DNA from: Auraticoccus cholistanensis | Lineage (GTDB): Bacteria; Actinomycetota; Actinomycetes; Propionibacteriales; Propionibacteriaceae | Direction of reading: 5' to 3' | DNA length: 64,000 nucleotides | Assembly (NCBI RefSeq): GCF_009742705.1 | Contig: NZ_WPCU01000005.1 | Coordinates: 279,290-343,289 of the forward strand | In this document: in pieces, positions 1 to 64,000 of the stretch | How positions within the stretch are numbered: position 1 is the stretch's first letter | Layout of the letters: the number at the start of each line of letters is the position of its first letter | Made by a program: the position numbers and the translations under genes | Notes under the pieces: model-generated | Told to the model about the DNA's origin: nothing | The model's database searches: none | The model's input: the letters and a program-made list of their open reading frames with translations, nothing else

Positions 1-576
1 CTGTGGTGGTGGTCGAAGGGTGTGTACGCGCTGCTGGGCCGCGAGCAGGATGCGCTCGCCCCCAGCACCGCGCTGCTGCTCCACCACGTCGACCCCGCGC
101 ACCGGGCGGAGGTGCGCGCGATGCTGCAGGAGGCCCCGGAGCGCGGCGTCGCCGCCCGGATCCAGGTCCAGACCGCCAGCCGGCGGCCGAGGACCGTGAT
201 CCTGACCCTCGGACCGGACGGCTGCCCCGAGACGGAGCGTCCCAGCTGGCTCAAGCGGTCGGTGGCCGGCTCGTTGCTCGACGTCACCGACTCCGAGCGC
301 CACGCCAGCACCCGCGCGGTGCGTGCTGCGACCAACCACCGGGCCACCATCGAGCAGGCCAAGGGCATCGCGATGACGGTCTACGGCCTGAGCGAGGACG
401 CCGCCTTCCTGCTGCTGAGCTACTTCTCCCAGAGCCGCAACCTGCGCCTGCACCAGGTGGCGCAGCAGCTCGTCGACCAGGCCGCCCGGCTGACCCCGGG
501 GCGGGACTGCCGGCGGCTGGCCGAGGGGATCCTGGCCGGCGACCAGGATGCCGCAGCCCGGGTCCCCCGGAGCTGA
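1..576 (+). CDS. PAS-ANTAR response regulator (5' end outside window)
   Basis: Likely an RNA-binding antitermination regulator with a sensory domain. The frame is open to the first base of the window and begins WWWSKGVYALLGRE, which resembles the start of a PAS fold, so the true start lies upstream; the internal GTG at position 22 is not a good start. A helical C-terminal part with the core ATIEQAKGIAMTVYGLSEDAAF matches the ANTAR domain, which in known proteins binds paired hairpins in nascent mRNA. No receiver domain is visible in the part present. The stop is at 574-576. The stimulus and targets cannot be inferred. Confidence 0.85.
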   Translation: MWWWSKGVYALLGREQDALAPSTALLLHHVDPAHRAEVRAMLQEAPERGVAARIQVQTASRRPRTVILTLGPDGCPETERPSWLKRSVAGSLLDVTDSERHASTRAVRAATNHRATIEQAKGIAMTVYGLSEDAAFLLLSYFSQSRNLRLHQVAQQLVDQAARLTPGRDCRRLAEGILAGDQDAAARVPRS

Positions 577-622
577 GTCGGCCACCGGACGGGCGCGACC
601 GGGCGTCCGCCGGTGGGGCTGA

Positions 623-1015
623 TCAGCCGCCGAGCTCCTGCTCGGAGCGGAGGATGCAGAACTCGTTGCCCTCCGGGTCGGCCAGCACCACCCAGCCGGT
701 TCCCGGGCCGTGGATGCCGCGGTGGTCGGCCACCTGGGTGGCGCCGAGGGCGAGCAGCCGGGTCAGCTCCTCGTCGCGGGTGCCGGTGCGTGGCCGCAGG
801 TCCAGGTGCAGCCGGTTCTTCACCCGCTTGCCCTCCGGCACCTCGATGAACAGCAGCCGGTGGCCGCTGGCGGGGTCCTCGATCATGCACTCCTCGTGCC
901 CCGGCTCGTTCGGGTCGTCGGGGAGGTCGCGGTACCCGAGCACCTCCCGCCACCAGGTGGAGAGGGTGTAGGCGTCGCGGCTGTCGATGCTGGTGTGGGA
1001 GACGAGGCAGACCAT
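623..1015 (-). CDS. VOC (glyoxalase/bleomycin-resistance-like) family protein
   Basis: A 130-residue protein with the vicinal-oxygen-chelate pattern: an N-terminal strand (MVCLVSHTSIDSRDAY), a WWREVLGY helix, and the C-terminal signature GWVVLADPEGNEFCIL. The metal ligands typical of the fold would be the early His, the H in NRLHLDLRP, and the E in GNEFC. Substrate is unknown; the family includes lyases, dioxygenases and drug-binding proteins. The ATG at 1013-1015 was chosen because the preceding 12 residues are Arg/Pro-rich low-complexity sequence. It stands alone, convergent with the ANTAR gene. Confidence 0.85.
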   Translation of the reverse strand: MVCLVSHTSIDSRDAYTLSTWWREVLGYRDLPDDPNEPGHEECMIEDPASGHRLLFIEVPEGKRVKNRLHLDLRPRTGTRDEELTRLLALGATQVADHRGIHGPGTGWVVLADPEGNEFCILRSEQELGG

Positions 1016-1092
1016 GGGCCCCACCCTCGTGGTGGGCCGCGGCGTCCGCAACGCCCTTTCACCGGTGGCCCCGGCGGTGGCGGCGTGCTCGC

Positions 1093-1524
1093 TCAGCGGT
1101 CCTCGTCGTCGACCCGGGCCGCCAGCCGGTCGCTGCGCTGCTGGGCGGCCTGGGCCGAGCGGAGACCGAGGGCGAAGGCGATCTGGGCCCAGGTCATCCC
1201 CCGTCCACGGGCGACGCCGATCAGCGACGCCTCCAGCCCGTCGAGCTGCGCGCGGGCCTCGGGGACCAGGGTCAGCGCCGCGGCCAGGTCGTCGGTGTCG
1301 ACCGGCGGCTCGCCGCTGCGAGGAGGCGCGGAACCGGCGGCGAGGGCGGTCACCAGGTGCACCGCCTCCTGCGGGTCGACCTGCTCCGGGTGCCGGCTCC
1401 GTGCGCGGGCGTCGGGGGTCGCGGCGAACCGCTCGGTGATCCGGAAGAGGGCCGTGTGGGTGCGCCGTGACCGGTCGCGCCCTGGGTCGCTGGGGGAGAA
1501 GGGACTGGCCTGGCCGTCACTCAT
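1093..1524 (-). CDS. Small HTH DNA-binding protein
   Basis: A 143-residue protein whose C-terminal third (LEASLIGVARGRGMTWAQIA then FALGLRSAQAAQQR) looks like a helix-turn-helix of the kind seen in a common actinobacterial protein family of unknown target. The N-terminal half is charged and has no recognisable domain. The ATG at 1522-1524 is preferred over a start 7 codons upstream because a TTGACA-type promoter would begin transcription at this codon, giving a leaderless mRNA. A palindrome overlapping the -35 box suggests autoregulation. Function otherwise unknown. Confidence 0.7.
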   Translation of the reverse strand: MSDGQASPFSPSDPGRDRSRRTHTALFRITERFAATPDARARSRHPEQVDPQEAVHLVTALAAGSAPPRSGEPPVDTDDLAAALTLVPEARAQLDGLEASLIGVARGRGMTWAQIAFALGLRSAQAAQQRSDRLAARVDDEDR

Positions 1525-1530
1525 GAGCCC

Positions 1531-1571
1531 AGCGTTCCGCGTCAACGAGTCACTGTCAACACCATGTTGAC
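1531..1571 (-). promoter_or_regulatory. Promoter with overlapping palindromic operator
   Basis: On the minus strand TTGACA (1559-1554) is followed by a 17-nt spacer and AACGCT (1536-1531), predicting a start at about 1524, the ATG of the HTH gene. A near-perfect palindrome GTCAACACCATGTTGAC (1555-1571) covers the -35 box, and a third GTCAAC half site lies at 1541-1546. This fits a repressor site, probably for the HTH protein itself, which is inference. Confidence 0.45.
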
Positions 1572-1610
1572 GTAACGTCGGGCGAGCGGTCAGGCAGTGG
1601 TCGTCCGGCC

Positions 1611-2060
1611 TCAGGCCACCGGCGGCGCCGTCGGGGTGACGCCCAGGGACCGCAGCAGCTCCTGCACCCGTCGACCGATCTCGTCGCGGATGGGGCGCAC
1701 GGCATCCACGCCCCGGCCGGCGGGGTCCTCGAGCGCCCAGTCCTCGTACCGCTTGCCCGGGAACCAGGGGCAGGCGTCGCCGCAGCCCATGGTGATGACG
1801 ACGTCGGAGGCCACCACGGCCTCCTCGGTGAGCACCTTGGGCTGCTCGCCGCGCAGGTCGATGCCGAGCTCGGCCATCGCCTCCACGGCGGCCGGGTTGA
1901 CGCGCTCGGCCGGCAGGGACCCGGCGGAGCGCACCTCGACCGTGCCGCCGGAGAGAGCGCGGACGAAGCCCGCGGCCATCTGCGACCGCCCGGCGTTGTG
2001 GACGCAGACGAACAGCACCGAGGGACGGACGGCGTCGGGGGAGGGGTTGGTGGTCGTCAT
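1611..2060 (-). CDS. arsC: Arsenate reductase, low-molecular-weight phosphatase type
   Basis: A 149-residue thiol-dependent arsenate reductase that makes arsenite for export by the neighbouring ACR3 protein. The phosphatase P-loop C-V-H-N-A-G-R-S starts at Cys19, and VITMGCGDACPWFPGKRYEDW near residues 90-110 matches the Cys-containing redox segment of thioredoxin- or mycothiol-linked ArsC proteins. The ATG at 2058-2060 overlaps the ACR3 stop by four bases (ATGA), which fixes the start and indicates translational coupling. It is the last gene of the arsenic operon. Confidence 0.93.
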   Translation of the reverse strand: MTTTNPSPDAVRPSVLFVCVHNAGRSQMAAGFVRALSGGTVEVRSAGSLPAERVNPAAVEAMAELGIDLRGEQPKVLTEEAVVASDVVITMGCGDACPWFPGKRYEDWALEDPAGRGVDAVRPIRDEIGRRVQELLRSLGVTPTAPPVA

Positions 2061-3190
2061 CGACGGGCCTCTCGATCGGCAGGGGTGTGCTGGGGGCTGA
2101 GGCTGGGGCTGGTGGGGGAGGGGTCGACGCCGAACCAGCGGCGGGCCGTCCACAGCGAGACGTAGACCAGACCCACCAGCACCGGCACCTCGATCAGCGG
2201 GCCGACCACTCCGGCGAGCGCCTGCCCGGAGGTGGCGCCGAAGGTGCCGATGGCGACCGCGATCGCCAGCTCGAAGTTGTTGCCGGCGGCGGTGAAGGCC
2301 AGCGTGGTGGAGCGTGCGTAACCCAGGCCCTGGACCTTGCCCAGGGCGAGACCGAGGCCCCACATGACGGCGAAGTAGACCAGCAGCGGCACCGCGATGC
2401 GCGCGACGTCGAGCGGCCGGGACACCAGCTGGTCCCCCTGCAGGGCGAACAGCAGCGCGATGGTGAACAGCAGCCCGTACAGCGCCCAGGGTCCGATCCG
2501 GGGCACGAAGCGCTGCTCGTACCAGTCCCGGCCGCGGGTGCGTTCGCCGAGCAGCCGGGAGGCCAGGCCGGCGACCAGCGGGACGCCCAGGAAGACCAGC
2601 ACGTTGACCGCGATCTGACCGACCGAGACGTCCAGGCCCTGGGTGTCCAGCCCCAGCCAGCCCGGCAGCACCGTCAGGTAGAACCAGCCGAGCACCGAGA
2701 AGGCCACCACCTGGAACACCGAGTTGACGGCCACCAGCACCGCGGCGGCCTCCCGGTCCCCGCAGGCGAGGTCGTTCCAGATGACGACCATGGCGATGCA
2801 GCGCGCCAGCCCGACCACCACGAGCCCGGTGCGGTACTCCGGCAGGTCGGCCAGGAACAGCCAGGCCAGGGCGAACATCAGCGCCGGGCCGAGCAGCCAG
2901 TTGAGCGCGAGCGAGCTGAGCAGCAGCCTCCGGTCGCCGGTGACGGCGGCGACCCGGTCGTAGCGGACCTTGGCCAGCACCGGGTACATCATGACCAGCA
3001 GCCCCAGCGCGATGGGCACCGAGACGCCGCCCACCTCAAGCGCTGTCAGCAGAGCCGACAACCCGGGCACGGACCGGCCCAGCAGCAGCCCGGCGACCAT
3101 GGCCAGCCCGATCCACAGCGGCAGCCACCGGTCGAGCGTGGAGAGCCGGCGGGTGACGGCCGGGGACTCGGTGGTGCCCTGGGCCGTCAC
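2057..3190 (-). CDS. ACR3-family arsenite efflux permease
   Basis: A 377-residue membrane protein with about ten hydrophobic segments, which exports arsenite in the BART/ACR3 family. The segment GLARCIAMVVIWNDLACGD carries the conserved Cys of ACR3 transporters, and FTAAGNNFELAIAVAIGTFG matches the second family signature. The start is GTG at 3188-3190: it overlaps the stop of the upstream flavoprotein as GTGA, whereas the longer open frame adds 34 Arg/Pro-rich residues with no membrane character. It sits between the flavoprotein and arsC in a coupled three-gene operon. Confidence 0.93.
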   Translation of the reverse strand: MTAQGTTESPAVTRRLSTLDRWLPLWIGLAMVAGLLLGRSVPGLSALLTALEVGGVSVPIALGLLVMMYPVLAKVRYDRVAAVTGDRRLLLSSLALNWLLGPALMFALAWLFLADLPEYRTGLVVVGLARCIAMVVIWNDLACGDREAAAVLVAVNSVFQVVAFSVLGWFYLTVLPGWLGLDTQGLDVSVGQIAVNVLVFLGVPLVAGLASRLLGERTRGRDWYEQRFVPRIGPWALYGLLFTIALLFALQGDQLVSRPLDVARIAVPLLVYFAVMWGLGLALGKVQGLGYARSTTLAFTAAGNNFELAIAVAIGTFGATSGQALAGVVGPLIEVPVLVGLVYVSLWTARRWFGVDPSPTSPSLSPQHTPADREARR

Positions 3191-4539
3191 GCCGCTCCTC
3201 CACGTCGACGTGCCGGCCCGACGAGGACCGGCTGCGGTGCCCCGCAGCACCCGGCTGTCTCGTCCGGCTGGGCCGCGAGGTCGGTGGAGCACACCCCAGT
3301 GGCGGGCAGCTGCAGCTCCACGGCGTCGGCGCCCGCCCGGTCACCGGCCAGCGCGGCCGCGACGGAGCGCACCTGCTCGTAGCCGGTGGCCAGCAGGAAC
3401 GTCGGGGCCCGGCCGTAGGACTTCGTGCCGACCAGGTAGAAGCCGTCGTCGGGGTGGGCGAGCAGCCGCTCGCCGTGGGCGGGGACCGTCCCGCAGGAGT
3501 GGACGTTCGGGTCGATCAGCTCTGCCAGCCCGCGAGGGCACTCCACCACCGGGTCCAGGTCGAGGCGGACCTCCCGCAGCATCTCCAGGTCGGGCCGGAA
3601 CCCGGTGGCGTTGACGACGGTGTCGACCTCCAGCTCGAGCGGCTCGTCGCGGCTGGTGCCGGTCACGCGGACCCCGTCGGCCAGCGGCGTGAGCCGCTCG
3701 ATGGCCACCCGCGTCATCAGCCGCACCACGCCGATGCCGACGGCCTCGCGCAGCCGCGTCCCGAGCAGACCTCGCGCGGGCAGCTGGTCGTCGCTGCCGC
3801 CGCCGTAGAGACGTCGCGCGGTGCCACCGCGGATGGCCCAGCTGATGCGGGTCCCGGGGGCCGTCCCGGCCAGCTCGACGAGGGCGAGCAGCGTGTTCGC
3901 CGCGGAGTGGCCCATCCCCACCACGAGGGTGTGCCGGCCGGCGAAGCGCGCGCGGTCCCGGCCGAGCACGTCCGGCAGGGAGCCGGTCAGCCGCTCGCAG
4001 GCGTCGTCCTCGCCGACGGCCGGGAGCCCGTCGGGTCCCAGGGGATTGGGTCGCGACCAGGTGCCGGAGGCGTCGAGGACCGCGCGGGCCAGCACGTGGT
4101 CCACCCGTCCGGAGGCGTCCACGACCCGCAGCCGGTAGGGACGCCGCTGGCGGCCGAGCGTGCGGGTCCTGTCCGCGCCGGCGCGGGTGACCGCCACGAC
4201 CCGGGCTCCGGTGCGGATGCGTCCCGACAGCGGCTCGGTGGCCGCTAGCGGTTCAAGGTAGCGCTGCACCAGCTCGCGACCGGTGGGCAGCTCCTCGGGG
4301 GAGGGCGACGTCCAGCCCTCCGCCGCCAGCAGCCGCCGGGCGGCGGCGTCCACGTCGTAGCGCCAGGGGGAGAAGAGGCGGACATGGCCCCACTGCGAGA
4401 CCGCAGCCCCCACCGACGCACCGGCCTCGAGCACCAGGGGCTCCAGGCCGCGCTCGAGCAGGTGGGCGGCCGCCGCCAGCCCCACCGGGCCGGCGCCGAT
4501 CACGACCACCGGCAGATCCGCTCGCTGCGGTTCGGACAT
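3187..4539 (-). CDS. ArsO-like FAD/NAD(P)-dependent monooxygenase
   Basis: A 450-residue flavoprotein. The N-terminus VVVIGAGPVGLAAAAHLLERG is an FAD-binding GxGxxG motif, VVGMGHSAANTLL near residue 200 is a second Rossmann motif for NADPH, and VVNATGFRPDL is the ATG motif of flavin monooxygenases. Proteins of this type in ars operons are called ArsO, and their exact substrate is unsettled. The C-terminal tail has clustered cysteines (VCSTDL and AGCCG), which may be a thiolate metalloid site. It is the promoter-proximal gene of the operon, starting with ATG at 4537-4539 and reading out from the arsR intergenic region. Confidence 0.85.
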   Translation of the reverse strand: MSEPQRADLPVVVIGAGPVGLAAAAHLLERGLEPLVLEAGASVGAAVSQWGHVRLFSPWRYDVDAAARRLLAAEGWTSPSPEELPTGRELVQRYLEPLAATEPLSGRIRTGARVVAVTRAGADRTRTLGRQRRPYRLRVVDASGRVDHVLARAVLDASGTWSRPNPLGPDGLPAVGEDDACERLTGSLPDVLGRDRARFAGRHTLVVGMGHSAANTLLALVELAGTAPGTRISWAIRGGTARRLYGGGSDDQLPARGLLGTRLREAVGIGVVRLMTRVAIERLTPLADGVRVTGTSRDEPLELEVDTVVNATGFRPDLEMLREVRLDLDPVVECPRGLAELIDPNVHSCGTVPAHGERLLAHPDDGFYLVGTKSYGRAPTFLLATGYEQVRSVAAALAGDRAGADAVELQLPATGVCSTDLAAQPDETAGCCGAPQPVLVGPARRRGGAA

Positions 4540-4553
4540 CGTGGCTCCCGTCG

Positions 4554-4605
4554 ATCGACGAACTTCGATGCATAGACCATATCGACGAGCGTCGATGCAT
4601 GGCAA
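4554..4605 (-). promoter_or_regulatory. ars operon promoter with two ArsR operator boxes
   Basis: Between the divergent ars operon and arsR lie two similar 16-bp boxes: ATCGACGAACTTCGAT (4554-4569, imperfect) and ATCGACGAGCGTCGAT (4581-4596, perfect 7-bp arms). On the minus strand TTGCCA (4605-4600), an 18-nt spacer and TATGGT (4581-4576) form a promoter whose spacer holds the second box, while the first lies about at +1. On the plus strand CAAGAT (4603-4608) could serve a leaderless arsR. Repressor binding would block both directions. Confidence 0.7.
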
Positions 4606-4614
4606 GATGGAGCC

Positions 4615-4992
4615 ATGACCGCCCCAGCCGCCGACGGCGCCCTCTCCAGGTCCTGCTGCGGCAGCGGGGGAGCGGACGGCGTCGACACCGGCACGGCCCA
4701 GGAGCTGGCTCGGCTGTTCCGGGCCCTGGCTGATCCCAGCAGGGTGCAGCTGCTGTCCATCGTGGCCGCTCAGCCGGACGGCGAGGCGTGCGTGTGCGAC
4801 CTCACGGAGCCCGTGGGGCTGAGTCAGCCGACCGTCAGCCACCACCTCAAGATCCTCGTCGAGGCGGGGCTGCTGGAGCGCGAGAAGCGCGGGGTGTGGG
4901 CCTACTTCCGACTCGCCGCCGACGCGGGGGAGAGGCTGGGCCGGGCCCTCGACCGCGCGGTCGGCGACGGCGCCCGCAGCCCGGCAGGGTGA
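4615..4992 (+). CDS. arsR: Arsenical-resistance repressor, ArsR/SmtB family
   Basis: A 125-residue winged-helix repressor. The recognition helix is LSQPTVSHHLKILVEAGLL. Candidate As(III) ligands are Cys14-Cys15 near the N-terminus (RSCCGSGG) and Cys59/Cys61 in the EACVCDL segment. The N-terminal CC pair plus one downstream Cys resembles the site known for Corynebacterium ArsR rather than the E. coli plasmid type. It is transcribed away from the arsenic operon, with two inverted-repeat boxes in the 75-bp gap, so it probably represses both itself and the operon until arsenite binds. Confidence 0.92.
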   Translation: MTAPAADGALSRSCCGSGGADGVDTGTAQELARLFRALADPSRVQLLSIVAAQPDGEACVCDLTEPVGLSQPTVSHHLKILVEAGLLEREKRGVWAYFRLAADAGERLGRALDRAVGDGARSPAG

Positions 4993-5076
4993 GCGGAGCT
5001 CGAGGCCTGGAACCGGTACCGGATCGTTGCCCTCGACCCCGCGCCCCGCACCCCCGTCAGGCGCTAGGTTCCCGGT

Positions 5077-5397
5077 GTGACCACCACCGTGCGCCGCCTG
5101 GCCGCCACCGCGCTCGCTCTCGGCCTGCTCGCGGCCCCGCTGACCAGTGGGCTCGACGCAGCCGACGCCGCCCCCAAGCCCAAGTCGTACAAGAACTGCA
5201 CCGCGCTGCAGAAGGACTACCCGCACGGGGTGGCCAAGAAGGGCGCCCGTGACAAGGTCACCGGCAAGGCCAAGCCGGTGAAGAACTTCACCGTGTCGAC
5301 GAAGGTGTACAAGCTCAACGACGGGCCGCGCAACGCCAGGACCGGCGAGTACGACCTCGACCGCGACAACGACGGCGTGGCCTGCGAGAAGCGCTGA
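5077..5397 (+). CDS. Secreted Excalibur calcium-binding protein
   Basis: A 106-residue exported protein: a signal peptide of about 31 residues (VRRLAATALALGLLAAPLTS, cut near ADA-AP), then a Lys-rich region and a C-terminal Excalibur motif, YDLDRDNDGVACEKR, with the EF-hand-like DxDxDG loop and conserved Cys. The first Cys, in SYKNCTALQKDYPHGV, is the usual disulfide partner. Such domains are common in extracellular actinobacterial proteins; no enzymatic role is visible. A TAGGTT -10 box at 5065-5070 puts the transcript start on the GTG, suggesting a leaderless mRNA. Confidence 0.85.
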   Translation: MTTTVRRLAATALALGLLAAPLTSGLDAADAAPKPKSYKNCTALQKDYPHGVAKKGARDKVTGKAKPVKNFTVSTKVYKLNDGPRNARTGEYDLDRDNDGVACEKR

Positions 5398-5409
5398 GCT
5401 GGACCGGTG

Positions 5410-5439
5410 CGGCCGCCGGCTCCCTGGAGCCGGCGGCCG
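5410..5439 (+). terminator. Bidirectional hairpin terminator
   Basis: A perfect inverted repeat with 14-bp GC-rich arms (CGGCCGCCGGCTCC and its complement) and a two-base centre lies 13 bases after the Excalibur stop and 26 bases from the stop of the convergent secreted-protein gene. Placement and symmetry fit a terminator working in both directions; no T-run follows, which is common in this phylum. Confidence 0.75.
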
Positions 5440-5464
5440 TGCCGTGCTGGTGAAGATCTGCCGG

Positions 5465-6433
5465 TCAGCGGCGGAACGTCATCGAGGTGTGCTGCAGCTC
5501 CTCGGCGGCGCACGTCACCTCTCCGCGTCGCCCGTCGGTGGTCTCGACGCTGATGTGGGCCTCGAACGGGGTCACGGTCTCGATGACCCGCGACCGGCCG
5601 TCGCGCTCGACCGTGGTCACGGGAGCGCCCGCCTGGGTCAGCTCCACCCGCAGGGTGAGGTCGGCCACCGTGTCACCGGTGAAGACCTCCAGCAGCGGGG
5701 TCACCAGCCGGCCCCGGGGGCCGCGCATCGCGACGTCGCCCTCGGCCTTGAGCGGGTTGGTGCCGTCGTCGACCACGACCTCCGCGTAGGGAGCCCAGCG
5801 GCTCTCGCCGCTCAGCAGCACCTGTGCGTGGGGGATACCCTCCACGGCGCAGATGGCGGAGTTGAAGTCCTTGCTGCGCACCACGTGCACCGGCGGGTTC
5901 GTCGTGTAGATGTCGAAGACGATCTTCGACCCGCTGCAGGAGAGCTCGTCGGGGACGGGGGAGTACCCCGGCACGCTCGCGGACACGTTGCTGAAGGTGA
6001 ACTCGCTGGTGGTGATGGTCCCGGTGGTGCGGATGTTGCCGTCACGGTCGTCGACCTCCTCCACGACCGGCTCGCCCTCGACGACGTCCGCTGAGAAGGT
6101 GGCCGTGCCGACGAACTCGCCGGTCGAGGGGACGGTGGCGGTGACCTCGGCGGTGAAGTGGGGGCCGAAGTCCGCGGTGCCCTCCCAGCCCTCCAGCACG
6201 GTGCGGGACTGCTGGTCCTCGACGAAGAAGGAGGAGCCGGACTCGCCGGAGGCGCTGCCGCCGCTGGCCTGGAAGAAGACGCTCTCACCGGTGGTGGTCG
6301 AGAACGCGCAGGACAGCTCGTGCACGGTGTTCAGCGTGTGGGTGGGACGGCCGGTGGCCGAGGCCGGGACGGCGACGAGGTTGGCGGCGACGACGGCAGC
6401 GGCGACGCCACCGAGGATGCGGGCGGTTCTCAT
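5465..6433 (-). CDS. Secreted protein of unknown function
   Basis: A 322-residue exported protein that I do not recognise. The N-terminus MRTARILGGVAAAVVAANLVA followed by VPASA is a clear Sec signal peptide. The mature part is rich in Ser, Thr, Val and Gly with alternating beta-strand-like segments and a few cysteines (LSCAFS, LSCSGS, AICAVE, EVTCAAEE) that could pair as disulfides. The ATG at 6431-6433 has an AGGAAG ribosome site six bases upstream; the longer open frame is Arg/His-rich and unlikely. The upstream 170 bp hold short hairpins but no recognisable riboswitch. Confidence 0.75.
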   Translation of the reverse strand: MRTARILGGVAAAVVAANLVAVPASATGRPTHTLNTVHELSCAFSTTTGESVFFQASGGSASGESGSSFFVEDQQSRTVLEGWEGTADFGPHFTAEVTATVPSTGEFVGTATFSADVVEGEPVVEEVDDRDGNIRTTGTITTSEFTFSNVSASVPGYSPVPDELSCSGSKIVFDIYTTNPPVHVVRSKDFNSAICAVEGIPHAQVLLSGESRWAPYAEVVVDDGTNPLKAEGDVAMRGPRGRLVTPLLEVFTGDTVADLTLRVELTQAGAPVTTVERDGRSRVIETVTPFEAHISVETTDGRRGEVTCAAEELQHTSMTFRR

Positions 6434-6602
6434 GGGACGACTTCCTGATTCGTGGTGGCTCCAGGCGTCGACTCGCCTGCGATCTCGATGGTGCCGGATG
6501 CCTGCCACCGTGCGCAGGAGTTTTCTCCTTCTTCCGGGTTCGCCGGCGGTGGATGGCGGACGCGGGGGAGGGTGGCCGGTCGGGCGGGCCGGTCGGCCGC
6601 GG

Positions 6603-7088
6603 TCAGCCCAGGACCAGGTGCTGGTGACCGTCGATCCGCTCGCGGACGACGTCGAGGTGGCCGGCGTGGGTGGCGGTCTCGACGAGCAGCCGCAGCACGC
6701 AGTCGCGTGTCTGCGGGAACGGCGGGAACGGGAAGACCTCCGCCGGCGGCCACCACCGGGGCGGTGCGTCGAGGTCGAGGCCCTCGAGGACGTCCTGGTT
6801 GCGCCGGCACCAGCGGCGGTACCGGGACACCGCCTCGGCGCCGGTCGTCACCGGCACCTTCCAGCCGTCCTGGACCAGGCTGATGGCTTCCTCGTCCGCA
6901 GCCACCACGGCGCCGATCCAGAAGATCTCGTCGTCGTAGGTCAGGTGGTTGAGGAGCTGGGCCGGCGACCAGCCGGACGGAGCGCCGGGCCTGGTCATCG
7001 CGTCCTCGCCGAGGCCGTCGACGGCCGCCAGCACGTGGCGGCGTTCGGTGTCGAGGTGCTCGAGGAGCACGGAGCGCTCACGGGTCAT
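6603..7088 (-). CDS. DinB/DUF664 family protein
   Basis: A 161-residue four-helix-bundle protein. The metal-binding histidines of the DinB superfamily fit LLNHLTYDDE near residue 47 and the C-terminal ETATHAGHLDVVRE segment. DUF664 members are thought to include mycothiol-dependent enzymes, but the substrate here is unknown. The start is ATG at 7086-7088. A tandem octamer upstream may be a control element. Confidence 0.85.
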   Translation of the reverse strand: MTRERSVLLEHLDTERRHVLAAVDGLGEDAMTRPGAPSGWSPAQLLNHLTYDDEIFWIGAVVAADEEAISLVQDGWKVPVTTGAEAVSRYRRWCRRNQDVLEGLDLDAPPRWWPPAEVFPFPPFPQTRDCVLRLLVETATHAGHLDVVRERIDGHQHLVLG

Positions 7089-7164
7089 GCCAGCAACCTA
7101 CGGCGCGATCTCGAGACCCGGGGGGAGGCCCGAGCCAGGCTCCCCGACGGAGTCGATCCACCCG

Positions 7165-7180
7165 TAATGTCATAATGTCA
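7165..7180 (-). repeat. Tandem octamer upstream of the DinB gene
   Basis: Two perfect abutting copies of TAATGTCA (TGACATTA on the DinB strand) lie about 80 bp upstream of the DinB start, in a 181-bp gap that is otherwise featureless apart from being less GC-rich than its surroundings. They could be tandem regulator half sites; no regulator gene is adjacent. Confidence 0.35.
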
Positions 7181-7269
7181 CTTATCGGACTACTGTCCAG
7201 GAGGCTGGTGGTCGGCCGCATCCGCGTCCAGATCACCGCTCACACGACGCCGCGCGAACTACACCGTTG

Positions 7270-7875
7270 TCATGACTCGCAGCCGACCCCGTCGCCGTCA
7301 CGATCCAGATGGCGTCCATATCCCGGGTCGCCGGTCCGCACCGGCGCGGCACCGGCCGCGCGGGCGGCGTCGCAGTTCTCGTAGTAGGTGTCGTCCGCCG
7401 CGTCGGGTGCTGAGCCGACCTCGTCGTCGGTGGTATCGGGAGCCGCCGCCCGGTACACCGTCTCGGTGACCGTCGGTGCCGGTTCGGGCTCGGCGGTGAC
7501 CGTCTTCTCCGTCACCTGGTAGATCGTCTCCGCCGGCTCCGGCGGCGCCGTGACCGTCGCCGTCTCGGTCGCGGTGCTCGTCACCGTGGCCGTCGGTACG
7601 GCCGACGGGACCGGCGCAGTCGCCGTCGTCGACCCCGTGCCGCCCAGCACGAGCCCGACGACCAGACCGACCAGCGTGCCGCCTGCACCCACCGCGACAC
7701 GCCCCAGGCGTCTGGTCGGCCCTGCAGCTGCTCGTGGGGTCGTCGGTGGCGCGGTCGGTCGCCCCTGCTCGTCCACCCACGGCGGCCAGCCCCGCGGCAC
7801 CTCCCAGTGCGGCGGCACCTGCCACCCCGCGGGCGGTCGCCAGTCCGACGTCGGCAGCCTAGGCGTCCGCGACAC
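7270..7875 (-). CDS. Membrane-anchored Excalibur-domain protein
   Basis: About 201 residues from the GTG at 7873-7875. A Pro/Trp-rich cytoplasmic start (WRPPAGWQVPPHWEVPRGW) precedes one transmembrane helix (GAGGTLVGLVVGLVLGG), a long Thr/Val/Pro/Glu-rich linker with repeated TATVT-like units, and a C-terminal Excalibur domain (YYENCDAARAAG ... LDRDGDGVGCES). Topology is N-in, with the calcium-loop domain outside. The start is uncertain: GTG codons at 7923 and 8052 also fit. It is the second Excalibur protein within 3 kb, but sequence outside the motif differs. Confidence 0.75.
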   Translation of the reverse strand: MSRTPRLPTSDWRPPAGWQVPPHWEVPRGWPPWVDEQGRPTAPPTTPRAAAGPTRRLGRVAVGAGGTLVGLVVGLVLGGTGSTTATAPVPSAVPTATVTSTATETATVTAPPEPAETIYQVTEKTVTAEPEPAPTVTETVYRAAAPDTTDDEVGSAPDAADDTYYENCDAARAAGAAPVRTGDPGYGRHLDRDGDGVGCES

Positions 7876-8010
7876 GCTGCCACAGGGGCGGACGGCTTCC
7901 GTTGCCCGATTGTGACCGCTCACCAGGCGGATCGGTGGCGAGCCAGACGGGGTGATCGACGGGCAGGACCACCGTGCGAGCTCGGACACCTCTCCCCCGG
8001 CCCCGAGAAC

Positions 8011-8069
8011 CACTTCGGGCCCGGTACCCCCGACCCTCGCGGGTGGGGGCACCGGGCCCGTGTGAAGTG
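8011..8069 (-). terminator. Long imperfect hairpin after the LPXTG gene
   Basis: CACTTC-GGGCCCGGT on the left pairs with ACCGGGCCC-GTGT-GAAGTG on the right, with further pairing of CCCCC/GGGGG and CCC/GGG around a TCGC loop. It lies 14 bp beyond the stop of the large surface-protein gene (minus strand) and before the next gene in the same direction, as expected for a transcription terminator. Confidence 0.7.
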
Positions 8070-8083
8070 ATCGGGTCAGAGGC

Positions 8084-11000
8084 TCACAGGGAGCTGGTCT
8101 GTCCCTTGCCGAGGCTGATCCGACGACGGCGGGCCACCACGGTGAGCCCGGCGCCGACCATCAGCAGACCGGCCAGCAGCGTTCCCAGCACCGCGGGAGC
8201 ACCGGTGTTCGGCAGGTTGCCGCCCACTCCGGTACCGCCGCCACCCAGGCCGGGAGCCGGCACGGGCGCGTCCTCGAGCGGGTGCTCGGTCTGGCAGCCG
8301 ACGGCCTCGTCGCAGGTGCCACGGGGGTCGTCCGTGGTGACCGGGTTGACCAGGTTGTCGCTGCCGTCACCGGTCACCTCGACGGTGTAGGTGAAGGTCA
8401 CGACCTGCCCGACCTCCAGGTCACCGGTCCAGGTCAGCTTCGAGTCGGCGTACCGAACGGCACCCGAGGAGGCCTCGACGTCGCCGTTGTAGATGGCGTC
8501 GTCGATCACGTCGGTGAGGTCGTCCACCACGGTCGCGTCCTCCAGCGGGGCCTTGCCCTGGTGGCTGACGGTCACGGTGTAGGTGATGACGTCACCCTCG
8601 GCGACCGTGGCACCCGAACCCGGGTCGGCGGTCTTGGAGTAGGTGAAGTGGCCCTTCAGGTGGGTCGTCTCGCAGCCCACCTCCTCGTCGCAGGTCCCGC
8701 GGGGGTCCTCGGAGGTGACGGGGTTGACCAGCTCGTCGCTGCCGTCCTCGACCACCACCACGGTGTAGGTGATGGTGACCACGTCGTCCACGGCCAGGTC
8801 ACCGGTCCAGGACAGGGTCGATCCGTCGAGGACGGCCTCCCCTGCCGAGGCGCTGATGGTGGCCGGGTCCAGCGTGGCGTCGTCGAGGACGTCGCTCAGG
8901 TCGTCCACGACCGAGGCGCCGGGGATGGCCGCCTCGCCCTGCTGGCTGACGGTGATCGTGTAGTCGATCTCCTGCCCCGGAGCGACGGCGGTGCCGGGCT
9001 CGGGGTCGGACACCTTGGAGTAGGTGAACTTCCCGATCGGGTTCTCCGGCGGGTTGCAGTCACCCTCCTCGGCGCAGCCTTCGGAGAAGACGACGTTGTC
9101 GAGGATCCAGTTGCCGTCGGCCTCGATCTCGTCGTAGCTCTTCACCACGGCCTCGTAGGTGACGGTCGCGACCTCGCCCACCGGCACCGTGCCGGTCCAG
9201 ACGAGAGCCTCGCCGTCGAGCTCGGCCGTGCCGGTGCTGGCCACGATCGAGTCCGCGTCGACGGTGGCGTCGTCGAGCACGTCGGAGAGGTCGTCGCTGA
9301 AGGTCGCCTCAGCGGCCACCGAACCCTCCTGCGTCACCTCGACGGTGTAGGTCACCACGTCGCCGGGGTTGACCGCCGCCCCCGAGGGGTCGGAGGTCTT
9401 GACCACCGAGTAGTTGGCCACCTCGACACCGGCCGGGTCGCTGTTGATCTGGACCGGGTCCTCGGCGTCCTCGGGCTGGTCCGCGGTCGCGCTGGCGGTG
9501 TTGACGAAGGAGGTCCCGAAGGAGTCCTCGATCGTGACCGTGTACTCGTGGTACTCGACGTCACCGGGAGCGAGCTCCTCGATGAGGAACGCGCCCTGGT
9601 CGAACTTGTCGTCGGTGACCTGCACGTTGGTCAGGGTGCCCTGACCGGTGTTGGTGACCCCGATCCGGTAGGTGACCTCGTCGCCGATGCGGAACACCGG
9701 GTAGTCCGAGGCGTCCTGGGCGTCGTGCCACTCGCCGTCGCGGTCCTGCACGTACTTCTTCAGCGACGCGGAGTACATGGTGCCCATGGTCAGCGGCTCC
9801 GAGGTCCGCATCACCAGACGGGTGTGCTCGGCCCGCGACTGCGCCCGGTTCACCCAGACGTCACCGGGAGCAGCACCCTCGGTGGCGATGTTCACGTCGA
9901 ACGCGAACGCCTCACCGGGGTTCAGCTGCCCGCCGATCACGCGGATGGCGGTCGGGTTGGCCACCGGCGTGGTCGACCAGATGTCGGACGGGGCGTTGGG
10001 CGCACCGTTGATCTCGTCGGCCGGGTCGTCGGAGAGGGTCTCGCGGTCGGCGGTGGTGTAGTACACCGTCGCCCCCGCCGGAGCGTCCACCGAGGTCACC
10101 GAGTAGGTGCCCTGGAAGTCGGTCCCGCGACCGTCACCGTTGTAGGGGAGGATGTCGATCGTGTCGGTGTAGGCCTGCGGCAGCGGGTCCGAGGAACGCA
10201 GGTTGACCGTCCACGAACCGGTGCTGTTGCCCTCGCCGTCGGGGTTGTTCATGAACCACTGCGCGGTGCTCTTGCCCAGCAGCGTGTAGCCGCTGGAGGC
10301 GACCGTCACCTGGGCCGACGCCGGCCGGGAGCTCTGCCCGGCCAGGGACGAGGTGGCGGTGTTGGTCAGCGTCTGGCCCGGGGTCACCGAGTCAGAGGCC
10401 ACCGCCTGGTACGTCAGCGTGTTCGGGGTGTTGGTCGGCACCTCGTTGAGGGTCCAGGTGAGCACCTGCTGGCCCTCGCCGTTGGTGGTGACCTCCGGCT
10501 CCGGCTCCGTCGACTCGGGGACGTAGGTCATCCCCACCGGCAGCGTGTCGACGATCTCGTAGCCGTCGACCGTGTCCGGGATGGCACCGGCGCCGTTGGC
10601 GGAGTAGGTCAGGGTGAAGGTCGCGGGCTCACCCGGACGCACCACCTGACGGTCACCGGCCTTGCTGATCGCCGGGGTGGCGTAGATGATCCGCAGGATG
10701 TCGCGGCGGCCGTTGGTGGCCGGGTAGCGGGTCCCGGGCGTCGGGGTGATCACGTTGGAGTCCCAGGGCTCTCCGGGGCCCTCCCAGACACCGTTCGCGA
10801 ACACCGACCCGAACATCCACACGTCCTGCCCGATCTCCAGGTCGTCGTCCAGCTCCGTGTAGGCCAGCAGCTGGATGCCCTGCCAGCCCTCCTCGGCCAG
10901 CAGCGAGTGCGGGTAGAGGATGCGCACGGCCTGCACGGTCTCCAGGTCGGCCGGCTCCTCGTCCACCCAGTTGCCCGGGTCGTTGCCGCAGACGAAGGCG

Positions 11001-12436
11001 TTCGGGTCCGTCACGGTGCCGACGTAGTACTCGAGGGTCGGCGGGTTCTCCAGCTCGGCGGCGCCACCGGCGCCCTCCTGGTCGTAGCCGCGGATCATCG
11101 GCACGCGCTCACCCTCGGGCGAGGCGTAGCTGGAGTAGGCGGTGTCGAAGACCAGGCACTGCCCGTGGATCTGCTCGTCGGGGACGTCGCCGAGGCGGGA
11201 CGCGGTGTTGTTGACGAACTGCGCGACCGTCTGCCCGGCCGACACCCGGTAGGTGTCGTCCCAGTTCGTGCCGCCGGCACCGGTGTGGCCCCGGTACCAC
11301 GGGGCGGACCAACGACCCGGCAGCGTGTAGCTCTTGGTGGTGGTGTTGTTCTCGGTCAGGTCGGTCGAGAAGAGACCGGTGGTCGACTCGTAGGTCGGGG
11401 CGTTGGTCTGCAGCGCGATCGAACCGGCCCGGTTGGTGGTGATGGAGAACCACAGGCTGCCGCTGGCGATGTAGGACCAGTCGGTCGGCAGCGGGTTGCC
11501 CGCGGAGTCCTTGGTCGGGACGGTGGCCAGGTCGTAGTTGATGCCGTCCAGCGTCAGGTCGAACAGGCCGGGCTGTCCGGCCACGGGGGTCAGCGTGCAG
11601 CTGTCCACGAAGGAGGTCTGCTGGTCGGCCGGGTAGTTCGGCAGCTCCGACCACGGGTGGCCGTTGGCGATGTAGGCGTTGAACGGTCCGCAACCGACAT
11701 CACCGTAGAGGCCGGTGCCGGGCTCGATGGTGCCGTTGTTGGTCTCCGTCAGCTGGAGCCGGTAGGTCACGCTGTCCGGACCCGGGTCCGACCCGGCGGC
11801 GAGCCGCAGGGACCAGTTCAAGTCGACGTCCAGCTGGGTGTAGTCGTCGTTCCAGTAGTAGCTGCCCGTGTTCTGGCCGAACTGGATGTCCATGCCGAAC
11901 TCGTTGACGATGTTCAGCGGCGGCAGCGGCTGCTCCTGGCCGTTGATCTCGCCGACGGCGGTCAGCTGCTCGCCGGTCAGGCCGTCGACCACGACGGGGG
12001 TCTGGATGACCACCGCGCTGCCCTGCTCCACGGTGCCCAGGTTGCAGGTCAGGGTGCGGTTGTCCTCGGACAGGGTGGACTGCGGGTCCACCTCGTCGCC
12101 GGTCACGCAGACGTCCGGGAGCTCACGGAAGACACCGTTGTCCAGCGTCACCGAGAACAGCACGTTCTCGACCGGGTCGTTCGCCGGGGCCTCGGCGTCG
12201 TCGTTGACGTTGACGCGCCAGATGCCGGTGACCACGTCACCGCGTCCGACGGTGGTGGGGGTGCCCGCCTCCCACTCCCCCTCGATCTCGTAGACCGTCG
12301 CGGCGTGCGCGACGCCGGCACTGAACATCGACATGAACAGCGCCGTCACGACGGTCAGGACGACCGCGATCCGTGACGGGCGGCGGCGTGGACCGCCAGA
12401 TCTTTCTCGTGCTTGCGCAGTCAGCTGCGTACTCAC
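8084..12436 (-). CDS. LPXTG-anchored DUF11-type repeat surface protein
   Basis: A 1450-residue cell-wall protein. The signal peptide is RIAVVLTVVTALFMSMFSAG followed by VAHA; the GTG start at 12434-12436 leaves a long basic n-region. The C-terminus is a complete sortase signal: LPNTG at about residue 1408, a hydrophobic helix and an RRRR tail. Three homologous repeats of about 127 residues (roughly 1008-1390) each start S-K/V-x-S/A-D-P-x-x-G and contain DDLSDV-like and WTGDL-like motifs and a paired-Cys segment (CDEEVGCE), as in DUF11/DUF7927 adhesin domains. More DUF11-like domains occur near 590 and 900. It is probably a stalk-like adhesin. No sortase gene is in the window. Confidence 0.88.
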   Translation of the reverse strand: MSTQLTAQARERSGGPRRRPSRIAVVLTVVTALFMSMFSAGVAHAATVYEIEGEWEAGTPTTVGRGDVVTGIWRVNVNDDAEAPANDPVENVLFSVTLDNGVFRELPDVCVTGDEVDPQSTLSEDNRTLTCNLGTVEQGSAVVIQTPVVVDGLTGEQLTAVGEINGQEQPLPPLNIVNEFGMDIQFGQNTGSYYWNDDYTQLDVDLNWSLRLAAGSDPGPDSVTYRLQLTETNNGTIEPGTGLYGDVGCGPFNAYIANGHPWSELPNYPADQQTSFVDSCTLTPVAGQPGLFDLTLDGINYDLATVPTKDSAGNPLPTDWSYIASGSLWFSITTNRAGSIALQTNAPTYESTTGLFSTDLTENNTTTKSYTLPGRWSAPWYRGHTGAGGTNWDDTYRVSAGQTVAQFVNNTASRLGDVPDEQIHGQCLVFDTAYSSYASPEGERVPMIRGYDQEGAGGAAELENPPTLEYYVGTVTDPNAFVCGNDPGNWVDEEPADLETVQAVRILYPHSLLAEEGWQGIQLLAYTELDDDLEIGQDVWMFGSVFANGVWEGPGEPWDSNVITPTPGTRYPATNGRRDILRIIYATPAISKAGDRQVVRPGEPATFTLTYSANGAGAIPDTVDGYEIVDTLPVGMTYVPESTEPEPEVTTNGEGQQVLTWTLNEVPTNTPNTLTYQAVASDSVTPGQTLTNTATSSLAGQSSRPASAQVTVASSGYTLLGKSTAQWFMNNPDGEGNSTGSWTVNLRSSDPLPQAYTDTIDILPYNGDGRGTDFQGTYSVTSVDAPAGATVYYTTADRETLSDDPADEINGAPNAPSDIWSTTPVANPTAIRVIGGQLNPGEAFAFDVNIATEGAAPGDVWVNRAQSRAEHTRLVMRTSEPLTMGTMYSASLKKYVQDRDGEWHDAQDASDYPVFRIGDEVTYRIGVTNTGQGTLTNVQVTDDKFDQGAFLIEELAPGDVEYHEYTVTIEDSFGTSFVNTASATADQPEDAEDPVQINSDPAGVEVANYSVVKTSDPSGAAVNPGDVVTYTVEVTQEGSVAAEATFSDDLSDVLDDATVDADSIVASTGTAELDGEALVWTGTVPVGEVATVTYEAVVKSYDEIEADGNWILDNVVFSEGCAEEGDCNPPENPIGKFTYSKVSDPEPGTAVAPGQEIDYTITVSQQGEAAIPGASVVDDLSDVLDDATLDPATISASAGEAVLDGSTLSWTGDLAVDDVVTITYTVVVVEDGSDELVNPVTSEDPRGTCDEEVGCETTHLKGHFTYSKTADPGSGATVAEGDVITYTVTVSHQGKAPLEDATVVDDLTDVIDDAIYNGDVEASSGAVRYADSKLTWTGDLEVGQVVTFTYTVEVTGDGSDNLVNPVTTDDPRGTCDEAVGCQTEHPLEDAPVPAPGLGGGGTGVGGNLPNTGAPAVLGTLLAGLLMVGAGLTVVARRRRISLGKGQTSSL

Positions 12437-12720
12437 CCAGGCTCCTCAACAGATGTTCCGTGGTCACCACCCACCTGCTGAGGGTTGAGGTCAGCGAAAT
12501 CAGTGGTAACACCCAACGCACGCCAACCCCCGAAAGACGTCCGCGCTATGTGTATCGGTGCCGAAGTGCGACACGCAAGGCGCAGGAACAGCGTTACCGA
12601 ATCGTGATGTGACGTCGCGATGAACGCGCGGAAAATGCGTCCTTCGACGGGCCGAGGCCATTAGCACCTCCGGGGAAGAAAAGCCATGTCCGTCTCGCGG
12701 GATCGTCTCCGCCGCGCGGG
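12437..12720. other. 284-bp gap upstream of the LPXTG gene
   Basis: No gene is seen. The gap is less GC-rich than the flanks. On the minus strand TTGCGT (12578-12573), an 18-nt spacer and TACACA (12554-12549) form a weak promoter candidate for the surface-protein gene, which would leave a leader of about 105 nt. No clear terminator for the upstream methyltransferase fusion was found. Confidence 0.35.
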
Positions 12721-14340
12721 TCAGCCCAGTTCTGCCCGCGGCTCGTGACGACGCCGGGCCACCATCAGCACGTGGGTCTCCGGCCACGCGAGCTGCTCCC
12801 CCGTCCCGGGGTCGTGCAGCGAGGCGACCGGGTCGAGGCGGTGCTCGACGATCCACTCGTTGCGCCAGGGCCGGCTGGCCGGGTCGACGTCGAAGCCCGC
12901 CGCGGTCACCAGCTCCACCCAGCCGTCCCAGTCGAGGTCGCAGAAGCGCTCGTGGCACTCGCTCAGCCAGTTGTCTGTGTAGTCCTTGGTGGTCAGGAAC
13001 TCCATCGCCTCGGCCAGGCTGAGCTCCACGTCGGTGCGGCTGCCCGGGACCGGCGCCGGCTCGAAGCGGCCGCCGGACAGCCGCGGGAAGTCGAGGGCGA
13101 ACTGGTCCAGCCGGGCCCGCGTCGACAGCCCCGCGACGTGGGTGGCCACGTCCGCCGCCGGCAGACCGTCCAGGTCGCGCGGCGCGTCGGGGTTGCTGCC
13201 GTCGTCGCAGCGCAGCCGCAGCACGACCCGGCGGGTCCCGTCGCGCGGGCCGAGGACGTCGGAGTTGATCCACACCCCGCCGGGACGGGTGTGGCGGGCC
13301 ACCCGCTCGGTCAGCCGTCGCAGGTCGACCACCCCCTCGCCGTAGCTCGCGATCTCGTGGGTGACGGCCAGGGTGAGGGTGGTGTCGACCGAGGCGTCCT
13401 CGAACACCGGTGCGGTCAGCAGGTTGCGCTGCAGGAACCAGGTGTTGGGGTTGGCGAAGACGCCCTGGGCCTTGCGGTGCTCGGCCTCCGCCACCAGGTG
13501 GCGTGAGACCTCGACGCCGAACAGGTCGGACTCGTGCAGCACCGGCTCCCGCGCCGCCCGCTCCAGCAGGCCGCCGGCCGCGCAGCCGAGGTCGACCACG
13601 CGGCCGGGCCGCACGAAGTCGCGGACCTGCTCCCACTTGCGGTCCGAGGCGTCGTCGAAGGCCGCGGTGTAGGTCGCGTAGTCGCGGGTCTCGGTGAGCC
13701 CGCCCTCGTCCGAGACCACGGGGTCGGTGCAGATCCGCGCCACCTCGGCCGCCAGGTCGTAGCGCTCGTACACGTCGAGGCAGGCCGGGTGCACGAGCTC
13801 GCGCCAGCGGTCGTCGCCGGCGACCAGCAGCTCGAGCACGTCCCAGGGGCGTAGGTCGTCGAACCCGGCTGCCTGCAGCCGCGCGCGGGTGGCGGTGTCC
13901 GCCTCCACCTCCACCACCCGGTAGCCGAGGGCCTGGTACATGGCGGCCACCGCCGCGGTGGAGCAGGCCACGACGGTCTCGGTCGGCGACGGTCGTCTGC
14001 CGAGGGTGCCGGCCACCGTCTCCACCACCGTCGTGGCGAAGCGGTCGGTCGGAGTGGTGTCCACCACCGGCACCACCGAGAACGGCATCCCCTCCAGGGC
14101 GCCGACCCGCTCCACCATGGCCTCCCGGCGGTGCGCCGGCACGGGGTTGCGCCGGGTGCCCGAGTGGTTGGCCGAGGTCACCGCCCAGACCACCTCGGCG
14201 TCGGGCTCCAGCGCCACCGGCGTCCCGTCACCCGCGCACACCCGGCCGGCGAACAGCTCGGCGAGGTAGGCGATCTGGAAACGGGTCAGCAGGTGGTGGC
14301 GTCCGGGCAGCAGGACGGTGCGGTAGCGGGTCGCGTTCAC
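12721..14340 (-). CDS. Nucleotidyltransferase-like and SAM-methyltransferase fusion
   Basis: A 539-residue two-part protein. Residues 1-120 resemble an NadM-like nucleotidyltransferase fold: LPGRHHLLTRFQ near the N-terminus and VTSANHSGTRRNPVPAHRREAM near residue 55, which parallels the S-x-x-S-x-x-x-NPF-x-x-x-ER pattern of that family. Residues about 235-430 form a class I methyltransferase with motif I VVDLGCAAGGLLERA, an acidic residue after strand 2 (FGVEVSRHL), and a later VWINSDVLGPRDG segment. It could modify a nucleotide-linked sugar, lipid or peptide; the substrate is unknown. It is monocistronic and divergent from the isomerase operon. Confidence 0.7.
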   Translation of the reverse strand: MNATRYRTVLLPGRHHLLTRFQIAYLAELFAGRVCAGDGTPVALEPDAEVVWAVTSANHSGTRRNPVPAHRREAMVERVGALEGMPFSVVPVVDTTPTDRFATTVVETVAGTLGRRPSPTETVVACSTAAVAAMYQALGYRVVEVEADTATRARLQAAGFDDLRPWDVLELLVAGDDRWRELVHPACLDVYERYDLAAEVARICTDPVVSDEGGLTETRDYATYTAAFDDASDRKWEQVRDFVRPGRVVDLGCAAGGLLERAAREPVLHESDLFGVEVSRHLVAEAEHRKAQGVFANPNTWFLQRNLLTAPVFEDASVDTTLTLAVTHEIASYGEGVVDLRRLTERVARHTRPGGVWINSDVLGPRDGTRRVVLRLRCDDGSNPDAPRDLDGLPAADVATHVAGLSTRARLDQFALDFPRLSGGRFEPAPVPGSRTDVELSLAEAMEFLTTKDYTDNWLSECHERFCDLDWDGWVELVTAAGFDVDPASRPWRNEWIVEHRLDPVASLHDPGTGEQLAWPETHVLMVARRRHEPRAELG

Positions 14341-14457
14341 GGGCGCACAGTCTGCCGGGGTCGGGGCCCACCGCTCGCCGCGCGACCGTGGCGGAGGGCG
14401 GCGACGGCGGGGTGCCCGGCTCGGCTGTGGCCCCTGTCACAGCCGGTGATCCGACCA

Positions 14458-14487
14458 TTGACGCCCACGCCCGGCCGGGTCTAGCGT
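14458..14487 (+). promoter_or_regulatory. Promoter of the isomerase/beta-helix operon
   Basis: TTGACG (14458-14463), an 18-nt spacer and TAGCGT (14482-14487) match the actinobacterial housekeeping pattern. The predicted start near 14494 leaves about 108 nt of leader before the GTG at 14602. It lies in the 261-bp gap between divergent genes. Confidence 0.6.
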
Positions 14488-14601
14488 CGGCCGACGGCGC
14501 CCCACCCCCCCTGCCGCGTCGTGCTGGTCTTCCCCAGCACAGGACTCCTCCAACCGCGCGGCACTGATCCGACCACTGGTGCCGTCCGTGAGGAGTTGTC
14601 C

Positions 14602-15585
14602 GTGCGCAGGTGGTTTCTTGCCGCGACCGCCGTCGTGGCCCTGGCCGTCGCCGTCGCGGTGGCACTGCTCCCCCGGCCGGTGGCCAGCGTGGACGGGTAC
14701 CACGTCAGCCGCGCCGAGGTGGCCTTCCACATGCAGCGCCTCGACGTCGCGGTGCAGGACGAGGCCCGCCGGACCGGCCGCGACGCCGGCGAGCTGCTCC
14801 GGGAGCGGGCGCTCGAGCAGGCCCTGGACGACAAGGTGCTGCTGCTGGTCGCCCAGGAGCAGGGCATCGTCGACGACGTCGACCTCGACGCGCTGATGGC
14901 CGCCCGCGAGGACACCAACAGCCGGCGGTCGGCCGCGCTCGCGCGCGGTGACGTCGTCTACGGCCTCACCAGCTTCGGACCGAGCGAGTTCTACGACCAC
15001 CTGCTGGCCGCCGTCCGCACCGAGCTGGGGCAGCGGCTCAGCGAGGGACCCGCGGCACCCCTGCAGGTCGACGACGCCGCCGTCGAGGCCTACTACGACG
15101 CCCACGCCGAGGACTGGGCGACCAACGCCACCACCTACCAGGTGGTGACCCTCCGGGTACCCGTCGCAGCCGCCGAGCTGCCCGGGTGCGCCGACCTGCT
15201 GGCACCGACCACCCAGCTCGACGCCGAGACCCTGCAGCGGGCGCCGGGGTGCGCGGACGCCGACGTCCGGCGCAGCGAGGTGGACGGGGGCGTGCGCCAC
15301 TCCCCCGGCTCGCCGCAGGGCCAGCTGCTGGCCACCGCCAGCACCCTCGAGGTCGGTCAGCTCGCCGCCCCGCACCGCAGCGGCGACATCGTCGAGCGTC
15401 ACGGTCTGCTCGGCCTCAGCACCGACCGCGAGGCCGCCCTCGCGGAGTACCGGCCCCGGCTCCGTGAGGCGCTCACCGCCGAGCTCCTCGACCAGCACCT
15501 GGAGCGGCGCCGGGCCCGCGCCGACATCGACATCCACCCCGAACGCCTCGCCACCACCACCGACCTGGAGGACCGCTCCTCGTGA
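14602..15585 (+). CDS. SurA/PrsA-like peptidyl-prolyl isomerase, membrane-anchored
   Basis: A 327-residue extracytoplasmic protein. The start is GTG at 14602 with GAGGAG at 14590-14595; the upstream open frame has no ribosome site. An N-terminal helix (FLAATAVVALAVAVAVALL) with no lipobox serves as anchor or signal. A SurA-like helical chaperone region follows (HVSRAEVAFHMQRL, ERALEQALDDKVLLLVAQEQGI), then a region with EYRPRLREALTAELLDQHLERRRARADI at the end, typical of PrsA/SurA proteins. A canonical parvulin core is hard to see, so it may act mainly as a chaperone. Its stop overlaps the start of the beta-helix gene, suggesting a dedicated client. Confidence 0.7.
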   Translation: MRRWFLAATAVVALAVAVAVALLPRPVASVDGYHVSRAEVAFHMQRLDVAVQDEARRTGRDAGELLRERALEQALDDKVLLLVAQEQGIVDDVDLDALMAAREDTNSRRSAALARGDVVYGLTSFGPSEFYDHLLAAVRTELGQRLSEGPAAPLQVDDAAVEAYYDAHAEDWATNATTYQVVTLRVPVAAAELPGCADLLAPTTQLDAETLQRAPGCADADVRRSEVDGGVRHSPGSPQGQLLATASTLEVGQLAAPHRSGDIVERHGLLGLSTDREAALAEYRPRLREALTAELLDQHLERRRARADIDIHPERLATTTDLEDRSS

Positions 15586-18500
15586 TGAGATCCCACCCCC
15601 GCTCCCCCGCCCCGCACCGCTCCCGCGTGCTGGCCACCCTGGCCGCCCTGCTGATGGTGCTCGCCCTGCCCTGGGCCGCCGCCGACCCGGCCGCCGCGGT
15701 CGACCAGGCGCCGGCCGACGCGGTCGACCAGGCGCCGGCCGACGACGGCTGGTCGGGCAACGACGCCAACCCCTACGGCGGCACCGACTACTTCGTCGAC
15801 GCCACGGACGGCGACGACGCCGCCGCCGGCACCTCGCCCGAGCAGGCCTGGCAGAACCTGACCCGGGTCAGCGAGGTCACCTTCGCCCCGGGCGACCGGG
15901 TGCTGCTCCAGGCCGGGGAGACCTGGCACGGCCAGCAGCTGTGGCCCAAGGGCTCCGGCGAGGAGGGCCGCCCCATCGTCATCGACGCCTACGGCGACGA
16001 GGACGCCGCCAAGCCCTACGTGGCGGTGGACGGCCAGGTGCCCAGCCCCTTCACCACCGGCACCACCAAGAACCCGCAGACGGTCGGCCTGACCGGCGCG
16101 GTCGTGCTGCGCAACCAGCAGCACTGGGAGATCCACGACCTGCAGATCTCCAACGACGACGACTTCAGCACCGACATCACCCGCGGCAACGTGGTGCGGG
16201 ACGGCATCTCGATCACCATCAACGCCGACCTGTTCGCCGACGGCGAGGACAAGATCATGGACCACTTCCGGATCTCGGGGGTGGACGTGCACCACGTCGA
16301 CGGGCCCAGCACCTGGCAGCAGATCCACTACGGCGGCGTGGTCTTCCAGGTCTTCGGCGCCGACCGCTACGCGAGCTACGAGGAGAGCGCGTACTACTTC
16401 TCCGACGTCCGCATCGAGGACAACACCTTCCGCGACGTCGAGCTGCACGCCATCCAGTTCGCCTTCAACTGGTTCTTCGACCGCGACGCCGCCTCCGGCC
16501 AGTACGACGAGACCGGCAAGTTCCACGAGGGCTGGGAGCAGCTGTGGGTGCGCGAGCGCGACCTGTACAGCCGCGACGTCTACATCGGCCACAACTACGC
16601 CGAGAACATCGGCCAGGGCGCCATCCAGCTGGCCAACACCAAGGACATGGTCGTCGAGTACAACGAGGTCAACGGCTACCTGCAGCGCTACGAGGGCGTC
16701 TCGTGCGCCCTCTACCTGTGGGCCGGTGCGGACTCGGTGATGCGCTACAACGAGGTCTACGGCGGACCCTACGACGAGTACGACGGAACTCCGTGGGACC
16801 TGGAGTACACGAACTTCAACGTCACCTACGAGTACAACTACTCCCACGACAACGCCGCCGGCTGGATGGCCTACATGGGCAACAGCTCGAACTCCGTGGC
16901 CCGCTACAACCTGAGCGTCAACGACAACGGCGTGCTGGTGAAGAACATGCTCTCGACGAACTACTCGCCGACCTACTTCACCAACAACGTCTTCGTCTAC
17001 GACGGCGCGGCCATGGACCACGTCCACGACGAGACGTTCCTCGACACCGTCTACTTCCTCAACAACGTCTTCTACAACACCTCCGACACCCCGACCCCGT
17101 GGTCGCGTCACGAGGACGCGTTCCGGCTCGCCCGGTTCTCCCACAACGCCTTCTACGAGTCCGGCGGCGTGCCCGCGCCCGACCAGCCGGAGGACGACGC
17201 GGCGGTGACCGCCGACCCGCAGTTCGTCGGGGACCCCGCCGCCTACGACCGCGACGGCGGCGTGGAGGACGTCGTGGACTCGGCGGCCCCCTTCGCGCTG
17301 CGCCCCACCTCGCCGCTGGTCGACGCCGGCCGCTACAACCCCAACGTGGGCGACGCCGACTTCTTCGGCACCCACCTCTACTACGGCGACGGCATCGACA
17401 TCGGGCTGCACGAGCTGCCGGTCGGTGAGCAGGTGGAGAACCCGGTCGACGAGGACCCGATCGAGGACGAGGACGGCGAGGACCGGCCCAACCTCGCCCT
17501 GGGCGCCACGGCGACGGCCAGCTCGACCCACCCGCACAACAACTTCGCGCTGTCGGCGGACAAGCTCGTCGACGGCGACCCCACCACCCGGTGGGCCGCC
17601 GCCGACGACGCCAGCTGGCCGATCAGCATCGACCTCGACCTCGGCGCCGAGACCGTCTTCGACGAGGTGCAGCTCGACGAGTACACCGACTCGGGGACCG
17701 ATCCGCGCGTGCAGTCCTTCGAGCTGCAGCGTCGCGACGCCGCCACCGGCGACTGGGTGACCTTCGCCGAGGGCACCGACGGCATCGGCCACGACCACGT
17801 GGTCAGCGGCTTCGGCACCGTGCGCAGCTCGGCGCTGCGGGTGCTGCTCACCGGTCTGGTGGCGGGCCAGCAGTACAGCCCGACGCTGACCGAGATCGAG
17901 GTCTACGGCCCCGAGGCCGCCCCCACCGACCCGCAGGTCTTCCCCGGGGCCGCCACCTTCGACCTCGACCCCGACCGGGCCGACGACGACGCCAACCAGG
18001 TCGCCTTCACCGTCGACCCCGACGGCGACGAGGTCACCGGGCTGCGCTACATCGGTCCGGAGGGCAACGTGCTGGGGAGCCTCGACGCCGGCGACTACAC
18101 CGTCGAGGAGGACCGCTACGTCATCGCCCGCAGCTTCCTGACCTCCCGCACGCCGGGTGACTCCGGGCTGCGGTTCGAGTTCGGCTCCGGCGCCCACCGC
18201 GACGTGTCGCTGGCGGTGGTGGACTCCCGGCCGCTCGCAGCGGCCGTCGAGCAGGCCCGTCGGTACGCCCCGACCACGACCGGGACCTACCGCCCGGTCG
18301 GCGACGCGCTGGAGCGCGCCGAGCAGGTGCTCGCGGCGCTCGACGGCGCGGGGGCGGTCTCCCACGCCGACCTGGTGGCCGCCACCGAGGAGCTGCAGCA
18401 GGCGGTCGCCGCCTACACCGGGGCGGTGGGCCCGCTGCTGGAGCCGGTGGCCGGGCCCGTGCTGCGCGGCCGGGCCGCCGTCGGCTCGGTGCTGACCGTC

Positions 18501-18701
18501 GTGCCCGCCCGCTGGCGGGAGCACGGCGTCGAGGTGCAGCACCAGTGGCTGCGCGACGGCGAGCCCGTCGCGGCGGCCACCGGCCGCCAGCACCGGGTCA
18601 CCGAGGACGACGCCGGCACCGTGCTCTCGGTGCGGGTGGTGGCCGAGGCAGACGGGTTCGCGCCCACCGTGGTGGTCACCGACGGACGTCGGGTCGGCTG
18701 A
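15582..18701 (+). CDS. Secreted multidomain right-handed beta-helix protein
   Basis: A 1039-residue exported protein. It has a signal peptide of about 38 residues; a Pel/PL-type beta-helix at about 60-610 with repeated N-N-x-F/Y steps (IEDNTFRDVELHAIQF, IGHNYAENIGQGAIQL, FTNNVFVYDGAAMDHV); an acidic linker (DEDPIEDEDGED); an F5/8 type C (discoidin) domain at about 637-780; a CBM_X2-like Ig module at about 784-882; a FIVAR helical module at about 885-947; and a final Ig-like module (HQWLRDGEPVAAATG). Likely a polysaccharide lyase or hydrolase; substrate unknown. The start is GTG at 15582, overlapping the isomerase stop (GTGA), or ATG at 15585. Confidence 0.85.
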   Translation: MMRSHPRSPAPHRSRVLATLAALLMVLALPWAAADPAAAVDQAPADAVDQAPADDGWSGNDANPYGGTDYFVDATDGDDAAAGTSPEQAWQNLTRVSEVTFAPGDRVLLQAGETWHGQQLWPKGSGEEGRPIVIDAYGDEDAAKPYVAVDGQVPSPFTTGTTKNPQTVGLTGAVVLRNQQHWEIHDLQISNDDDFSTDITRGNVVRDGISITINADLFADGEDKIMDHFRISGVDVHHVDGPSTWQQIHYGGVVFQVFGADRYASYEESAYYFSDVRIEDNTFRDVELHAIQFAFNWFFDRDAASGQYDETGKFHEGWEQLWVRERDLYSRDVYIGHNYAENIGQGAIQLANTKDMVVEYNEVNGYLQRYEGVSCALYLWAGADSVMRYNEVYGGPYDEYDGTPWDLEYTNFNVTYEYNYSHDNAAGWMAYMGNSSNSVARYNLSVNDNGVLVKNMLSTNYSPTYFTNNVFVYDGAAMDHVHDETFLDTVYFLNNVFYNTSDTPTPWSRHEDAFRLARFSHNAFYESGGVPAPDQPEDDAAVTADPQFVGDPAAYDRDGGVEDVVDSAAPFALRPTSPLVDAGRYNPNVGDADFFGTHLYYGDGIDIGLHELPVGEQVENPVDEDPIEDEDGEDRPNLALGATATASSTHPHNNFALSADKLVDGDPTTRWAAADDASWPISIDLDLGAETVFDEVQLDEYTDSGTDPRVQSFELQRRDAATGDWVTFAEGTDGIGHDHVVSGFGTVRSSALRVLLTGLVAGQQYSPTLTEIEVYGPEAAPTDPQVFPGAATFDLDPDRADDDANQVAFTVDPDGDEVTGLRYIGPEGNVLGSLDAGDYTVEEDRYVIARSFLTSRTPGDSGLRFEFGSGAHRDVSLAVVDSRPLAAAVEQARRYAPTTTGTYRPVGDALERAEQVLAALDGAGAVSHADLVAATEELQQAVAAYTGAVGPLLEPVAGPVLRGRAAVGSVLTVVPARWREHGVEVQHQWLRDGEPVAAATGRQHRVTEDDAGTVLSVRVVAEADGFAPTVVVTDGRRVG
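15696..15743 (+). repeat. Perfect 24-bp tandem duplication inside the beta-helix gene
   Basis: Two identical abutting 24-bp units encode AVDQAPAD twice, directly after the signal peptide and before the first folded domain. The duplication stays in frame, so only the mature N-terminus lengthens. It looks recent, since there are no synonymous differences. Confidence 0.85.
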
Positions 18702-18722
18702 CGGACCACGCACGCGCAGGAG

Positions 18723-18750
18723 GAGCCCGGGCCCGGCACGGCCCGGGCTC
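18723..18750 (+). terminator. Hairpin terminator after the beta-helix gene
   Basis: GAGCCCGGGCC and GGCCCGGGCTC form a perfect 11-bp stem with a six-base loop, followed by TTCCCG. It lies 21 bp after the stop and before the separate carboxypeptidase promoter. Confidence 0.8.
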
Positions 18751-18826
18751 TTCCCGTGCCCGCCCCGCGGGGCTAGGTTCGTCCCACGTCCCGCTCCCAC
18801 CCACCCCTCCAGGAGACGTGATCGTC

Positions 18827-20335
18827 GTGACCCTGCCTCCCCTCCCCCGCCGCCGTCCCGGACGTGCCGTCGGACTCGCGGCCGCCCTCGCCGTGGCGCT
18901 CTCCGTCGGCGCCGCCGTCCCCGCACACGCCTCCCCCGCCGACCCGGCGCTCGCCGACGCCCTGACCGCCGTCCTGGACGACCCGCGCGTCGAGAACGGC
19001 ACCACCGGGCTGCGCGTGGTCGACGAGGGCGACGGCACCGTGCTGTTCGACCGGCACGGCAGCACCCCGCTGATCCCCGCCTCCAACACCAAGCTGCTGA
19101 CCGGGGCCGCCGCGCTGGACACCCTCGGCGGGAGCTACCGGTTCCACACCGACGTCCTGCTCGACGGCGAGGTGAGCGGCCGTGGCGTGCTGCGCGGCGA
19201 CCTCGTCCTCAAGGGCTACGGCGACCCCACCGCGCTCGCCGAGGACTACGCCGACCTGGCCGAGCAGGTCCGGGCGGCGGGCATCCGCACGGTGACCGGC
19301 CGGGTGCTCGCCGACGACACCTACTTCGAGCAGCAGGCCTACCACCCCGGCTGGGACCCGGACGACGCGCCGTACTACTACGCCGCCCAGATCAGCGCGC
19401 TCACGCTGGCACCCGACACCGACTACGACTCCGGCACCGTCATCGTGGAGACGTCCCCCGGGACCGACCTCGGTGAGGAGGCCGCGGTGCAGGTCGTCCC
19501 CGCCAGCGCCGCGGAGTACGTCGAGGTCGTCAACCGCACCACCACCGTGGCGGCCGGTGAGGACAGCACCCTCGACATCACCCGGAACCCCGACACCAAC
19601 CAGATCGTGCTGACCGGGCGCGTCCCGGCCGACGACGGCGTCGACGAGACCTGGGTGACCGTGGACCAGCCGGAGCTGCTGGCCGCCACCGTCTTCGCCG
19701 AGGCGCTCGCCGACGAGGGCGTGCGGGTGCGCCGGGAGGTCGCCGAGGGCACCGCCGGCGCGGGAGCTCGACGCGTCGCCCGCGACGAGTCCATGCCGCT
19801 GTCGGAGCTCATGACCCCCTTCATGAAGCTGTCCAACAACATGCACGCCGAGACGCTGGTCAAGACCATGGCGGCGCAGTCCGGCCAGCCGGGCAGCTGG
19901 ACGGCCGGGGTCGCGCTGGTGGAGGACTTCGTGGCCGACGACGGCGTCGACGTCACCGGCCTGTCGCTGGCCGACGGCTCCGGGCTCGCGCGGGCGAACC
20001 GGATCAGCCCCACCACGCTCACCTCGGCGCTGCGGGCCTTCACCGACGAGCCGTGGTTCGAGGTGTACCGGACGTCGCTGCCCGTGGCGGGCGTCCCGGA
20101 GCGCTTCGTCGGCGGGACGCTGCGCTCGCGGATGCGGGACACGCCGGCCGCGGGGAACCTGCGCGGCAAGACGGGGTCGCTGACCGGCGTCACCGCGCTG
20201 TCGGGCTACGTCAGCGGCGCCGACGGCCGCGACTACGTCTTCGCCATGATCAGCAACTACCGCGGCAGCAGCCCGAGGGCGGTCGAGGACGAGGTCGGCG
20301 TCACGCTGGCCGGCTGGACGGCGCAGACGTCGTGA
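18827..20335 (+). CDS. dacB: D-alanyl-D-alanine carboxypeptidase/endopeptidase (PBP4, S13)
   Basis: A 502-residue penicillin-binding protein that trims or cleaves peptidoglycan cross-links outside the membrane. All three active-site motifs are present: S86-N-T-K89 (IPASNTKLLTG), S336-N-N (KLSNNMHAETLVK) and K448-T-G (RGKTGSLTGVTALSG). The large insert between the first two is typical of class C PBP4. It has a signal peptide (VGLAAALAVALSVGAAVPAHA). GTG at 18827 is preferred because AGGAG at 18811-18815 is 11 bases away, whereas GTG at 18818 is only two bases away. A TAGGTT -10 box lies at 18774-18779. Confidence 0.92.
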   Translation: MTLPPLPRRRPGRAVGLAAALAVALSVGAAVPAHASPADPALADALTAVLDDPRVENGTTGLRVVDEGDGTVLFDRHGSTPLIPASNTKLLTGAAALDTLGGSYRFHTDVLLDGEVSGRGVLRGDLVLKGYGDPTALAEDYADLAEQVRAAGIRTVTGRVLADDTYFEQQAYHPGWDPDDAPYYYAAQISALTLAPDTDYDSGTVIVETSPGTDLGEEAAVQVVPASAAEYVEVVNRTTTVAAGEDSTLDITRNPDTNQIVLTGRVPADDGVDETWVTVDQPELLAATVFAEALADEGVRVRREVAEGTAGAGARRVARDESMPLSELMTPFMKLSNNMHAETLVKTMAAQSGQPGSWTAGVALVEDFVADDGVDVTGLSLADGSGLARANRISPTTLTSALRAFTDEPWFEVYRTSLPVAGVPERFVGGTLRSRMRDTPAAGNLRGKTGSLTGVTALSGYVSGADGRDYVFAMISNYRGSSPRAVEDEVGVTLAGWTAQTS

Positions 20336-20440
20336 CCGCCGGCCGGGGTGCGAAGGCCCGGAGGCGGGCCGCCCGCGGAAAGCGCGGCGATCTGTAGGCT
20401 GTCGGGCCATGGAAAGCATTCCGGCCTCGCAGGTGGGGGC

Positions 20441-21109
20441 ATGACGACCGTGGTTGACAGGACCGAGGAGAAGGTGGAGTCGGTCTTCGACCACGTCACC
20501 GCACTCTTCCCCGACGAGGAGGTCCACCGGCTCGGCAAGCAGACCCTGATCGGTCTGTCCTGGGCCATCGAGGACGAGTTCTGCGCCCGCGCCGAGCGCC
20601 CGGTCCTGATCGGGTCCTTCCAGGAGACCCGGTTCTGGGAGCCCTCCCGCGCCCGCTGGGTCGAGCTGGCCCGGGTGGCGGAGAAGGCGCTGGTGATGGG
20701 CAGCTTCGGCGGTGTCGAGCCGACCCCCGAGGAGGTCGACGCCGGACTGGTCCGGGTGGACTTCCCCGCCGAATCGCCGATCGCGCGCGAGTGGCTCGTC
20801 GTGTGCGACTCCTTCGAGCTGCCGGCCGCCCTGCTGGCCCGTGAGCTGCCCGGGCAGACCACGGTCCCCGACCGCGACCGCCTCTTCGAGGCGCTGTGGA
20901 CGATCGAGGCCGACGTGGTCCGCGAGACCGCCCGGCGCTGCACCCAGGTGGCGGCGACGATGGGTGTGGCCGAGGCCGCGCCGCTGCTGTACCACCTGGC
21001 CGAGCAGCCGCGCCCCAGCGTGGTCAGCCCCGAGGCGGCGTCCCGGCTGTTCAACCGCGTCGTGGTGCACCTCGACCTCGCCAGCCGTCCCGTCCCGGAC
21101 GGGATCTGA
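20441..21109 (+). CDS. DICT sensory-domain protein
   Basis: A 222-residue cytoplasmic protein dominated by a DICT domain: the block W-x-x-LARVAEKALVMGSFGG, then PIAREWLVVCDSFELPAALLARELPG, matches the domain found with diguanylate cyclases and two-component systems. No output domain (GGDEF, HTH, kinase) is fused, so it would act through a partner or bind a ligand alone. It starts with ATG at 20441; a TAGGCT -10 box lies at 20395-20400. No signalling partner is adjacent. Confidence 0.75.
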   Translation: MTTVVDRTEEKVESVFDHVTALFPDEEVHRLGKQTLIGLSWAIEDEFCARAERPVLIGSFQETRFWEPSRARWVELARVAEKALVMGSFGGVEPTPEEVDAGLVRVDFPAESPIAREWLVVCDSFELPAALLARELPGQTTVPDRDRLFEALWTIEADVVRETARRCTQVAATMGVAEAAPLLYHLAEQPRPSVVSPEAASRLFNRVVVHLDLASRPVPDGI

Positions 21110-21173
21110 CTCGTCCACCGTCCACGGGGCCGGCAGCCCACCGGCCGGCCGGTCCCGTGGCAGGGTGGTGGTC

Positions 21174-21605
21174 GTGAGCACCGCACCCCTGGAGTACCGC
21201 ACCGAGCTGGCGTGCCCGCCGGCGCGAGCCTTCGACACCTACACCGACCTGGGCTCGTGGTGGGACCCGATGTACACCGCGGACGCGCAGACCTTCACCG
21301 GTGTCCGGGTCGAGCGACGCCTGGGGGGCTCCATCGTCGAGGAGCACGCCGACGGGGCCGAGTACGTCTGGGGCACCATCACGCTGTGGCAGCCGGGCAT
21401 GCTGCTCAGCCACTCCTTCCTGCTGGCCCACGAGACCGGGGTGGCCAGCCAGGTGCTGGTGCGCTTCGCCCCCGCCGCCGGCGGGACCGAGCTGCACCTG
21501 CAGCACGGCGGCTGGAACGAGGACAACCTCGCCGACCGCTCCCGGTTCACCGACTGGCCGGTGCTGCTCGAGGGGTTGCGTCGCCGGGTCGGCGCGATCG
21601 ATTGA
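21174..21605 (+). CDS. SRPBCC (AHSA1/START-like) family protein
   Basis: A 143-residue hydrophobic-cavity fold. The N-terminal strand EYRTELACPPARAFDTYTDLGSWW, the central GGSIVEEHADGAEYVWGTIT and LWQPGMLLSHSFLLAH, and the C-terminal LLEGLRRRVGAI helix are typical. Such proteins bind lipids or aromatics, or act as ArsR-linked effectors; nothing here identifies the ligand. It starts with GTG at 21174. The stop codon lies inside the first unit of a 23-bp tandem repeat. Confidence 0.85.
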   Translation: MSTAPLEYRTELACPPARAFDTYTDLGSWWDPMYTADAQTFTGVRVERRLGGSIVEEHADGAEYVWGTITLWQPGMLLSHSFLLAHETGVASQVLVRFAPAAGGTELHLQHGGWNEDNLADRSRFTDWPVLLEGLRRRVGAID

Positions 21606-21679
21606 GCCGCGTCGGCGCGATCCACTGAGCCGCGTCGGCGCGATCGGCTGAGCCGGGTCGGCGCGATCCGCTGAGCCTC
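21588..21679 (+). repeat. Four-copy 23-bp tandem repeat between convergent genes
   Basis: Four units of exactly 23 bp start at 21588, 21611, 21634 and 21657. The constant part is GTCGGCGCGATC, then three variable bases and TGAGCC. The first unit encodes the end and stop of the SRPBCC gene; the array ends two bases before the stop of the convergent Nudix gene. Each unit carries an in-frame-type TGA. There are no spacers as in CRISPR and no strong hairpin. Confidence 0.85.
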
Positions 21680-21680
21680 C

Positions 21681-22121
21681 TCAGCGGTGCAGCCAGCTGC
21701 CGGCGAGCTCCTCCGCGATCGGGACGTCGCCCGGCAGCCAGGCCACGTCCAGCACCCCCTCGGCTCCGAGCCAGCGCACGGCGTCGTGGTCGGGCCCAGG
21801 CTCGAGGGCCTCGTCGGTGACGGCCCACCAGATGCGCAGCACCGCCCCGTTCGGCAGCGGCCAGCCCTTCCCGGGAGGCCCGAGCTCGCCGCCCAGCCGG
21901 ACGGCCCCCAGCCCCAGCTCCTCGGCCAGCTCGCGGAGCAGCGCGTCGGTGGGCTCCTCGCCGGGCTCCACCTTGCCGCCGGGGAACTCCCAGCCGCCGG
22001 CCAGGTCGCCGTTGCGCCGGCGGGCCGCCAGCACCCGGGTGGGACGGAGGAGGTCGTCCACGAAGGCCGCGCCGACCACCACCAGCGGTGGCGTGCCGGT
22101 GCGGGGGCCGTGCTCACTCAC
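21681..22121 (-). CDS. Nudix (MutT-like) hydrolase
   Basis: A 146-residue nucleoside-diphosphate-linked hydrolase. A complete Nudix box is visible: GGKVEPGEEPTDALLRELAEELGL (G-x5-E-x7-R-E-U-x-E-E-x-G-U). The short length and N-terminal VVGAAFVDD strand suit the 8-oxo-dGTP or general clean-up MutT group. Its 5' end overlaps the 3' end of the upstream protease-like gene by eight bases, so the two are probably co-transcribed. Confidence 0.92.
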   Translation of the reverse strand: MSEHGPRTGTPPLVVVGAAFVDDLLRPTRVLAARRRNGDLAGGWEFPGGKVEPGEEPTDALLRELAEELGLGAVRLGGELGPPGKGWPLPNGAVLRIWWAVTDEALEPGPDHDAVRWLGAEGVLDVAWLPGDVPIAEELAGSWLHR

Positions 22122-22941
22122 CGGCGCCCCCGACCGTCGCCGGAGCCGGCTCGGCGGTGCGGGCCCGCACCACCAGCCACACCACCGCGGCCAGCACGAC
22201 CGCGGCCACGGTCAGCGCCAGCTCGAGCAGCCAGGTGGTCGCCAGGCCCGGCTCCAGGTGCGGCTGGAGCAGCAGCGGGACCGCGTTGAAGCCGGCGTGC
22301 AGCAGGACCGCCAGCACCAGCAGCGGCAGCCGACGGTCCCGGACCGCGCGGAACACCAGCACGCTGAGCACGACGTGCACCCCCATCGCCACCACCCGCT
22401 CCCAGAGCGCGGCCAGCTGACCGGCGGCGCCGAGCTGGGCCAGGGCGTCCCGCTGGGTCTGCAGGGCGCTCACCGCCTCGGGCGGCAGCGAGCCGGACGG
22501 CAGCTGGCCCGAGCCGAGCACCGCGTAGGTCAGCGCGGTCGTCCCGACCGTGACGCCGACGAGGACCACGGCCTCCAGACCGCCGTGACCGACGCCCGCC
22601 CCCACCGGGACGGCACGCCGGTCGGGCTCACCGGGTAGCAGGAAGCGGAACCCGAGCCAGCGGGCGCCCTCCTCGAAGACACCGGCGCTGAGGCACAGCA
22701 GGACCAGCCACAGCACGGGGTGGGCCAGCACCCACCCACCCGCACCGGCCTGCACGGCGCTCATCAGCGGCAGCCGGGTGAAGAGCTGGGCGACCGCGAA
22801 GGTCAGCACCCCCACCCAGATGGCGCGGGCCGGCACGCTGGTGCGCCGCACCAGCAGCACCGCGAGCAGCACCGGGCCGAGCACCACCGCGACGGTGACG
22901 ACCACGGCGGAGACGTAGTAGGAGACGGGCAGCGGCTCCAC
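22114..22941 (-). CDS. YhfC-family intramembrane protease-like membrane protein
   Basis: A 275-residue integral membrane protein with about eight hydrophobic segments. FEEGARWLGFRF and GVGHGGLEAVVLVGVT match the Glu-Glu and His motifs of the YhfC family, which is related to CPBP/PrsW-type intramembrane peptidases; a third candidate ligand is the His in LLHAGFNAV. Proteolytic activity and substrates are not established for this group. It lies between the HhH-GPD gene (three bases apart) and the Nudix gene. Confidence 0.75.
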   Translation of the reverse strand: MEPLPVSYYVSAVVVTVAVVLGPVLLAVLLVRRTSVPARAIWVGVLTFAVAQLFTRLPLMSAVQAGAGGWVLAHPVLWLVLLCLSAGVFEEGARWLGFRFLLPGEPDRRAVPVGAGVGHGGLEAVVLVGVTVGTTALTYAVLGSGQLPSGSLPPEAVSALQTQRDALAQLGAAGQLAALWERVVAMGVHVVLSVLVFRAVRDRRLPLLVLAVLLHAGFNAVPLLLQPHLEPGLATTWLLELALTVAAVVLAAVVWLVVRARTAEPAPATVGGAGE

Positions 22942-22944
22942 GGG

Positions 22945-23550
22945 TCAGCCGGCCGGGACGTCGGTGGTGGCCCGGGCCGCCTTCGCCTGCGCCTTGACCA
23001 TCTTCTTGTGCTCGCGCACCTTCTGCAGCGAGGCCTCGTCGACCACGTCGGCCACCGACCGGTAGCCGTCCTGGCCGTACTCGCCGGCCGCCTGCTGCCA
23101 GCCGTCGGCGGCGACCCCGAGCTGCTTGCCCAGCAGCGCCACGAAGATCGACGCCTTCTGGCGCCCGAAGCCCGGCAGCGCCTCGATCCGGCGTCGCAGC
23201 TCGGCGCCGTCGGGGGCGGTCTCCACCAGGGTGCGGGCGTCGCCCTCCCAGTCCCGCACCAGGGCCTGGCAGACCTGGTGCACGCGGGCGCCCATCGAGC
23301 CGGGGAACCGGTGCACGGCGGGACGCTCCGAGCACAGCGCGACGAAGTCCTCCACCGGCAGCTGGGCGATGGCCGCCACGTCCAGCCGTCCGCCCATCCG
23401 CCGGGCGATCACCGCCGGGCCGCTGAACGCCTTCTCCATCGGGATCTGCTGGTCCAGGGTCATCCCGATCAGCAGCGCGTTCAGGTCCCGCGACAGCAGC
23501 GCGTCGGCCTCGGGGTCACCGGTCAACCAGAGTTCTCGCTCGGCGTCCAT
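22945..23550 (-). CDS. HhH-GPD-type DNA repair glycosylase-like protein
   Basis: A 201-residue protein. LNALLIGMTLDQQIPMEKAF is typical of the N-terminal helix of HhH-GPD base-excision glycosylases, and LRRRIEALPGFGRQKASIFVALLGK is the helix-hairpin-helix with the LPGFG turn. The usual catalytic Asp after the HhH is not in the expected VDTHV context (here LGKQLGVAADGWQQAAGEYG), so catalysis may differ or use D in AADGW. No Fe-S cluster Cys motif is present. ATG at 23548-23550 is preferred over an in-frame codon nine residues upstream. Confidence 0.8.
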   Translation of the reverse strand: MDAERELWLTGDPEADALLSRDLNALLIGMTLDQQIPMEKAFSGPAVIARRMGGRLDVAAIAQLPVEDFVALCSERPAVHRFPGSMGARVHQVCQALVRDWEGDARTLVETAPDGAELRRRIEALPGFGRQKASIFVALLGKQLGVAADGWQQAAGEYGQDGYRSVADVVDEASLQKVREHKKMVKAQAKAARATTDVPAG

Positions 23551-23589
23551 GGCCTCATCCTGCCGCACGACGTCCACGGCGTGGGGCGC

Positions 23590-24624
23590 TCACTCGTAGA
23601 GGACGTACTCCGGCCGCGGCTCGAGGTCCATGACCTCCTCCGGCGTCATCAGCCGCGACGAGCCCTCGGCGTCCTCCTCGTAGAACAGCTTGAAGCCGTG
23701 GTGGACGCCGCCGGGCACCGTCCTCGAGATGGCCTCGTAGGTCTTCCGCTTCGCCCCGGGCGGGCCGATGCCGTCGATGGAGACGACCACCGCCAGGTGC
23801 TCGTGCTCCTCGGCCTCGAGGTCCTCGGGGTCCTCGACGATGTCGACCCGCAGCTGGTGGTACAGCATGACCTTCTCCGGCAGCCGCTCCCGCTCGGTGA
23901 GCTCGTCGAGCCAGCCGGCGATCTCGTCCAGCTCGGCACCGGTGGTGGAGCCGAAGACCCGGCCTGGGACCTCGTCCTCCCCCACCGCCCACTCCGGGTC
24001 CAGCGCGACGCCCACGTCGGGCTCGGAGAGCCACCGCTCGTAGTGCTGCACCTCCGCCAGCATGTCGGCGCGACCGGGCTGGATGTTGAGCAGCAGCAGG
24101 GCGTCGTGGCGACGGGCGGCCTCGAGGTGGTCGGCGACGACGTCGTCGTCGACGCGGGTGCGGTAGCTGCCGTCGGGCCCGGGCGTGGAGTGGACCATGG
24201 TGGCGATCAGCTCCAGCACCGGCAGCGGACGACGCCCGCCGGCGGTGTAGTCCTCGCCGACCTCGATCATCTCCTCGACCCGGTCGTCGAGGCGGCCGAC
24301 ACCCATCCGGCCCAGCGCCGGCGAGCCGGGGTAGCCGGAGAAGCCGACCAGGCGGTGCTCGGGGAAGACCTCGGTGCCGCCGCGGGGCAGCTGCTGACGC
24401 TGCGGGGTGGGCGTCGGGGTGGGCGAGCTCGGGCTGGCAGACGTCGGGCCGGGGCTGGGCGCCGGGGTGGCGACGGACGCGCTGCCGGGTGCGACCGACG
24501 CGGACGGCGTCCCGGCGGGGTTCTCCCCCGCCGGCCGGTCCGTGGTGGAGCAGGCCACCAGCAGGAGCGCCAGCAGCGGCGGACCCAACCGGGCCGCGGC
24601 GGCGCGGACCGGCCACCGCCTCAC
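23590..24624 (-). CDS. Lipoprotein with a conserved extracellular domain
   Basis: A 344-residue lipoprotein: an N-terminal helix ending in the lipobox LLVAC (Cys25), then a Ser/Thr/Pro linker of about 55 residues (PSPGPTSASPSSPTPTPTP) and a folded domain from about residue 85. That domain starts VGFSGYPGSPALGRMG and has alternating hydrophobic strands and helices (VLELIATMVHSTPG, DALLLLNIQPG, VGVALDPEWAVG, KVMLYHQLRVDIVEDP), which suggests a TIM-barrel-like fold; the acidic pairs at strand ends could be glycosidase residues. This is inference; I do not recognise the family. Confidence 0.7.
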   Translation of the reverse strand: MRRWPVRAAAARLGPPLLALLLVACSTTDRPAGENPAGTPSASVAPGSASVATPAPSPGPTSASPSSPTPTPTPQRQQLPRGGTEVFPEHRLVGFSGYPGSPALGRMGVGRLDDRVEEMIEVGEDYTAGGRRPLPVLELIATMVHSTPGPDGSYRTRVDDDVVADHLEAARRHDALLLLNIQPGRADMLAEVQHYERWLSEPDVGVALDPEWAVGEDEVPGRVFGSTTGAELDEIAGWLDELTERERLPEKVMLYHQLRVDIVEDPEDLEAEEHEHLAVVVSIDGIGPPGAKRKTYEAISRTVPGGVHHGFKLFYEEDAEGSSRLMTPEEVMDLEPRPEYVLYE

Positions 24625-24787
24625 CGCCGGGTCCTCTCGTCGAAGGAGCTCACACGCACCGCCCTCCCGTCCTGCTCGTCACCGGTCCGGCCGAGGCGCC
24701 AGCGTACGCAACCGGACCGGCCGGACGCGGCACGGGTCCGGGACCCGGGCTCGACCCCGGTCCTCCTCCGAGATCCGTCTCCGACCA

Positions 24788-24805
24788 TGTACCACCTGGT
24801 ACATT
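24788..24805 (+). promoter_or_regulatory. TetR-type operator over a -10 box
   Basis: TGTACCACCTGGTACA (24788-24803) is a perfect palindrome with 7-bp arms and a two-base centre. TACATT (24800-24805) overlaps it and fits a -10 box for the hydrolase gene starting at 24841. The rest of the 216-bp gap upstream holds no gene. The TetR gene just downstream of the hydrolase is the obvious candidate regulator. Confidence 0.6.
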
Positions 24806-24840
24806 CGGGGTCGTCGAGGACGACGGACGGAGGAGCGACG

Positions 24841-25710
24841 ATGGCCACGGTGGCGCTTAGTGCGGGCGAGATCGAGTACACCGACAGCGGCGGGGACGGC
24901 CCGGTGCTGGTGATGCTGCACGGCGTCAACATGGACGCCACCCTGTGGAGCCGCGTGGTGGCCGAGCTCGGCCCGGGCTACCGGTGCGTGTGCCCCACGC
25001 TGCCGCTGGGCAGCCACCGCCGCCCGGTGCGACGCCCGGAGCTGGTGACGCACCGCGGTGTCGCCGCCATGGTCGGCGAGCTCCTCGAGGCGCTCGACCT
25101 GCACGAGGTGACCCTCGTGCTCAACGACTGGGGCGGCGCGCAGTTCCTGCTGGCCGAGGGGCCGACCGAGCGGATCGCGGGCGCGGTGCTGGTCGCCTGC
25201 GAGGCCTTCGACAACTTCCCGCCCGGGCTGCCGGGCCGGGCGGTGGCCACCAGCGCCCGGATCCCCGGTCTGCTCTGGCTGGCCATGCAGCTGCAGCGCT
25301 ACCGGTGGTTCCGTCGGGCGCCCGGCGCCTGGGGCTGGATGAGCAAGCACCCCGTGCCCGACGACGTCATGGACCGGTGGTTCCGTCCGGCGCAGCAGGA
25401 CGCCGGGGTGCGACGGGACCTGCGGACCTTCGCGCTGTCGACCCCCTCCCGCGCCGAGCTGGCGGCGCTCGCCGACCGGCTGGAGACGTTCCACCGTCCG
25501 ACGCTCGTGGTGTGGGCGAGCGAGGACCGGCTGATGCCCCGCGAGCACGGGCCCCGGCTGGCCCGGCTGCTGCCCCGCGCCCGTCTCGTGGAGATCGAGG
25601 ACAGCTACACCCTGGTGCCGCAGGACCAGCCGGGGCGGCTCGCCCGCGAGCTGGCCCGCTTCGTCGCCGAGGACCTGCGCCGCGCGGTGCGCTCCGAGGA
25701 CGCCGGCTGA
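24841..25710 (+). CDS. Alpha/beta hydrolase, dehalogenase-like nucleophile
   Basis: A 289-residue alpha/beta-hydrolase-fold protein. The oxyanion motif is MLHGVNMDA and the nucleophile elbow is VLNDWGGAQ, with Asp instead of Ser as in haloalkane dehalogenases and epoxide hydrolases. A late acid is in VVWASEDRLMP. The position where the family has its catalytic His reads EDSYTLVPQDQP, without His, so a classical triad seems incomplete. ATG at 24841 follows GGAGGAG. A palindromic operator upstream and a convergent TetR gene suggest induction by a small molecule, perhaps its substrate. Confidence 0.8.
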   Translation: MATVALSAGEIEYTDSGGDGPVLVMLHGVNMDATLWSRVVAELGPGYRCVCPTLPLGSHRRPVRRPELVTHRGVAAMVGELLEALDLHEVTLVLNDWGGAQFLLAEGPTERIAGAVLVACEAFDNFPPGLPGRAVATSARIPGLLWLAMQLQRYRWFRRAPGAWGWMSKHPVPDDVMDRWFRPAQQDAGVRRDLRTFALSTPSRAELAALADRLETFHRPTLVVWASEDRLMPREHGPRLARLLPRARLVEIEDSYTLVPQDQPGRLARELARFVAEDLRRAVRSEDAG

Positions 25711-25730
25711 GCAACCGGCTCGGACGCCGC

Positions 25731-26282
25731 TCAGCCGGGTCGCCTGGTCGACTCCAGGAACGCGCGCACCGTCTCGTCCGCCGCCGCCCGGTCCCCGGTC
25801 AGCGCGAGCTCGAACAGCGTCCCGCGGGTCACGGCCAGCGCGGTCCGGCCGAGCACGTCGGCGCGCTGCGGAGGGTGTCCGAGACCCCGGAAGAGCCGGG
25901 CGAGGGTGTCGTTCCACACCGACATCCAGGTGCGCAGCGACGCCGCCCAGGCGTGGCCCTGCATCGCCGAGGCGGAGAGCTCGAAGAACAGCGGTGCGAA
26001 GACGTCGTTGGCGTCGGCGAGCTGGTCCCAGAACGACCAGGCCGCCGCGAGCGGGTCGGCGGCGTCGGCGAGCAGGTCGTCCAGCACGGTCTGCTGCTGG
26101 CGCCAGACGTCCTCGACCACCGCCGCCAGCAGCCCCTCCTTGGAGCCGAAGTGGTAGATGAGCATCCGGTGGCTGGTCCCGATGCCGGCCGCCAGCGAGC
26201 GCAGGCTCGTCTCCCCGACTCCGTTGCTGGCGAACCAGGCGACCGCCCGCTCCAGCAGCGCGTCGCGGGGGCTCGTGGTCAC
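25731..26282 (-). CDS. TetR/AcrR-family repressor
   Basis: A 183-residue regulator. The N-terminal HTH reads TSLRSLAAGIGTSHRMLIYHFGSKEGLL, the canonical TetR domain, and residues 60-180 form the helical ligand-binding part. It is convergent with the alpha/beta hydrolase gene, 20 bases apart, and probably controls it through the palindrome at 24788-24803. No second palindrome was seen before its own start, so autoregulation is not evident. Confidence 0.88.
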   Translation of the reverse strand: MTTSPRDALLERAVAWFASNGVGETSLRSLAAGIGTSHRMLIYHFGSKEGLLAAVVEDVWRQQQTVLDDLLADAADPLAAAWSFWDQLADANDVFAPLFFELSASAMQGHAWAASLRTWMSVWNDTLARLFRGLGHPPQRADVLGRTALAVTRGTLFELALTGDRAAADETVRAFLESTRRPG

Positions 26283-26349
26283 GGCGCCGAAGCATACGCG
26301 CGGTCCGACGGCCGAGCCGTGGCGCCGGGCGGCGTCACGGACGCGACGA

Positions 26350-26377
26350 GGCCCGGGCCGCAGCGCGGACCCGGGCC
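26350..26377 (-). terminator. Hairpin terminator after lpdA
   Basis: GGCCCGGG (26350-26357) and CCCGGGCC (26370-26377) form an 8-bp GC stem around a 12-base loop, about 25 bases beyond the lpdA stop on the minus strand. Confidence 0.55.
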
Positions 26378-26402
26378 CCGCCGGTCGAGCGTGGGTGCTG
26401 GC

Positions 26403-27803
<1,401 letters not shown>

Positions 27804-28199
27804 GGCCCTCACTCTAGCGACGCCGCACCCCTGCCCCGTCCACGCCCGGGACCGCCCCTGGGCCCTGCCGGGACACCTCCTCACAGCCGCTCCGGTCCGC
27901 CCTCACAGCCGCTCCGGTCCGCCTTCACCGCCGTCGCCTCACAGCCGTCACCTCGCCCTCACAGCCGCTCCGGTCCGCCTTCACAGCCGTCACCTCGCCC
28001 TCACAGCCGCTGCAACGGCTGTGGAGCGCCCCTACCGGCTGTGAAGCGGCGGAGGGGGGCAGCCGGCCAGCGCGGGCGGCGGACGAGCGTCGGGCGAGTC
28101 GCCGACGTGTGGGTGCGGGTGCAGCGGGTAGCGTGACGCCGGGCGCGCGACACGAAGTCCCTCGCTTGCGATATATCAGATGTGAGTTATCGTGGCCGG
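27804..28199. repeat. Intergenic cluster of CACAGCCG repeats and hairpins
   Basis: No gene is seen in this 396-bp gap between divergent lpdA and the XRE-MurA gene. Bases 27880-28040 contain five direct copies of (C/T)TCACAGCCG, two of them within identical 22-bp units (from 27880 and 27902), and two inverted copies (CGGCTGTG). Bases 28002-28009 and 28016-28023 form a perfect CACAGCCG/CGGCTGTG hairpin with a six-base loop. Near 28165-28191 an AT-richer stretch, with CGATA and TATCG arms and a GATATATC core, is a probable promoter or operator for the XRE-MurA gene. Confidence 0.6.
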
Positions 28200-29732
28200 G
28201 TGACTGAAACCTCGCTGGACCGGATCGGCGGACTCATCCGCGACGCCCGCAAGCACCGGGGACTCACCCAGAGCCAGCTCGCCGGCGTGCTGGGCACCAG
28301 CCAGAGCGCGGTGCACCGCATCGAGGTGGGCAACCAGAACCTCAGCCTGGAGATGATCAACCGGATCGCCACGGCGCTGGACTCGCAGCTGATCAGCGTG
28401 GGCGCGCCCGGACCGACGCACCTGCGCGTCCGCGGCGGTCTGCCGCTGTCGGGCTCGATCGCCGTCCGCTCCTCCAAGAACGCCGCCGTCGGCGTGCTCT
28501 GCGCCTCCCTGCTCAACCGCGGCACCACCGTGCTGCGCGGGATCGCCCGCATCGAGGAGGTCAACCGCATCCTCGAGGTGCTGACCAGCATCGGGGTCCA
28601 GGCCACCTGGTCCGAGGACCGCACCGACCTCACCCTGGTGCGCCCGGACGTCCTCGACCTGGCCGCGATGGACGTCGAGGCCGCCCGCCGGACCCGCAGC
28701 GTGATCATGTTCCTCGGCCCGCTGCTGCACTTCTACCCGCACTTCGCGCTGCCCTACGCCGGCGGCTGCGACCTCGGCGCCCGCACCATCGAGCCCCACC
28801 TGCAGGTGCTGCGCCGCTTCGGGCTGCACGTCAACGCCACCGAGGGCTTCTACCAGTGCGACGTCGACCGGACCACCGGCGACCGCTCGATCGTGCTCAC
28901 CGAGCGTGGTGACACCGTCACCGAGAACGCGCTGATGGCCGCGGCGATGACCCCCGGCGTCACCGTGCTGCGCAACGCGTCGCCCAACTACATGGTCCAG
29001 GACGTCTGCGCCTTCCTCATCGCGCTCGGTGTGCGGATCGAGGGCGTGGGCACCACCACGCTGACCGTGCACGGGGTGGAGAGCATCCACGCCGACGTCG
29101 AGTACTCCCCGTCGGAGGACCCGATCGAGGCGATGAGCCTGCTGACCGCCGCGATCGTCACCGACTCCGAGCTGACCATCACCCGGGTGCCGATCGAGTT
29201 CCTCGAGATCGAGCTGGCGATCCTGGCCGAGATGGGGCTGCAGGTCGACCTGGGTCCGGAGTACCTCTCCGACAACGGCCTCACCCGGCTCTGCGACCTG
29301 ACCGTCCACCCGTCCACGCTGCGGGCGCCGATCGACAAGATCCACCCGATGCCCTTCCCCGGGCTGAACATCGACAACCTGCCGTTCTTCGCCGTCATCG
29401 CGGCCTCGGCGCAGGGTGAGTCGATGATCCACGACTGGGTGTACGAGAACCGGGCGATCCACCTGCTCGAGCTGAACAAGCTGGGCGCCAACGTGCAGCT
29501 GCTCGACCCGCACCGCCTCATCGTCCGCGGCCCCACCCGCTGGCGCGGCCAGGAGGTCGTCTGCCCGCCGGCGCTGCGGCCCGCGGTCTGCCTGCTGCTC
29601 GGCATGCTGGCCGCGCGCGGGGAGTCGGTGCTGCGCAACACCTACATGATCAACCGCGGCTACGAGGACCTGCCGATGCGGCTCAACGCCCTCGGCGCCG
29701 ACGTCCAGATCTTCACCGACCCCCGCGTCTGA
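28200..29732 (+). CDS. XRE HTH fused to MurA-like enolpyruvyl transferase
   Basis: A 510-residue fusion. Residues 8-66 are a Cro/C1-type HTH (GLTQSQLAGVLGTSQSAVHRIEVGNQNLSL); the rest is a UDP-GlcNAc 1-carboxyvinyltransferase fold. Key MurA residues are kept: K93-N94 (SSKNAAV), Cys190 in GGCDLGARTIEPH, equivalent to the PEP-binding Cys of MurA, and the C-terminal INRGYEDLPMRL. It could be catalytic and also bind DNA. GTG at 28200 gives MTETSLDRIGGLIR; an in-frame GTG at 28182 is possible, and either would be nearly leaderless. It is not near other mur genes. Confidence 0.85.
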   Translation: MTETSLDRIGGLIRDARKHRGLTQSQLAGVLGTSQSAVHRIEVGNQNLSLEMINRIATALDSQLISVGAPGPTHLRVRGGLPLSGSIAVRSSKNAAVGVLCASLLNRGTTVLRGIARIEEVNRILEVLTSIGVQATWSEDRTDLTLVRPDVLDLAAMDVEAARRTRSVIMFLGPLLHFYPHFALPYAGGCDLGARTIEPHLQVLRRFGLHVNATEGFYQCDVDRTTGDRSIVLTERGDTVTENALMAAAMTPGVTVLRNASPNYMVQDVCAFLIALGVRIEGVGTTTLTVHGVESIHADVEYSPSEDPIEAMSLLTAAIVTDSELTITRVPIEFLEIELAILAEMGLQVDLGPEYLSDNGLTRLCDLTVHPSTLRAPIDKIHPMPFPGLNIDNLPFFAVIAASAQGESMIHDWVYENRAIHLLELNKLGANVQLLDPHRLIVRGPTRWRGQEVVCPPALRPAVCLLLGMLAARGESVLRNTYMINRGYEDLPMRLNALGADVQIFTDPRV

Positions 29733-29746
29733 CCCGCGTCTGACGC

Positions 29747-29814
29747 GGAAGTGGTCGGGAACGACCGCCGGAGGCCCCGACCGGGCCCTCTGGCCCTCGT
29801 TCCCGACCACTTCC
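29747..29814. terminator. Large perfect inverted repeat between convergent genes
   Basis: The 18-base arm GGAAGTGGTCGGGAACGA (29747-29764) has its exact complement at 29797-29814. The 32-base centre holds a smaller GAGGCCCC/GGGCCCTC stem, giving a nested hairpin. It lies 15 bp after the XRE-MurA stop and 54 bp before the pdxY stop, so it can end transcription from both sides. The rest of the gap is GC-rich with no gene. Confidence 0.75.
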
Positions 29815-29868
29815 CGCGCGGGATCCGGCCAGGCACCGGCCCGGGCCCAGCCCGGGCCCGTCCCGGGG

Positions 29869-30726
29869 TCAGCGGAGGCGGGTGGCGGTGAAGGTGTGGG
29901 TGGGGCGGACCAGCTCGTCCTGGGCGGCCACCAGCTGCAGCTCGCTCTCACCGGCGGCGGCGGTGACCGACAGCACGCCGTAGACCCGGGCGGCGGTGGT
30001 GGCCAGCGCCTCGGCCAGCGGGTCGCCGGCCAGCAGGCAGGCCAGGAACATCGCCGAGGTCAGGTCGCCGGAGCCGGTGAAGCTGCGGTCCAGCAGCGGG
30101 GTGGTCACCGACCAGGCACCGGTGCCGTCGACCGCCACCAGCTGCAGCTCCTCGGGCTGCTGGCCCTGCACCACGACGCTGGTGACCAGCACGGTCGCCG
30201 GCCCGCTCTCGCGCAGCCGGTCGGCCTTGGCCAGCACCTGCTCCATGGTGGTCGACTGCTCGCCACCGGTCAGGAAGTCCAGCTCGAAGTGGTTCGGGGT
30301 GGCCACGTCGGCCTGCGGCACGACGACGTCGCGCATCAGCTCGGGGATGCCCGGACGGACGTACATGCCCCGCCCGACGTCACCCATCACCGGGTCGCAG
30401 CAGTAGACCGCGGCCGGGTTGTGCTGCTTCACCTTGCGCACGACGTCGAGGATCGTGTGCCCCATCTCGGCCGCCCCCTGGTAGCCCGACAGCACGGCGT
30501 CGCAGCGCTCCAGCACGCCGAGCGTCTCGATCCCCTCCACCACCTCGGCGACGTCGGCCGGGGTCAGCAGCGGCCCGCGCCAGGACGGGTAGCCGGTGTG
30601 GTTAGAGAAGTGCACGGTCAGCACCGGCCACACCTCCACCCCCACCCGCATCAGCGGGAAGGTGGCGGCGCTGTTGCCGACGTGGCCGTAGGCGACGGAG
30701 GACTGCACGGACATGATCGCGGTCAC
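29869..30726 (-). CDS. pdxY: Pyridoxal kinase
   Basis: A 285-residue ribokinase-fold enzyme that phosphorylates pyridoxal in vitamin B6 salvage. Signatures are MSVQSSVAYGHVGNSAA at the N-terminus, LSGYQGAAEMG, YCCDPVMGDVGRGMYV, TPNHFELDFLTG, and the catalytic GSGDLTSAMFLA with the base Asp. GTG at 30724-30726 (VTAIMSVQSS) matches the usual PdxY start; the 14 extra residues upstream do not. It is divergent from the TIGR02611-like gene. Confidence 0.92.
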   Translation of the reverse strand: MTAIMSVQSSVAYGHVGNSAATFPLMRVGVEVWPVLTVHFSNHTGYPSWRGPLLTPADVAEVVEGIETLGVLERCDAVLSGYQGAAEMGHTILDVVRKVKQHNPAAVYCCDPVMGDVGRGMYVRPGIPELMRDVVVPQADVATPNHFELDFLTGGEQSTTMEQVLAKADRLRESGPATVLVTSVVVQGQQPEELQLVAVDGTGAWSVTTPLLDRSFTGSGDLTSAMFLACLLAGDPLAEALATTAARVYGVLSVTAAAGESELQLVAAQDELVRPTHTFTATRLR

Positions 30727-30863
30727 CCGGCCAGTGTGGCGCATCCGACCGCCGGCCACCTCTGCCACCCCGTCGGTGGACGGCGGTCCACGCCGCTGCG
30801 ACCGAGGTCGGCAGTCCGTCCGTGCGGGACGGCCGCCTGCGGACCCGCCGCTAGAGTTGGCGC

Positions 30864-31349
30864 ATGCAACCCAGCGTCGAGGACCCGCAGCGCACCGACG
30901 CGGACCCCGACGACGAGCTGGTCGACGACGGGCAGCCCAGGCACGACCGCTGGGCCTGGCGCCGGCGGCTCCGCGAGCGGCGCCACACCCGCATCACGCT
31001 GCGGGTCGTCGTCGGGCTGCTGGGGACGCTGCTCATCCTGGCCGGTGTGGTGACCGGACCGCTGCCCGGACCGGGCGGCATCCCGCTCGTGCTGCTGGGC
31101 CTCGCGGTGTGGGCCAGCGAGTTCTCCTGGGCCCGCCGGCTGATGCGCCGCTTCCGCCGGCTGCTGCAGCGGGTGCGGGGCTGGTCGCGACGGCGGAAGG
31201 CGGCGGCGGTCGCGGCTGCGGTCGCCGTCGGCTGGGTGGGTCTGTACACCAGCCTGTGGCTCAACGGCATCCCGGAGTGGCTGCCGGGCTGGGCCGTCGA
31301 CGGCCTCGACCACGTCCCCGGCCTGACCCCGGCCGGCCACCGGGGCTGA
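30864..31349 (+). CDS. TIGR02611-like small membrane protein
   Basis: A 161-residue protein with an acidic N-terminus, a basic stretch, and hydrophobic helices VVVGLLGTLLILAGVVTG and GGIPLVLLGLAVWASEF joined by the LPGPGGIPLV turn typical of TIGR02611/PGPGW-type proteins, then a basic loop and a third helix (AAAVAAAVAVGWVGLY). Function unknown. A TAGAGT -10 box at 30852-30857 puts the transcript start on the ATG, so the mRNA is probably leaderless. Confidence 0.75.
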   Translation: MQPSVEDPQRTDADPDDELVDDGQPRHDRWAWRRRLRERRHTRITLRVVVGLLGTLLILAGVVTGPLPGPGGIPLVLLGLAVWASEFSWARRLMRRFRRLLQRVRGWSRRRKAAAVAAAVAVGWVGLYTSLWLNGIPEWLPGWAVDGLDHVPGLTPAGHRG

Positions 31350-31351
31350 GG

Positions 31352-32122
31352 GTGGTCCGCCGCCCGGCCAGCCCCTTCGCCGAGGGCCGCTTCGTCGCCC
31401 TGGCCCACCGCGGCGGGGCCCGGCTGCCGGCCAACCTGGGCCGCGAGAACACCGTCGCCGCCTTCGCCGAGGCCACCCGGCTGGGCTACCGCCACCTCGA
31501 GACCGACGTCCACACGACCGCCGACGGCACGCTGATCGCCTTCCACGACTCCGTCCTCGACCGCGTCACCGACGCCCGCGGCGTCGTCGCCGAGCTGCCC
31601 TGGGAGGAGGTGCGCCGGGCCCGGATCGGCGGCGAGCCGATCCCCACGCTGGACGAGCTGCTGGAGACCTTCCCCGACGCCGTCTTCAACATCGACCTCA
31701 AGTCCCCCGGCGCCGTCGCCCCGCTGTGGCGGACGCTGCAGCACCACGGCGCCACCGCCCGGGTCTGCGTCGGCTCGTTCTCCACCGCCCGGCTGCAGGC
31801 CTTCCGGCGGCTGGCCGGGGACCGCGTGGCCACCTCCGCCAGCCCGCGCGAGGTGGTGCGGACGCGCGCCCTCGGCGTCGCCCCCGGCCCGGCGGTGGCC
31901 GTCCAGGTGCCGGTCGAGCACGTGGTGGCCGGGCGCCGGGTCCGCCTGGTCACCCCGCGCCTGGTGCAGCGGGTGCACGCCGCCGGCCGCCAGGTGCACG
32001 TGTGGACGATCGACGACCCGGCGGAGATGAACGCCTTGATCGAGCTGGGTGTCGACGGGCTGGTGAGCGACGCCATCGATACGTTGAGGGCAGTGCTCGT
32101 CGACCGTGGCTGCTGGGACTGA
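31352..32122 (+). CDS. Glycerophosphodiester phosphodiesterase
   Basis: A 256-residue TIM-barrel enzyme that releases glycerol-3-phosphate from phospholipid head-group diesters. Catalytic and metal residues are visible in ALAHRGGARLP, LETDVHTTADGTLIAFHD and FNIDLKSPG, with VHVWTIDDPAEMNALIELGVDGLVSD at the end. There is no signal peptide, so it is probably cytoplasmic. GTG at 31352 follows the previous stop by two bases, so the two genes are likely one transcript. Confidence 0.92.
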   Translation: MVRRPASPFAEGRFVALAHRGGARLPANLGRENTVAAFAEATRLGYRHLETDVHTTADGTLIAFHDSVLDRVTDARGVVAELPWEEVRRARIGGEPIPTLDELLETFPDAVFNIDLKSPGAVAPLWRTLQHHGATARVCVGSFSTARLQAFRRLAGDRVATSASPREVVRTRALGVAPGPAVAVQVPVEHVVAGRRVRLVTPRLVQRVHAAGRQVHVWTIDDPAEMNALIELGVDGLVSDAIDTLRAVLVDRGCWD

Positions 32123-32151
32123 TCCCCGGCCCCTAGCTGCAGGAGTTCCCG

Positions 32152-33492
32152 ATGGACCAGGCCCCGGCGCCCGAGGTCACCGCCCAGCTCGCCGACCGGG
32201 TGCCGCGGCGCCGGCTGCTGGCCTGGGGCAGCTACGACTGGGGAGCGGCCTCCTTCCAGGCCGTCATCACCACCTTCGTCTTCGCCACCTACGTCAGCGC
32301 GGCGGTGGCCCCCGAGGACGGCGCGGTCAGCGGCGCCAACTGGATCGCCATCACCAACGCCCTCAGCGCCGTCGTGGTCGCCCTGTCGGCGGCGGTGATC
32401 GGCCAGCGGGCCGACCGGCTGGGCCGGCGCAAGCGGAACCTGATGGTCTTCTCGGTGCTGGTCTGGGTCGCCATGGCGCTGATGTTCCTGGTGCGTCCCG
32501 AGGCGGCGTACCTGCCGCTGGCACTGGTGCTGCTGGGCCTGTCCGGCATCTTCATGGAGCTGGCCAACGTCAGCTACAACGCGATGCTGCAGCAGGTCTC
32601 CACCCCGGCCACGCTGGGCCGGGTGTCGGGGTTCGGCTGGTCGCTGGGCTACTTCGGCGGCATCGTGCTGCTGCTGGTCTGCTACGTCGGCTTCATCGCC
32701 CCCGAGGTTGGCTGGTTCGGGGTGACGGGTGAGGACGGCCTGGACATCCGCACCGTGGCGCTGCTCTCGGCGGGCTGGTTCGTGGTCTTCGGGCTGCCGC
32801 TGTTCTTCCTGATGCCCGAGTCGGCCCCCGACCCGGGACGTCCCCGCCACGGCGTGGTCGCCTCCTACCGGGTGCTGCTGGCCGACCTGCGCCAGCTCTG
32901 GCGGGCCGACCGGAACGCCTTCCGGTTCCTGCTGGCCAGCGCCCTCTACCGCGACGGCCTGGCCGCCATCTTCAGCCTCGGCGCCGTGCTGGCCGTCACC
33001 GTCTACGGCCTCGGCGCCGACGACGTGCTGGTGTTCGGCATCGCGGCGAACGTCCTCGCCGCCCTCGGCGCCCTCTCCGGCGGGTTCGTGGAGGACCGCA
33101 TCGGGGCACGCGCGGTGATCCTGATCTCGATCGGCGGCATGGTGCTGGCCGGGGTCGTGCTGCTGTTCGTGTCCGGACCGCAGCCGTTCTGGGTGTTCGG
33201 GCTGCTGCTCACCATCTGGGTCGGTCCGGCGCAGGCGTCCTCGCGGGCGCTGCTCACCCGGCTCGCACCTCCCGGCCACGAGGGGCAGATGTTCGGCCTC
33301 TACACCAGCACCGGCCGGGCCGTCTCCTTCCTGGCACCCTCGCTGTTCGCGGTCTTCGCCGCCGTCGGCTCGGACCGCACCGGGATCATCGGCATCGTGG
33401 TCGTGCTGCTGGCCGGCGGGCTGCTGATGCTGCGGGTCAGCGCGCCCCGGCGACCCGTGGCGGTGCCGGACCCGGCCACCCGCGCCGGCTGA
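32152..33492 (+). CDS. UMF1-type MFS transporter
   Basis: A 446-residue permease with about twelve membrane segments. LAWGSYDWGAASFQAVITTFVF at the N-terminus, GQRADRLGRRKRNLM in the first cytoplasmic loop and FMELANVSYNAMLQQVSTP are hallmarks of the UMF1 (Atg22-like) group; GFVEDRIGAR is the second-half MFS loop. Substrate unknown; amino-acid efflux is the role of the eukaryotic relative. ATG at 32152 with GCAGGAG upstream; it follows the phosphodiesterase by 29 bases. Confidence 0.88.
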   Translation: MDQAPAPEVTAQLADRVPRRRLLAWGSYDWGAASFQAVITTFVFATYVSAAVAPEDGAVSGANWIAITNALSAVVVALSAAVIGQRADRLGRRKRNLMVFSVLVWVAMALMFLVRPEAAYLPLALVLLGLSGIFMELANVSYNAMLQQVSTPATLGRVSGFGWSLGYFGGIVLLLVCYVGFIAPEVGWFGVTGEDGLDIRTVALLSAGWFVVFGLPLFFLMPESAPDPGRPRHGVVASYRVLLADLRQLWRADRNAFRFLLASALYRDGLAAIFSLGAVLAVTVYGLGADDVLVFGIAANVLAALGALSGGFVEDRIGARAVILISIGGMVLAGVVLLFVSGPQPFWVFGLLLTIWVGPAQASSRALLTRLAPPGHEGQMFGLYTSTGRAVSFLAPSLFAVFAAVGSDRTGIIGIVVVLLAGGLLMLRVSAPRRPVAVPDPATRAG

Positions 33493-33582
33493 CCGGGCGC
33501 CACCGGTGTCGGCGTGTCCTGTGTGAGAACGCCGCGACTGGGCACACTGGGAGTGGACGGCTGGGGGCCGTCGTCCAGCCGG

Positions 33583-33610
33583 GGAACAACCGGCTCCGGT
33601 CGTCCGTTGT
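33583..33610 (+). promoter_or_regulatory. SigR/SigH-type promoter of rbpA
   Basis: GGAAC (33583-33587), an 18-base spacer and GTTGT (33606-33610) match the GGAA(T/C)-N18-GTT consensus of thiol-stress sigma factors (SigR of Streptomyces, SigH of Mycobacterium). The predicted start, about 33616, leaves a short leader to the ATG at 33640. rbpA is a known SigR target in Streptomyces, which supports the call. Confidence 0.65.
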
Positions 33611-33639
33611 ACCCGTGACCGACGTGGAGGGAGGGCACC

Positions 33640-34005
33640 ATGGCTGATCGAGCACTGCGGGGTTCCGGACTGGGGGCCAAGAGCTTCGAGGACGAGGTGG
33701 GCATCGAGTTCGCCGCACGTCAGGACGTCGGCTTCGACTGCGCGAGAGGGCACCACTTCAGCGTGACCTTCGCCGCCGAGGCCGAGCTGCCGACGCTGTG
33801 GGAGTGCCCGCGCTGCGGGTCCGAGGCCAAGCGGTCCGACGGTGTCGTGGCCGAGGTCAAGGAGGCCAAGCCGGCCCGCACCCACTGGGACATGCTGCTG
33901 GAGCGCCGCTCCATCGCCGAGCTGGAGGAGCTGCTGGCCGAGCGCCTGGACCTCCTGCGCGCTGGCGAGCTGGGCCCCGGTACCCCGGACCGCCGCACCG
34001 CCTGA
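33640..34005 (+). CDS. rbpA: RNA polymerase-binding protein RbpA
   Basis: A 121-residue actinobacteria-specific transcription factor that stabilises the sigma factor-polymerase open complex. The N-terminal tail MADRALRGSGLGAKSFEDE, the zinc-ribbon core DCARGHHFSVTFAAEAELP then WECPRCGSEA, the basic linker (KEAKPARTHWDMLLERRS) and the sigma-interaction helix IAELEELLAERLDLLR are all in order and full length. ATG at 33640 with GGAGGGAGGG upstream. A stress-type promoter precedes it and a terminator follows. Confidence 0.97.
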   Translation: MADRALRGSGLGAKSFEDEVGIEFAARQDVGFDCARGHHFSVTFAAEAELPTLWECPRCGSEAKRSDGVVAEVKEAKPARTHWDMLLERRSIAELEELLAERLDLLRAGELGPGTPDRRTA

Positions 34006-34019
34006 TCCGAGCTGCAGCC

Positions 34020-34051
34020 GAGGGCCCCGTCACCACCGTGGCGGGGCCCTC
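34020..34051. terminator. Bidirectional terminator between rbpA and fxsA
   Basis: GAGGGCCCCG and CGGGGCCCTC form a perfect 10-bp stem around a 12-base loop, 14 bases after the rbpA stop and 47 bases from the stop of convergent fxsA; TCGTCG follows. Confidence 0.8.
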
Positions 34052-34098
34052 GTCGCACGTCCGGCCGCCAGCAGCGCCCCCGGCGGGTGGGCCGCGGT

Positions 34099-34650
34099 CT
34101 ACTGCTCGATCTCACCCCGGATGACGGTGGGGTCGTCCCGGTCCGGACGCGGCGGCGGCGCCGCATCGGCCACCTCGCCCTCGACGGTGTTGGCCCGGTC
34201 CATCCGCGCCCGCAGCACGTCCACGTCCACACCCATCCGGCGCACCCGGGCCTGCGCCCACCGGTGCAGCCCGCGGACCGCGAGCCGCCGGGTCGGCGGC
34301 AGCAGCAGCAGCGCCCCCACGACGTCGGTCAGGAGCCCCGGCAGGATCAGCGCCATGCCGCCCAGCAGCACCAGCCCGCCGTGGGCGATCTCGTCCGAGA
34401 CCTGCCCGCCGGTGCGCAGCGCCGTGGTCAGGCTCGCCCAGGCCCGACGTCCCTCGCGGCGGGCCAGCACCACCCCCAGCACGATCCCGAGCAGCACCAC
34501 CAGCAGGGTCCACCCCGCCCCGATCCAGCCCGCCAGCTGCACCAGCAGCCAGATCTCGACCACGGGCAGCGCGGCGGCGGCGACCACCAGCAGGCCGCGC
34601 CGCCACGAGCCTCGACGGCCGGGAGCTGGTCCGGGGGCGACGGCGGTCAT
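34099..34650 (-). CDS. fxsA: FxsA-family membrane protein
   Basis: A 183-residue cytoplasmic-membrane protein. PVVEIWLLVQLAGWIGAGWTLL, a GIVLGVVLARREGRRAW loop, and GGLVLLGGMALILPGLLTDVVGALLLLPPTRRL match the FxsA/UPF0716 pattern; the C-terminal part is charged and cytoplasmic. In E. coli FxsA relieves F-exclusion of phage T7; its normal role is unclear. Its ATG overlaps the ppm1 stop by four bases (ATGA), so it is translated with ppm1. Confidence 0.9.
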   Translation of the reverse strand: MTAVAPGPAPGRRGSWRRGLLVVAAAALPVVEIWLLVQLAGWIGAGWTLLVVLLGIVLGVVLARREGRRAWASLTTALRTGGQVSDEIAHGGLVLLGGMALILPGLLTDVVGALLLLPPTRRLAVRGLHRWAQARVRRMGVDVDVLRARMDRANTVEGEVADAAPPPRPDRDDPTVIRGEIEQ

Positions 34651-35495
34651 CGGCGGGCGCCCACCTCGGCGGTGGCGCGACGGCGCTGGGACAGCTCGCG
34701 GAGCTGGGCGGCGCGGTGGCCCACCCCCCACAGCGTCGTCCGGAGCAGGGCCTCGACGACGATCGCCCGGCTCATCTTGGAGTCGCCGCGCTCGCGCTCG
34801 ACGAAGGTGATCGGGACCTCCCGGACGTCGAACCCGGACTTGAGCGCCCGCCAGGCCAGGTCGACCTGGAAGCAGTAGCCGGCCGAGGCGACGTCCTCGA
34901 GCCCGATGCCGCGCAGCGTCCGGGCGTGGAAGGCGTTGTAGCCGCCGGTGGCGTCCTTGAGCGGCACCCCCAGGCACAGCTGGGTCCACAGGTTGCCGCC
35001 GCGGGAGAGGATCTTGCGCGACAGCGGCCAGTTGACCACCGTGCCGCCGCGGATCCACCGCGAGCCCTTCACCATGTCGGCCCCGTCGGCCAGGGCGGCC
35101 AGCAGCCGCGGCAGCTGCTCGGGCTGGTGGGAGCCGTCGGCGTCCATCTCGACCAGCACGTCGTAGCCGCGGTCGAGGCCCCAGCCGAAGCCGGCCAGGT
35201 AGGCCGCGCCGAGGCCCTCCTTGCCGCGCCGGTGCAGCACGTGGACGTGGTCGTCGGAGGCGGCCAGCGCGTCGGCGACCCGCCCCGTCCCGTCGGGCGA
35301 GTTGTCGTCGGCGACCAGCACGTGGGCGTCCGGCACGGCCGCCCGCAGCCGGGTCACGATGATCTCGATGTTGTCGGCCTCGTTGTAGGTGGGGATCACC
35401 ACCAGCACCCGGGGACCGCTCCCGCCGGGCTCGACCGGCGCGGCGGTCGACGGCTCCTCGGTGTGGTCGGTCACGGGGGTCACGGGCTCGGACAA
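34647..35495 (-). CDS. ppm1: Polyprenol monophosphomannose synthase
   Basis: A 282-residue GT2 enzyme that transfers mannose from GDP-mannose to polyprenol phosphate for lipoglycan and protein O-mannosylation. Seen are LVVIPTYNEADNIEIIV, VADDNSPDGTGRVAD, VEMDADGSHQPEQLP (the DxD-type metal site), VKGSRWIRGG, and the QVDLAWRALK acceptor region. The start is TTG at 35493-35495, with a perfect AGGAGG at 35504-35509 eight bases upstream; ATG codons further out have no such site. Mycobacterial Ppm1 is fused to Lnt; here lnt is separate, 2.2 kb away. Confidence 0.9.
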   Translation of the reverse strand: MSEPVTPVTDHTEEPSTAAPVEPGGSGPRVLVVIPTYNEADNIEIIVTRLRAAVPDAHVLVADDNSPDGTGRVADALAASDDHVHVLHRRGKEGLGAAYLAGFGWGLDRGYDVLVEMDADGSHQPEQLPRLLAALADGADMVKGSRWIRGGTVVNWPLSRKILSRGGNLWTQLCLGVPLKDATGGYNAFHARTLRGIGLEDVASAGYCFQVDLAWRALKSGFDVREVPITFVERERGDSKMSRAIVVEALLRTTLWGVGHRAAQLRELSQRRRATAEVGARR

Positions 35496-35610
35496 CGGAT
35501 GATCCTCCTGGAGGTGGCGCTGGGACACCCCCATTCTTCCGTACCGCACCAGCGGAGCCCGGTACCGCACGCTGGAGCGGCTCACCGCCACGCTCGGTAG
35601 CATGCCGACC

Positions 35611-36165
35611 ATGTCGACTCCCCCGCTGCCGCCACCCGGCCAGGACGTGCTCGCCGTCACCGTGATCGGAGCCGACCGGCCCGGGATCGTGGCCGAGGTG
35701 ACGGGGGCGCTGGCGGCGGTGGAGGGCAACCTCGAGGACTCCACCATGACCCTGCTGCGGGGGCAGTTCGCGATGGTCGTGCTGGTCCGCACCGGCTCGC
35801 CGGTGGCCGAGGTCGAGCAGGCGCTGGCCCGGGTGTCGAGCCAGGGCGGTCTGGCCGTGGACGTGCGCCCGGTCAGCGCGGCCTCGCCGGCGGCCGGTGC
35901 GGTGCAGGGCAGCTCCTACGTGGTGCACGTCAACGGGGCCGACCGCCCCGGCATCGTCGCCACCATCACCGGCGTGCTGGCCCGCCGCGGCGTGAACGTG
36001 GTCGACCTGGGCACCCGGCTGGCCGGGGAGCTCTACGTGCTGACCGCCGAGGTGGTGGTGCCGCTCGACGTGGACGTGGACGAGCTGCGGGCCGAGCTCG
36101 ACGAGGCGGCCGGCGTCGTCGGGGTGCACGTGCGTCTGGTGGCCGTCGAGACGGACGAGATGTGA
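35611..36165 (+). CDS. Double ACT-domain protein (GcvR-like)
   Basis: A 184-residue protein of two ACT domains: AVTVIGADRPGIVAEVTGALAAVEGNLEDSTMTLLRGQFAMVV and VVHVNGADRPGIVATITGVLARRGVNVVDLGTRL, each with the DRPGIV turn that binds small ligands, usually amino acids. E. coli GcvR has the same build, but there is no gcv gene here. ATG at 35611 is preferred since a TAGCAT -10 box (35598-35603) would start transcription there; ATG at 35602 is the alternative. The stop overlaps the deformylase GTG. Confidence 0.8.
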   Translation: MSTPPLPPPGQDVLAVTVIGADRPGIVAEVTGALAAVEGNLEDSTMTLLRGQFAMVVLVRTGSPVAEVEQALARVSSQGGLAVDVRPVSAASPAAGAVQGSSYVVHVNGADRPGIVATITGVLARRGVNVVDLGTRLAGELYVLTAEVVVPLDVDVDELRAELDEAAGVVGVHVRLVAVETDEM

Positions 36166-36698
36166 GCGGCTGGACGATGCCGGAGCTGCCCCCGGGCAGC
36201 GTCCGCACGGTCGTCCGCGCGCCGGCGACGGTGCTGGCCACCGCCGGCCGCGACGTCGACCCCACCGACCCCGACGTGGTGGCGCTGGCCGCCGACCTGC
36301 TGGCCACCCAGGAGGTCTCCCCCGGCTGCGTCGGCCTGGCTGCCCAGCAGGTCGGCGAGGCGCTGCGGGTGTTCTCCGTGGACGTCTCGGGCCACCCGAA
36401 GACCCGCAGCTGCCACGGCCGCTTCGTGCTCTGCAACGCCGAGGTGGTCAGCGCCAGCCGCAAGGGCAGGGGACGCGAGGGCTGCATGTCGGTGCCGGAC
36501 TTCACCGGCGACGTCCAGCGCGCCCGCCGGCTGGTGGTCCGTGGCCAGCTGCCGGTGACCGGGGAGCAGGTCGAGCTCGAGACCGACGGCTTCGAGGCCG
36601 TCTGCCTGCAGCACGAGATCGACCACACCAACGGTCTGCTGTTCCTGGACCGGGTGTCGGACGCGCACGCCATCCACCCCCGCCAGACCTACCTCTGA
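36162..36698 (+). CDS. def: Peptide deformylase
   Basis: A 178-residue metalloenzyme that removes the N-formyl group from new proteins. Motif 1 reads C-V-G-L-A-A-Q-Q (residues 56-63; the usual first Gly is Cys), motif 2 is E-G-C-M-S (106-110) and motif 3 is H-E-I-D-H (151-155); Cys108 and the two His bind the metal. The departure in motif 1 and the QQ suggest a secondary deformylase type. GTG at 36162 overlaps the ACT-gene stop (GTGA), implying coupling. Confidence 0.9.
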   Translation: MSGWTMPELPPGSVRTVVRAPATVLATAGRDVDPTDPDVVALAADLLATQEVSPGCVGLAAQQVGEALRVFSVDVSGHPKTRSCHGRFVLCNAEVVSASRKGRGREGCMSVPDFTGDVQRARRLVVRGQLPVTGEQVELETDGFEAVCLQHEIDHTNGLLFLDRVSDAHAIHPRQTYL

Positions 36699-36714
36699 CG
36701 GCCCGCCGCCGCCC

Positions 36715-37662
36715 TCACCAGGCGCTGGCCAGCAGCCTGGCGAACAGCTCGTCGGCGCTGTCGGGCCCGCCGTACCCGCGCCGGACGAACCACGACGCCA
36801 CGTTGCGGCAGTCCCGGTGCAGCAGGTCCATGCCCTGCGGGTTGGCCACCAGGTCGACCAGCTGGGGCACGTCGATGACCACCAGCCGCTCCCCCGCCAG
36901 CAGCAGGTTGTACGGCGACAGGTCGCCGTGGACCAGGCCGGCGCGGGTCATCGCCGTCATGGCCTGCTCCAGCTGCTCCCACAGCTCGGCCAGCAGGTCG
37001 GCCGCCGGGCGGGTGGCCGCCAGCCGCGGGGCGACCTCGCCGTCGTGGGCGACGAGCTCCATCAGGATCTCGGTGCCGTCGATCTGCACCGGGTAGGGCA
37101 CCGGCACACCCAGCTGCCAGAGCCGCACCAGCGCGGCCCACTCGGCGGCCGCCCACTGCACGGCCGAGACCTCGCGGCCGTAGGCGGTCGCCTTGGCGGT
37201 GGCGCGGGCGTCGCGGGAGTTCCGGGTGCGACGGCCCTCGGTGTAGGTGGCGTTGCGGTGGAAGAGCCGCTTGTCGGCGGGGCGGTAGCGCTTGCCGATC
37301 ATCAGCGTGCTGCGGCCGGGGTCGCCGGGGACGGCGCGTTCGAGCAGGAAGCAGTCGGCTTCCTTGCCGCTCTTGACCTCGCCGAGCTCGGTGTCGATGG
37401 CGGCGTCGGCCGTCACGACCCAGGCGGGACGGGGTTCGGGACCGCGGCAACCGGCCTGGACGCTGCTCCAGGTCGACCAGCGCTGGTCGGGGCCGGGTTC
37501 GGTGGTGGGGGTGAAGGTCAGGTCGTCGAAGGACCAGTCGGGCTGTGGCAAGAAGGGGCTCCAGGGCGTCGAGGAGGAGTACGCAGGTCGAACTCGTTCG
37601 AGATCGTCATGGCGACCTCCTCCCTGGGACGCCCGGCCGGCTGCCGGGACTGGTGGCGTCAT
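36715..37662 (-). CDS. RIO1-like serine protein kinase
   Basis: An atypical kinase of the RIO family, about 278-315 residues depending on start. TELGEVKSGKEADCFLLERA is the ATP loop, LMIGKRYR has the ATP-binding Lys, GLVHGDLSPYNLLL the catalytic Asp-Asn, and VVIDVPQLVD the metal-binding Asp. The bacterial role is poorly known. The start is unclear: ATG at 37662 is in frame but lacks a good ribosome site; TTG at 37551 has TGGAG upstream; and an out-of-frame ATG at 37610 has the best site in the region (GGGAGGAGG) and opens MTISNEFDLR, which hints at a frameshift. Confidence 0.8.
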   Translation of the reverse strand: MTPPVPAAGRASQGGGRHDDLERVRPAYSSSTPWSPFLPQPDWSFDDLTFTPTTEPGPDQRWSTWSSVQAGCRGPEPRPAWVVTADAAIDTELGEVKSGKEADCFLLERAVPGDPGRSTLMIGKRYRPADKRLFHRNATYTEGRRTRNSRDARATAKATAYGREVSAVQWAAAEWAALVRLWQLGVPVPYPVQIDGTEILMELVAHDGEVAPRLAATRPAADLLAELWEQLEQAMTAMTRAGLVHGDLSPYNLLLAGERLVVIDVPQLVDLVANPQGMDLLHRDCRNVASWFVRRGYGGPDSADELFARLLASAW

Positions 37663-37694
37663 CCTCGGCGTGCCGCCGTGGGCGCCGCAACCGG

Positions 37695-39338
37695 TTATCC
37701 GCCCGCCGCGGTCTCCCCCGCCGAGGACCCGGTGCCGCGCCGGCGGCGGAGCACCGCGACGGCCAGCGCTGCTGCGGCGACCAGGGCGGCCACCGCGCTC
37801 AGCGAGCTGCCGAGCCGCACCGCCGGGGTGATCGCGCTGCGCAGCGGCATCACCGTGCTGTGCGAGTCGGCGGTGAACTCCGCGGTCTGCCAGCGCACCG
37901 TCCCGTCGGCGGCGATGAACCCCGACGCGCTGCTGGTGGTGGCGACGGCGATCTCGCGGCGGGTCTCCATGGCCCGCACCCGGGTCATGGCGAACTGCTG
38001 CGGCACCTCGACCGTGCCGCCGTAGGTCGCCTGGTTGCTCTGCACCACGAACAGCTGGGTGCCGCCGGCGATGGTCTGGGCCACCGTGGCGTCGTAGGCG
38101 ACCTCGAAGCAGATGATGTTGCCGACCGCGACCCGGCGGCCGTCGCCGAGGGGGACGTCCAGCACGCCGTCGCCGGTGCCGGGGACGGACTGGGCGCCGA
38201 CGAGCTCCAGCATCGGCACCACCGGCAGCAGCAGCGACCGCAGCGGGATGTACTCCCCGAAGGGCACGAGGTTGCGTTTCTCCATCTGGTCCACCACGCC
38301 CTGGACGGGGTGCCACCACAGCGCGGCGGTCTGCCGCTCCTCCGGCCCGGGGCCCTCCAGCACCGCGCCCACCATGATCGGCACGTCGGCGATCTCCGCC
38401 GACAGCTGCACGGTGCGCTGGGTGCGGGCGTCCGCCCGGGGGTCGATGTCGGTGGAGTTCTCCGGCCAGAGCACGAAGTCCGGCACCGGCACCTGGCCGG
38501 TGCGGGCCTTGGCCATCAAGGTGATGGTCTCGCTGAGGTGGTTGTTGGTGACGGTGCGCGCCCGGCCGAGGGCGTTGACCCCCACGCCGTCGACGTTGCC
38601 CTGCACCAGGCCGACGGTGACCTCACCGGTCGCCGGGTCGGCCGGCTGCCAGCTCCGCAGCAGCTGGGCGGCGGTGCCGGTGCCCAGCAGCGCGGCCAGC
38701 ACCAGCGCGACCGGGGCGAGTGCGACCGGGCGCCGGCGGTGGTGGGCGGTGCTCCGCGCGCGCAGCAGGCTGCGCACCCGTGGGGCCAGCCAGGCCAGCG
38801 CCTGACCGGCCAGGGCGGTGAGCAGGCTGACCCCGGCGACACCCAGCAGCGGGTAGGCCCCGGCCAGCGGGGCGTCGACCATCACGTAGCCCAGCCGGCT
38901 CCAGCCGAAGCCGTCGAAGGGCACCGAGGAGTAGGCCCACTCCACCGCCACCCAGGACGCCGCCGCCCACACCGGCCAGCCGGGCAGCCGCACCACGCGA
39001 CGCAGCACCACGGCGAGCACCCCGAAGAACAGGCTCTCGAAGGCGATCAGCGCGAAGGCCACCGGAACGGCGATCACGTGGACCCAGCCGATCGTGGGCC
39101 CCAGCAGCGCGAGCCCGAACAGGTAGCCCAGGCCGAAGGTACGCCGGCTGCCGGTCACCACGAGCGTGAGCAGGGCGACACCGAGCACGGTGAGCGGCCA
39201 CCAGCCCAGCGGCTCGAACCCGGCGGCCACCAGCAGGCCGGCGACGACCGTGCCGGGGACGCGCCACCCCAGCCGCTCCCGGGGTGCCGGGTCGGGGCCG
39301 GGGGTGGCCGGACGGGCGTCCGGGAGGGTCTGGGTCAC
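37695..39338 (-). CDS. lnt: Apolipoprotein N-acyltransferase
   Basis: A 547-residue enzyme that adds the third acyl chain to lipoproteins. About seven membrane helices in the N-terminal third precede a nitrilase domain with the catalytic Glu-Lys-Cys: FVLWPENSTD, QMEKRNLVPFGEY and NIICFEVAYD. A C-terminal helix (LSAVAALVAAAALAVAVL) returns to the membrane. GTG at 39336-39338 overlaps the upstream kal stop as GTGA, which sets the start. The lipoprotein at 23590-24624 would be a substrate. Confidence 0.93.
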   Translation of the reverse strand: MTQTLPDARPATPGPDPAPRERLGWRVPGTVVAGLLVAAGFEPLGWWPLTVLGVALLTLVVTGSRRTFGLGYLFGLALLGPTIGWVHVIAVPVAFALIAFESLFFGVLAVVLRRVVRLPGWPVWAAASWVAVEWAYSSVPFDGFGWSRLGYVMVDAPLAGAYPLLGVAGVSLLTALAGQALAWLAPRVRSLLRARSTAHHRRRPVALAPVALVLAALLGTGTAAQLLRSWQPADPATGEVTVGLVQGNVDGVGVNALGRARTVTNNHLSETITLMAKARTGQVPVPDFVLWPENSTDIDPRADARTQRTVQLSAEIADVPIMVGAVLEGPGPEERQTAALWWHPVQGVVDQMEKRNLVPFGEYIPLRSLLLPVVPMLELVGAQSVPGTGDGVLDVPLGDGRRVAVGNIICFEVAYDATVAQTIAGGTQLFVVQSNQATYGGTVEVPQQFAMTRVRAMETRREIAVATTSSASGFIAADGTVRWQTAEFTADSHSTVMPLRSAITPAVRLGSSLSAVAALVAAAALAVAVLRRRRGTGSSAGETAAGG

Positions 39339-39754
39339 TCCACCACCACGGTGCCGGTGCCGCGCACCACGACCAGCGGCTCGTCGAGGACGTGGGCGGT
39401 GCTGTCGGCCACCGGGCGCCGGCTCTCGATGTGCTCGGCGGAGCGGCAGACCACGCGGGCCTCGAAGGCGAGCTGGCGGCTGGTGTTGCCCACCCGCACC
39501 AGGGTGGCCTCGGCCTCGATCACGTCGCCGGTGTGCACCGGCTCGAGGAAGTCCACCTCGGTGAAGCCGACGAACTGGCCCTCGTCGTCGTCGGTGCGGA
39601 TGCACATCTCGGTGGCCGCGTCGCTGAACAGCCCGAGCACGTAGGCGCCGTCGACCAGCTTGCCGGAGTAGTGGGCGGCGTTGCGGGGGACGTAGCGACG
39701 GTGCACCACCGTCATCCCCAGCCGGTGATCGCCCTGCTGCTCGACCTCACCCAC
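39335..39754 (-). CDS. kal: 3-Aminobutyryl-CoA ammonia-lyase-like hotdog protein
   Basis: A 139-residue hotdog-fold protein. AAHYSGKLVDGAYVLGLFSDAATEMCIRTDDDEGQFVGF and VDFLEPVHTGDVIEAEATLVRVGNTSRQLAFEARVV closely follow the Kal signature; the enzyme removes ammonia from L-3-aminobutyryl-CoA in lysine fermentation. A plain thioesterase is the alternative, but divergent kamA next door supports Kal. GTG at 39752-39754 has AGGAGG four bases upstream. Its stop overlaps the lnt start, so lnt rides on this transcript at least in part. Confidence 0.8.
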   Translation of the reverse strand: MGEVEQQGDHRLGMTVVHRRYVPRNAAHYSGKLVDGAYVLGLFSDAATEMCIRTDDDEGQFVGFTEVDFLEPVHTGDVIEAEATLVRVGNTSRQLAFEARVVCRSAEHIESRRPVADSTAHVLDEPLVVVRGTGTVVVE

Positions 39755-39882
39755 GGTTCCTCCTGATCGCTGCGCGCCGTCGCCCGACGTCGTCGCCCGA
39801 GACTACCCGGGCGGCCCGCCGGGGAGCAGCACGCGGACCCGCGACCACGTCCGGCTCTCCGACGACGACACCGCCAGACTTC

Positions 39883-39917
39883 TTGCCGCACGAGGGTACG
39901 ACCGCAATACTTGCGGT
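39883..39917 (+). promoter_or_regulatory. kamA promoter with palindromic operator
   Basis: TTGCCG (39883-39888), a 17-base spacer and AATACT (39906-39911) fit a promoter for kamA. ACCGCAATACTTGCGGT (39901-39917), a perfect palindrome with 7-bp arms and a TAC centre, covers the -10. It lies in the 211-bp gap between divergent kal and kamA and is a likely site for the Lrp-type regulator encoded after kamA. Confidence 0.55.
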
Positions 39918-39965
39918 ACACAGCCCGTCCGGACGTGAATCGTCGGGCCGAAGCAGGAGGACGCG

Positions 39966-41402
39966 ATGACGACCACCCCGACCGGTCAGCCCTACGCCTA
40001 CGTCCGGCGCGAGCTGGTGGAGCCGGAGTGGCGGCGCCTGCCCGGCTGGCGCGACGTCACCGTCGAGCAGTGGCGCGACGTGCAGTGGCAGCGGGCGAAC
40101 TGCGTCAAGACCGTCGCCCAGCTGCAGCGCGTGATGGGCGACCTGCTGTCGGAGTCGTTCTACGCCGACCTGCTCCGCGACCAGCAGGAACGGGCCACCA
40201 TGTCGATGCTGCTGCCCCCGCAGATGCTCAGCACGATGGTCCCCGACCGGGTGCCGGACACCGACTCCTTCCTGGCCGACCCCGTCCGGCGCTACATGCT
40301 GCCCGTGTTCAGCGACCGCCGCACCGATTGGCCCTCCCACCCGCGGGCGAGCCGGGACTCCCTGCACGAGCAGGACATGTGGGCCACCGAGGGGCTGACC
40401 CACCGCTACCCCACCAAGGTCCTCGCCGAGATCCTGCCCACCTGTCCCCAGTACTGCGGGCACTGCACCCGGATGGACCTCGTCGGCAACTCCACCGAGC
40501 AGGTCACCAAGCTCAAGTTCGCCACCCGGCCCGGCCAGCGGCTGGACGACATGCTCGACTACCTGCGCCGCACCCCGCAGGTGCGCGACGTGGTGGTCTC
40601 CGGCGGCGACGTGGCCAACATGCCGTGGCCGCGGCTGGAGGCCTTCCTGATGTCGTTGCTCGAGATCGAGAACATCCGCGACATCCGCCTCGCCACCAAG
40701 GCGCTGATGGGGATGCCGCAGCACTGGCTGGGTGCCGACCTGCTCGCCGGGCTGGCCCGGGTCTGCCGGGTGGCCCGCTCCCGCGGCGTCATGGTGGCGG
40801 TGCACACCCACGTCAACGCCGCCCAGTCGGTGACCCCGCTGGTCGCCGAGGCGGCCGGGGCGGTGCTCGACGCCGGCGTCCGCGACGTCCGCAACCAGGG
40901 CGTCCTGATGGCCGGGGTGAACGACTCCCCCGCCCAGCTGCTCGACCTCTGCTTCGCCCTGCTCGACGGCGCGGCGGTGACGCCCTACTACTTCTACCTC
41001 TGCGACATGATCCCCTTCGCCGAGCACTGGCGGGTGCCGGTGGGCCGGGCGCAGGAGCTGCAGCACGCCATCCTCGGCTACCTGCCCGGGTTCGCCACGC
41101 CGCGGATCGTCTGCGACGTCCCCTTCGTCGGCAAGCGCTGGGTGCACCAGCTGGCCGAGTACGACACCGAGCGCGGCATCAGCCTGTGGCGCAAGAACTA
41201 CCGGACCGGCATCGAGACCGACGACCCGGACGCCCTGGACCGCAGCCACGCCTACTACGACCCCATCCACACCCTGCCGGAGTCCGGCCGGCGCTGGTGG
41301 GCCGAGAACGCCCGGCTCGACTGGCACGCCGAGCACACCGCCGCGGCCGACTCCCGCCGGCTGGCCCTGGCCCAGGTCCAGGTCCCGTCCGTGACCTCCT
41401 GA
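39966..41402 (+). CDS. kamA: Lysine 2,3-aminomutase-family radical SAM enzyme
   Basis: A 478-residue PLP- and SAM-dependent enzyme expected to convert L-lysine to beta-lysine. The radical SAM cluster is C160-P-Q-Y-C164-G-H-C167 (CX3CX2C), VVVSGGDVANMPWPRLE resembles the GGD SAM-binding region, and K390 in CDVPFVGKRWVHQ is the probable PLP lysine, in a context different from the PGGGGK of clostridial KamA. The sequence VTPYYFYLCDM is also conserved. ATG at 39966 has AGGAGG upstream. With kal and lrp it forms a module. Confidence 0.88.
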   Translation: MTTTPTGQPYAYVRRELVEPEWRRLPGWRDVTVEQWRDVQWQRANCVKTVAQLQRVMGDLLSESFYADLLRDQQERATMSMLLPPQMLSTMVPDRVPDTDSFLADPVRRYMLPVFSDRRTDWPSHPRASRDSLHEQDMWATEGLTHRYPTKVLAEILPTCPQYCGHCTRMDLVGNSTEQVTKLKFATRPGQRLDDMLDYLRRTPQVRDVVVSGGDVANMPWPRLEAFLMSLLEIENIRDIRLATKALMGMPQHWLGADLLAGLARVCRVARSRGVMVAVHTHVNAAQSVTPLVAEAAGAVLDAGVRDVRNQGVLMAGVNDSPAQLLDLCFALLDGAAVTPYYFYLCDMIPFAEHWRVPVGRAQELQHAILGYLPGFATPRIVCDVPFVGKRWVHQLAEYDTERGISLWRKNYRTGIETDDPDALDRSHAYYDPIHTLPESGRRWWAENARLDWHAEHTAAADSRRLALAQVQVPSVTS

Positions 41403-41415
41403 GCGCCGCCGGTGC

Positions 41416-41856
41416 TCAGCCCCGGTAGGGGCGCTCCTCGTAGGGGATGGACAGCACCAGCGTGGTGTGGGTGGTGACGTTGCCGGTGGTGCGCAGCCGC
41501 AGCAGCAGGTGCTCCAGCTCCAGCGGCGTGCCCACCTGGACCTTGAGCAGGTAGTTGGCGTCACCGGCGATCGAGTAGCAGGAGACGACCTCCTCGATGG
41601 GCGCCAGCCGGTCGGGGATGTCGTCGGGCTGGCTCGGGTCCAGCGGGGTCACCTCCACGAAGGCCGTCAGCGCGCGGCCCAGCGCGTGCGGGTCGATGCG
41701 GGCGGTGTAGCCGGTGATCACCCCGCGCTGCTCGAGCCGGCGGACCCGCTGCTGCGCCGCCGAGGTGGAGAGCCCGGTCGCCTTGCCGATGTCGGTGTAG
41801 GACATCCGCCCGTCCGCGGCGAGGAGGGCCAGGATCTGCTGGTCGGTCTTCTCCAT
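41416..41856 (-). CDS. Lrp/AsnC-family transcriptional regulator
   Basis: A 146-residue feast/famine regulator. The HTH is DQQILALLAADGRMSYTDIGKATGLSTSAAQQRVRRLEQRGVI, followed by a RAM/ACT-like effector domain (GRALTAFVEVTPL, CYSIAGDANYLLKVQV). It is convergent with kamA, 13 bases apart. Lysine or beta-lysine is a plausible effector and the kamA-kal palindrome a plausible site; both are inference from position. Confidence 0.92.
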   Translation of the reverse strand: MEKTDQQILALLAADGRMSYTDIGKATGLSTSAAQQRVRRLEQRGVITGYTARIDPHALGRALTAFVEVTPLDPSQPDDIPDRLAPIEEVVSCYSIAGDANYLLKVQVGTPLELEHLLLRLRTTGNVTTHTTLVLSIPYEERPYRG

Positions 41857-41945
41857 CCGCTTCCCTTCGAGAGGCGGGGCCGGGTGGCGCCCGCGCGCCG
41901 TCGGTGGTCACCGCCGGCTGTGGCGACATCGTGCCAGAATCGACC

Positions 41946-42917
41946 GTGGCCGAACGTCGACTGATGCTGCTGGACACCGCTTCGTTGTACTTCCGTGCCT
42001 TCTACGGGGTGCCGACGTCGGTCACCAACGACGCCGGGCAGCCGGTGAACGCCGTCCGCGGGCTGCTCGACTTCATCGCCCGCTTCGTCACCGACTACCG
42101 GCCCACCCACCTGGCCTGCTGCTGGGACAACGACTGGCGCCCGCAGTGGCGGGTCGACCTGCTCCCCTCCTACAAGACCCACCGGGTGGCCCAGACGGTG
42201 CCCGCCGACCAGGTGGTGGGAGCCGGCGGCCGCGGCGCCCTGTCGCAGGTGGCCGAGGAGTCCCCCGACGAGCTGACCCCGCAGGTGCCGGTGATCCGCG
42301 ACGTGCTGGCCGCGCTGGGGATCGCCGTGGTGGGCAAGGACGGCTACGAGGCCGACGACGTGATCGGCACCCTGGCCAGCACGGCCGGCGTCCCGGTCGA
42401 CGTGGTCACCGGCGACCGCGACCTGTTCCAGCTCGTCGACGACCGCACCGGCGTCCGGGTGCTGTACGTGGCCCGCGGCATCAGCCGGCACGAGCGGGTG
42501 GACGAGGCGTGGGTGCGCGAGCGCTACGCGATCCCGGCCGCCGCCTACGCCGACTTCGCGGTGATGCGGGGCGACACCTCCGACGGGATCCCGGGCGTGC
42601 CCGGCATCGGGGAGAAGACGGCGGCGCAGCTGCTCGCCCGGCACACCAGCCTCCACGGCATCCTGCGGGCCGCCAGCGACGGCGACCCCACCGTCACCGC
42701 CGGCGTGCGCTCCAAGCTCGCCGCCGCCATCGACTACCTGGCCGTGGCGCCGGAGGTGGTGGCCGTGGCCCGCGACCTCGACCTCGGGGTCTCGCTGGAG
42801 GACCTGGCCCTGCCCACCGCCCCCGTGCAGCCGGAGCGCTGGTCGGAGCTGGTGGCCGCCTGGTCCCTCGGCGGCAGCGCCGAGCGGATCGCCGCGGCCC
42901 TCGCCGCGCGGGGCTGA
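41946..42917 (+). CDS. 5'-3' exonuclease (FEN-like, H3TH)
   Basis: A 323-residue nuclease like the 5' domain of DNA polymerase I but free-standing. RRLMLLDTASLYFRAFYGVP is the N-terminal metal site, LACCWDNDWRPQWR and GYEADDVIGTLAS hold acidic ligands, and VVTGDRDLFQLVDD then GDTSDGIPGVPGIGEKTAAQLL is the helix-three-turn-helix region. GTG at 41946 is chosen since CAGAAT at 41935-41940 would begin transcription there. It probably removes RNA primers or flaps. Confidence 0.9.
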   Translation: MAERRLMLLDTASLYFRAFYGVPTSVTNDAGQPVNAVRGLLDFIARFVTDYRPTHLACCWDNDWRPQWRVDLLPSYKTHRVAQTVPADQVVGAGGRGALSQVAEESPDELTPQVPVIRDVLAALGIAVVGKDGYEADDVIGTLASTAGVPVDVVTGDRDLFQLVDDRTGVRVLYVARGISRHERVDEAWVRERYAIPAAAYADFAVMRGDTSDGIPGVPGIGEKTAAQLLARHTSLHGILRAASDGDPTVTAGVRSKLAAAIDYLAVAPEVVAVARDLDLGVSLEDLALPTAPVQPERWSELVAAWSLGGSAERIAAALAARG

Positions 42918-42963
42918 ACGACCCGGTCGCCGACACGTCGCCAGGAGTTCGCCGGCGAGTGTG

Positions 42964-42992
42964 GTGACAACGGTTGAGGCCGTGCTTACTCT
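42964..42992 (+). promoter_or_regulatory. Promoter before the cysteine leader ORF and HNH gene
   Basis: GTGACA (42964-42969), a 17-base spacer and TACTCT (42987-42992) are a good housekeeping promoter with a start near 42999. It opens a leader of about 240 nt ahead of the HNH gene. Confidence 0.6.
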
Positions 42993-43007
42993 TTGTCCAG
43001 CACCGGT

Positions 43008-43026
43008 CGCCGCGCGCATCGCGGCG
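43008..43026 (+). promoter_or_regulatory. Leader hairpin upstream of the small ORF
   Basis: CGCCGCG and CGCGGCG form a perfect 7-bp stem with a five-base loop about 10 nt into the predicted transcript and 40 nt before the leader ORF, with a purine-rich ribosome site in between. Confidence 0.45.
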
Positions 43027-43065
43027 ACACGCCCGGGTACGGGTGAGGAGAGAGGAGGAGCCGCC

Positions 43066-43137
43066 ATGACGTCGACGTCGCCGGCCACCTCCGTCCCCGA
43101 GGTGCGCATCCGATGCTGCGACGGCTGTCAGGGCTGA
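43066..43137 (+). CDS. Short cysteine-rich leader peptide ORF
   Basis: A 23-codon ORF too short for normal gene calling. It starts with ATG at 43066 behind an exceptional ribosome site (GAGGAGAGAGGAGGAG) and ends RIRCCDGCQG, stop at 43135-43137. Cys17, Cys18 and Cys21 are clustered just before the stop, as in cysteine-responsive upstream ORFs known in mycobacteria, where stalling at Cys codons controls the gene downstream. A 10-bp hairpin starts 18 bases after the stop and the HNH gene follows. It has no membrane or enzyme features, so a regulatory role is inferred. Confidence 0.55.
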   Translation: MTSTSPATSVPEVRIRCCDGCQG

Positions 43138-43155
43138 CTCCCATGCCCTCCACGT

Positions 43156-43187
43156 CATGCCGTCCTGCGTCGTCGCGGGGCGGCATG
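43156..43187 (+). promoter_or_regulatory. Hairpin between leader ORF and HNH gene
   Basis: CATGCCGTCC (43156-43165) pairs with GGGCGGCATG (43178-43187), ten base pairs with one G-U, around a 12-base loop. It sits just after the leader ORF stop, where an attenuator or ribosome-controlled hairpin would be; no T-run follows. Confidence 0.5.
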
Positions 43188-43240
43188 CGTCGTCTCCGGG
43201 CACGTTCGTGGTGGACACGATCTGGGCGAAGGAGGAGCCG

Positions 43241-43684
43241 ATGAGCGGGGTGCTCGTGCTGAACACCGACAACACCGCGCTGCACACGGTGTCGGTCAAG
43301 CACGCCATCGGCATGCTCGTCCGCGAGGTCGCCGTCGTCGAGGAGGCCCGCGCCGACCACGCCATCGGGCCCTACCCGTGGCCGGTGGTGCTGCGGCTCG
43401 TCCGCTACGTCAAGACCGCCTTCATGTACGCCCGCGCCCCCGGCTGGACCAAGCGGGGAGTGCTGCGCCGCGACGGCCACACCTGCGCCTACTGCGGCGG
43501 CCGGGCCGACACCGTCGACCACCTGGTGCCGCAGTCCCGCGGCGGACCCAACACCTGGCTCAACACGGTGGCGGCCTGCGGCCGGTGCAACGCCCTCAAG
43601 GCCGACCGCACGCCCGCCGAGGCGCGGATGCTGCTCCGGTTCCGCCCCTACGCGCCGTCGCGGGCCGAGCTCACCGGCCTCTGA
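43241..43684 (+). CDS. HNH endonuclease
   Basis: A 147-residue nuclease-like protein. Zinc-binding CAYCGG and CGRCN frame the HNH core TVDHLVPQSRGGPNTWLNTVAACGRCNALKADRTP (His at the catalytic VDHLVP, Asn in NTWLN, N in RCNALK). The N-terminal half (SGVLVLNTDNTALHTVSVKHA) is typical of stand-alone chromosomal HNH proteins of unknown role in Actinobacteria. ATG at 43241 has AAGGAGGAG upstream. The last 37 bases overlap the 3' end of the WYL regulator gene on the other strand. Confidence 0.9.
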   Translation: MSGVLVLNTDNTALHTVSVKHAIGMLVREVAVVEEARADHAIGPYPWPVVLRLVRYVKTAFMYARAPGWTKRGVLRRDGHTCAYCGGRADTVDHLVPQSRGGPNTWLNTVAACGRCNALKADRTPAEARMLLRFRPYAPSRAELTGL

Positions 43685-44655
43685 GAGCCGTCCCCCGCCC
43701 GGGGGTCCGCGACCGAGCGACGGTAGCGCTCGCCGACGATGCGGAGGTGCTCGACCAGCTCGGGCGGCCCGTCGACGTGGAAGTCCAGTCCCAGCATGCC
43801 GATGTAGACCGCCACCGTCTCGTAGGTGTCGGCGCCGGTGACCAGGACGCAGCGCGTCTCGTCGACCTCCTCCACGACGCCGACGGCGGCGTTGATCCGG
43901 GCCAGCACCTCGCCGGCGGGCGCCTCCACCGCGATGCGCGCGTGCACCCGCCACCCGGTCGAGGCCACGTCGCGCAGCACGAAGCCGGCGTAGTCCTCGC
44001 CCTCCAGGGGGCGGGGGGTGAAGCGGCCGGCACCAGGGGTGCGCAGCCGCACCCGGTCGACCCGGAAGGCCTGCCAGCTGCCCGTCGGGCGTCGGCGCGC
44101 CACCACGTACCAGCGCTGCTGCCACGTCACCAGCCGGTACGGCTCGGCCTCGACCGGCTCCTCGTCGTACCAGAACCGCACCGCCTCGTGGTCGCGGACG
44201 GCCGCGGCCAGGTCGGCCAGCCGGGCGGTGTCGACCGGCGGCGCGGCCATGTTGGTCGAGGTGTCGGCCGGCCCGACGTCGGTGCTCTCCAGCACCGCGC
44301 GCACCCGGCGGCGCAGCCGGGTCGGGAGCACGTGCTCCAGCTTGCCCAGGGCCAGCGCGCTGGCCTCGGCGACCCCCGGCAGGGAACGGGCCGAGGACAA
44401 CCCGACGGCGACGGCCACCGCCTCGTCGTCGTCCAGCAGCAGCGGCGGGAGGGTGCCGTGCGGGCCGAGGCGGTACCCGCCCGACGGCCCCCGCACCGAC
44501 TCGATGGGGTACCCCAGCTCGCGGAGCCGCTCGATGTCCTTGCGCAGCGTGCGCTCCCCGACGTCCACCCGCCGGGCCAGCACGGCGCCGGGCCAGGTGC
44601 CGCGCGTCTGCAGCAGCCCCAGCAGCGCCAGCAGCCGCGAGGAGGTCTCGATCAC
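43648..44655 (-). CDS. WYL-domain transcriptional regulator (YafY-like)
   Basis: A 335-residue regulator: an N-terminal HTH_11-like winged helix (RLLALLGLLQTRGTWPGAVLARRVDVGERTLRKDIERLRELG), then a WYL domain (AVRFWYDEEPVEAEPYRLVTWQQRWYVVARR) and a WCX-like C-terminal part. WYL proteins sense nucleic-acid or nucleotide ligands. It is divergent from the epoxide hydrolase gene across a 98-bp gap and probably regulates it. Its 3' end runs into the HNH gene. Confidence 0.9.
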   Translation of the reverse strand: MIETSSRLLALLGLLQTRGTWPGAVLARRVDVGERTLRKDIERLRELGYPIESVRGPSGGYRLGPHGTLPPLLLDDDEAVAVAVGLSSARSLPGVAEASALALGKLEHVLPTRLRRRVRAVLESTDVGPADTSTNMAAPPVDTARLADLAAAVRDHEAVRFWYDEEPVEAEPYRLVTWQQRWYVVARRRPTGSWQAFRVDRVRLRTPGAGRFTPRPLEGEDYAGFVLRDVASTGWRVHARIAVEAPAGEVLARINAAVGVVEEVDETRCVLVTGADTYETVAVYIGMLGLDFHVDGPPELVEHLRIVGERYRRSVADPRAGDGSQRPVSSARDGA

Positions 44656-44753
44656 CCGCCCACGATAGGGACGGACGCAGCCGGCGGAGAAGATGTCGCG
44701 TGGTCGTGCAGATCAGGAACCGGACGTGCCGGAACTCCTCCTACCGTCCGGAC

Positions 44754-45917
44754 ATGACCAGCAGCCAGAGCACCAGCACCCCGCCCACCGCCCTCGTCGT
44801 CGAGCCCTTCCGGGTCGACGTGCCCCAGCCCGCCCTCGACGACCTGGCCGAACGCCTCGCCCGCACCCGTTTCCCGGCCGAGGTGCCGGGCGACGACTGG
44901 TCGCAGGGCACCCCGGTCCCCTACCTCCGCGAGATGGTCCACCACTGGCGGACCGACTTCGACTGGCGGCAGGTGGAGCGACGGATCAACGCGCTGCCGC
45001 ACCACCTCACCGAGATCGACGGCCAGCGGATCCACTTCGTGCACGTCCGCTCCGCCGACCCCGATGCGGTCCCGCTCCTGCTGACCCACACCTACCCGGG
45101 CTCGTTCCTGGACTTCCTCGACCTCGTCGGCCCGCTCAGCGACCCCGCCGGCCACGGCGCCCCTGACGGGCAGGCCTTCCACCTGGTCGTCCCGAGCCTG
45201 CCGGGCTTCGGCTTCAGCACGCCCCTGGCCGACGGCGGCTGGACCGTCAGCCGGGTCGCCCGGGCCTGGGACGCGCTGATGCGCGGGCTGGGCTACGACT
45301 CCTACCTCGCCCACGGCTCCGACCTGGGCGCGATGGTCTCCCGCGAGCTCGCGGCGACCGCCCCTCCCGGGTTCCTCGGCGCCCACGTCCTGCAGCTGTT
45401 CTCCTTCCCCTCCGGGGACCCCTCGGAGTTCGAGGCCATGTCGCCGGAGGACCACGAGGCGCTGGAGTTCGCCGCCTGGTTCCAGACCGTCAACGGCTAC
45501 GCCGCCATGAACGCGTCGCGGCCGAGCACCGTCGCCGCCGCGCTGAGCGACTCACCGGTCGGCCAGCTGGCCTACCACGAGCTGTTCGAGAACTTCGGCC
45601 GCGGCACCTCGCTGCTGACCCGGGAGCAGGTGCTGGCGCAGGTGAGCCTCTACTGGCTGACCAACACCTCGGCCGGGGCGGTGCGGATCTACCACGCCGA
45701 GCGGTCGGTGGAGCCGCGCACGAACCACGGCCCGATCGGCGTCACCGTCTTCGCCGACGACTTCCGGTCGATGCGCCCCTTCGCCGAGCGGGACAACACC
45801 GACATCGTGTCCTGGACGACGCGTCCACGCGGCGGGCACTTCGCCTCGCTCGAGGTGCCCAAGGAGCTGGCCGAGGAGATCCGCGACTTCTACGCGGTCG
45901 TGCTCGCCCGCCGCTGA
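44754..45917 (+). CDS. Epoxide hydrolase family protein
   Basis: A 387-residue protein with the N-terminal EHN domain (VEPFRVDVPQPALDDLAERLARTRFP) and an alpha/beta hydrolase core: LLTHTYPGSFLDFLDLVGPL holds the oxyanion motif, AHGSDLGAMVS the nucleophile Asp, and RGGHFASLEVP the catalytic His. A Tyr pair in the lid that would open the epoxide is plausible but not assigned. ATG at 44754. Its last 28 bases overlap the 3' end of metW on the opposite strand. Confidence 0.9.
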   Translation: MTSSQSTSTPPTALVVEPFRVDVPQPALDDLAERLARTRFPAEVPGDDWSQGTPVPYLREMVHHWRTDFDWRQVERRINALPHHLTEIDGQRIHFVHVRSADPDAVPLLLTHTYPGSFLDFLDLVGPLSDPAGHGAPDGQAFHLVVPSLPGFGFSTPLADGGWTVSRVARAWDALMRGLGYDSYLAHGSDLGAMVSRELAATAPPGFLGAHVLQLFSFPSGDPSEFEAMSPEDHEALEFAAWFQTVNGYAAMNASRPSTVAAALSDSPVGQLAYHELFENFGRGTSLLTREQVLAQVSLYWLTNTSAGAVRIYHAERSVEPRTNHGPIGVTVFADDFRSMRPFAERDNTDIVSWTTRPRGGHFASLEVPKELAEEIRDFYAVVLARR

Positions 45918-46570
45918 GCCTCGTCCCCGCGGGCCAGCAGGTACACGGCCGCCCCGGACATCAGGTTGGCCAGTCGGTCCGGCCAGCTCGCCACGCGCCC
46001 GGCGGCGTCGAACAGGATCCGCTGCTCGACCGCGAAACCCTGCTCGGCCAGGAACTCCTCCAGGTCCACCAGCGTGGCGTTGTGGATGTTGGGGGTGTCG
46101 TGCCAGTCGTAGGGCATCTGCCGCGACATCGGCATCCGTCCGCGCAGCAGCCGCCAGCGGTGGGTCCACAGCCCGAAGTTCGGCACCGAGACGATACAGC
46201 GCGGGGCGATCCGGCTCATCTGGGCCAGCACCTCGGCGGGACGCCGGGTCGCCTGCAGCACCTTCGACAGCACCACGACGTCGTAGGAGTCGTCGCCGAA
46301 CTCGCCCAGCTGGGCGTCGATGTCGAGCTCGATCACCGACACCCCGGACCTGATCGCCCGCAGCACCGCCTCGGGGTCGATCTCCACCCCGGTGCCGGTG
46401 CAGCCGTGGCGACGCTCCAGGTGGCGGACCAGCTGGCCGTCGCCGCAGCCGAGGTCGAGCACCCGGCTGCCGTCGGCGACCAGGTCGGCCACCACGGCGA
46501 GGTCGTCGCGCAGGTTCAGGTGCCGGCTGGGCCGGCGTCGCCGGGAGGCGACCGGGGACGGGGTGGTCAC
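45890..46570 (-). CDS. metW: Methionine biosynthesis protein MetW
   Basis: A 226-residue class I methyltransferase-fold protein. HLNLRDDLAVVADLVADGSRVLDLGCGDGQLVRHLE contains motif I, and YDVVVLSKVLQATRRPAEVLAQMSRIAPRCIVSVPNFGLWTHRWRLLRGRMPMS is diagnostic of MetW, which works with MetX. GTG at 46568-46570 overlaps the metX stop by four bases, so the pair is translationally coupled. Confidence 0.94.
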   Translation of the reverse strand: MTTPSPVASRRRRPSRHLNLRDDLAVVADLVADGSRVLDLGCGDGQLVRHLERRHGCTGTGVEIDPEAVLRAIRSGVSVIELDIDAQLGEFGDDSYDVVVLSKVLQATRRPAEVLAQMSRIAPRCIVSVPNFGLWTHRWRLLRGRMPMSRQMPYDWHDTPNIHNATLVDLEEFLAEQGFAVEQRILFDAAGRVASWPDRLANLMSGAAVYLLARGDEAQRRASTTA

Positions 46571-47724
46571 GCGGCAGGGCTCCGGTCCAGGGCCCGGTCG
46601 AGGAAGGCGCGCACGGTGGCGTGGTAGTCGGGCACCTCGAGCAGGAAGGAGTCGTGGCCCCAGGGCGAGGCCACCTCGCGGAAGCTGACCCGGACCCGGG
46701 CCGCCTCGAGCTGTCGGACGATGGCGCGCGAGTGGGCCGTCGAGAAGCGCCAGTCGCTGTCGAAGGAGACCACCAGCACGCGGGTGCCGGCCGCGGCGAC
46801 CGCGGCCGCGTCGTGCTCGCTGAACGGCTCGAACCAGTCCATCGCCCGGGTGAGGTACAGGTAGGACAGGGCGTCGAAGCGGGTCAGGAAGGTGTCGCCC
46901 TGGTGGCGCAGGTAGCTCTCGACGGCGAAGTCCACGCCGAACCCCGGCCCGGACTGCTCGGCGTCCTGGATCCGCCGGCCGAACTTGGTGGCCATCGCCT
47001 CCTCGGAGAGGTAGGTGATGTGGGCCAGCATCCGGGCGATGGCGAGCCCCGTGGCGGGGTTGGTGCCGCGGGCCCCGTACTGGCCGTCGGAGAACTCGGG
47101 GTCGCGCATGATCGCCTCCCGGCCCACCGCCGAGAAGCCGATGTTCTGCGCGCTCAGCCGGCTGGAGGCCGCCACGATGACGGCGTTCTCCACCTCGTCG
47201 GGGTGGCTGAGCGTCCACTCCAGCACCTGCATGCCGCCGAGCGAGCCGCCCACCAGCCCCAGCAGCCGCGGGATCTGCAGGTGGGCCAGCAGCGCCCGGT
47301 GGACGGTGACGAAGTCGGCGACCTGCAGCAGCGGGAAGTCCAGCCCGTACGGCTGTCCGGTGGCCGGGTCGGGCGAGGCGGGTCCCGTGGTGCCCTGGCA
47401 GCCGCCCAGCAGGTTGGCGCAGACGACGAACAGCCGGTCGGTGTCCAGCGGCTTGCCAGGACCGATGAGGGTGTCCCACCAGCCCGGCCGCCGGTCCCCG
47501 GGGTGCCAGCCGGCGGCGTGGGCGTCGCCGGTCAGCGCGTGGCAGATCATCACGGCGTTGTCCTTCTCGGGGCTGAGCTCGCCGTAGGTCTCGTAGGCGA
47601 CGTCGACCTCGCTCAGCCGCTGGCCGCTGGCCAGCACCAGGGGGGAGTCGTGGTCGAACAGGCGCACCTGCTCGGTGCGCACCTCCCCCAGCTGACCCAC
47701 TGCCACCCGTGCGAGGCTAGGCAC
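46567..47724 (-). CDS. metX: Homoserine O-acetyltransferase
   Basis: A 385-residue alpha/beta-hydrolase-fold enzyme that activates homoserine for methionine synthesis. AVMICHALTGDAHAAG, CANLLGGCQGTTGPAS, the nucleophile elbow GGSLGGMQVLEW, a catalytic Asp in VVSFDSDWRFS and His in SPWGHDSFLLE are all present. Acetyl versus succinyl specificity cannot be settled by eye, but pairing with MetW in an actinobacterium favours acetyl. The start is GTG at 47722-47724; an in-frame GTG a few codons on is also possible. Confidence 0.94.
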   Translation of the reverse strand: MPSLARVAVGQLGEVRTEQVRLFDHDSPLVLASGQRLSEVDVAYETYGELSPEKDNAVMICHALTGDAHAAGWHPGDRRPGWWDTLIGPGKPLDTDRLFVVCANLLGGCQGTTGPASPDPATGQPYGLDFPLLQVADFVTVHRALLAHLQIPRLLGLVGGSLGGMQVLEWTLSHPDEVENAVIVAASSRLSAQNIGFSAVGREAIMRDPEFSDGQYGARGTNPATGLAIARMLAHITYLSEEAMATKFGRRIQDAEQSGPGFGVDFAVESYLRHQGDTFLTRFDALSYLYLTRAMDWFEPFSEHDAAAVAAAGTRVLVVSFDSDWRFSTAHSRAIVRQLEAARVRVSFREVASPWGHDSFLLEVPDYHATVRAFLDRALDRSPAA

Positions 47725-47808
47725 CCCCCGGGCGGCCCCGGCGCGGGTCCATCATCCGGTCAGCGGAGTCCGGGCCGGCCCCGGCGTGCCTGCGAGAATG
47801 TGGCGGTG

Positions 47809-48879
47809 ATGACCGAGAACCAACCGCCGCAGGTCAGCGAGCGCGACCGGCGCCGCTGGCGGCAGTACCTGGCCGACGAGCAGGCGGAGGCGCAGGTGTA
47901 CCGCGCCCTGGCCGGTCGGCGTGCCGGTGAGGAGCGAGAGATCCTGCTCGCGATCGCCGAGGCCGAGGGGCGCCACGAGCAGCACTGGATCGACCTGCTC
48001 GGCCAGCACCGCGGACGCCCGGCGCGGGCCAGCCTGCGGACCCGGCTGCTCGGCTGGCTGGCCCAGCACCTGGGCTCGGTCTTCGTGCTGGCCCTGATGC
48101 AGCGGGCCGAGCAGCGCTCCCCCTACGAGGACGACGAGCACGCCACCGACCAGATGGCCGCCGACGAGCACATCCACGCCGAGGTGGTGCGCGGGCTCGC
48201 GGTGCGCGGCCGGCAGAGCATGTCAGGCACCTTCCGTGCCGCGGTCTTCGGCGCCAACGACGGGCTGGTGTCCAACCTGGCGCTGGTGCTGGGCATCGGC
48301 GCCACCGGTGTGTCGACGCCGGTGGTGCTGGCGGCCGGGCTGGCCGGTCTGCTGGCCGGCGCGCTGTCGATGGGCGCCGGGGAGTTCGTCTCGGTCCGCT
48401 CCCAGCGCGAGCTGCTGCTGGCCTCCGACCCCAACCCCGACACCCCGAGCTACCTGCCGCAGCTCGACGTGGACGCCAACGAGCTGGCGCTGGTGTACCG
48501 GGCCCGGGGTATGTCGCCCGACGAGGCCGCCGCGCACGCCGACGAGGTGCTGGCCGGCCTCCGCGAGCTGGAGGTGGGCGAGGCCCAGCAGCACGAGGAG
48601 CTGGGGACGGCCTGGGGCGCCGCGCTGTCCAGCTTCGCCTTCTTCTCCTCCGGGGCGATCATCCCGGTGCTGCCCTACCTGCTCGGCGCCACCGGGATGA
48701 CGGCCGTGGTGCTCTCGGCCGCGCTGGTCGGGGTCGCCCTGCTGCTGACCGGCTCCGTGGTCGGTCTGCTGTCAGGGGCCTCCCCGCTGAAGCGGGCGCT
48801 GCGCCAGCTCGCCATCGGCTGGGGCGCGGCCGCGGCCACGTACCTGCTGGGGCTGCTGTTCGGCACCCACGTGTCCTGA
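47809..48879 (+). CDS. Ferritin-like/VIT1 fusion (MbfA-like) iron/manganese transporter
   Basis: A 356-residue membrane protein. Residues 10-140 are a ferritin/rubrerythrin-like helical domain with metal ligands in LADEQAEAQVYRAL, AEAEGRHEQHW and DEHIHAEVV; the rest is a VIT1/CCC1 domain (FGANDGLVSNLALVLGIGA, MGAGEFVSVRSQRELL, AFFSSGAIIPVLPYLLG). The same order occurs in MbfA, a membrane-bound ferritin that exports iron. A GAGAAT -10 box at 47794-47799 would start at the GTG of 47806; ATG at 47809 is called. Confidence 0.9.
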   Translation: MTENQPPQVSERDRRRWRQYLADEQAEAQVYRALAGRRAGEEREILLAIAEAEGRHEQHWIDLLGQHRGRPARASLRTRLLGWLAQHLGSVFVLALMQRAEQRSPYEDDEHATDQMAADEHIHAEVVRGLAVRGRQSMSGTFRAAVFGANDGLVSNLALVLGIGATGVSTPVVLAAGLAGLLAGALSMGAGEFVSVRSQRELLLASDPNPDTPSYLPQLDVDANELALVYRARGMSPDEAAAHADEVLAGLRELEVGEAQQHEELGTAWGAALSSFAFFSSGAIIPVLPYLLGATGMTAVVLSAALVGVALLLTGSVVGLLSGASPLKRALRQLAIGWGAAAATYLLGLLFGTHVS

Positions 48880-48894
48880 GCCGCGGGGCGCGCC

Positions 48895-49371
48895 TCAGCC
48901 GTCGAGCCGGGCGGCGACGTCGGCGGGGAACCCGCCGGTGGCGATGGGTCCCCAGCGCCGCGGGGTGATGCGCAGCAGCGACTTGTCCTGGACCCGCATC
49001 GCCGCGCGGTACTCCTCCCAGTCGGGGTGCTCGCCGCTGATGCAGCGGAAGTACTCCACCAGGCCGTCCTCGGCCTCGGGCATGTGGAGCACCTCGGCCT
49101 CGCCGTCGACCTGCACCCAGGCGCCGCCGAAGTCGTCCGACAGCACGCAGACGCTGACCTGGGGGTCGCGCGCGGCGTTGACCACCTTCGCGCGGCTCGG
49201 GTAGGAGGAGATGACGATGCGACCCTGCGGGTCGACGCCGCCGGTGACCGGCGAGATCTGCGGGCTGCCGTCGCGCCGCCGGGTGACCACGATCATGTGG
49301 TGGCGCGGCCGGACGAAGTCCAGCAACTCCTCGAGGGTGGCGCGGGTGTTGGTGGCGATGGTGCGGCTCAT
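48895..49371 (-). CDS. PPOX-class FMN/F420-dependent oxidoreductase
   Basis: A 158-residue split-beta-barrel flavoprotein-like enzyme. DFVRPRHHMIVVTRRRDGSPQISPVTGGVDPQGRIVISSYPSRAKVVNAARDPQVSVCVL matches the family found in F420-using actinobacteria; TPRRWGPIATGGFP closes the fold. FMN or F420 cannot be told apart here. ATG at 49369-49371 was chosen over an Arg-rich extension. It is convergent with the transporter gene. Confidence 0.88.
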   Translation of the reverse strand: MSRTIATNTRATLEELLDFVRPRHHMIVVTRRRDGSPQISPVTGGVDPQGRIVISSYPSRAKVVNAARDPQVSVCVLSDDFGGAWVQVDGEAEVLHMPEAEDGLVEYFRCISGEHPDWEEYRAAMRVQDKSLLRITPRRWGPIATGGFPADVAARLDG

Positions 49372-49417
49372 GGCACCGACCCTACGGCGGCTGGGGGTGG
49401 GTTGACAGACTGAGCGG

Positions 49418-51355
49418 GTGCGCCGACCCGAGACCTCCCCCGACGACGACCTCTTCGCGCCGCTCCGCACCGGGGCGCGGGTCCGGGTCGGCTCGCCGGA
49501 CCTCTGCTGGCGCGGTGGGGACGAGGTCGAGGCGGTGGTCGACGAGCGCGACGCCGACGGCTACCTGGACCTGCGCTCCTACGCCTCGATCGGCGACGGC
49601 CGCACCATCGCCCTGGTCGGCCGGGACGGCCGCATCGACTGGATGCCGGCCCCCGACCTCGACTCCCCCGCCCCGTTCGCGGCCCTGCTGGACGCCGGGG
49701 ACGGCGGCTACCTCGCGCTCAGCCCCGTCGAGCCGTTCACCGTCAGCCGCGCCTACGTGCCCGACACCAACGTCCTCACCACCACCTACCGCACCGCGTC
49801 GGGTGTGGTGCGGGTGGTGGACTCGATGAACACCGGGGTGGCCGGCCGGCTGCCCTGGTGCGAGCTCGCCCGCCGCATCGAGGGGGTGGAGGGCAGCGTC
49901 GCGGTGCGGGCCGAGGTGCGTCCGGGCACCTGCCTGAACCAGGGGTCGGCCTGGGTCTCGACCACCGTCCACGGGCCGGTGCTGCGGGTGCACGAGCTGA
50001 CCATGGGCGTCCGCACCCTCGGCCACGAGCGGCTGGACGTCGGCGCCCGCTCGGTCACCGTCGAGTACCGCACCTCCCCCGGCTCGCGGCACCTGCTGGG
50101 CCTGGTCGCCACCGAGGACGAGCCGCTCTTCCTGCCCCGCGCCGAGGACGTCGACGCCGCCGTGGACCGCACCGTCGACGGCTGGCAGACCTGGTCGGAC
50201 ACCTTCGGCTGGCACGGGCGGTGGGAGCCGCTGGTGCGACGCAGCGGTCTGCTGCTCAAGCAGCTGATCTACGCCCCCACCGGCGCCCTGGCCGCCGCGG
50301 CGACCACCTCGCTGCCGGAGTCGCTGACCCGGCAGAAGAACTGGGACTACCGGTTCAGCTGGACGCGGGACTCCGCCTACGCGCTCACCGCCCTGCTCCG
50401 CTTCGGCGTCCGGGAGGAGACCCACGCGGCCATCAGCTGGATGCTGCGGACCCTGGAGCGTCACGGTCGCGAACCGGTGATCCTGAGCCGCCTCGACGGC
50501 AGCCAGCCCGACGACCGGGTGAGGGTGCACGACGTGCCGGGATGGCGCGGGGTCGGCCGGGTGGTCACCGGCAACCCGGCGGCCCAGCAGCTGCAGCTGG
50601 GTGTCTTCGGCGACGTGTTCAGCATCGTGGCGCTCTACGTCAGCCAGGGCAACGTGCTCGACGCCGGCACCGGCCGGCTGATGGCCATGCTGGCCGACCG
50701 GGCCTGCGACGTGTGGCGCCAGCCCGACGCCGGGATGTGGGAGCTGGGCGTGGACCGGCACAACGTCACCTCGAAGCTGGGCTGCTGGCACGCGCTCACG
50801 CAGGCGGTGCACCTGGCCGAGATCGGCCAGATCCCCGGTCAGGCGGACCGCTGGCGGGCCGAGGCCCGGCTGATCCGGGCCTGGGTCGAGGAGAACGGCT
50901 GGGACGAGGAGCTCGGCGCCTACGTCTGGTACCCGGGCAGCCGCGAGCTCGACGCCTCGATCCTGCTGCACGCGATCAGCGGCTTCGACCGCGGACCCCG
51001 GATGTCCTCGACGCTGGACGCACTCCGCCGCGAGCTGGGCTCCGGGCCGCACCTGCACCGCTACAGCGGCGCCCAGCGGAGCGAGGGGGTCTTCCTGGCC
51101 TGCTCGTTCTGGATGGTCTCCGCGCTGACCCTGGTGGGCCGGCTCGAGGAGGCCGAGGAGCTGATGGAGCAGCTGCAGGCCACCGCGAACGACGTGGGGC
51201 TGCTCGCCGAGATGGTCGACGTCGACAGCGGCGGGTTCCTCGGCAACCTGCCGCAGGCGCTCAGCCACCTGGCCCTGGTGAACGCGGCCATCACGCTCAA
51301 CGACCACCTCGACCAGGCCGGCGAGGGCGGGCCCGAGCCGGGCGGCCGGGACTGA
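49418..51355 (+). CDS. Glycoside hydrolase family 15 enzyme
   Basis: A 645-residue cytoplasmic enzyme of the bacterial GH15 (glucoamylase/trehalase-like) group. An N-terminal beta-sandwich (YASIGDGRTIALVGRDGRIDWMPAPDLDSPAPFAALLD) leads to an alpha/alpha barrel with QKNWDYRFSWTRDSAYALTALLRFG, DAGMWELG and RSEGVFLACSFWMV, where the two Glu are the expected acid and base. Trehalose or alpha-glucans are the likely substrates. The start is GTG at 49418. It ends four bases before the stop of the convergent LuxR gene. Confidence 0.92.
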   Translation: MRRPETSPDDDLFAPLRTGARVRVGSPDLCWRGGDEVEAVVDERDADGYLDLRSYASIGDGRTIALVGRDGRIDWMPAPDLDSPAPFAALLDAGDGGYLALSPVEPFTVSRAYVPDTNVLTTTYRTASGVVRVVDSMNTGVAGRLPWCELARRIEGVEGSVAVRAEVRPGTCLNQGSAWVSTTVHGPVLRVHELTMGVRTLGHERLDVGARSVTVEYRTSPGSRHLLGLVATEDEPLFLPRAEDVDAAVDRTVDGWQTWSDTFGWHGRWEPLVRRSGLLLKQLIYAPTGALAAAATTSLPESLTRQKNWDYRFSWTRDSAYALTALLRFGVREETHAAISWMLRTLERHGREPVILSRLDGSQPDDRVRVHDVPGWRGVGRVVTGNPAAQQLQLGVFGDVFSIVALYVSQGNVLDAGTGRLMAMLADRACDVWRQPDAGMWELGVDRHNVTSKLGCWHALTQAVHLAEIGQIPGQADRWRAEARLIRAWVEENGWDEELGAYVWYPGSRELDASILLHAISGFDRGPRMSSTLDALRRELGSGPHLHRYSGAQRSEGVFLACSFWMVSALTLVGRLEEAEELMEQLQATANDVGLLAEMVDVDSGGFLGNLPQALSHLALVNAAITLNDHLDQAGEGGPEPGGRD

Positions 51356-51359
51356 ACGC

Positions 51360-54191
51360 TCAGTCCAGCAGACCCGCCCGTCGCGCCTTGGCCGCTGCCT
51401 CGCCGCGGGAGGAGGCGTCCAGCTTGGCCAGGATGTTGGACACGTGCACGCTCGAGGTCTTGGCGCTGATGAACAGCTCGCGCCCGATCTCGGCGTTGGA
51501 GCGGCCCTCGGCCACCAGCCGCAGCACCTCCGCCTCGCGCGGGGTCAGCACGCCGGTGCCGTCCCGCTCCCCCGAGCGGCGCTGGAGCCGTCGCAGCCGC
51601 TCGTGCAGCGGAACCAGCCCCAGCCGGCGCGCCTGCTCGCACGCCGCGGCGAGCACGGCCTCGGCCTCGCCCCGCTGCCGCCCGACGAGCAGCGTCGAGG
51701 CCAGCCGGAGGCCGGCGTAGGGGCGCAGGTGGGCCGGACCGTGCCCCAGCGCCGCCACGGCGGCCCGCCACGCCGCAGCCGTGTCCGCCAGCTCGGCGGC
51801 GACCAGCGGCCGGGCCCAGCTGGCGGCGGTGACCTCGCGGCAGGAGGCCGCGAGCTCGTGGACGCGGGCGGTGGCCGCGGCCGGGTCGTCCACCGCCGCC
51901 GCGCTGCGGGCGGCGAGGGTGAGCAGCCGCCAGCGCTCGTCCTCCTTCATCAGCTGCGGACGGTCCAGCAGCGGCTGCAGCTCCTGCCAGGCTCCGGCCG
52001 GGTCGCCCTCCAGCCAGGCGAGGTCGGCCCGGGTGATGCACAGCAGGCGGAGGAACTGGGGCAGCCGGCCGGCGGGCGAGCGTCCCGCGCCGGGCAGGTC
52101 CAGCACCGCGCGGGCCTGGGCAGAGCGTCCCTGCCAGGTGTCCATCCAGGCGCCGACGAGCTGCAGGTGCAGGGCGTGGTGGCCGATGGCGCTGAGCTCG
52201 CGGCCCGTGCGCAGCAGCTCCCCGGCCTCGTCCCAGCGGTCCAGCTCGAGCATCGCCGCCACCGCGTTGCCGATCAGCATCGCGCCGGCGGCCCGCGAGA
52301 TGCCCTGCCGCCGGGCCACCTCGATGCCCTCGGTGGCGACCGCGATCGACTCCTCGGCCCGCCCCGCGCTGAGCAGCGCGTCGGACATGTTGACGTGGTA
52401 GCGCAGCTGCAGCCACTCGCTGCCGTCGGCCAGCGGCAGCGACCGGCGCAGCGTGGCCAGCCCCTCGGCCTCCTCCCCGAGGCCGACCAGGACCGAGCCC
52501 TGGGTGTTGAGGGCGCTCGCCCGCAGGTGGTCGGCGCCGATGGCGACCGCCGTCCGCTCGGCCTCGCGCGCGACCTCCAGCGCGTGCTCGCGGTCGCCGG
52601 TGAGCATCAGCTGGGTGGCCAGCGCGTCGAGGGCCTGCGCCCGTTCGTGGGTGTCGCCGTGCGGGCGGGTCAGCTCGACCGCGGCGGTGGTGGTGGCGAT
52701 GGCATCGGCGTAGCTCTGGCCGAGGTCGTCGGTCGAGAGACCGAGCAGGATCCCCTTGACCACCTGGCGGCGGGCCGACACCAGCGGCTCGGCCGCCTCG
52801 TCGGTCTCGGCCAGGGACGCCCGGATCAGCGGCAGGCCCCGCCGGGAGTCGCCGAGGCGGCGGGCCAGCCCCGCCGCGCGCTCCAGCACGTCGGCGTGGC
52901 TGCCGTGCCCGCCGTGGTCGACCCGGTCCCACAGCTCGAGCGCGACCTCGAGCATCCGCAGCTGCTCGTAGGGGCTCGAGGCGGAGGCCGCGGCGGCCAT
53001 CGCGGCGTCGAAGGCCCGCTGCGGCTCGTGCGCGGCCGACCAGTGGTGGGCGATCTCGGCGTCCAGGTGCCCCCGGGCCAGGTCCGGGCGGACGGTCAGC
53101 ACCTCGGCGAAGCGGGCGTGGCTGCGGCTGTGCTCGCCGGGCAGCAGGTCGGCGTGCAGCACCTCCCGCAGCAGCGCGTGGCGGAACCGGTAGCCGGACT
53201 CGGTGGTCAGCAGCAGCCCGGAGTCGACCGCCTCGCGCAGCAGCCGGTCCAGCTCGGGCTCGGGCAGGTCGCTGACCTCACGCAGCAGCGCGTGGCTGAT
53301 GGAGTTCCCGGCGGTGGTCATCAGCCGCACCAGCGCCTGCGCCTCCTCGCTGACCGTGGCCGCGCGCACCAGCAGCGCGTCGCGGAGGTTGTCCGGCATC
53401 TCGGGGCAGCCGCGCTCCAGCGCCTGCCCCAGCTCGGCCACGAAGTAGGGCACCCCCTCGCTGCGCTCGTGGACCGACGCGGCGAGATCGGGCCCGACCG
53501 GGTGCCCGAGCCGCTGCTCCAGCAGCTGGGCGACCTCGGCCACGGTGAGCAGCGGCAGCTCGACCCGCAGCACCTGCGGCAGCCGCACCAGCTCGGCCAG
53601 GAAGGGCCGCAGCGGGTGGCGCCGGTGCACCTCGTCGGTGCGGTAGGAGATCAGCACCATGACGTGCGCGGGGCGCAGCGACTGGGTGACGAAGCGGAGC
53701 AGCTGCCGGGTGCTCTCGTCGGCCCAGTGGGCGTCCTCGACGACGACCAGCAGCGGCTGCCGGGCGGCGGCCTGCTCGAGCACGCGGGTTATCGCCTCGA
53801 ACAGCCGGAGCCGGTCCTCGTCCGCGGGTCGGGCCCGTCCCAGGGCCGGCAGCACCGCGCCCAGCGTGTCCGCGCCGGCGCCGGCCCACTCCAGCACCTG
53901 CTCGACCCCGTGCGCCTCGATCAGCCGGCGCAGCAGCTGCGCCACCGGGACCAGGGCCAGCCCCAGCTCACCCAGCGGGACGCACTCCCCGACCACGACC
54001 TGCGGGGTCGGGGAGGTCGCCCCCGGTGCGGTCAGCCGGCGGACGAGCTCGCCGATCACCGTGGTCTTGCCGCCACCGGCGTCGGCGGCCAGCAGCACCG
54101 TCCGCGGTGAGGCGGCGGCCTCACCCCATTGCTGCAGCAGCGTGGCGAGCTCGGCGTCGCGGCCCACCACGGCCAGCCCCTCTGTCAGCAC
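51360..54191 (-). CDS. Large LuxR-family regulator with AAA-type ATPase domain
   Basis: A 943-residue LAL/MalT-like regulator. [21 protein letters not shown] opens an NTPase with Walker [14 protein letters not shown] and Walker [15 protein letters not shown]; a long helical TPR-like middle follows ([30 protein letters not shown] and similar), and the C-terminus is a LuxR HTH ([43 protein letters not shown]). GTG at 54189-54191 begins [12 protein letters not shown]; the longer open frame upstream is not protein-like. It is convergent with GH15, which may be a target. Confidence 0.9.
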
Positions 54192-54229
54192 GGTGCCATC
54201 GTGGCACGCGGGACTGACAGGAGCAGCGG

Positions 54230-54424
54230 TCAACGCCAGACCAGCAGCCGCAGGTGCCGGGGACGCGCGGCGGGCGCCTGCAGCGCCCGCCTCGCCCGTC
54301 GCTCCTCGCGGCGCTCGAGGCGTCGGGCGGCGGCGAGCTCCCGGGCCAGCCGGCGCTCCCGGGCGCGTTCCATCTGCTCCGCCAGCTCGTTGCGGTACGT
54401 CGTCATCGTCCAGTAGTCGCTCAT
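54230..54424 (-). CDS. Small Arg-rich helical protein
   Basis: A 64-residue protein, [20 protein letters not shown] and then a strongly basic stretch of alternating Arg, Ala, Leu and Glu that would form one amphipathic helix or coiled coil. The ATG at 54422-54424 was chosen because the aromatic YWTMTTYR start looks like that of other small actinobacterial proteins; the family has no known function. It lies between ilvA and the LuxR gene in the same direction. Confidence 0.55.
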
Positions 54425-54517
54425 GGACCCACCGTCGTGCTGAGGCCGGCTCCGCCGCATCGGGCGAACTGCTGCTTCTGCCGCTCCGGACCCGCGGCGG
54501 CCGACCCCTGAGGTACC

Positions 54518-55777
54518 TCAGATGAGGAAGCGGGTGAGCTGCGCGTCCGCTGGCAGGTGGGTGGCGCGGATCGGGCTGCGCTCCATCCGGCCCAGCAGGT
54601 CGTCGATGTCCTCCGGACGGCCCAGCTCGATGCCCACCAGCGCCGGCCCGAACTCGCGGTTGCTGCGCTTGGCGTACTCGAAGAGGGTGATGTCGTCGTC
54701 GGGCCCCAGCACCTCGTCGAGGAAGCGGCGCAGCGCACCGGCCTCCTGCGGGAAGTCGACCATGAAGTAGTGCTTGCGTCCCTCGTGCACCAGCGAGCGC
54801 TCCACCACCTCGGCGTAGCGGCTGAGGTCGTTGTTGCCGCCGGAGAGGACGCACACCACCCGGGACCCGGGCGGCAGGTCCGGACCCGTGCGCAGCGCTG
54901 CTCCGGCCAGCGCGCCGGCGGGCTCGGCGATGATCCCCTCCTCCTGGTACAGGTCGATCATCTCGGTGCAGACCAGCCCCTCCGGCACCACCCGCACCTG
55001 GTGCAGCCGGCCGGCGACGAGGGCGTGGGTCAGCTCACCGACCCGGGCCACCGAGGCCCCGTCGACGAAGGTGTCGACCCCGCTCAGGGTGACCGGACCA
55101 CCCGAGGCCAGCGCGGCGGTCAGGCTCGCCGCGCCGGCGGGCTCGGCGCCGACCACCCGCACCTCCGGGTGCCGTTCGGCCAGCCAGGCCACCATCCCCG
55201 CCAGCAGACCCGCCCCGCCGACGGGGACCACCACGGCGTCGGGGGCGCCGCCCAGCTGCTGCACCAGCTCCGGCGCCAGGGTGCCCTGCCCGGCGACCAC
55301 GTCGGGGTGGTCGAAGGGCGGCACGCGCACCGCGCCGGTCCGGGCGGCGTCGGCCTCGGCCGCGGCGGCCGCCTCGTCGTAGTAGTCGCCCTCGATGACC
55401 ACCTGCACCCGGTCGCCGCCGATGGCCGCGACCCGCTCCCGCTTCTGCCGCGGCGTGGTGCGCGGCAGGTAGATCCGGGCCCGGACGCCGAGCACCGCGC
55501 AGGCGTGGGCGACGCCCTGCGCGTGGTTGCCGGCGGAGGCGCAGACCACCCCGCGGGCCCTCTGCTCCGACGACAGCCGCGAGATCAGGTGGTAGGCGCC
55601 GCGCGCCTTGTAGGAGCGGGCGTGCTGCAGGTCCTCGCGCTTGAACCACACGTCAAGGCCGGTGAGGCGGGACAGCCGCTCGCTGCGCTGCAGCGGGGTG
55701 GTGGCGACGGCCCCGGCCAGCCGGGCCACCGCCCGCTCGACGTCCACCGCCGTCACCGTGGTCTGCTCCTGCGCCAT
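54518..55777 (-). CDS. ilvA: Threonine ammonia-lyase
   Basis: A 419-residue PLP enzyme that makes 2-oxobutanoate from threonine for isoleucine synthesis. The PLP lysine is in [14 protein letters not shown], the phosphate cradle is [11 protein letters not shown], and [13 protein letters not shown] and [12 protein letters not shown] are family motifs. The C-terminus ([34 protein letters not shown]) is one ACT-like regulatory domain, as in the shorter biosynthetic form. It sits two bases downstream of the kinase gene stop-to-start order would suggest no fusion; the two may be co-transcribed. Confidence 0.94.
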
Positions 55778-55778
55778 C

Positions 55779-56426
55779 TCAGGCCACCGTCACCACGAGG
55801 TCGGCCCGGTCGCGGGAGCGGGCCACCAGCTCGGCGTTGCGCTGGTCGGTGCCGCGGGCCCAGCCGGCGGCCGCCTCGGGCGCCTTGCCGTGCTGCTCGT
55901 GGCGCCGGGTGAGCCGGTCCAGCCGCACCTCGTCGTCGAGCTCGAGGTACCAGCACTCGTCCAGCAGCGCCGCGACACCGCCCCACGATCCCTCGGTGGT
56001 GAGCAGGTAGTTGCCCTCGGTGACGACCAGCGGCACCGCCCGGTGGACGGGGATGGCGGAGCCGATGGGCTCCTCCAGCGCGCGGTCGAAGTCGGGGGCG
56101 TGCACCACCGGCTCCCGCGCGGCCCGCAGGCGGCGCAGCAGGTGCAGGTAGCCGTCGACGTCGAAGGTGTCCCAGGCCCCCTTCCGCTCCCGGCGGCCCC
56201 ACGCGAGCAGGGTGCGCTCGGCCAGGTGGAAGCCGTCCATCGGCACCAGCACGGCCAGGTCGGGTCCGAGCGCCTCGACCACCGCGGCGGCCAGGGTCGA
56301 CTTGCCGGCCCCCGGCGCCCCGGTGATGCCCAGCAGCGTGCGCGGACCCCGCTCGGCGAGCCGGCGGGCGCGGGCCAGCAGGTCCTCCACGCCCAGCGCC
56401 ACCGGCTGCGGCGCCGTCCGGCTCAT
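55779..56426 (-). CDS. P-loop nucleoside/sugar kinase-like protein
   Basis: A 215-residue PRK/uridine-kinase-family protein. Walker A is GITGAPGAGKSTLAAAV, VLVPMDGFHLAERTL is the DGFH substrate motif, DTFDVDGYLHLL and VVTEGNYLLTTEGSW follow as in CoaA/FrcK-like kinases, and LTRRHEQHGKAPEAA is the lid. Pantothenate, nucleosides and fructose derivatives are all possible; the length and GNYLL motif fit the fructose/nucleoside kinase-like subgroup of actinobacteria. It lies directly next to ilvA on the same strand. Confidence 0.82.
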   Translation of the reverse strand: MSRTAPQPVALGVEDLLARARRLAERGPRTLLGITGAPGAGKSTLAAAVVEALGPDLAVLVPMDGFHLAERTLLAWGRRERKGAWDTFDVDGYLHLLRRLRAAREPVVHAPDFDRALEEPIGSAIPVHRAVPLVVTEGNYLLTTEGSWGGVAALLDECWYLELDDEVRLDRLTRRHEQHGKAPEAAAGWARGTDQRNAELVARSRDRADLVVTVA

Positions 56427-56519
56427 CGGGCGGTTCCGGTGGCGGGGTGCAGGCTGGGACGCACGGGGCTCCTCGGTGGTGGTCGGCTGGTGCGATTCTT
56501 CGGCCGCGGCGCCGGGGCG

Positions 56520-57308
56520 TCAAACGCCGGCGCCGCCCCGGGCGCCGAGCAGGTCGAGGTCGCGCTCGGCGAAGAAGCGGTGCCACCACTCCTCGGTCAC
56601 CAGCACCTCCAGCGCCTCCCGCACGGGGTAGGCCCTGGACTCCGGGAAGCCCGGGGCCGGCACGGGGGTGGTCAGCTCGTCGAGCCGGTCGTCGGTCAGC
56701 TCGTCGAGCAGCCGCTGGACGGTCCGGGCCCGGTCCTCCCGCAGCGCCAGCACCTGCGCCAGCTCCGGCCGGGCCTCCCGGTCGCGCGGGACGCCGGGCA
56801 CGTCGGGCATCTCGTCGAAGGGCAGGTCGAGGGGGTGCCACGGCGCCGGGTCCTGCAGCAGCACCCGCAGCACCCAGGCGTCGGTGGCGAACAGCAGGTG
56901 ACGCAGCGTCTCGACGAAGGACCACTCCTCGTCCACCTGCTCGTGCAGCAGCGCGGGGTCCAGGGTCCGGGCCTTCGCCACCGTGGCCGCCCACAGCCGT
57001 CGCAGCTCGGCCCAGGCGCGGCGGAACCCCTCCGCGTCGGACGGCCGCATCAGGACCCGCTCGGGGTGGCGTCGGTCGAGCTCGGCCTCCACCAGGGGCA
57101 CCACGTCGATGCCGTAGATCCGCAGGTCGCGGATGTCGCCGCTGAGGTCGACGTCGGACAGCAGCGCCCCGCGGACCCGGGCGCCGGTGAGGTCGACGTC
57201 GGCGAAGCGGGCGCCGGACAGGTCGACCTGCCGGAAGGTGGCCCCCCGCAGGTCCACGTCGACGAAGGTGGGGGCCGCGGCGCCGCTGCGGGGCGTCTCG
57301 TCGCTCAT
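56520..57308 (-). CDS. Pentapeptide-repeat and DinB domain protein
   Basis: A 262-residue fusion. Residues about 13-70 hold pentapeptide-type steps (VDLRGATFRQVDLSGARFADVDLTGARVRG), and residues 75-260 are a DinB-like bundle with histidines in ETLRHLLFATDAWVL and VTEEWWHRFFAERDL. Proteins with this build are seen across actinobacteria; the enzyme activity is unknown. ATG at 57306-57308. It is the second DinB-type gene in the window. Confidence 0.85.
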   Translation of the reverse strand: MSDETPRSGAAAPTFVDVDLRGATFRQVDLSGARFADVDLTGARVRGALLSDVDLSGDIRDLRIYGIDVVPLVEAELDRRHPERVLMRPSDAEGFRRAWAELRRLWAATVAKARTLDPALLHEQVDEEWSFVETLRHLLFATDAWVLRVLLQDPAPWHPLDLPFDEMPDVPGVPRDREARPELAQVLALREDRARTVQRLLDELTDDRLDELTTPVPAPGFPESRAYPVREALEVLVTEEWWHRFFAERDLDLLGARGGAGV

Positions 57309-57345
57309 GACCTGACGGTACGGCCTGTGGTGCCGCCCGTGACCA

Positions 57346-57744
57346 TCAGCCCCGGGACAGCAGGGCCGCCAGGCCCGCCAGCAGGAGTCCGATGCCCACG
57401 ACCACGCCGCCGACGACCTTGAAGAACCCACCCCGGTGGTAGAAGGTGTCGATCACGGCCCGCCGGGGGCGGCGCGGGTCGTAGCGGACGGGGACCGTCC
57501 CCGACTGCGTGAGGCCGAGGGCGTCCATCGACGGGAACACCCGGTGGGTGCTGCCGTCCTCGGCCCGGTACTCGACCTGCCAGGAGCGGCTCCACCTGCC
57601 CTCGAAGGGCACCCACCTCCCCTGGGTGCTCCGCCAGCCGGAGCGACGGCCCTTGCCGACGGCGAACCCGACGGTCCAGAAGACCAGCCCGAGGAGGCAG
57701 GCCCCGCCGCCGAAGCCCAGCAGGAGCTCGGTCACCGGCCTCAT
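57346..57744 (-). CDS. DUF3592-type membrane protein
   Basis: A 132-residue protein with a helix at each end (ELLLGFGGGACLLGLVFWTVGF and VVGGVVVGIGLLLAGLAALL) and a small domain between (GRWVPFEGRW, WQVEYRAEDGSTHRVFPS, VPVRYDPRRPRRAVID). The Y-x-x-x-G-x-x-x-x and V-x-Y-D-P-x-x-P elements are typical of DUF3592. Function unknown. ATG at 57742-57744. Confidence 0.8.
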   Translation of the reverse strand: MRPVTELLLGFGGGACLLGLVFWTVGFAVGKGRRSGWRSTQGRWVPFEGRWSRSWQVEYRAEDGSTHRVFPSMDALGLTQSGTVPVRYDPRRPRRAVIDTFYHRGGFFKVVGGVVVGIGLLLAGLAALLSRG

Positions 57745-57893
57745 GGGCGCCCAGCCTAGAGCCGCCCGGTCCACCCCGGGCCTTCCCCGGCGCCCGGGTC
57801 GCCCGCGGACGACGGCCGCCGTCGCCTGACGGCGTACCGGGATCGAGCGTGCGCGCGGATGTGGTGACGGCCGCTGCTTCCTACCGTCGGAGC

Positions 57894-58421
57894 ATGAACT
57901 CCACCACCTCGTCCCCACCGCACGCGACGACCTCCCGTCGCCCCCGCCTGGGCCTGTCCTGGCCGGCCCTCGTCGGGCTGGCCCTGCTGGCCGCGCCCCG
58001 TGTCGTGCTGCACGACCTGGACCTCATCCAGGAGGGCACCTCCGTCAACGCCCTGTTCGTCTTCGTGCCCCTGCTCATCTGGGTCGCGGTGGTGTGGGCG
58101 GCCCGGGTGCCGAAGCCGTTCCTCACCCTGCTCGTCGTCGGTGCCCTGTACGGCGTGATCCTGGCGGTGGGTCACCAGCTCCTGTGGGAGACCGCCGTCG
58201 GCGCCCGGCTGCCGGACGCCGCCAGCACGGGCATGTCCCCGGCCGCCCTCGAGCTGCTCGTGCGGGGCACCGGTGTGGTCTCCAGCCTGGTCACGGGCAC
58301 CGTGGTGGGCGCCGTCACCGGGCTGGTGGCCTGGGGGCTGGCGGCCCTCACCGGCCGACGAGCCGGTGCCGCGGGTCGGGGACCGGCACCGCGTCCACCA
58401 GCTCCCGGGCGTAGCCGGTGA
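57894..58421 (+). CDS. Four-helix membrane protein of unknown function
   Basis: A 175-residue integral membrane protein with helices near LSWPALVGLALLAAPRVVL, SVNALFVFVPLLIWVAVVWAA, FLTLLVVGALYGVILAVG and GVVSSLVTGTVVGAVTGLVAWG and a basic Pro/Arg-rich tail. No family recognised. The ATG at 57894 has CGGAG upstream. The last 74 bases overlap the 3' end of the ABC ATPase gene on the opposite strand. Confidence 0.7.
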   Translation: MNSTTSSPPHATTSRRPRLGLSWPALVGLALLAAPRVVLHDLDLIQEGTSVNALFVFVPLLIWVAVVWAARVPKPFLTLLVVGALYGVILAVGHQLLWETAVGARLPDAASTGMSPAALELLVRGTGVVSSLVTGTVVGAVTGLVAWGLAALTGRRAGAAGRGPAPRPPAPGRSR

Positions 58422-60033
58422 CCGGCCGCGTCAGCACGCTCCCGCTGTCGCCCTGCTCCACCACCCGTCCGTGGCGCAGCACCAGCACCCGGTCGCTGAC
58501 CTGGTGCACGACAGCCAGGTCGTGGCTGACGAAGAGGCAGGCGAAGCCCTGCTCGGCCTGCAGCCGGGCGAGCAGGGCCAGCACCGACGCCTGCACGGTG
58601 ACGTCGAGCGCGCTGGTCGGCTCGTCGGCCACCAGCAGCGACGGCCGCAGCGCCAGCGCGCGGGCGACGGCCACCCGCTGGCGCTGACCGCCGGAGAGCT
58701 CGTGCGGCAGCCGGGAGGCCACCGCCCGCGGCAGCGACACCGACTCCAGCAGCTCGGCCACCCGGCCCCGGACCAGGGCCGGGCCGCCCCAGCGGTGCAG
58801 CTGCAGCGGCTCGGCGACGCAGTCGGCCACGCTGAGCCGCGGGTCGAGGCTGCTGGCGGGGTCCTGCTGGACCACCCCGATGCCCCGGCGCACCCGACGC
58901 AGTTCCTGCGACGACAGCCCGGCCAGCCGCTGCCCGCCGACCCGCACCTCCCCGCGCAGCGCGGGGAGCTGGCCCAGCACCACCCGGGTCAGCGTCGACT
59001 TCCCCGAGCCGGACTCGCCCACCACGCCCAGCACCTCACCGGCGCGCACGGCGAACGTGACGTCGTGCAGCACCGGGGTGCTGGCACGGCCGAACCGGCC
59101 CGGGTACTCGACGTCCAGCCCGTCGGCCTCGACCACCACCTCCCGCGGGTCCACCGCCCGCGTGTCGACCGCCGCGGCCGGGGCCGGCGCACCGGCGTCC
59201 GAGGTGGTCGGCAGCCGGGGCACCGAGGACAGCAGCAGCCGGGTGTAGGGCTGCTGCGGGCGGTCGAACAGCTCGTGCACGCCGCCGGTCTCGACGTGGC
59301 GGCCGTCGTGGACCACCTGCACCCGGTCCGCGAGGGAGGCCACCACCCCCATGCTGTGGGTGATGAGCAGCACGGCGGTGCCGAGCCGGTCACGCAGGTC
59401 GGCCAGCAGCTGCAGGATGTCCCGCTGCACGGTGACGTCGAGGGCGGTGGTCGGCTCGTCCGCCACCAGCGCCGCCGGCTGCTGGGCCAGCGCCAGCGCG
59501 ATCACCACCCGCTGCTTCTGCCCGCCCGAGAGCTGGTGCGGGAAGCTGTCGACCCGCCGCCCCGGCTCGGGGATGCCGACCAGGTCCAGCAGCTCCACGG
59601 CCCGGCGGCGGGCGCTGCGCCGGTCGGTCCGGGTGTGCGCCCGCACCGCCTCGGCCAGCTGCCAGCCCACCGTCCGGACCGGGTTGAGCGCGGTCTGCGG
59701 CTCCTGGAACACCATGGCGGCGCACCGTCCCCGCACCTGCCGCCACTGCGACTCCGTGGCACCCACCCACTCCCGGTCCGGCACCCCGGCGACCTGCCAG
59801 CGCACCGACCCGGCCACCGTGGCGGTGCCGGGCAGCAGGCCGAGCAGGGAGCGGGCGGTCACCGACTTCCCCGACCCCGACTCCCCCACCAGGGCCAGCA
59901 CCTCCCCGGGTGCGAGCTCGAGGGACAGCCCGTCCACCGCAGGACGCGGCTGCTCGGCGAAGTGGACCCGCAGGTCGCGGACCCGCAGCAGCGGCCCACG
60001 CTCCTCGACCAGGTGCTGGCCTCGCTCAGTCAT
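58348..60033 (-). CDS. Fused double ABC ATPase for dipeptide-type importer
   Basis: A 561-residue protein joining the two ATPases (DppD-like and DppF-like) of a peptide/nickel-type importer. Two Walker A motifs (GESGSGKSVTA and GESGSGKSTLT), two signatures (LSGGQKQRV and LSGGQRQRV) and Walker B ALVADEPTTALD and LLVADEPTSALD are intact. The AVFFQEPQTALNP-like and GVVQQDPASSLDP Q-loops match this subfamily. Its ATG overlaps the sulfatase stop by eight bases. It serves the two permeases upstream. Confidence 0.94.
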   Translation of the reverse strand: MTERGQHLVEERGPLLRVRDLRVHFAEQPRPAVDGLSLELAPGEVLALVGESGSGKSVTARSLLGLLPGTATVAGSVRWQVAGVPDREWVGATESQWRQVRGRCAAMVFQEPQTALNPVRTVGWQLAEAVRAHTRTDRRSARRRAVELLDLVGIPEPGRRVDSFPHQLSGGQKQRVVIALALAQQPAALVADEPTTALDVTVQRDILQLLADLRDRLGTAVLLITHSMGVVASLADRVQVVHDGRHVETGGVHELFDRPQQPYTRLLLSSVPRLPTTSDAGAPAPAAAVDTRAVDPREVVVEADGLDVEYPGRFGRASTPVLHDVTFAVRAGEVLGVVGESGSGKSTLTRVVLGQLPALRGEVRVGGQRLAGLSSQELRRVRRGIGVVQQDPASSLDPRLSVADCVAEPLQLHRWGGPALVRGRVAELLESVSLPRAVASRLPHELSGGQRQRVAVARALALRPSLLVADEPTSALDVTVQASVLALLARLQAEQGFACLFVSHDLAVVHQVSDRVLVLRHGRVVEQGDSGSVLTRPVTGYARELVDAVPVPDPRHRLVGR

Positions 60034-62368
60034 GGATCCGTGCTCCTTCCAGCCACAGCCGGGCCAGCTCGCGGGGGTCCTCGGGGCTCGGGCGTCCCGG
60101 GGTGTAGGTGACGGCGTGCAGCACGCCGGTGAACGGGTCGTGGCGGCGGCTGAGGTGGCGCTCCCACTCGACCGGTCCGCCCCGGTCGGCGCCGACGCTG
60201 ATCCCGGTGAAGGGGGCCATGCCCAGCAGCTGCGGGACGTCGCCGAGCTCGGCCTCGGCGCCGCCGGCGGCCAGCCGGAGCCGCCAGCGGAAGCCGGGGA
60301 GCGGCTCGAACCGCAGCAGCAGCCGCTGCGGCCCCAGCTGCAGCGCGAGCGGGCCGGTGCGGTGCACCCGGCCGTAGGCGTTGAGCACCAGCACCGCGGC
60401 CGGGCGGCCGTCGGGGAGCGGGTCGACGGCCAGCAGGTAGCCGCCGCCCTGGTCGCCGTGGGCCACCAGCACCCCGCGGTCGCCGGGACGCAGGGCCAGC
60501 TCGACCGTGACGTCGAGGTGGCGGTGCTGCAGCAGCCGCGCCGAGCGGACCCGTTCCAGCGTGGGCGTGCCCGGCAGCAGCCGGACCGGGTCGTCGAGGT
60601 GGTCGTCGGCCGGCCGGCGCAGCGCGGAGGCGGGGCCGTGGTCGTCGAGGGGGAACACCCGGTTGGCCCAGGCGGCCTCCTCCCAGCGGCGGGCCAGGTC
60701 GGCCACCAGCTCCGGCCGCCGGGCGGCGAGGTCGCGGGTCTCGGTGGGGTCCTCCGCCAGGTCGTGCAGCGCCCACTCCCGGTCGTCGAAATCCGTGCCC
60801 GGCAGGTGCCGGGTGACGATCTTCCACCGACCGGCCGTGTAGGACCGGTGGCCGCCGGACTCGGCGTACTGCTCGGTGTGGGTCGCGAGCGCGTCGGCGG
60901 AGCGCAGCACCGGGACCGCGCTGACCCCGTCGGGCGGCGTGGCGGGGATGCCGTGGCGGGCGGCCAGCCGCGGCACCCGGGCGAGCTCCAGCAGGGTGGG
61001 CGCCAGGTCGGTGGCGTGCACGTACTGGTGCCGCAGCCCCCGCTCGGGCAGCCCGGCCGGCCAGGAGACCAGCAGCGGTGCCCGCACCCCGCCGGCGTGG
61101 GTGTGGCCCTTGTAGAGCCGGAACGGGGTGTTGGACGCCCGTCCCCACCCCCGCGGGTAGTGCACCGCGGTCTGCGGGCCGCCCGCCAGGTCGAGGTCGC
61201 GCTCGACGTCGCGCTCCCACCGCTCGTCCAGCCCGGCCAGGTGCACGAACTGGCTGAAGTAGCTGCGGGTGCCGTTCACCCCGCCCTCGGCGGTGCCGCC
61301 GTTGTCGGAGGCGAACACGATGATCGTGTTCTCCAGGTCGCCGTGCTCGGCCAGCGTCGCCCGGAGCCGGCCCACGCTGTCGTCCACCGCCGTCACCGCA
61401 GCGGCGTAGACCTCCATGTAGCGGGCGAACAGGCGTCGCTGGTCGGGGCTGAGGGAGTCCCAGGCGGGGACGTCCACCCCCGGCTCGGGAGCGTCGGGCA
61501 GCCGGGTCCCCTCGGGGAACAGCCCTCGCTCGACCTGGCGGCGGAACCGCTCGGAGCGGACGTGGTCCCACCCGGAGTCGTAGACGCCGGCGTAGCGGTC
61601 GACGTCGCCGTCGCGGGCCTGGATGGGCCCGTGCACGGCGTGGTGGGCGAACCACAGGAAGAAGGGCTTGCGGGCGTCGCTGGACCGCAGCGCGCGGATC
61701 ATGCCCACGGCCCGGTCGGTGAGCTCGTCGGTCAGGTAGTAGCCGTCGGGGTAGGAGTCGACCTCGTAGGGCGAGTTGTCCCACACCAGGCGGTGCGGCG
61801 CGTGCAGCGAGGTGAAGCCCTCGAGGCTGCCGAAGTAGCGGTCGAAGCCCCGCTGCAGCGGCCAGGACGACTTGTCCGCGGCGTCGTGCAGCAGCCGGTC
61901 GCCGGCCAGGTGCCACTTCCCGACCGCGAAGGTGGCGTAGCCCGAGGCCCGGAAGGACTCGGCCAGGGTGGGCGCGTCGTCGGGCAGCCGGAAGTCGAAG
62001 GCCGGGTGCCCGGGGTCTGAGTTCGCCGGGTAGGCGAAGCCGGCGCGGTGGGCGTTGACCCCGGTCAGCAGCGACGCCCGGGCCGGCGAGCACAGCGGCA
62101 GCGTGTGGTAGCCGGTGAGCTGCACCCCCTCCGCGGCCAGCTGGGCCAGGTGCGGGGTCTCGATCTCACCGCCGTAGGGCGCGGTGTCGGCGTAGCCCAG
62201 GTCGTCGACCAGCACGACCACCACGTTGGGTGCACCCGCCGGTGCCCGGACCTCCTCGGGCCACCACGGCCGCGACTGCGACATCGTGCGTCCCACCCGG
62301 CCCCCGAAGCCGTCGTAGGCGGCCGGCCGCGACCCGGCCCCCGCACCGGTGCCGGCCCCGGTGCTCAC
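60026..62368 (-). CDS. Arylsulfatase
   Basis: A 780-residue sulfatase that cleaves sulfate esters. VVVLVDDLGYAD holds the metal Asp pair (55-56) and C93-S-P-A-R-A-S-L-L-T-G is the site of formylglycine formation. GKWHLAG and HHAVHGPIQ give further active-site residues; FASDNGGTAEGGVNGTRS binds the metal. The N-terminal YDGFGGRVGRT and WWP segment and the lack of a signal peptide mark the large cytoplasmic group. GTG at 62366-62368 overlaps the permease stop (GTGA). A separate sulfatase-modifying enzyme is not in the window. Confidence 0.93.
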   Translation of the reverse strand: MSTGAGTGAGAGSRPAAYDGFGGRVGRTMSQSRPWWPEEVRAPAGAPNVVVVLVDDLGYADTAPYGGEIETPHLAQLAAEGVQLTGYHTLPLCSPARASLLTGVNAHRAGFAYPANSDPGHPAFDFRLPDDAPTLAESFRASGYATFAVGKWHLAGDRLLHDAADKSSWPLQRGFDRYFGSLEGFTSLHAPHRLVWDNSPYEVDSYPDGYYLTDELTDRAVGMIRALRSSDARKPFFLWFAHHAVHGPIQARDGDVDRYAGVYDSGWDHVRSERFRRQVERGLFPEGTRLPDAPEPGVDVPAWDSLSPDQRRLFARYMEVYAAAVTAVDDSVGRLRATLAEHGDLENTIIVFASDNGGTAEGGVNGTRSYFSQFVHLAGLDERWERDVERDLDLAGGPQTAVHYPRGWGRASNTPFRLYKGHTHAGGVRAPLLVSWPAGLPERGLRHQYVHATDLAPTLLELARVPRLAARHGIPATPPDGVSAVPVLRSADALATHTEQYAESGGHRSYTAGRWKIVTRHLPGTDFDDREWALHDLAEDPTETRDLAARRPELVADLARRWEEAAWANRVFPLDDHGPASALRRPADDHLDDPVRLLPGTPTLERVRSARLLQHRHLDVTVELALRPGDRGVLVAHGDQGGGYLLAVDPLPDGRPAAVLVLNAYGRVHRTGPLALQLGPQRLLLRFEPLPGFRWRLRLAAGGAEAELGDVPQLLGMAPFTGISVGADRGGPVEWERHLSRRHDPFTGVLHAVTYTPGRPSPEDPRELARLWLEGARIHD

Positions 62369-63288
62369 CGGACCCCCCGGGCGGCGCGGCCGAGGGCCTG
62401 GGCCACCAGCTGCAGACCGAGCACCACGACCACCACCACGACCAGCGGGGCCACCACGTAGGCCACGTTGGACTCGGCGTAGCCGATGCCGTCGGAGATC
62501 AGGCTGCCCAGCGAGGGCGCCGGTGGCCTGACGCCGATGCCGAGGAAGCTCATCGCCCCCTCGACGAAGACGGCCAGCGACAGCGAGAGGGCCAGCTGCA
62601 CGGCCAGCGGGTCGCGGGCGTTGGGCAGCACGTGGCGACGCAGCACCCACCGCCGGGGCGCACCCATCGCCACCGAGGCCTCGACGTAGGGCTGGGCGGT
62701 GACGGTGAGCACCGCGCTGCGCAGCACCCGGCCGAACACCGGGGTCTCCAGCACCGCGATCACGGTCACCACCGTCCAGGTCCCGGGCCCGATCACCGCC
62801 GTCAGCGCGATCGCGAAGACCAGGGTCGGGAAGGACAGCAGCAGGTCGAACAGCCGCTGGACCGCGACGTCGACGACGCCCGACAGGGTTCCCAGCAGCG
62901 CCAGCAGGCTGCCGGCCAGGGCACCGAGGGGGACGCCGACGGCGAGGACCACCAGGTCGGCGCGGATGCCGTGCAGGGTGCGGGACCACACGTCCCGGTT
63001 GACCTGGTCGGTGCCGAGCAGGTGGTCCCCGCCCGGGCGCAGCAGGTTCGCACCGGGCACCTGCTGCAGCGGGTCCCAGGGCGAGAGCACAGGCGCCAGC
63101 AGCCCGGCCAGCACCACGAGGCCCAGCAGCACCAGCCCGACGAGCCCGCGGCCGCGGGTCAGCGCCCGCCAGCTCCGCGACCGGGTCCGGGAGGCGGCCG
63201 CGGCCTCCTCCGGGCGGTCGGGCTCGACCGCCGCCGGGGCCGGGACCACCGTCCCGTCCACGCCGGTGCGGGTCAGCAGCTCGGTCAC
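62365..63288 (-). CDS. ABC permease, DppC type
   Basis: A 307-residue permease with about six membrane helices. LLAPVLSPWDPLQQVPGANLLRPGGDHLLGTDQVNRDVWSRTLHGIRADL is the family N-terminal region, and YVEASVAMGAPRRWVLRRHVLPNARDPLAVQ is the EAA loop that contacts the ATPase. GTG at 63286-63288 overlaps the DppB-like stop by four bases, and its own stop overlaps the sulfatase start, so translation runs from one gene to the next. Confidence 0.93.
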   Translation of the reverse strand: MTELLTRTGVDGTVVPAPAAVEPDRPEEAAAASRTRSRSWRALTRGRGLVGLVLLGLVVLAGLLAPVLSPWDPLQQVPGANLLRPGGDHLLGTDQVNRDVWSRTLHGIRADLVVLAVGVPLGALAGSLLALLGTLSGVVDVAVQRLFDLLLSFPTLVFAIALTAVIGPGTWTVVTVIAVLETPVFGRVLRSAVLTVTAQPYVEASVAMGAPRRWVLRRHVLPNARDPLAVQLALSLSLAVFVEGAMSFLGIGVRPPAPSLGSLISDGIGYAESNVAYVVAPLVVVVVVVLGLQLVAQALGRAARGVR

Positions 63289-64000
63289 GTCAGACCTCCG
63301 ATCCGGACCCGCGGGTCCAACCAGGCGTGCACCACGTCGGTGGTCAGCTGGACCACCACGAACACCGCCACCGACAGCAGCAGCAGGACCTGGACCACCG
63401 GGTAGTCGCGGCGGTCGATCGCCTGGGCGGCGAGCTGGCCCAGCCCGGGCCAGCTGAAGATGGCCTCGACCAGCACCGCGCCGCCCAGCAGACCGCCGGC
63501 CTGCAGCCCCAGCACGGTCAGGTAGGTCGGCAGCGCCGCCGGCAGCGCGTGGGCCACCAGCAGCCGCGAGCTCCGGACGCCGGCGGCCCGCGCGGTGGTG
63601 ACGTAGGGCGCGGCCAGCTCGGTCCGCAGCGCCTCGGTGAGGAAGCGGGTGAGCGCGGCGGAGGCGGGCAGCGCCAGGCAGACCGCCGGCATCAGCAGGT
63701 ACTGCACGGCGATGTCGGGGTCGCGGGCGAACCCGGCCGGCGGCGTCCCCCCGGTGGGCAGCACGCGGAGCACGATGCCCAGCACCAGCACCAGCGCCAC
63801 CCCGGTCACGAAGGTGGGCAGCGCCAGGGCCAGGGTGTTGACCGAGGTCAGCAGCGAGTCCAGCGGACCCCGCTCCACCCGGGCCCACAGCAGCGAGGTC
63901 ACCAGGCTGCCCGCCACCGCCAGCAGCAGCGCGGCGGCGGTGAGCACCAGGGTGTTGACCAGGCCGCTGCGGACCAGGTCGGCGATCTGCCCGCCGATCA
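63285..64000 (-). CDS. ABC permease, DppB type (5' end outside window)
   Basis: The C-terminal 238 or so residues of a dipeptide-type permease; the frame is open past position 64000 (IADLVRSGLVNTLVLTAAAL), so the start is missing. Membrane helices and the EAA-like loop YVTTARAAGVRSSRLLVAHALPAALPTYLTVLG are visible, as is the final VVHAWLDPRVRIGG segment typical of DppB. A substrate-binding lipoprotein probably lies upstream. Confidence 0.92.
   Translation of the reverse strand, partial: IGGQIADLVRSGLVNTLVLTAAALLLAVAGSLVTSLLWARVERGPLDSLLTSVNTLALALPTFVTGVALVLVLGIVLRVLPTGGTPPAGFARDPDIAVQYLLMPAVCLALPASAALTRFLTEALRTELAAPYVTTARAAGVRSSRLLVAHALPAALPTYLTVLGLQAGGLLGGAVLVEAIFSWPGLGQLAAQAIDRRDYPVVQVLLLLSVAVFVVVQLTTDVVHAWLDPRVRIGGLT

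Follow-up and report, generated by a model that had tools for sequence, protein, structure and literature searches.

The question raised by this locus is how the gene for a small HNH endonuclease of Auraticoccus cholistanensis is controlled by the short stretch in front of it, which holds a promoter, two hairpins and an open reading frame (ORF) with a CC-x-x-C run. The initial annotation of the window (i.e., the whole 64,000-nt stretch of DNA that was analysed) had read this arrangement as a translation-linked attenuator sensing Cys-tRNA or cysteine or, failing that, as a source of a small metal-binding peptide. Its promoter, first hairpin, strong ribosome site, 23-codon ORF ending in RIRCCDGCQG and HNH gene are all present in the sequence, and the second hairpin does start 18 nt after the leader stop codon, but it has 14 pairs and not the 10 bp first given. 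The features discussed here are the following:

41904-42917, + strand: upstream neighbour, a 5′-3′ exonuclease-like protein (PF02739, PF01367).
42964-42992, + strand: putative promoter, GTGACA - 17 nt - TACTCT, with hexamers at 42964-42969 and 42987-42992 read from the sequence.
43006-43028, + strand: 5′ UTR hairpin GTCGCCGCG-CGCAT-CGCGGCGAC, a perfect 9 bp with arms at 43006-43014 and 43020-43028, present in both the MFE and the centroid structure.
43053-43058, + strand: predicted ribosome binding site of the leader ORF, AGGAGG, read from the sequence.
43066-43137, + strand: leader ORF of 23 codons, MTSTSPATSVPEVRIRCCDGCQG*, with its ATG at 43066 and its TGA at 43135-43137; homologous leaders are found in genomes G001 and G015.
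43105-43113, + strand: proposed gate R-x-R (CGC ATC CGA), codons -5 to -3 counted back from GAC, placed by Arg conservation and ribosome masking.
43120-43127, + strand: predicted 5′ strand of the antiterminator, GACGGCTG, within the D-G-C codons; its partner is 43156-43164, with one bulged base.
43130-43149, + strand: predicted inner stem of the antiterminator, AGGGC/GCCCT, which encloses the leader stop codon in the MFE structure.
43156-43187, + strand: terminator-like hairpin CATGCCGTCCTGCG-TCGT-CGCGGGGCGGCATG, a perfect 14 bp starting 18 nt past the leader stop, with no T-rich run after it.
43230-43235, + strand: predicted ribosome binding site of the HNH gene, AGGAGG, read from the sequence.
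43241-43684, + strand: HNH endonuclease of 147 aa, with its ATG at 43241 and its stop at 43682-43684 (PF14279, PF01844).

The fold of the whole leader was unexceptional when compared with shuffled sequences (z -0.98), and the case was therefore built on comparison and not on folding energy. An Rfam search of the leader at E ≤ 5 gave five matches, all well under their gathering scores. The window's hairpin (43156-43200 inspected) lacks the T-rich run that follows it in 20 other leader-bearing orthologs, so that its strength as a terminator in this genome is uncertain. A promoter-like element of the form TGACA-17-TA[CTG]TCT was also seen by eye, unscored, 5′ of the leaders L010, L091, L093, L094, L096 and L099. 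In addition, a second open frame (43113-43244, + strand) overlaps the leader and closes at the ATGA where the HNH gene starts; several relatives have comparable frames, noticed by eye, which are possibly due to chance in GC-rich DNA. A programmed frameshift from the leader into the HNH gene was considered and dropped by eye, since open frames that reach an overlapping ATGA are common in such DNA.

We searched 198 genomes of the bacterial family and retained the 36 with a close HNH ortholog (E ≤ 1e-50). With a T-rich run defined as TTTT, or at least 5 T in 7, in 20 of the 36 orthologs a hairpin with such a run starts 25 to 83 nt upstream of the HNH start codon; the window has the homologous hairpin without the run. 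As expected of an attenuator, a leader ORF with its own ribosome site precedes the hairpin in all 21 (the window and 20 others), the site being weak in L121; the leaders of L119 and L121 were missed by the first ORF filter and recovered in a later scan. A hairpin with a T-rich run was found in none of the 15 other orthologs (12 of one genus plus three, with L123 represented by only 86 nt of upstream DNA), and the short ORFs seen behind a ribosome-like site in five of the 15 bear no sequence relation to the leaders. On the HNH protein tree the 21 leader-bearing and the 15 leaderless proteins separate, with supports of 0.72 (leader clade) and 0.86. Judged by sequence comparison, the arrangement of leader and hairpin is not a chance one, since it recurs upstream of orthologs.

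The surroundings of the gene are also conserved. At 18 of 19 leader-bearing loci that were examined, an exonuclease-like gene lies within about 2.5 kb of the HNH gene (at 3 of them on its downstream side and in inverted orientation), which argues for a stable chromosomal locus; none was found at the single leaderless locus examined. The place of a small regulator-like ORF (41416-41856, - strand), which we take to be of the Lrp type, beside the exonuclease gene is kept as well, and a WYL-domain regulator (43648-44655, - strand) is a further neighbour. The leader pattern CGNNCNATCGACGGNTGTC, which does not cover the window's own leader, occurred in 9 of the 198 genomes, 6 times at HNH leaders, and its reversed control occurred in 2, so that there was no sign of a wider regulon.

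The 21 leaders fall into two groups. Group 1, the type of the window, has 11 members: L009 (the window), L010, L091, L093-L097 and L100, which stop before the terminator, and L092 and L101, which run through it. The nine that stop before the terminator have 23 to 52 codons, and their length and N-terminal part vary freely. Their C-termini are alike, i.e., RIRCCDGCQG in the window and, among the others, RVRSCDGCRG and RVRSCDGCLG (G001/G015), CLRRRTIDGCPG (two leaders) and RCRTIDGCPC; L092 and L101 keep RRRTIDGC or WRRSAIDGC, yet read on through the terminator. Codon -5 is Arg in 11/11, specified by CGC, CGT or CGG, so that the residue is conserved while the codon drifts; codon -3 is Arg in ten, and R-x-R is present in 10/11. 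From this residue conservation with synonymous change we infer that the leader is translated. The cysteines behave otherwise: the two nearest relatives both have Ser at the first codon of the CC pair, eight of the 11 leaders have Ile at the second, and only the last Cys, which is positioned inside the RNA element, is constant. All 11 leaders encode this terminal Cys with TGT, which in neighbouring genes accounts for 85 of 568 Cys codons (with a single leader taken per genus, the product over six genera is ~1e-5). The GACGG of the D-G codons is invariant in group 1, and its complement is the CCGUC of the terminator 5′ arm (CCGUU in L092).

We then examined whether GACGG and the terminator compete for this arm. 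With the terminator 3′ arm left out, the GACGG:CCGUC pairing formed in L009 (the window), L010, L091, L093-L097 and L100 with P 0.99, 1.00, 0.93, 0.99, 0.98, 0.34, 1.00, 0.95 and 1.00, i.e., at least 0.93 in eight of the nine and 0.34 in L095; when folding begins at GACGG, the values are 0.96-1.00 in 9/9. An antiterminator and a terminator that exclude each other through a common arm were thus found in 8/9 (P ≥ 0.93), and the antiterminator was absent from the two read-through leaders L092 and L101 (P 0.02 each). With the 3′ arm present, equilibrium folding gave an antiterminator P of at most 0.03 in six of the nine, and 0.998, 0.83 and 0.34 in L010, L096 and L100; most leaders thus favour the terminator at equilibrium, whereas L010 and L096 favour the antiterminator. 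The spacers between the two strands are 35 to 61 nt long and unlike in sequence, yet nested stems join the GACGG and CCGUC strands; when only the spacers were shuffled, 30, 14, 2, 0, 11, 73, 0, 1 and 1 of 200 shuffles (same order) matched the native pairing P. That unlike spacers are predicted to fold alike is the best evidence for the antiterminator structure. A simple scan for the upstream segment that pairs best with the terminator arm gave a weak result, the GACGG motif being chosen in only 3/11 leaders. Furthermore, the CCGUCC arm is present in several sister-group members that have no GACGG, so that the arm is not shaped by pairing with GACGG alone.

To place the ribosome we masked a 26-nt stretch surrounding each codon, the occlusion assumed for the ilvB1 attenuator in PMC13236596; this combines equilibrium folding with an idealised ribosome, and hence ranks codons but is no proof of stalling. 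Over the nine leaders the mean antiterminator P was 0.83 with the ribosome on codon -6, 0.94 on -5 and 0.15 on -4, and then 0.00 throughout -3 to +4, with 0.02 on the stop codon, the last permissive codon being -5 in 9/9. For the window's leader, P was 0.99 with the ribosome on Arg -5, fell to 0.35 at Ile -4 and was 0.00 at each codon of the CC pair. Codons -9 to -7 likewise gave 0.00, which leaves only -6 to -5 as clearly permissive there. When the downstream cover was varied from 9 to 17 nt, the last permissive codon shifted between -3 and -6 but never onto the Cys codons; L097 had no permissive codon from 11 nt of cover on, and at 17 nt neither L009 (the window) nor L091 had one. The geometry thus favours Arg and opposes Cys, and a shortage of cysteine would favour termination. 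With no ribosome on the full leader, the antiterminator P in the nine was 0.74, 1.00, 0.92, 0.98, 0.86, 0.32, 0.76, 0.01 and 0.99; the structure forms ribosome-free in most leaders, and loss of leader translation should therefore also turn the gene on, L097 (0.01), in which it barely forms, being set apart.

Taken together, comparison and modelled folding point to a ribosome-dependent transcription attenuator that probably couples expression of the HNH nuclease to translation capacity and is gated at Arg codons. In the default state, with good translation, the ribosome would reach the leader stop and cover the GACGG end and the inner stem; with that end covered, the terminator hairpin would form and transcription would mostly stop. 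If the ribosome stalled at or before R-x-R, or if the leader were left untranslated, GACGG would pair with the CCGUC of the terminator 5′ arm, the terminator would be blocked, and the HNH gene would be transcribed. The ilvB1 model likewise has a ribosome at the stop codon permit termination, according to PMC13236596. Conservation of the leader, conservation of the terminator and the mutual exclusion in most leaders are direct results of the computation. The ribosome presumably stalls at the invariant Arg codons, through scarce charged Arg-tRNA or another block at that point; the nuclease would then be part of a translation-stress response, and termination may be supposed to occur in the window's own genome too. 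The attenuator part of the initial annotation thus gains support, both from the 21 orthologs with leader and hairpin vs the 15 without a terminator and from the mutually exclusive hairpins.

Group 2, the sister group, comprises ten leaders from four genera (L099, L103, L111, L115 and L117-L122). These have no CDGC, and their ORF extends into or through the terminator; eight of the ten ORFs end at, or at most 16 nt from, the HNH start codon, L119 runs on, and L122 ends at the base of the terminator. Each leader has exactly one in-frame ATA (10/10), 39-60 nt before the terminator. ATA is rare in the neighbouring genes of nine of the ten genomes (22 in 40,535 codons, i.e., 0.5 per 1000), so that the 10 found in 326 leader codons compare with 0.18 expected; none occurs in the other two frames (630 codons) or in the group 1 leaders (512 codons), and with one leader per genus the count is 4 in 127 codons (P ~9e-7). 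A masked ribosome ~10 to 13 codons past the AUA breaks the terminator in nine of the ten, L120 staying unbroken within the 15 codons tried. In coupling of the pyrBI type the leader ORF crosses the terminator, and a ribosome that follows closely breaks the hairpin. On the masking model the logic of group 2 resembles this, i.e., a ribosome that reads on gives the ON state, and the sign of the predicted switch is opposite to that of group 1. Two gate types within one bacterial family, together with a perfectly invariant AUA, are unusual.

Both leader types could, in a bolder reading, be codon gates through which the nuclease senses the condition of the tRNA pool and serves as an alarm for tRNA supply: the Arg gate of group 1 would switch it on when translation falters, and the AUA gate of group 2 would let it be made only if AUA is read fast. 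AUA, the rarest Ile codon, would delay the ribosome, and fast reading might occur, e.g., in the presence of a phage or plasmid that supplies a tRNA array of its own. If true, this would also explain the presence of the HNH family inside tRNA arrays (see below), but we hold it to be quite improbable.

The attenuator gated at Arg codons has to be weighed against other accounts of the same leader. An unlikely one is that this is an ordinary 5′ UTR, in which an untranslated or unregulated short ORF and the leftover terminator of the upstream unit leave HNH expression constantly low. Hairpins and open frames do arise readily in GC-rich DNA, 5 of the 15 leaderless orthologs have a short ORF of some kind behind a ribosome site, the leader fold has a z of only -0.98 and the window's hairpin has no T-rich run; against this, ribosome site, leader motif, spacing and terminator are conserved together in 21 orthologs, differing spacers fold alike in 8/9, and the codons are constrained, with TGT in 11/11 and, in the sister group, an in-frame AUA in 10/10 and none in 630 other-frame codons. 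Of similarly low probability is an antibiotic-responsive arrest, in which macrolide- or ketolide-bound ribosomes would arrest at R-x-R and so turn the HNH gene on, cf. the erm leaders and whiB7. In arrest of the macrolide type at R-x-R the second Arg, here codon -3, occupies the A site. R-x-R is found in 10/11 leaders, but this arrest codon lies one codon too far downstream: the mean antiterminator P is at most 0.15 when it is masked, and codon -3 is permissive in 4/9 leaders, only with the shortest footprint tried. The induction of whiB7 through stalling in its uORF, as reported in PMC13236596, speaks for a mechanism of this kind.

The cysteine-responsive attenuator of the initial annotation, in which scarce Cys-tRNA stalls ribosomes at CC-x-x-C and turns the HNH gene on, is very improbable. 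Its Cys codons are close to the leader stop, the five leaders of one genus (g14) have a Cys codon at -7, upstream of the gate, and Cys leaders have been described in mycobacteria and before the cys operons of P. acnes (PMC1262725). However, the CC pair is not conserved, and a ribosome on either CC codon of the window leaves the antiterminator at P 0.00; the ten related leaders of group 2 have no CC-x-x-C motif and have a different constrained codon, and HNH is no sulfur gene. The comparison of orthologous HNH loci that had been proposed as a check thus gave a split outcome, the hairpin being kept (21 orthologs) and CC-x-x-C not. A screen for CC codons upstream of the orthologs found nothing homologous, because the CC pair is not conserved. 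That the leader instead makes a small functional peptide (metal-binding, as first suggested, or toxin-like), with the hairpin as its own terminator, has a strong ribosome site and the CC-x-x-C of the window's genome in its favour, but is scarcely credible given the variable length and N-terminal part (23 to 52 codons in nine leaders), CDGC in only 3/21 leaders, the lack of any Pfam (E ≤ 0.001) or NCBIfam (E ≤ 1) match in a profile search of the leader peptide, and sister-group ORFs that enter or cross the hairpin and in 8/10 end at the HNH start.

To return to the gene that the Arg-gated attenuator would control, its product matches the profiles PF14279 (E 2.5e-10) and PF01844 (E 9.8e-10); no Pfam domain was found in its N-terminal half. 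The HNH core and two CxxC pairs (C82, C85, D93, H94, N108, C113, C116, N117) are invariant in an alignment of 35 sequences. The structure model has a mean pLDDT of 88.8, and its Foldseek matches, only 3 of them at E ≤ 0.001, include HNH domains of the Cas9, IscB and McrA types. With this core, i.e., predicted metal and zinc residues, the protein can be assigned to the HNH endonuclease superfamily. Small HNH nucleases akin to it were found in many phyla. A tRNA gene lies within 1.5 kb at 17 of 140 HNH family loci, and two or more at 11 of the 17, in a set that holds some genomes twice and includes ten plasmid or phage pieces chosen from match lists; the window itself has no tRNA gene within 64 kb. 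The tRNA-adjoining loci are from Catellatospora (four species), Rugosimonospora, two planctomycete MAG contigs, a Mycolicibacterium plasmid, a Tolypothrix plasmid and the phages Cece and S-CBWM1, and at six Micromonosporaceae loci a tRNA-Gly(GCC) directly precedes the HNH gene. In another family of the order, one of two HNH paralogs lies among tRNA genes in 7/7 genomes, and a third family adds another such locus; these 9 order-level regions were picked mostly for the tRNA genes seen upstream, and one had none. HNH relatives beside or inside tRNA arrays were noted at L034, L035, L038, L041, L052, L053, L141, L142, L144, L145, L221-L225 and L227-L229.

Upstream stretches of 40 HNH loci from other families of the order, out of many more matches, were also taken, with the HNH start recognised in 27 and its position assumed from coordinates in 13. 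A hairpin with a T-rich run was present within 130 nt in 4/40, strong only in L185 and L189. These two, from another family of the order, have it ~90 nt before the HNH gene, with a possible 30-codon ORF ahead, and may represent a further, independent leader switch. Inspection by eye of the 27 order-level upstream stretches revealed nothing homologous to the window's leader motif and showed tRNA genes in 8 of them. Four Micromonosporaceae loci (L026, L027, L028, L030) have 14-codon ORFs of other sequence that end in Gly-stop and are followed by a hairpin before the HNH gene (a terminator by scan in L026, L027 and L028, not in L030); these are probably separate switches. In L031 and L033 a ribosome site and a two-codon ORF, ATG CCC TAG, stand ~70 nt upstream of the HNH gene within a conserved leader, and L059 and L060 have leader-like ORFs upstream of it that end in ..HISG* and ..RISGRR*, with Ile again encoded by ATA.

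Published work places HNH genes in similar company. In mycobacterial tRNA arrays the most widespread coding gene is an HNH-type endonuclease (PMC5966550), and the HNH genes of such arrays are treated mainly as homing-type in PMC5966550 and PMC6409571. Deleting the repressor of a translation-stress tRNA operon in Anabaena raises the expression of two HNH genes 7- and 17-fold; their regulon also contains rtcB and a 26-tRNA operon, and all8564, one of the two, is listed among the genes raised by chloramphenicol as well (PMC10272220). By analogy, these stress-regulon genes may be counted as family context for the attenuator reading. Among the papers listed by our literature search, none reported an attenuated HNH gene. 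A conserved, apparently translation-gated switch before an HNH gene at a stable chromosomal place would point to the signal (translation failure or tRNA supply), and thereby offer a route to the function of the nuclease.

Among known systems, the trp attenuator and the ilvB1 attenuator of M. tuberculosis are similar in having a short leader ORF, gate codons and an antiterminator and a terminator with a common arm; in the window, however, the target is a nuclease and not a biosynthetic operon, and the proposed gate consists of one to three Arg codons beside a conserved D-G-C. To our knowledge there is no link between the amino acid sensed and the function of the HNH gene. The likeness to pyrBI, a leader ORF through the terminator, holds for group 2 only, which differs in its one invariant rare AUA 39-60 nt before the terminator and in that 8/10 ORFs end at the HNH start. 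In the whiB7/wblC uORF attenuator of actinobacteria, as outlined in PMC13236596, ribosome stalling in the leader induces a stress gene; the target in the window is an HNH nuclease, and the two are likened by arrangement and not by leader sequence. The leaderless polycysteine sORFs of mycobacteria, which precede cysteine genes (Canestrari 2020, as cited in PMC9094748 and PMC13236596), also have Cys codons in a short upstream ORF, whereas the window has a 5′ UTR with AGGAGG and promoter-like hexamers ~75 nt before the ATG (predicted start), its Cys run is not conserved, its downstream gene is an HNH gene and not one for sulfur or cysteine, and its geometry opposes Cys sensing. Finally, the HNH genes of tRNA arrays (in mycobacteria, PMC5966550, and in the Anabaena regulon, PMC10272220) belong in the comparison since the window's HNH family also occurs within tRNA arrays, but the window's gene, with no tRNA within 64 kb, has a putative leader switch instead.
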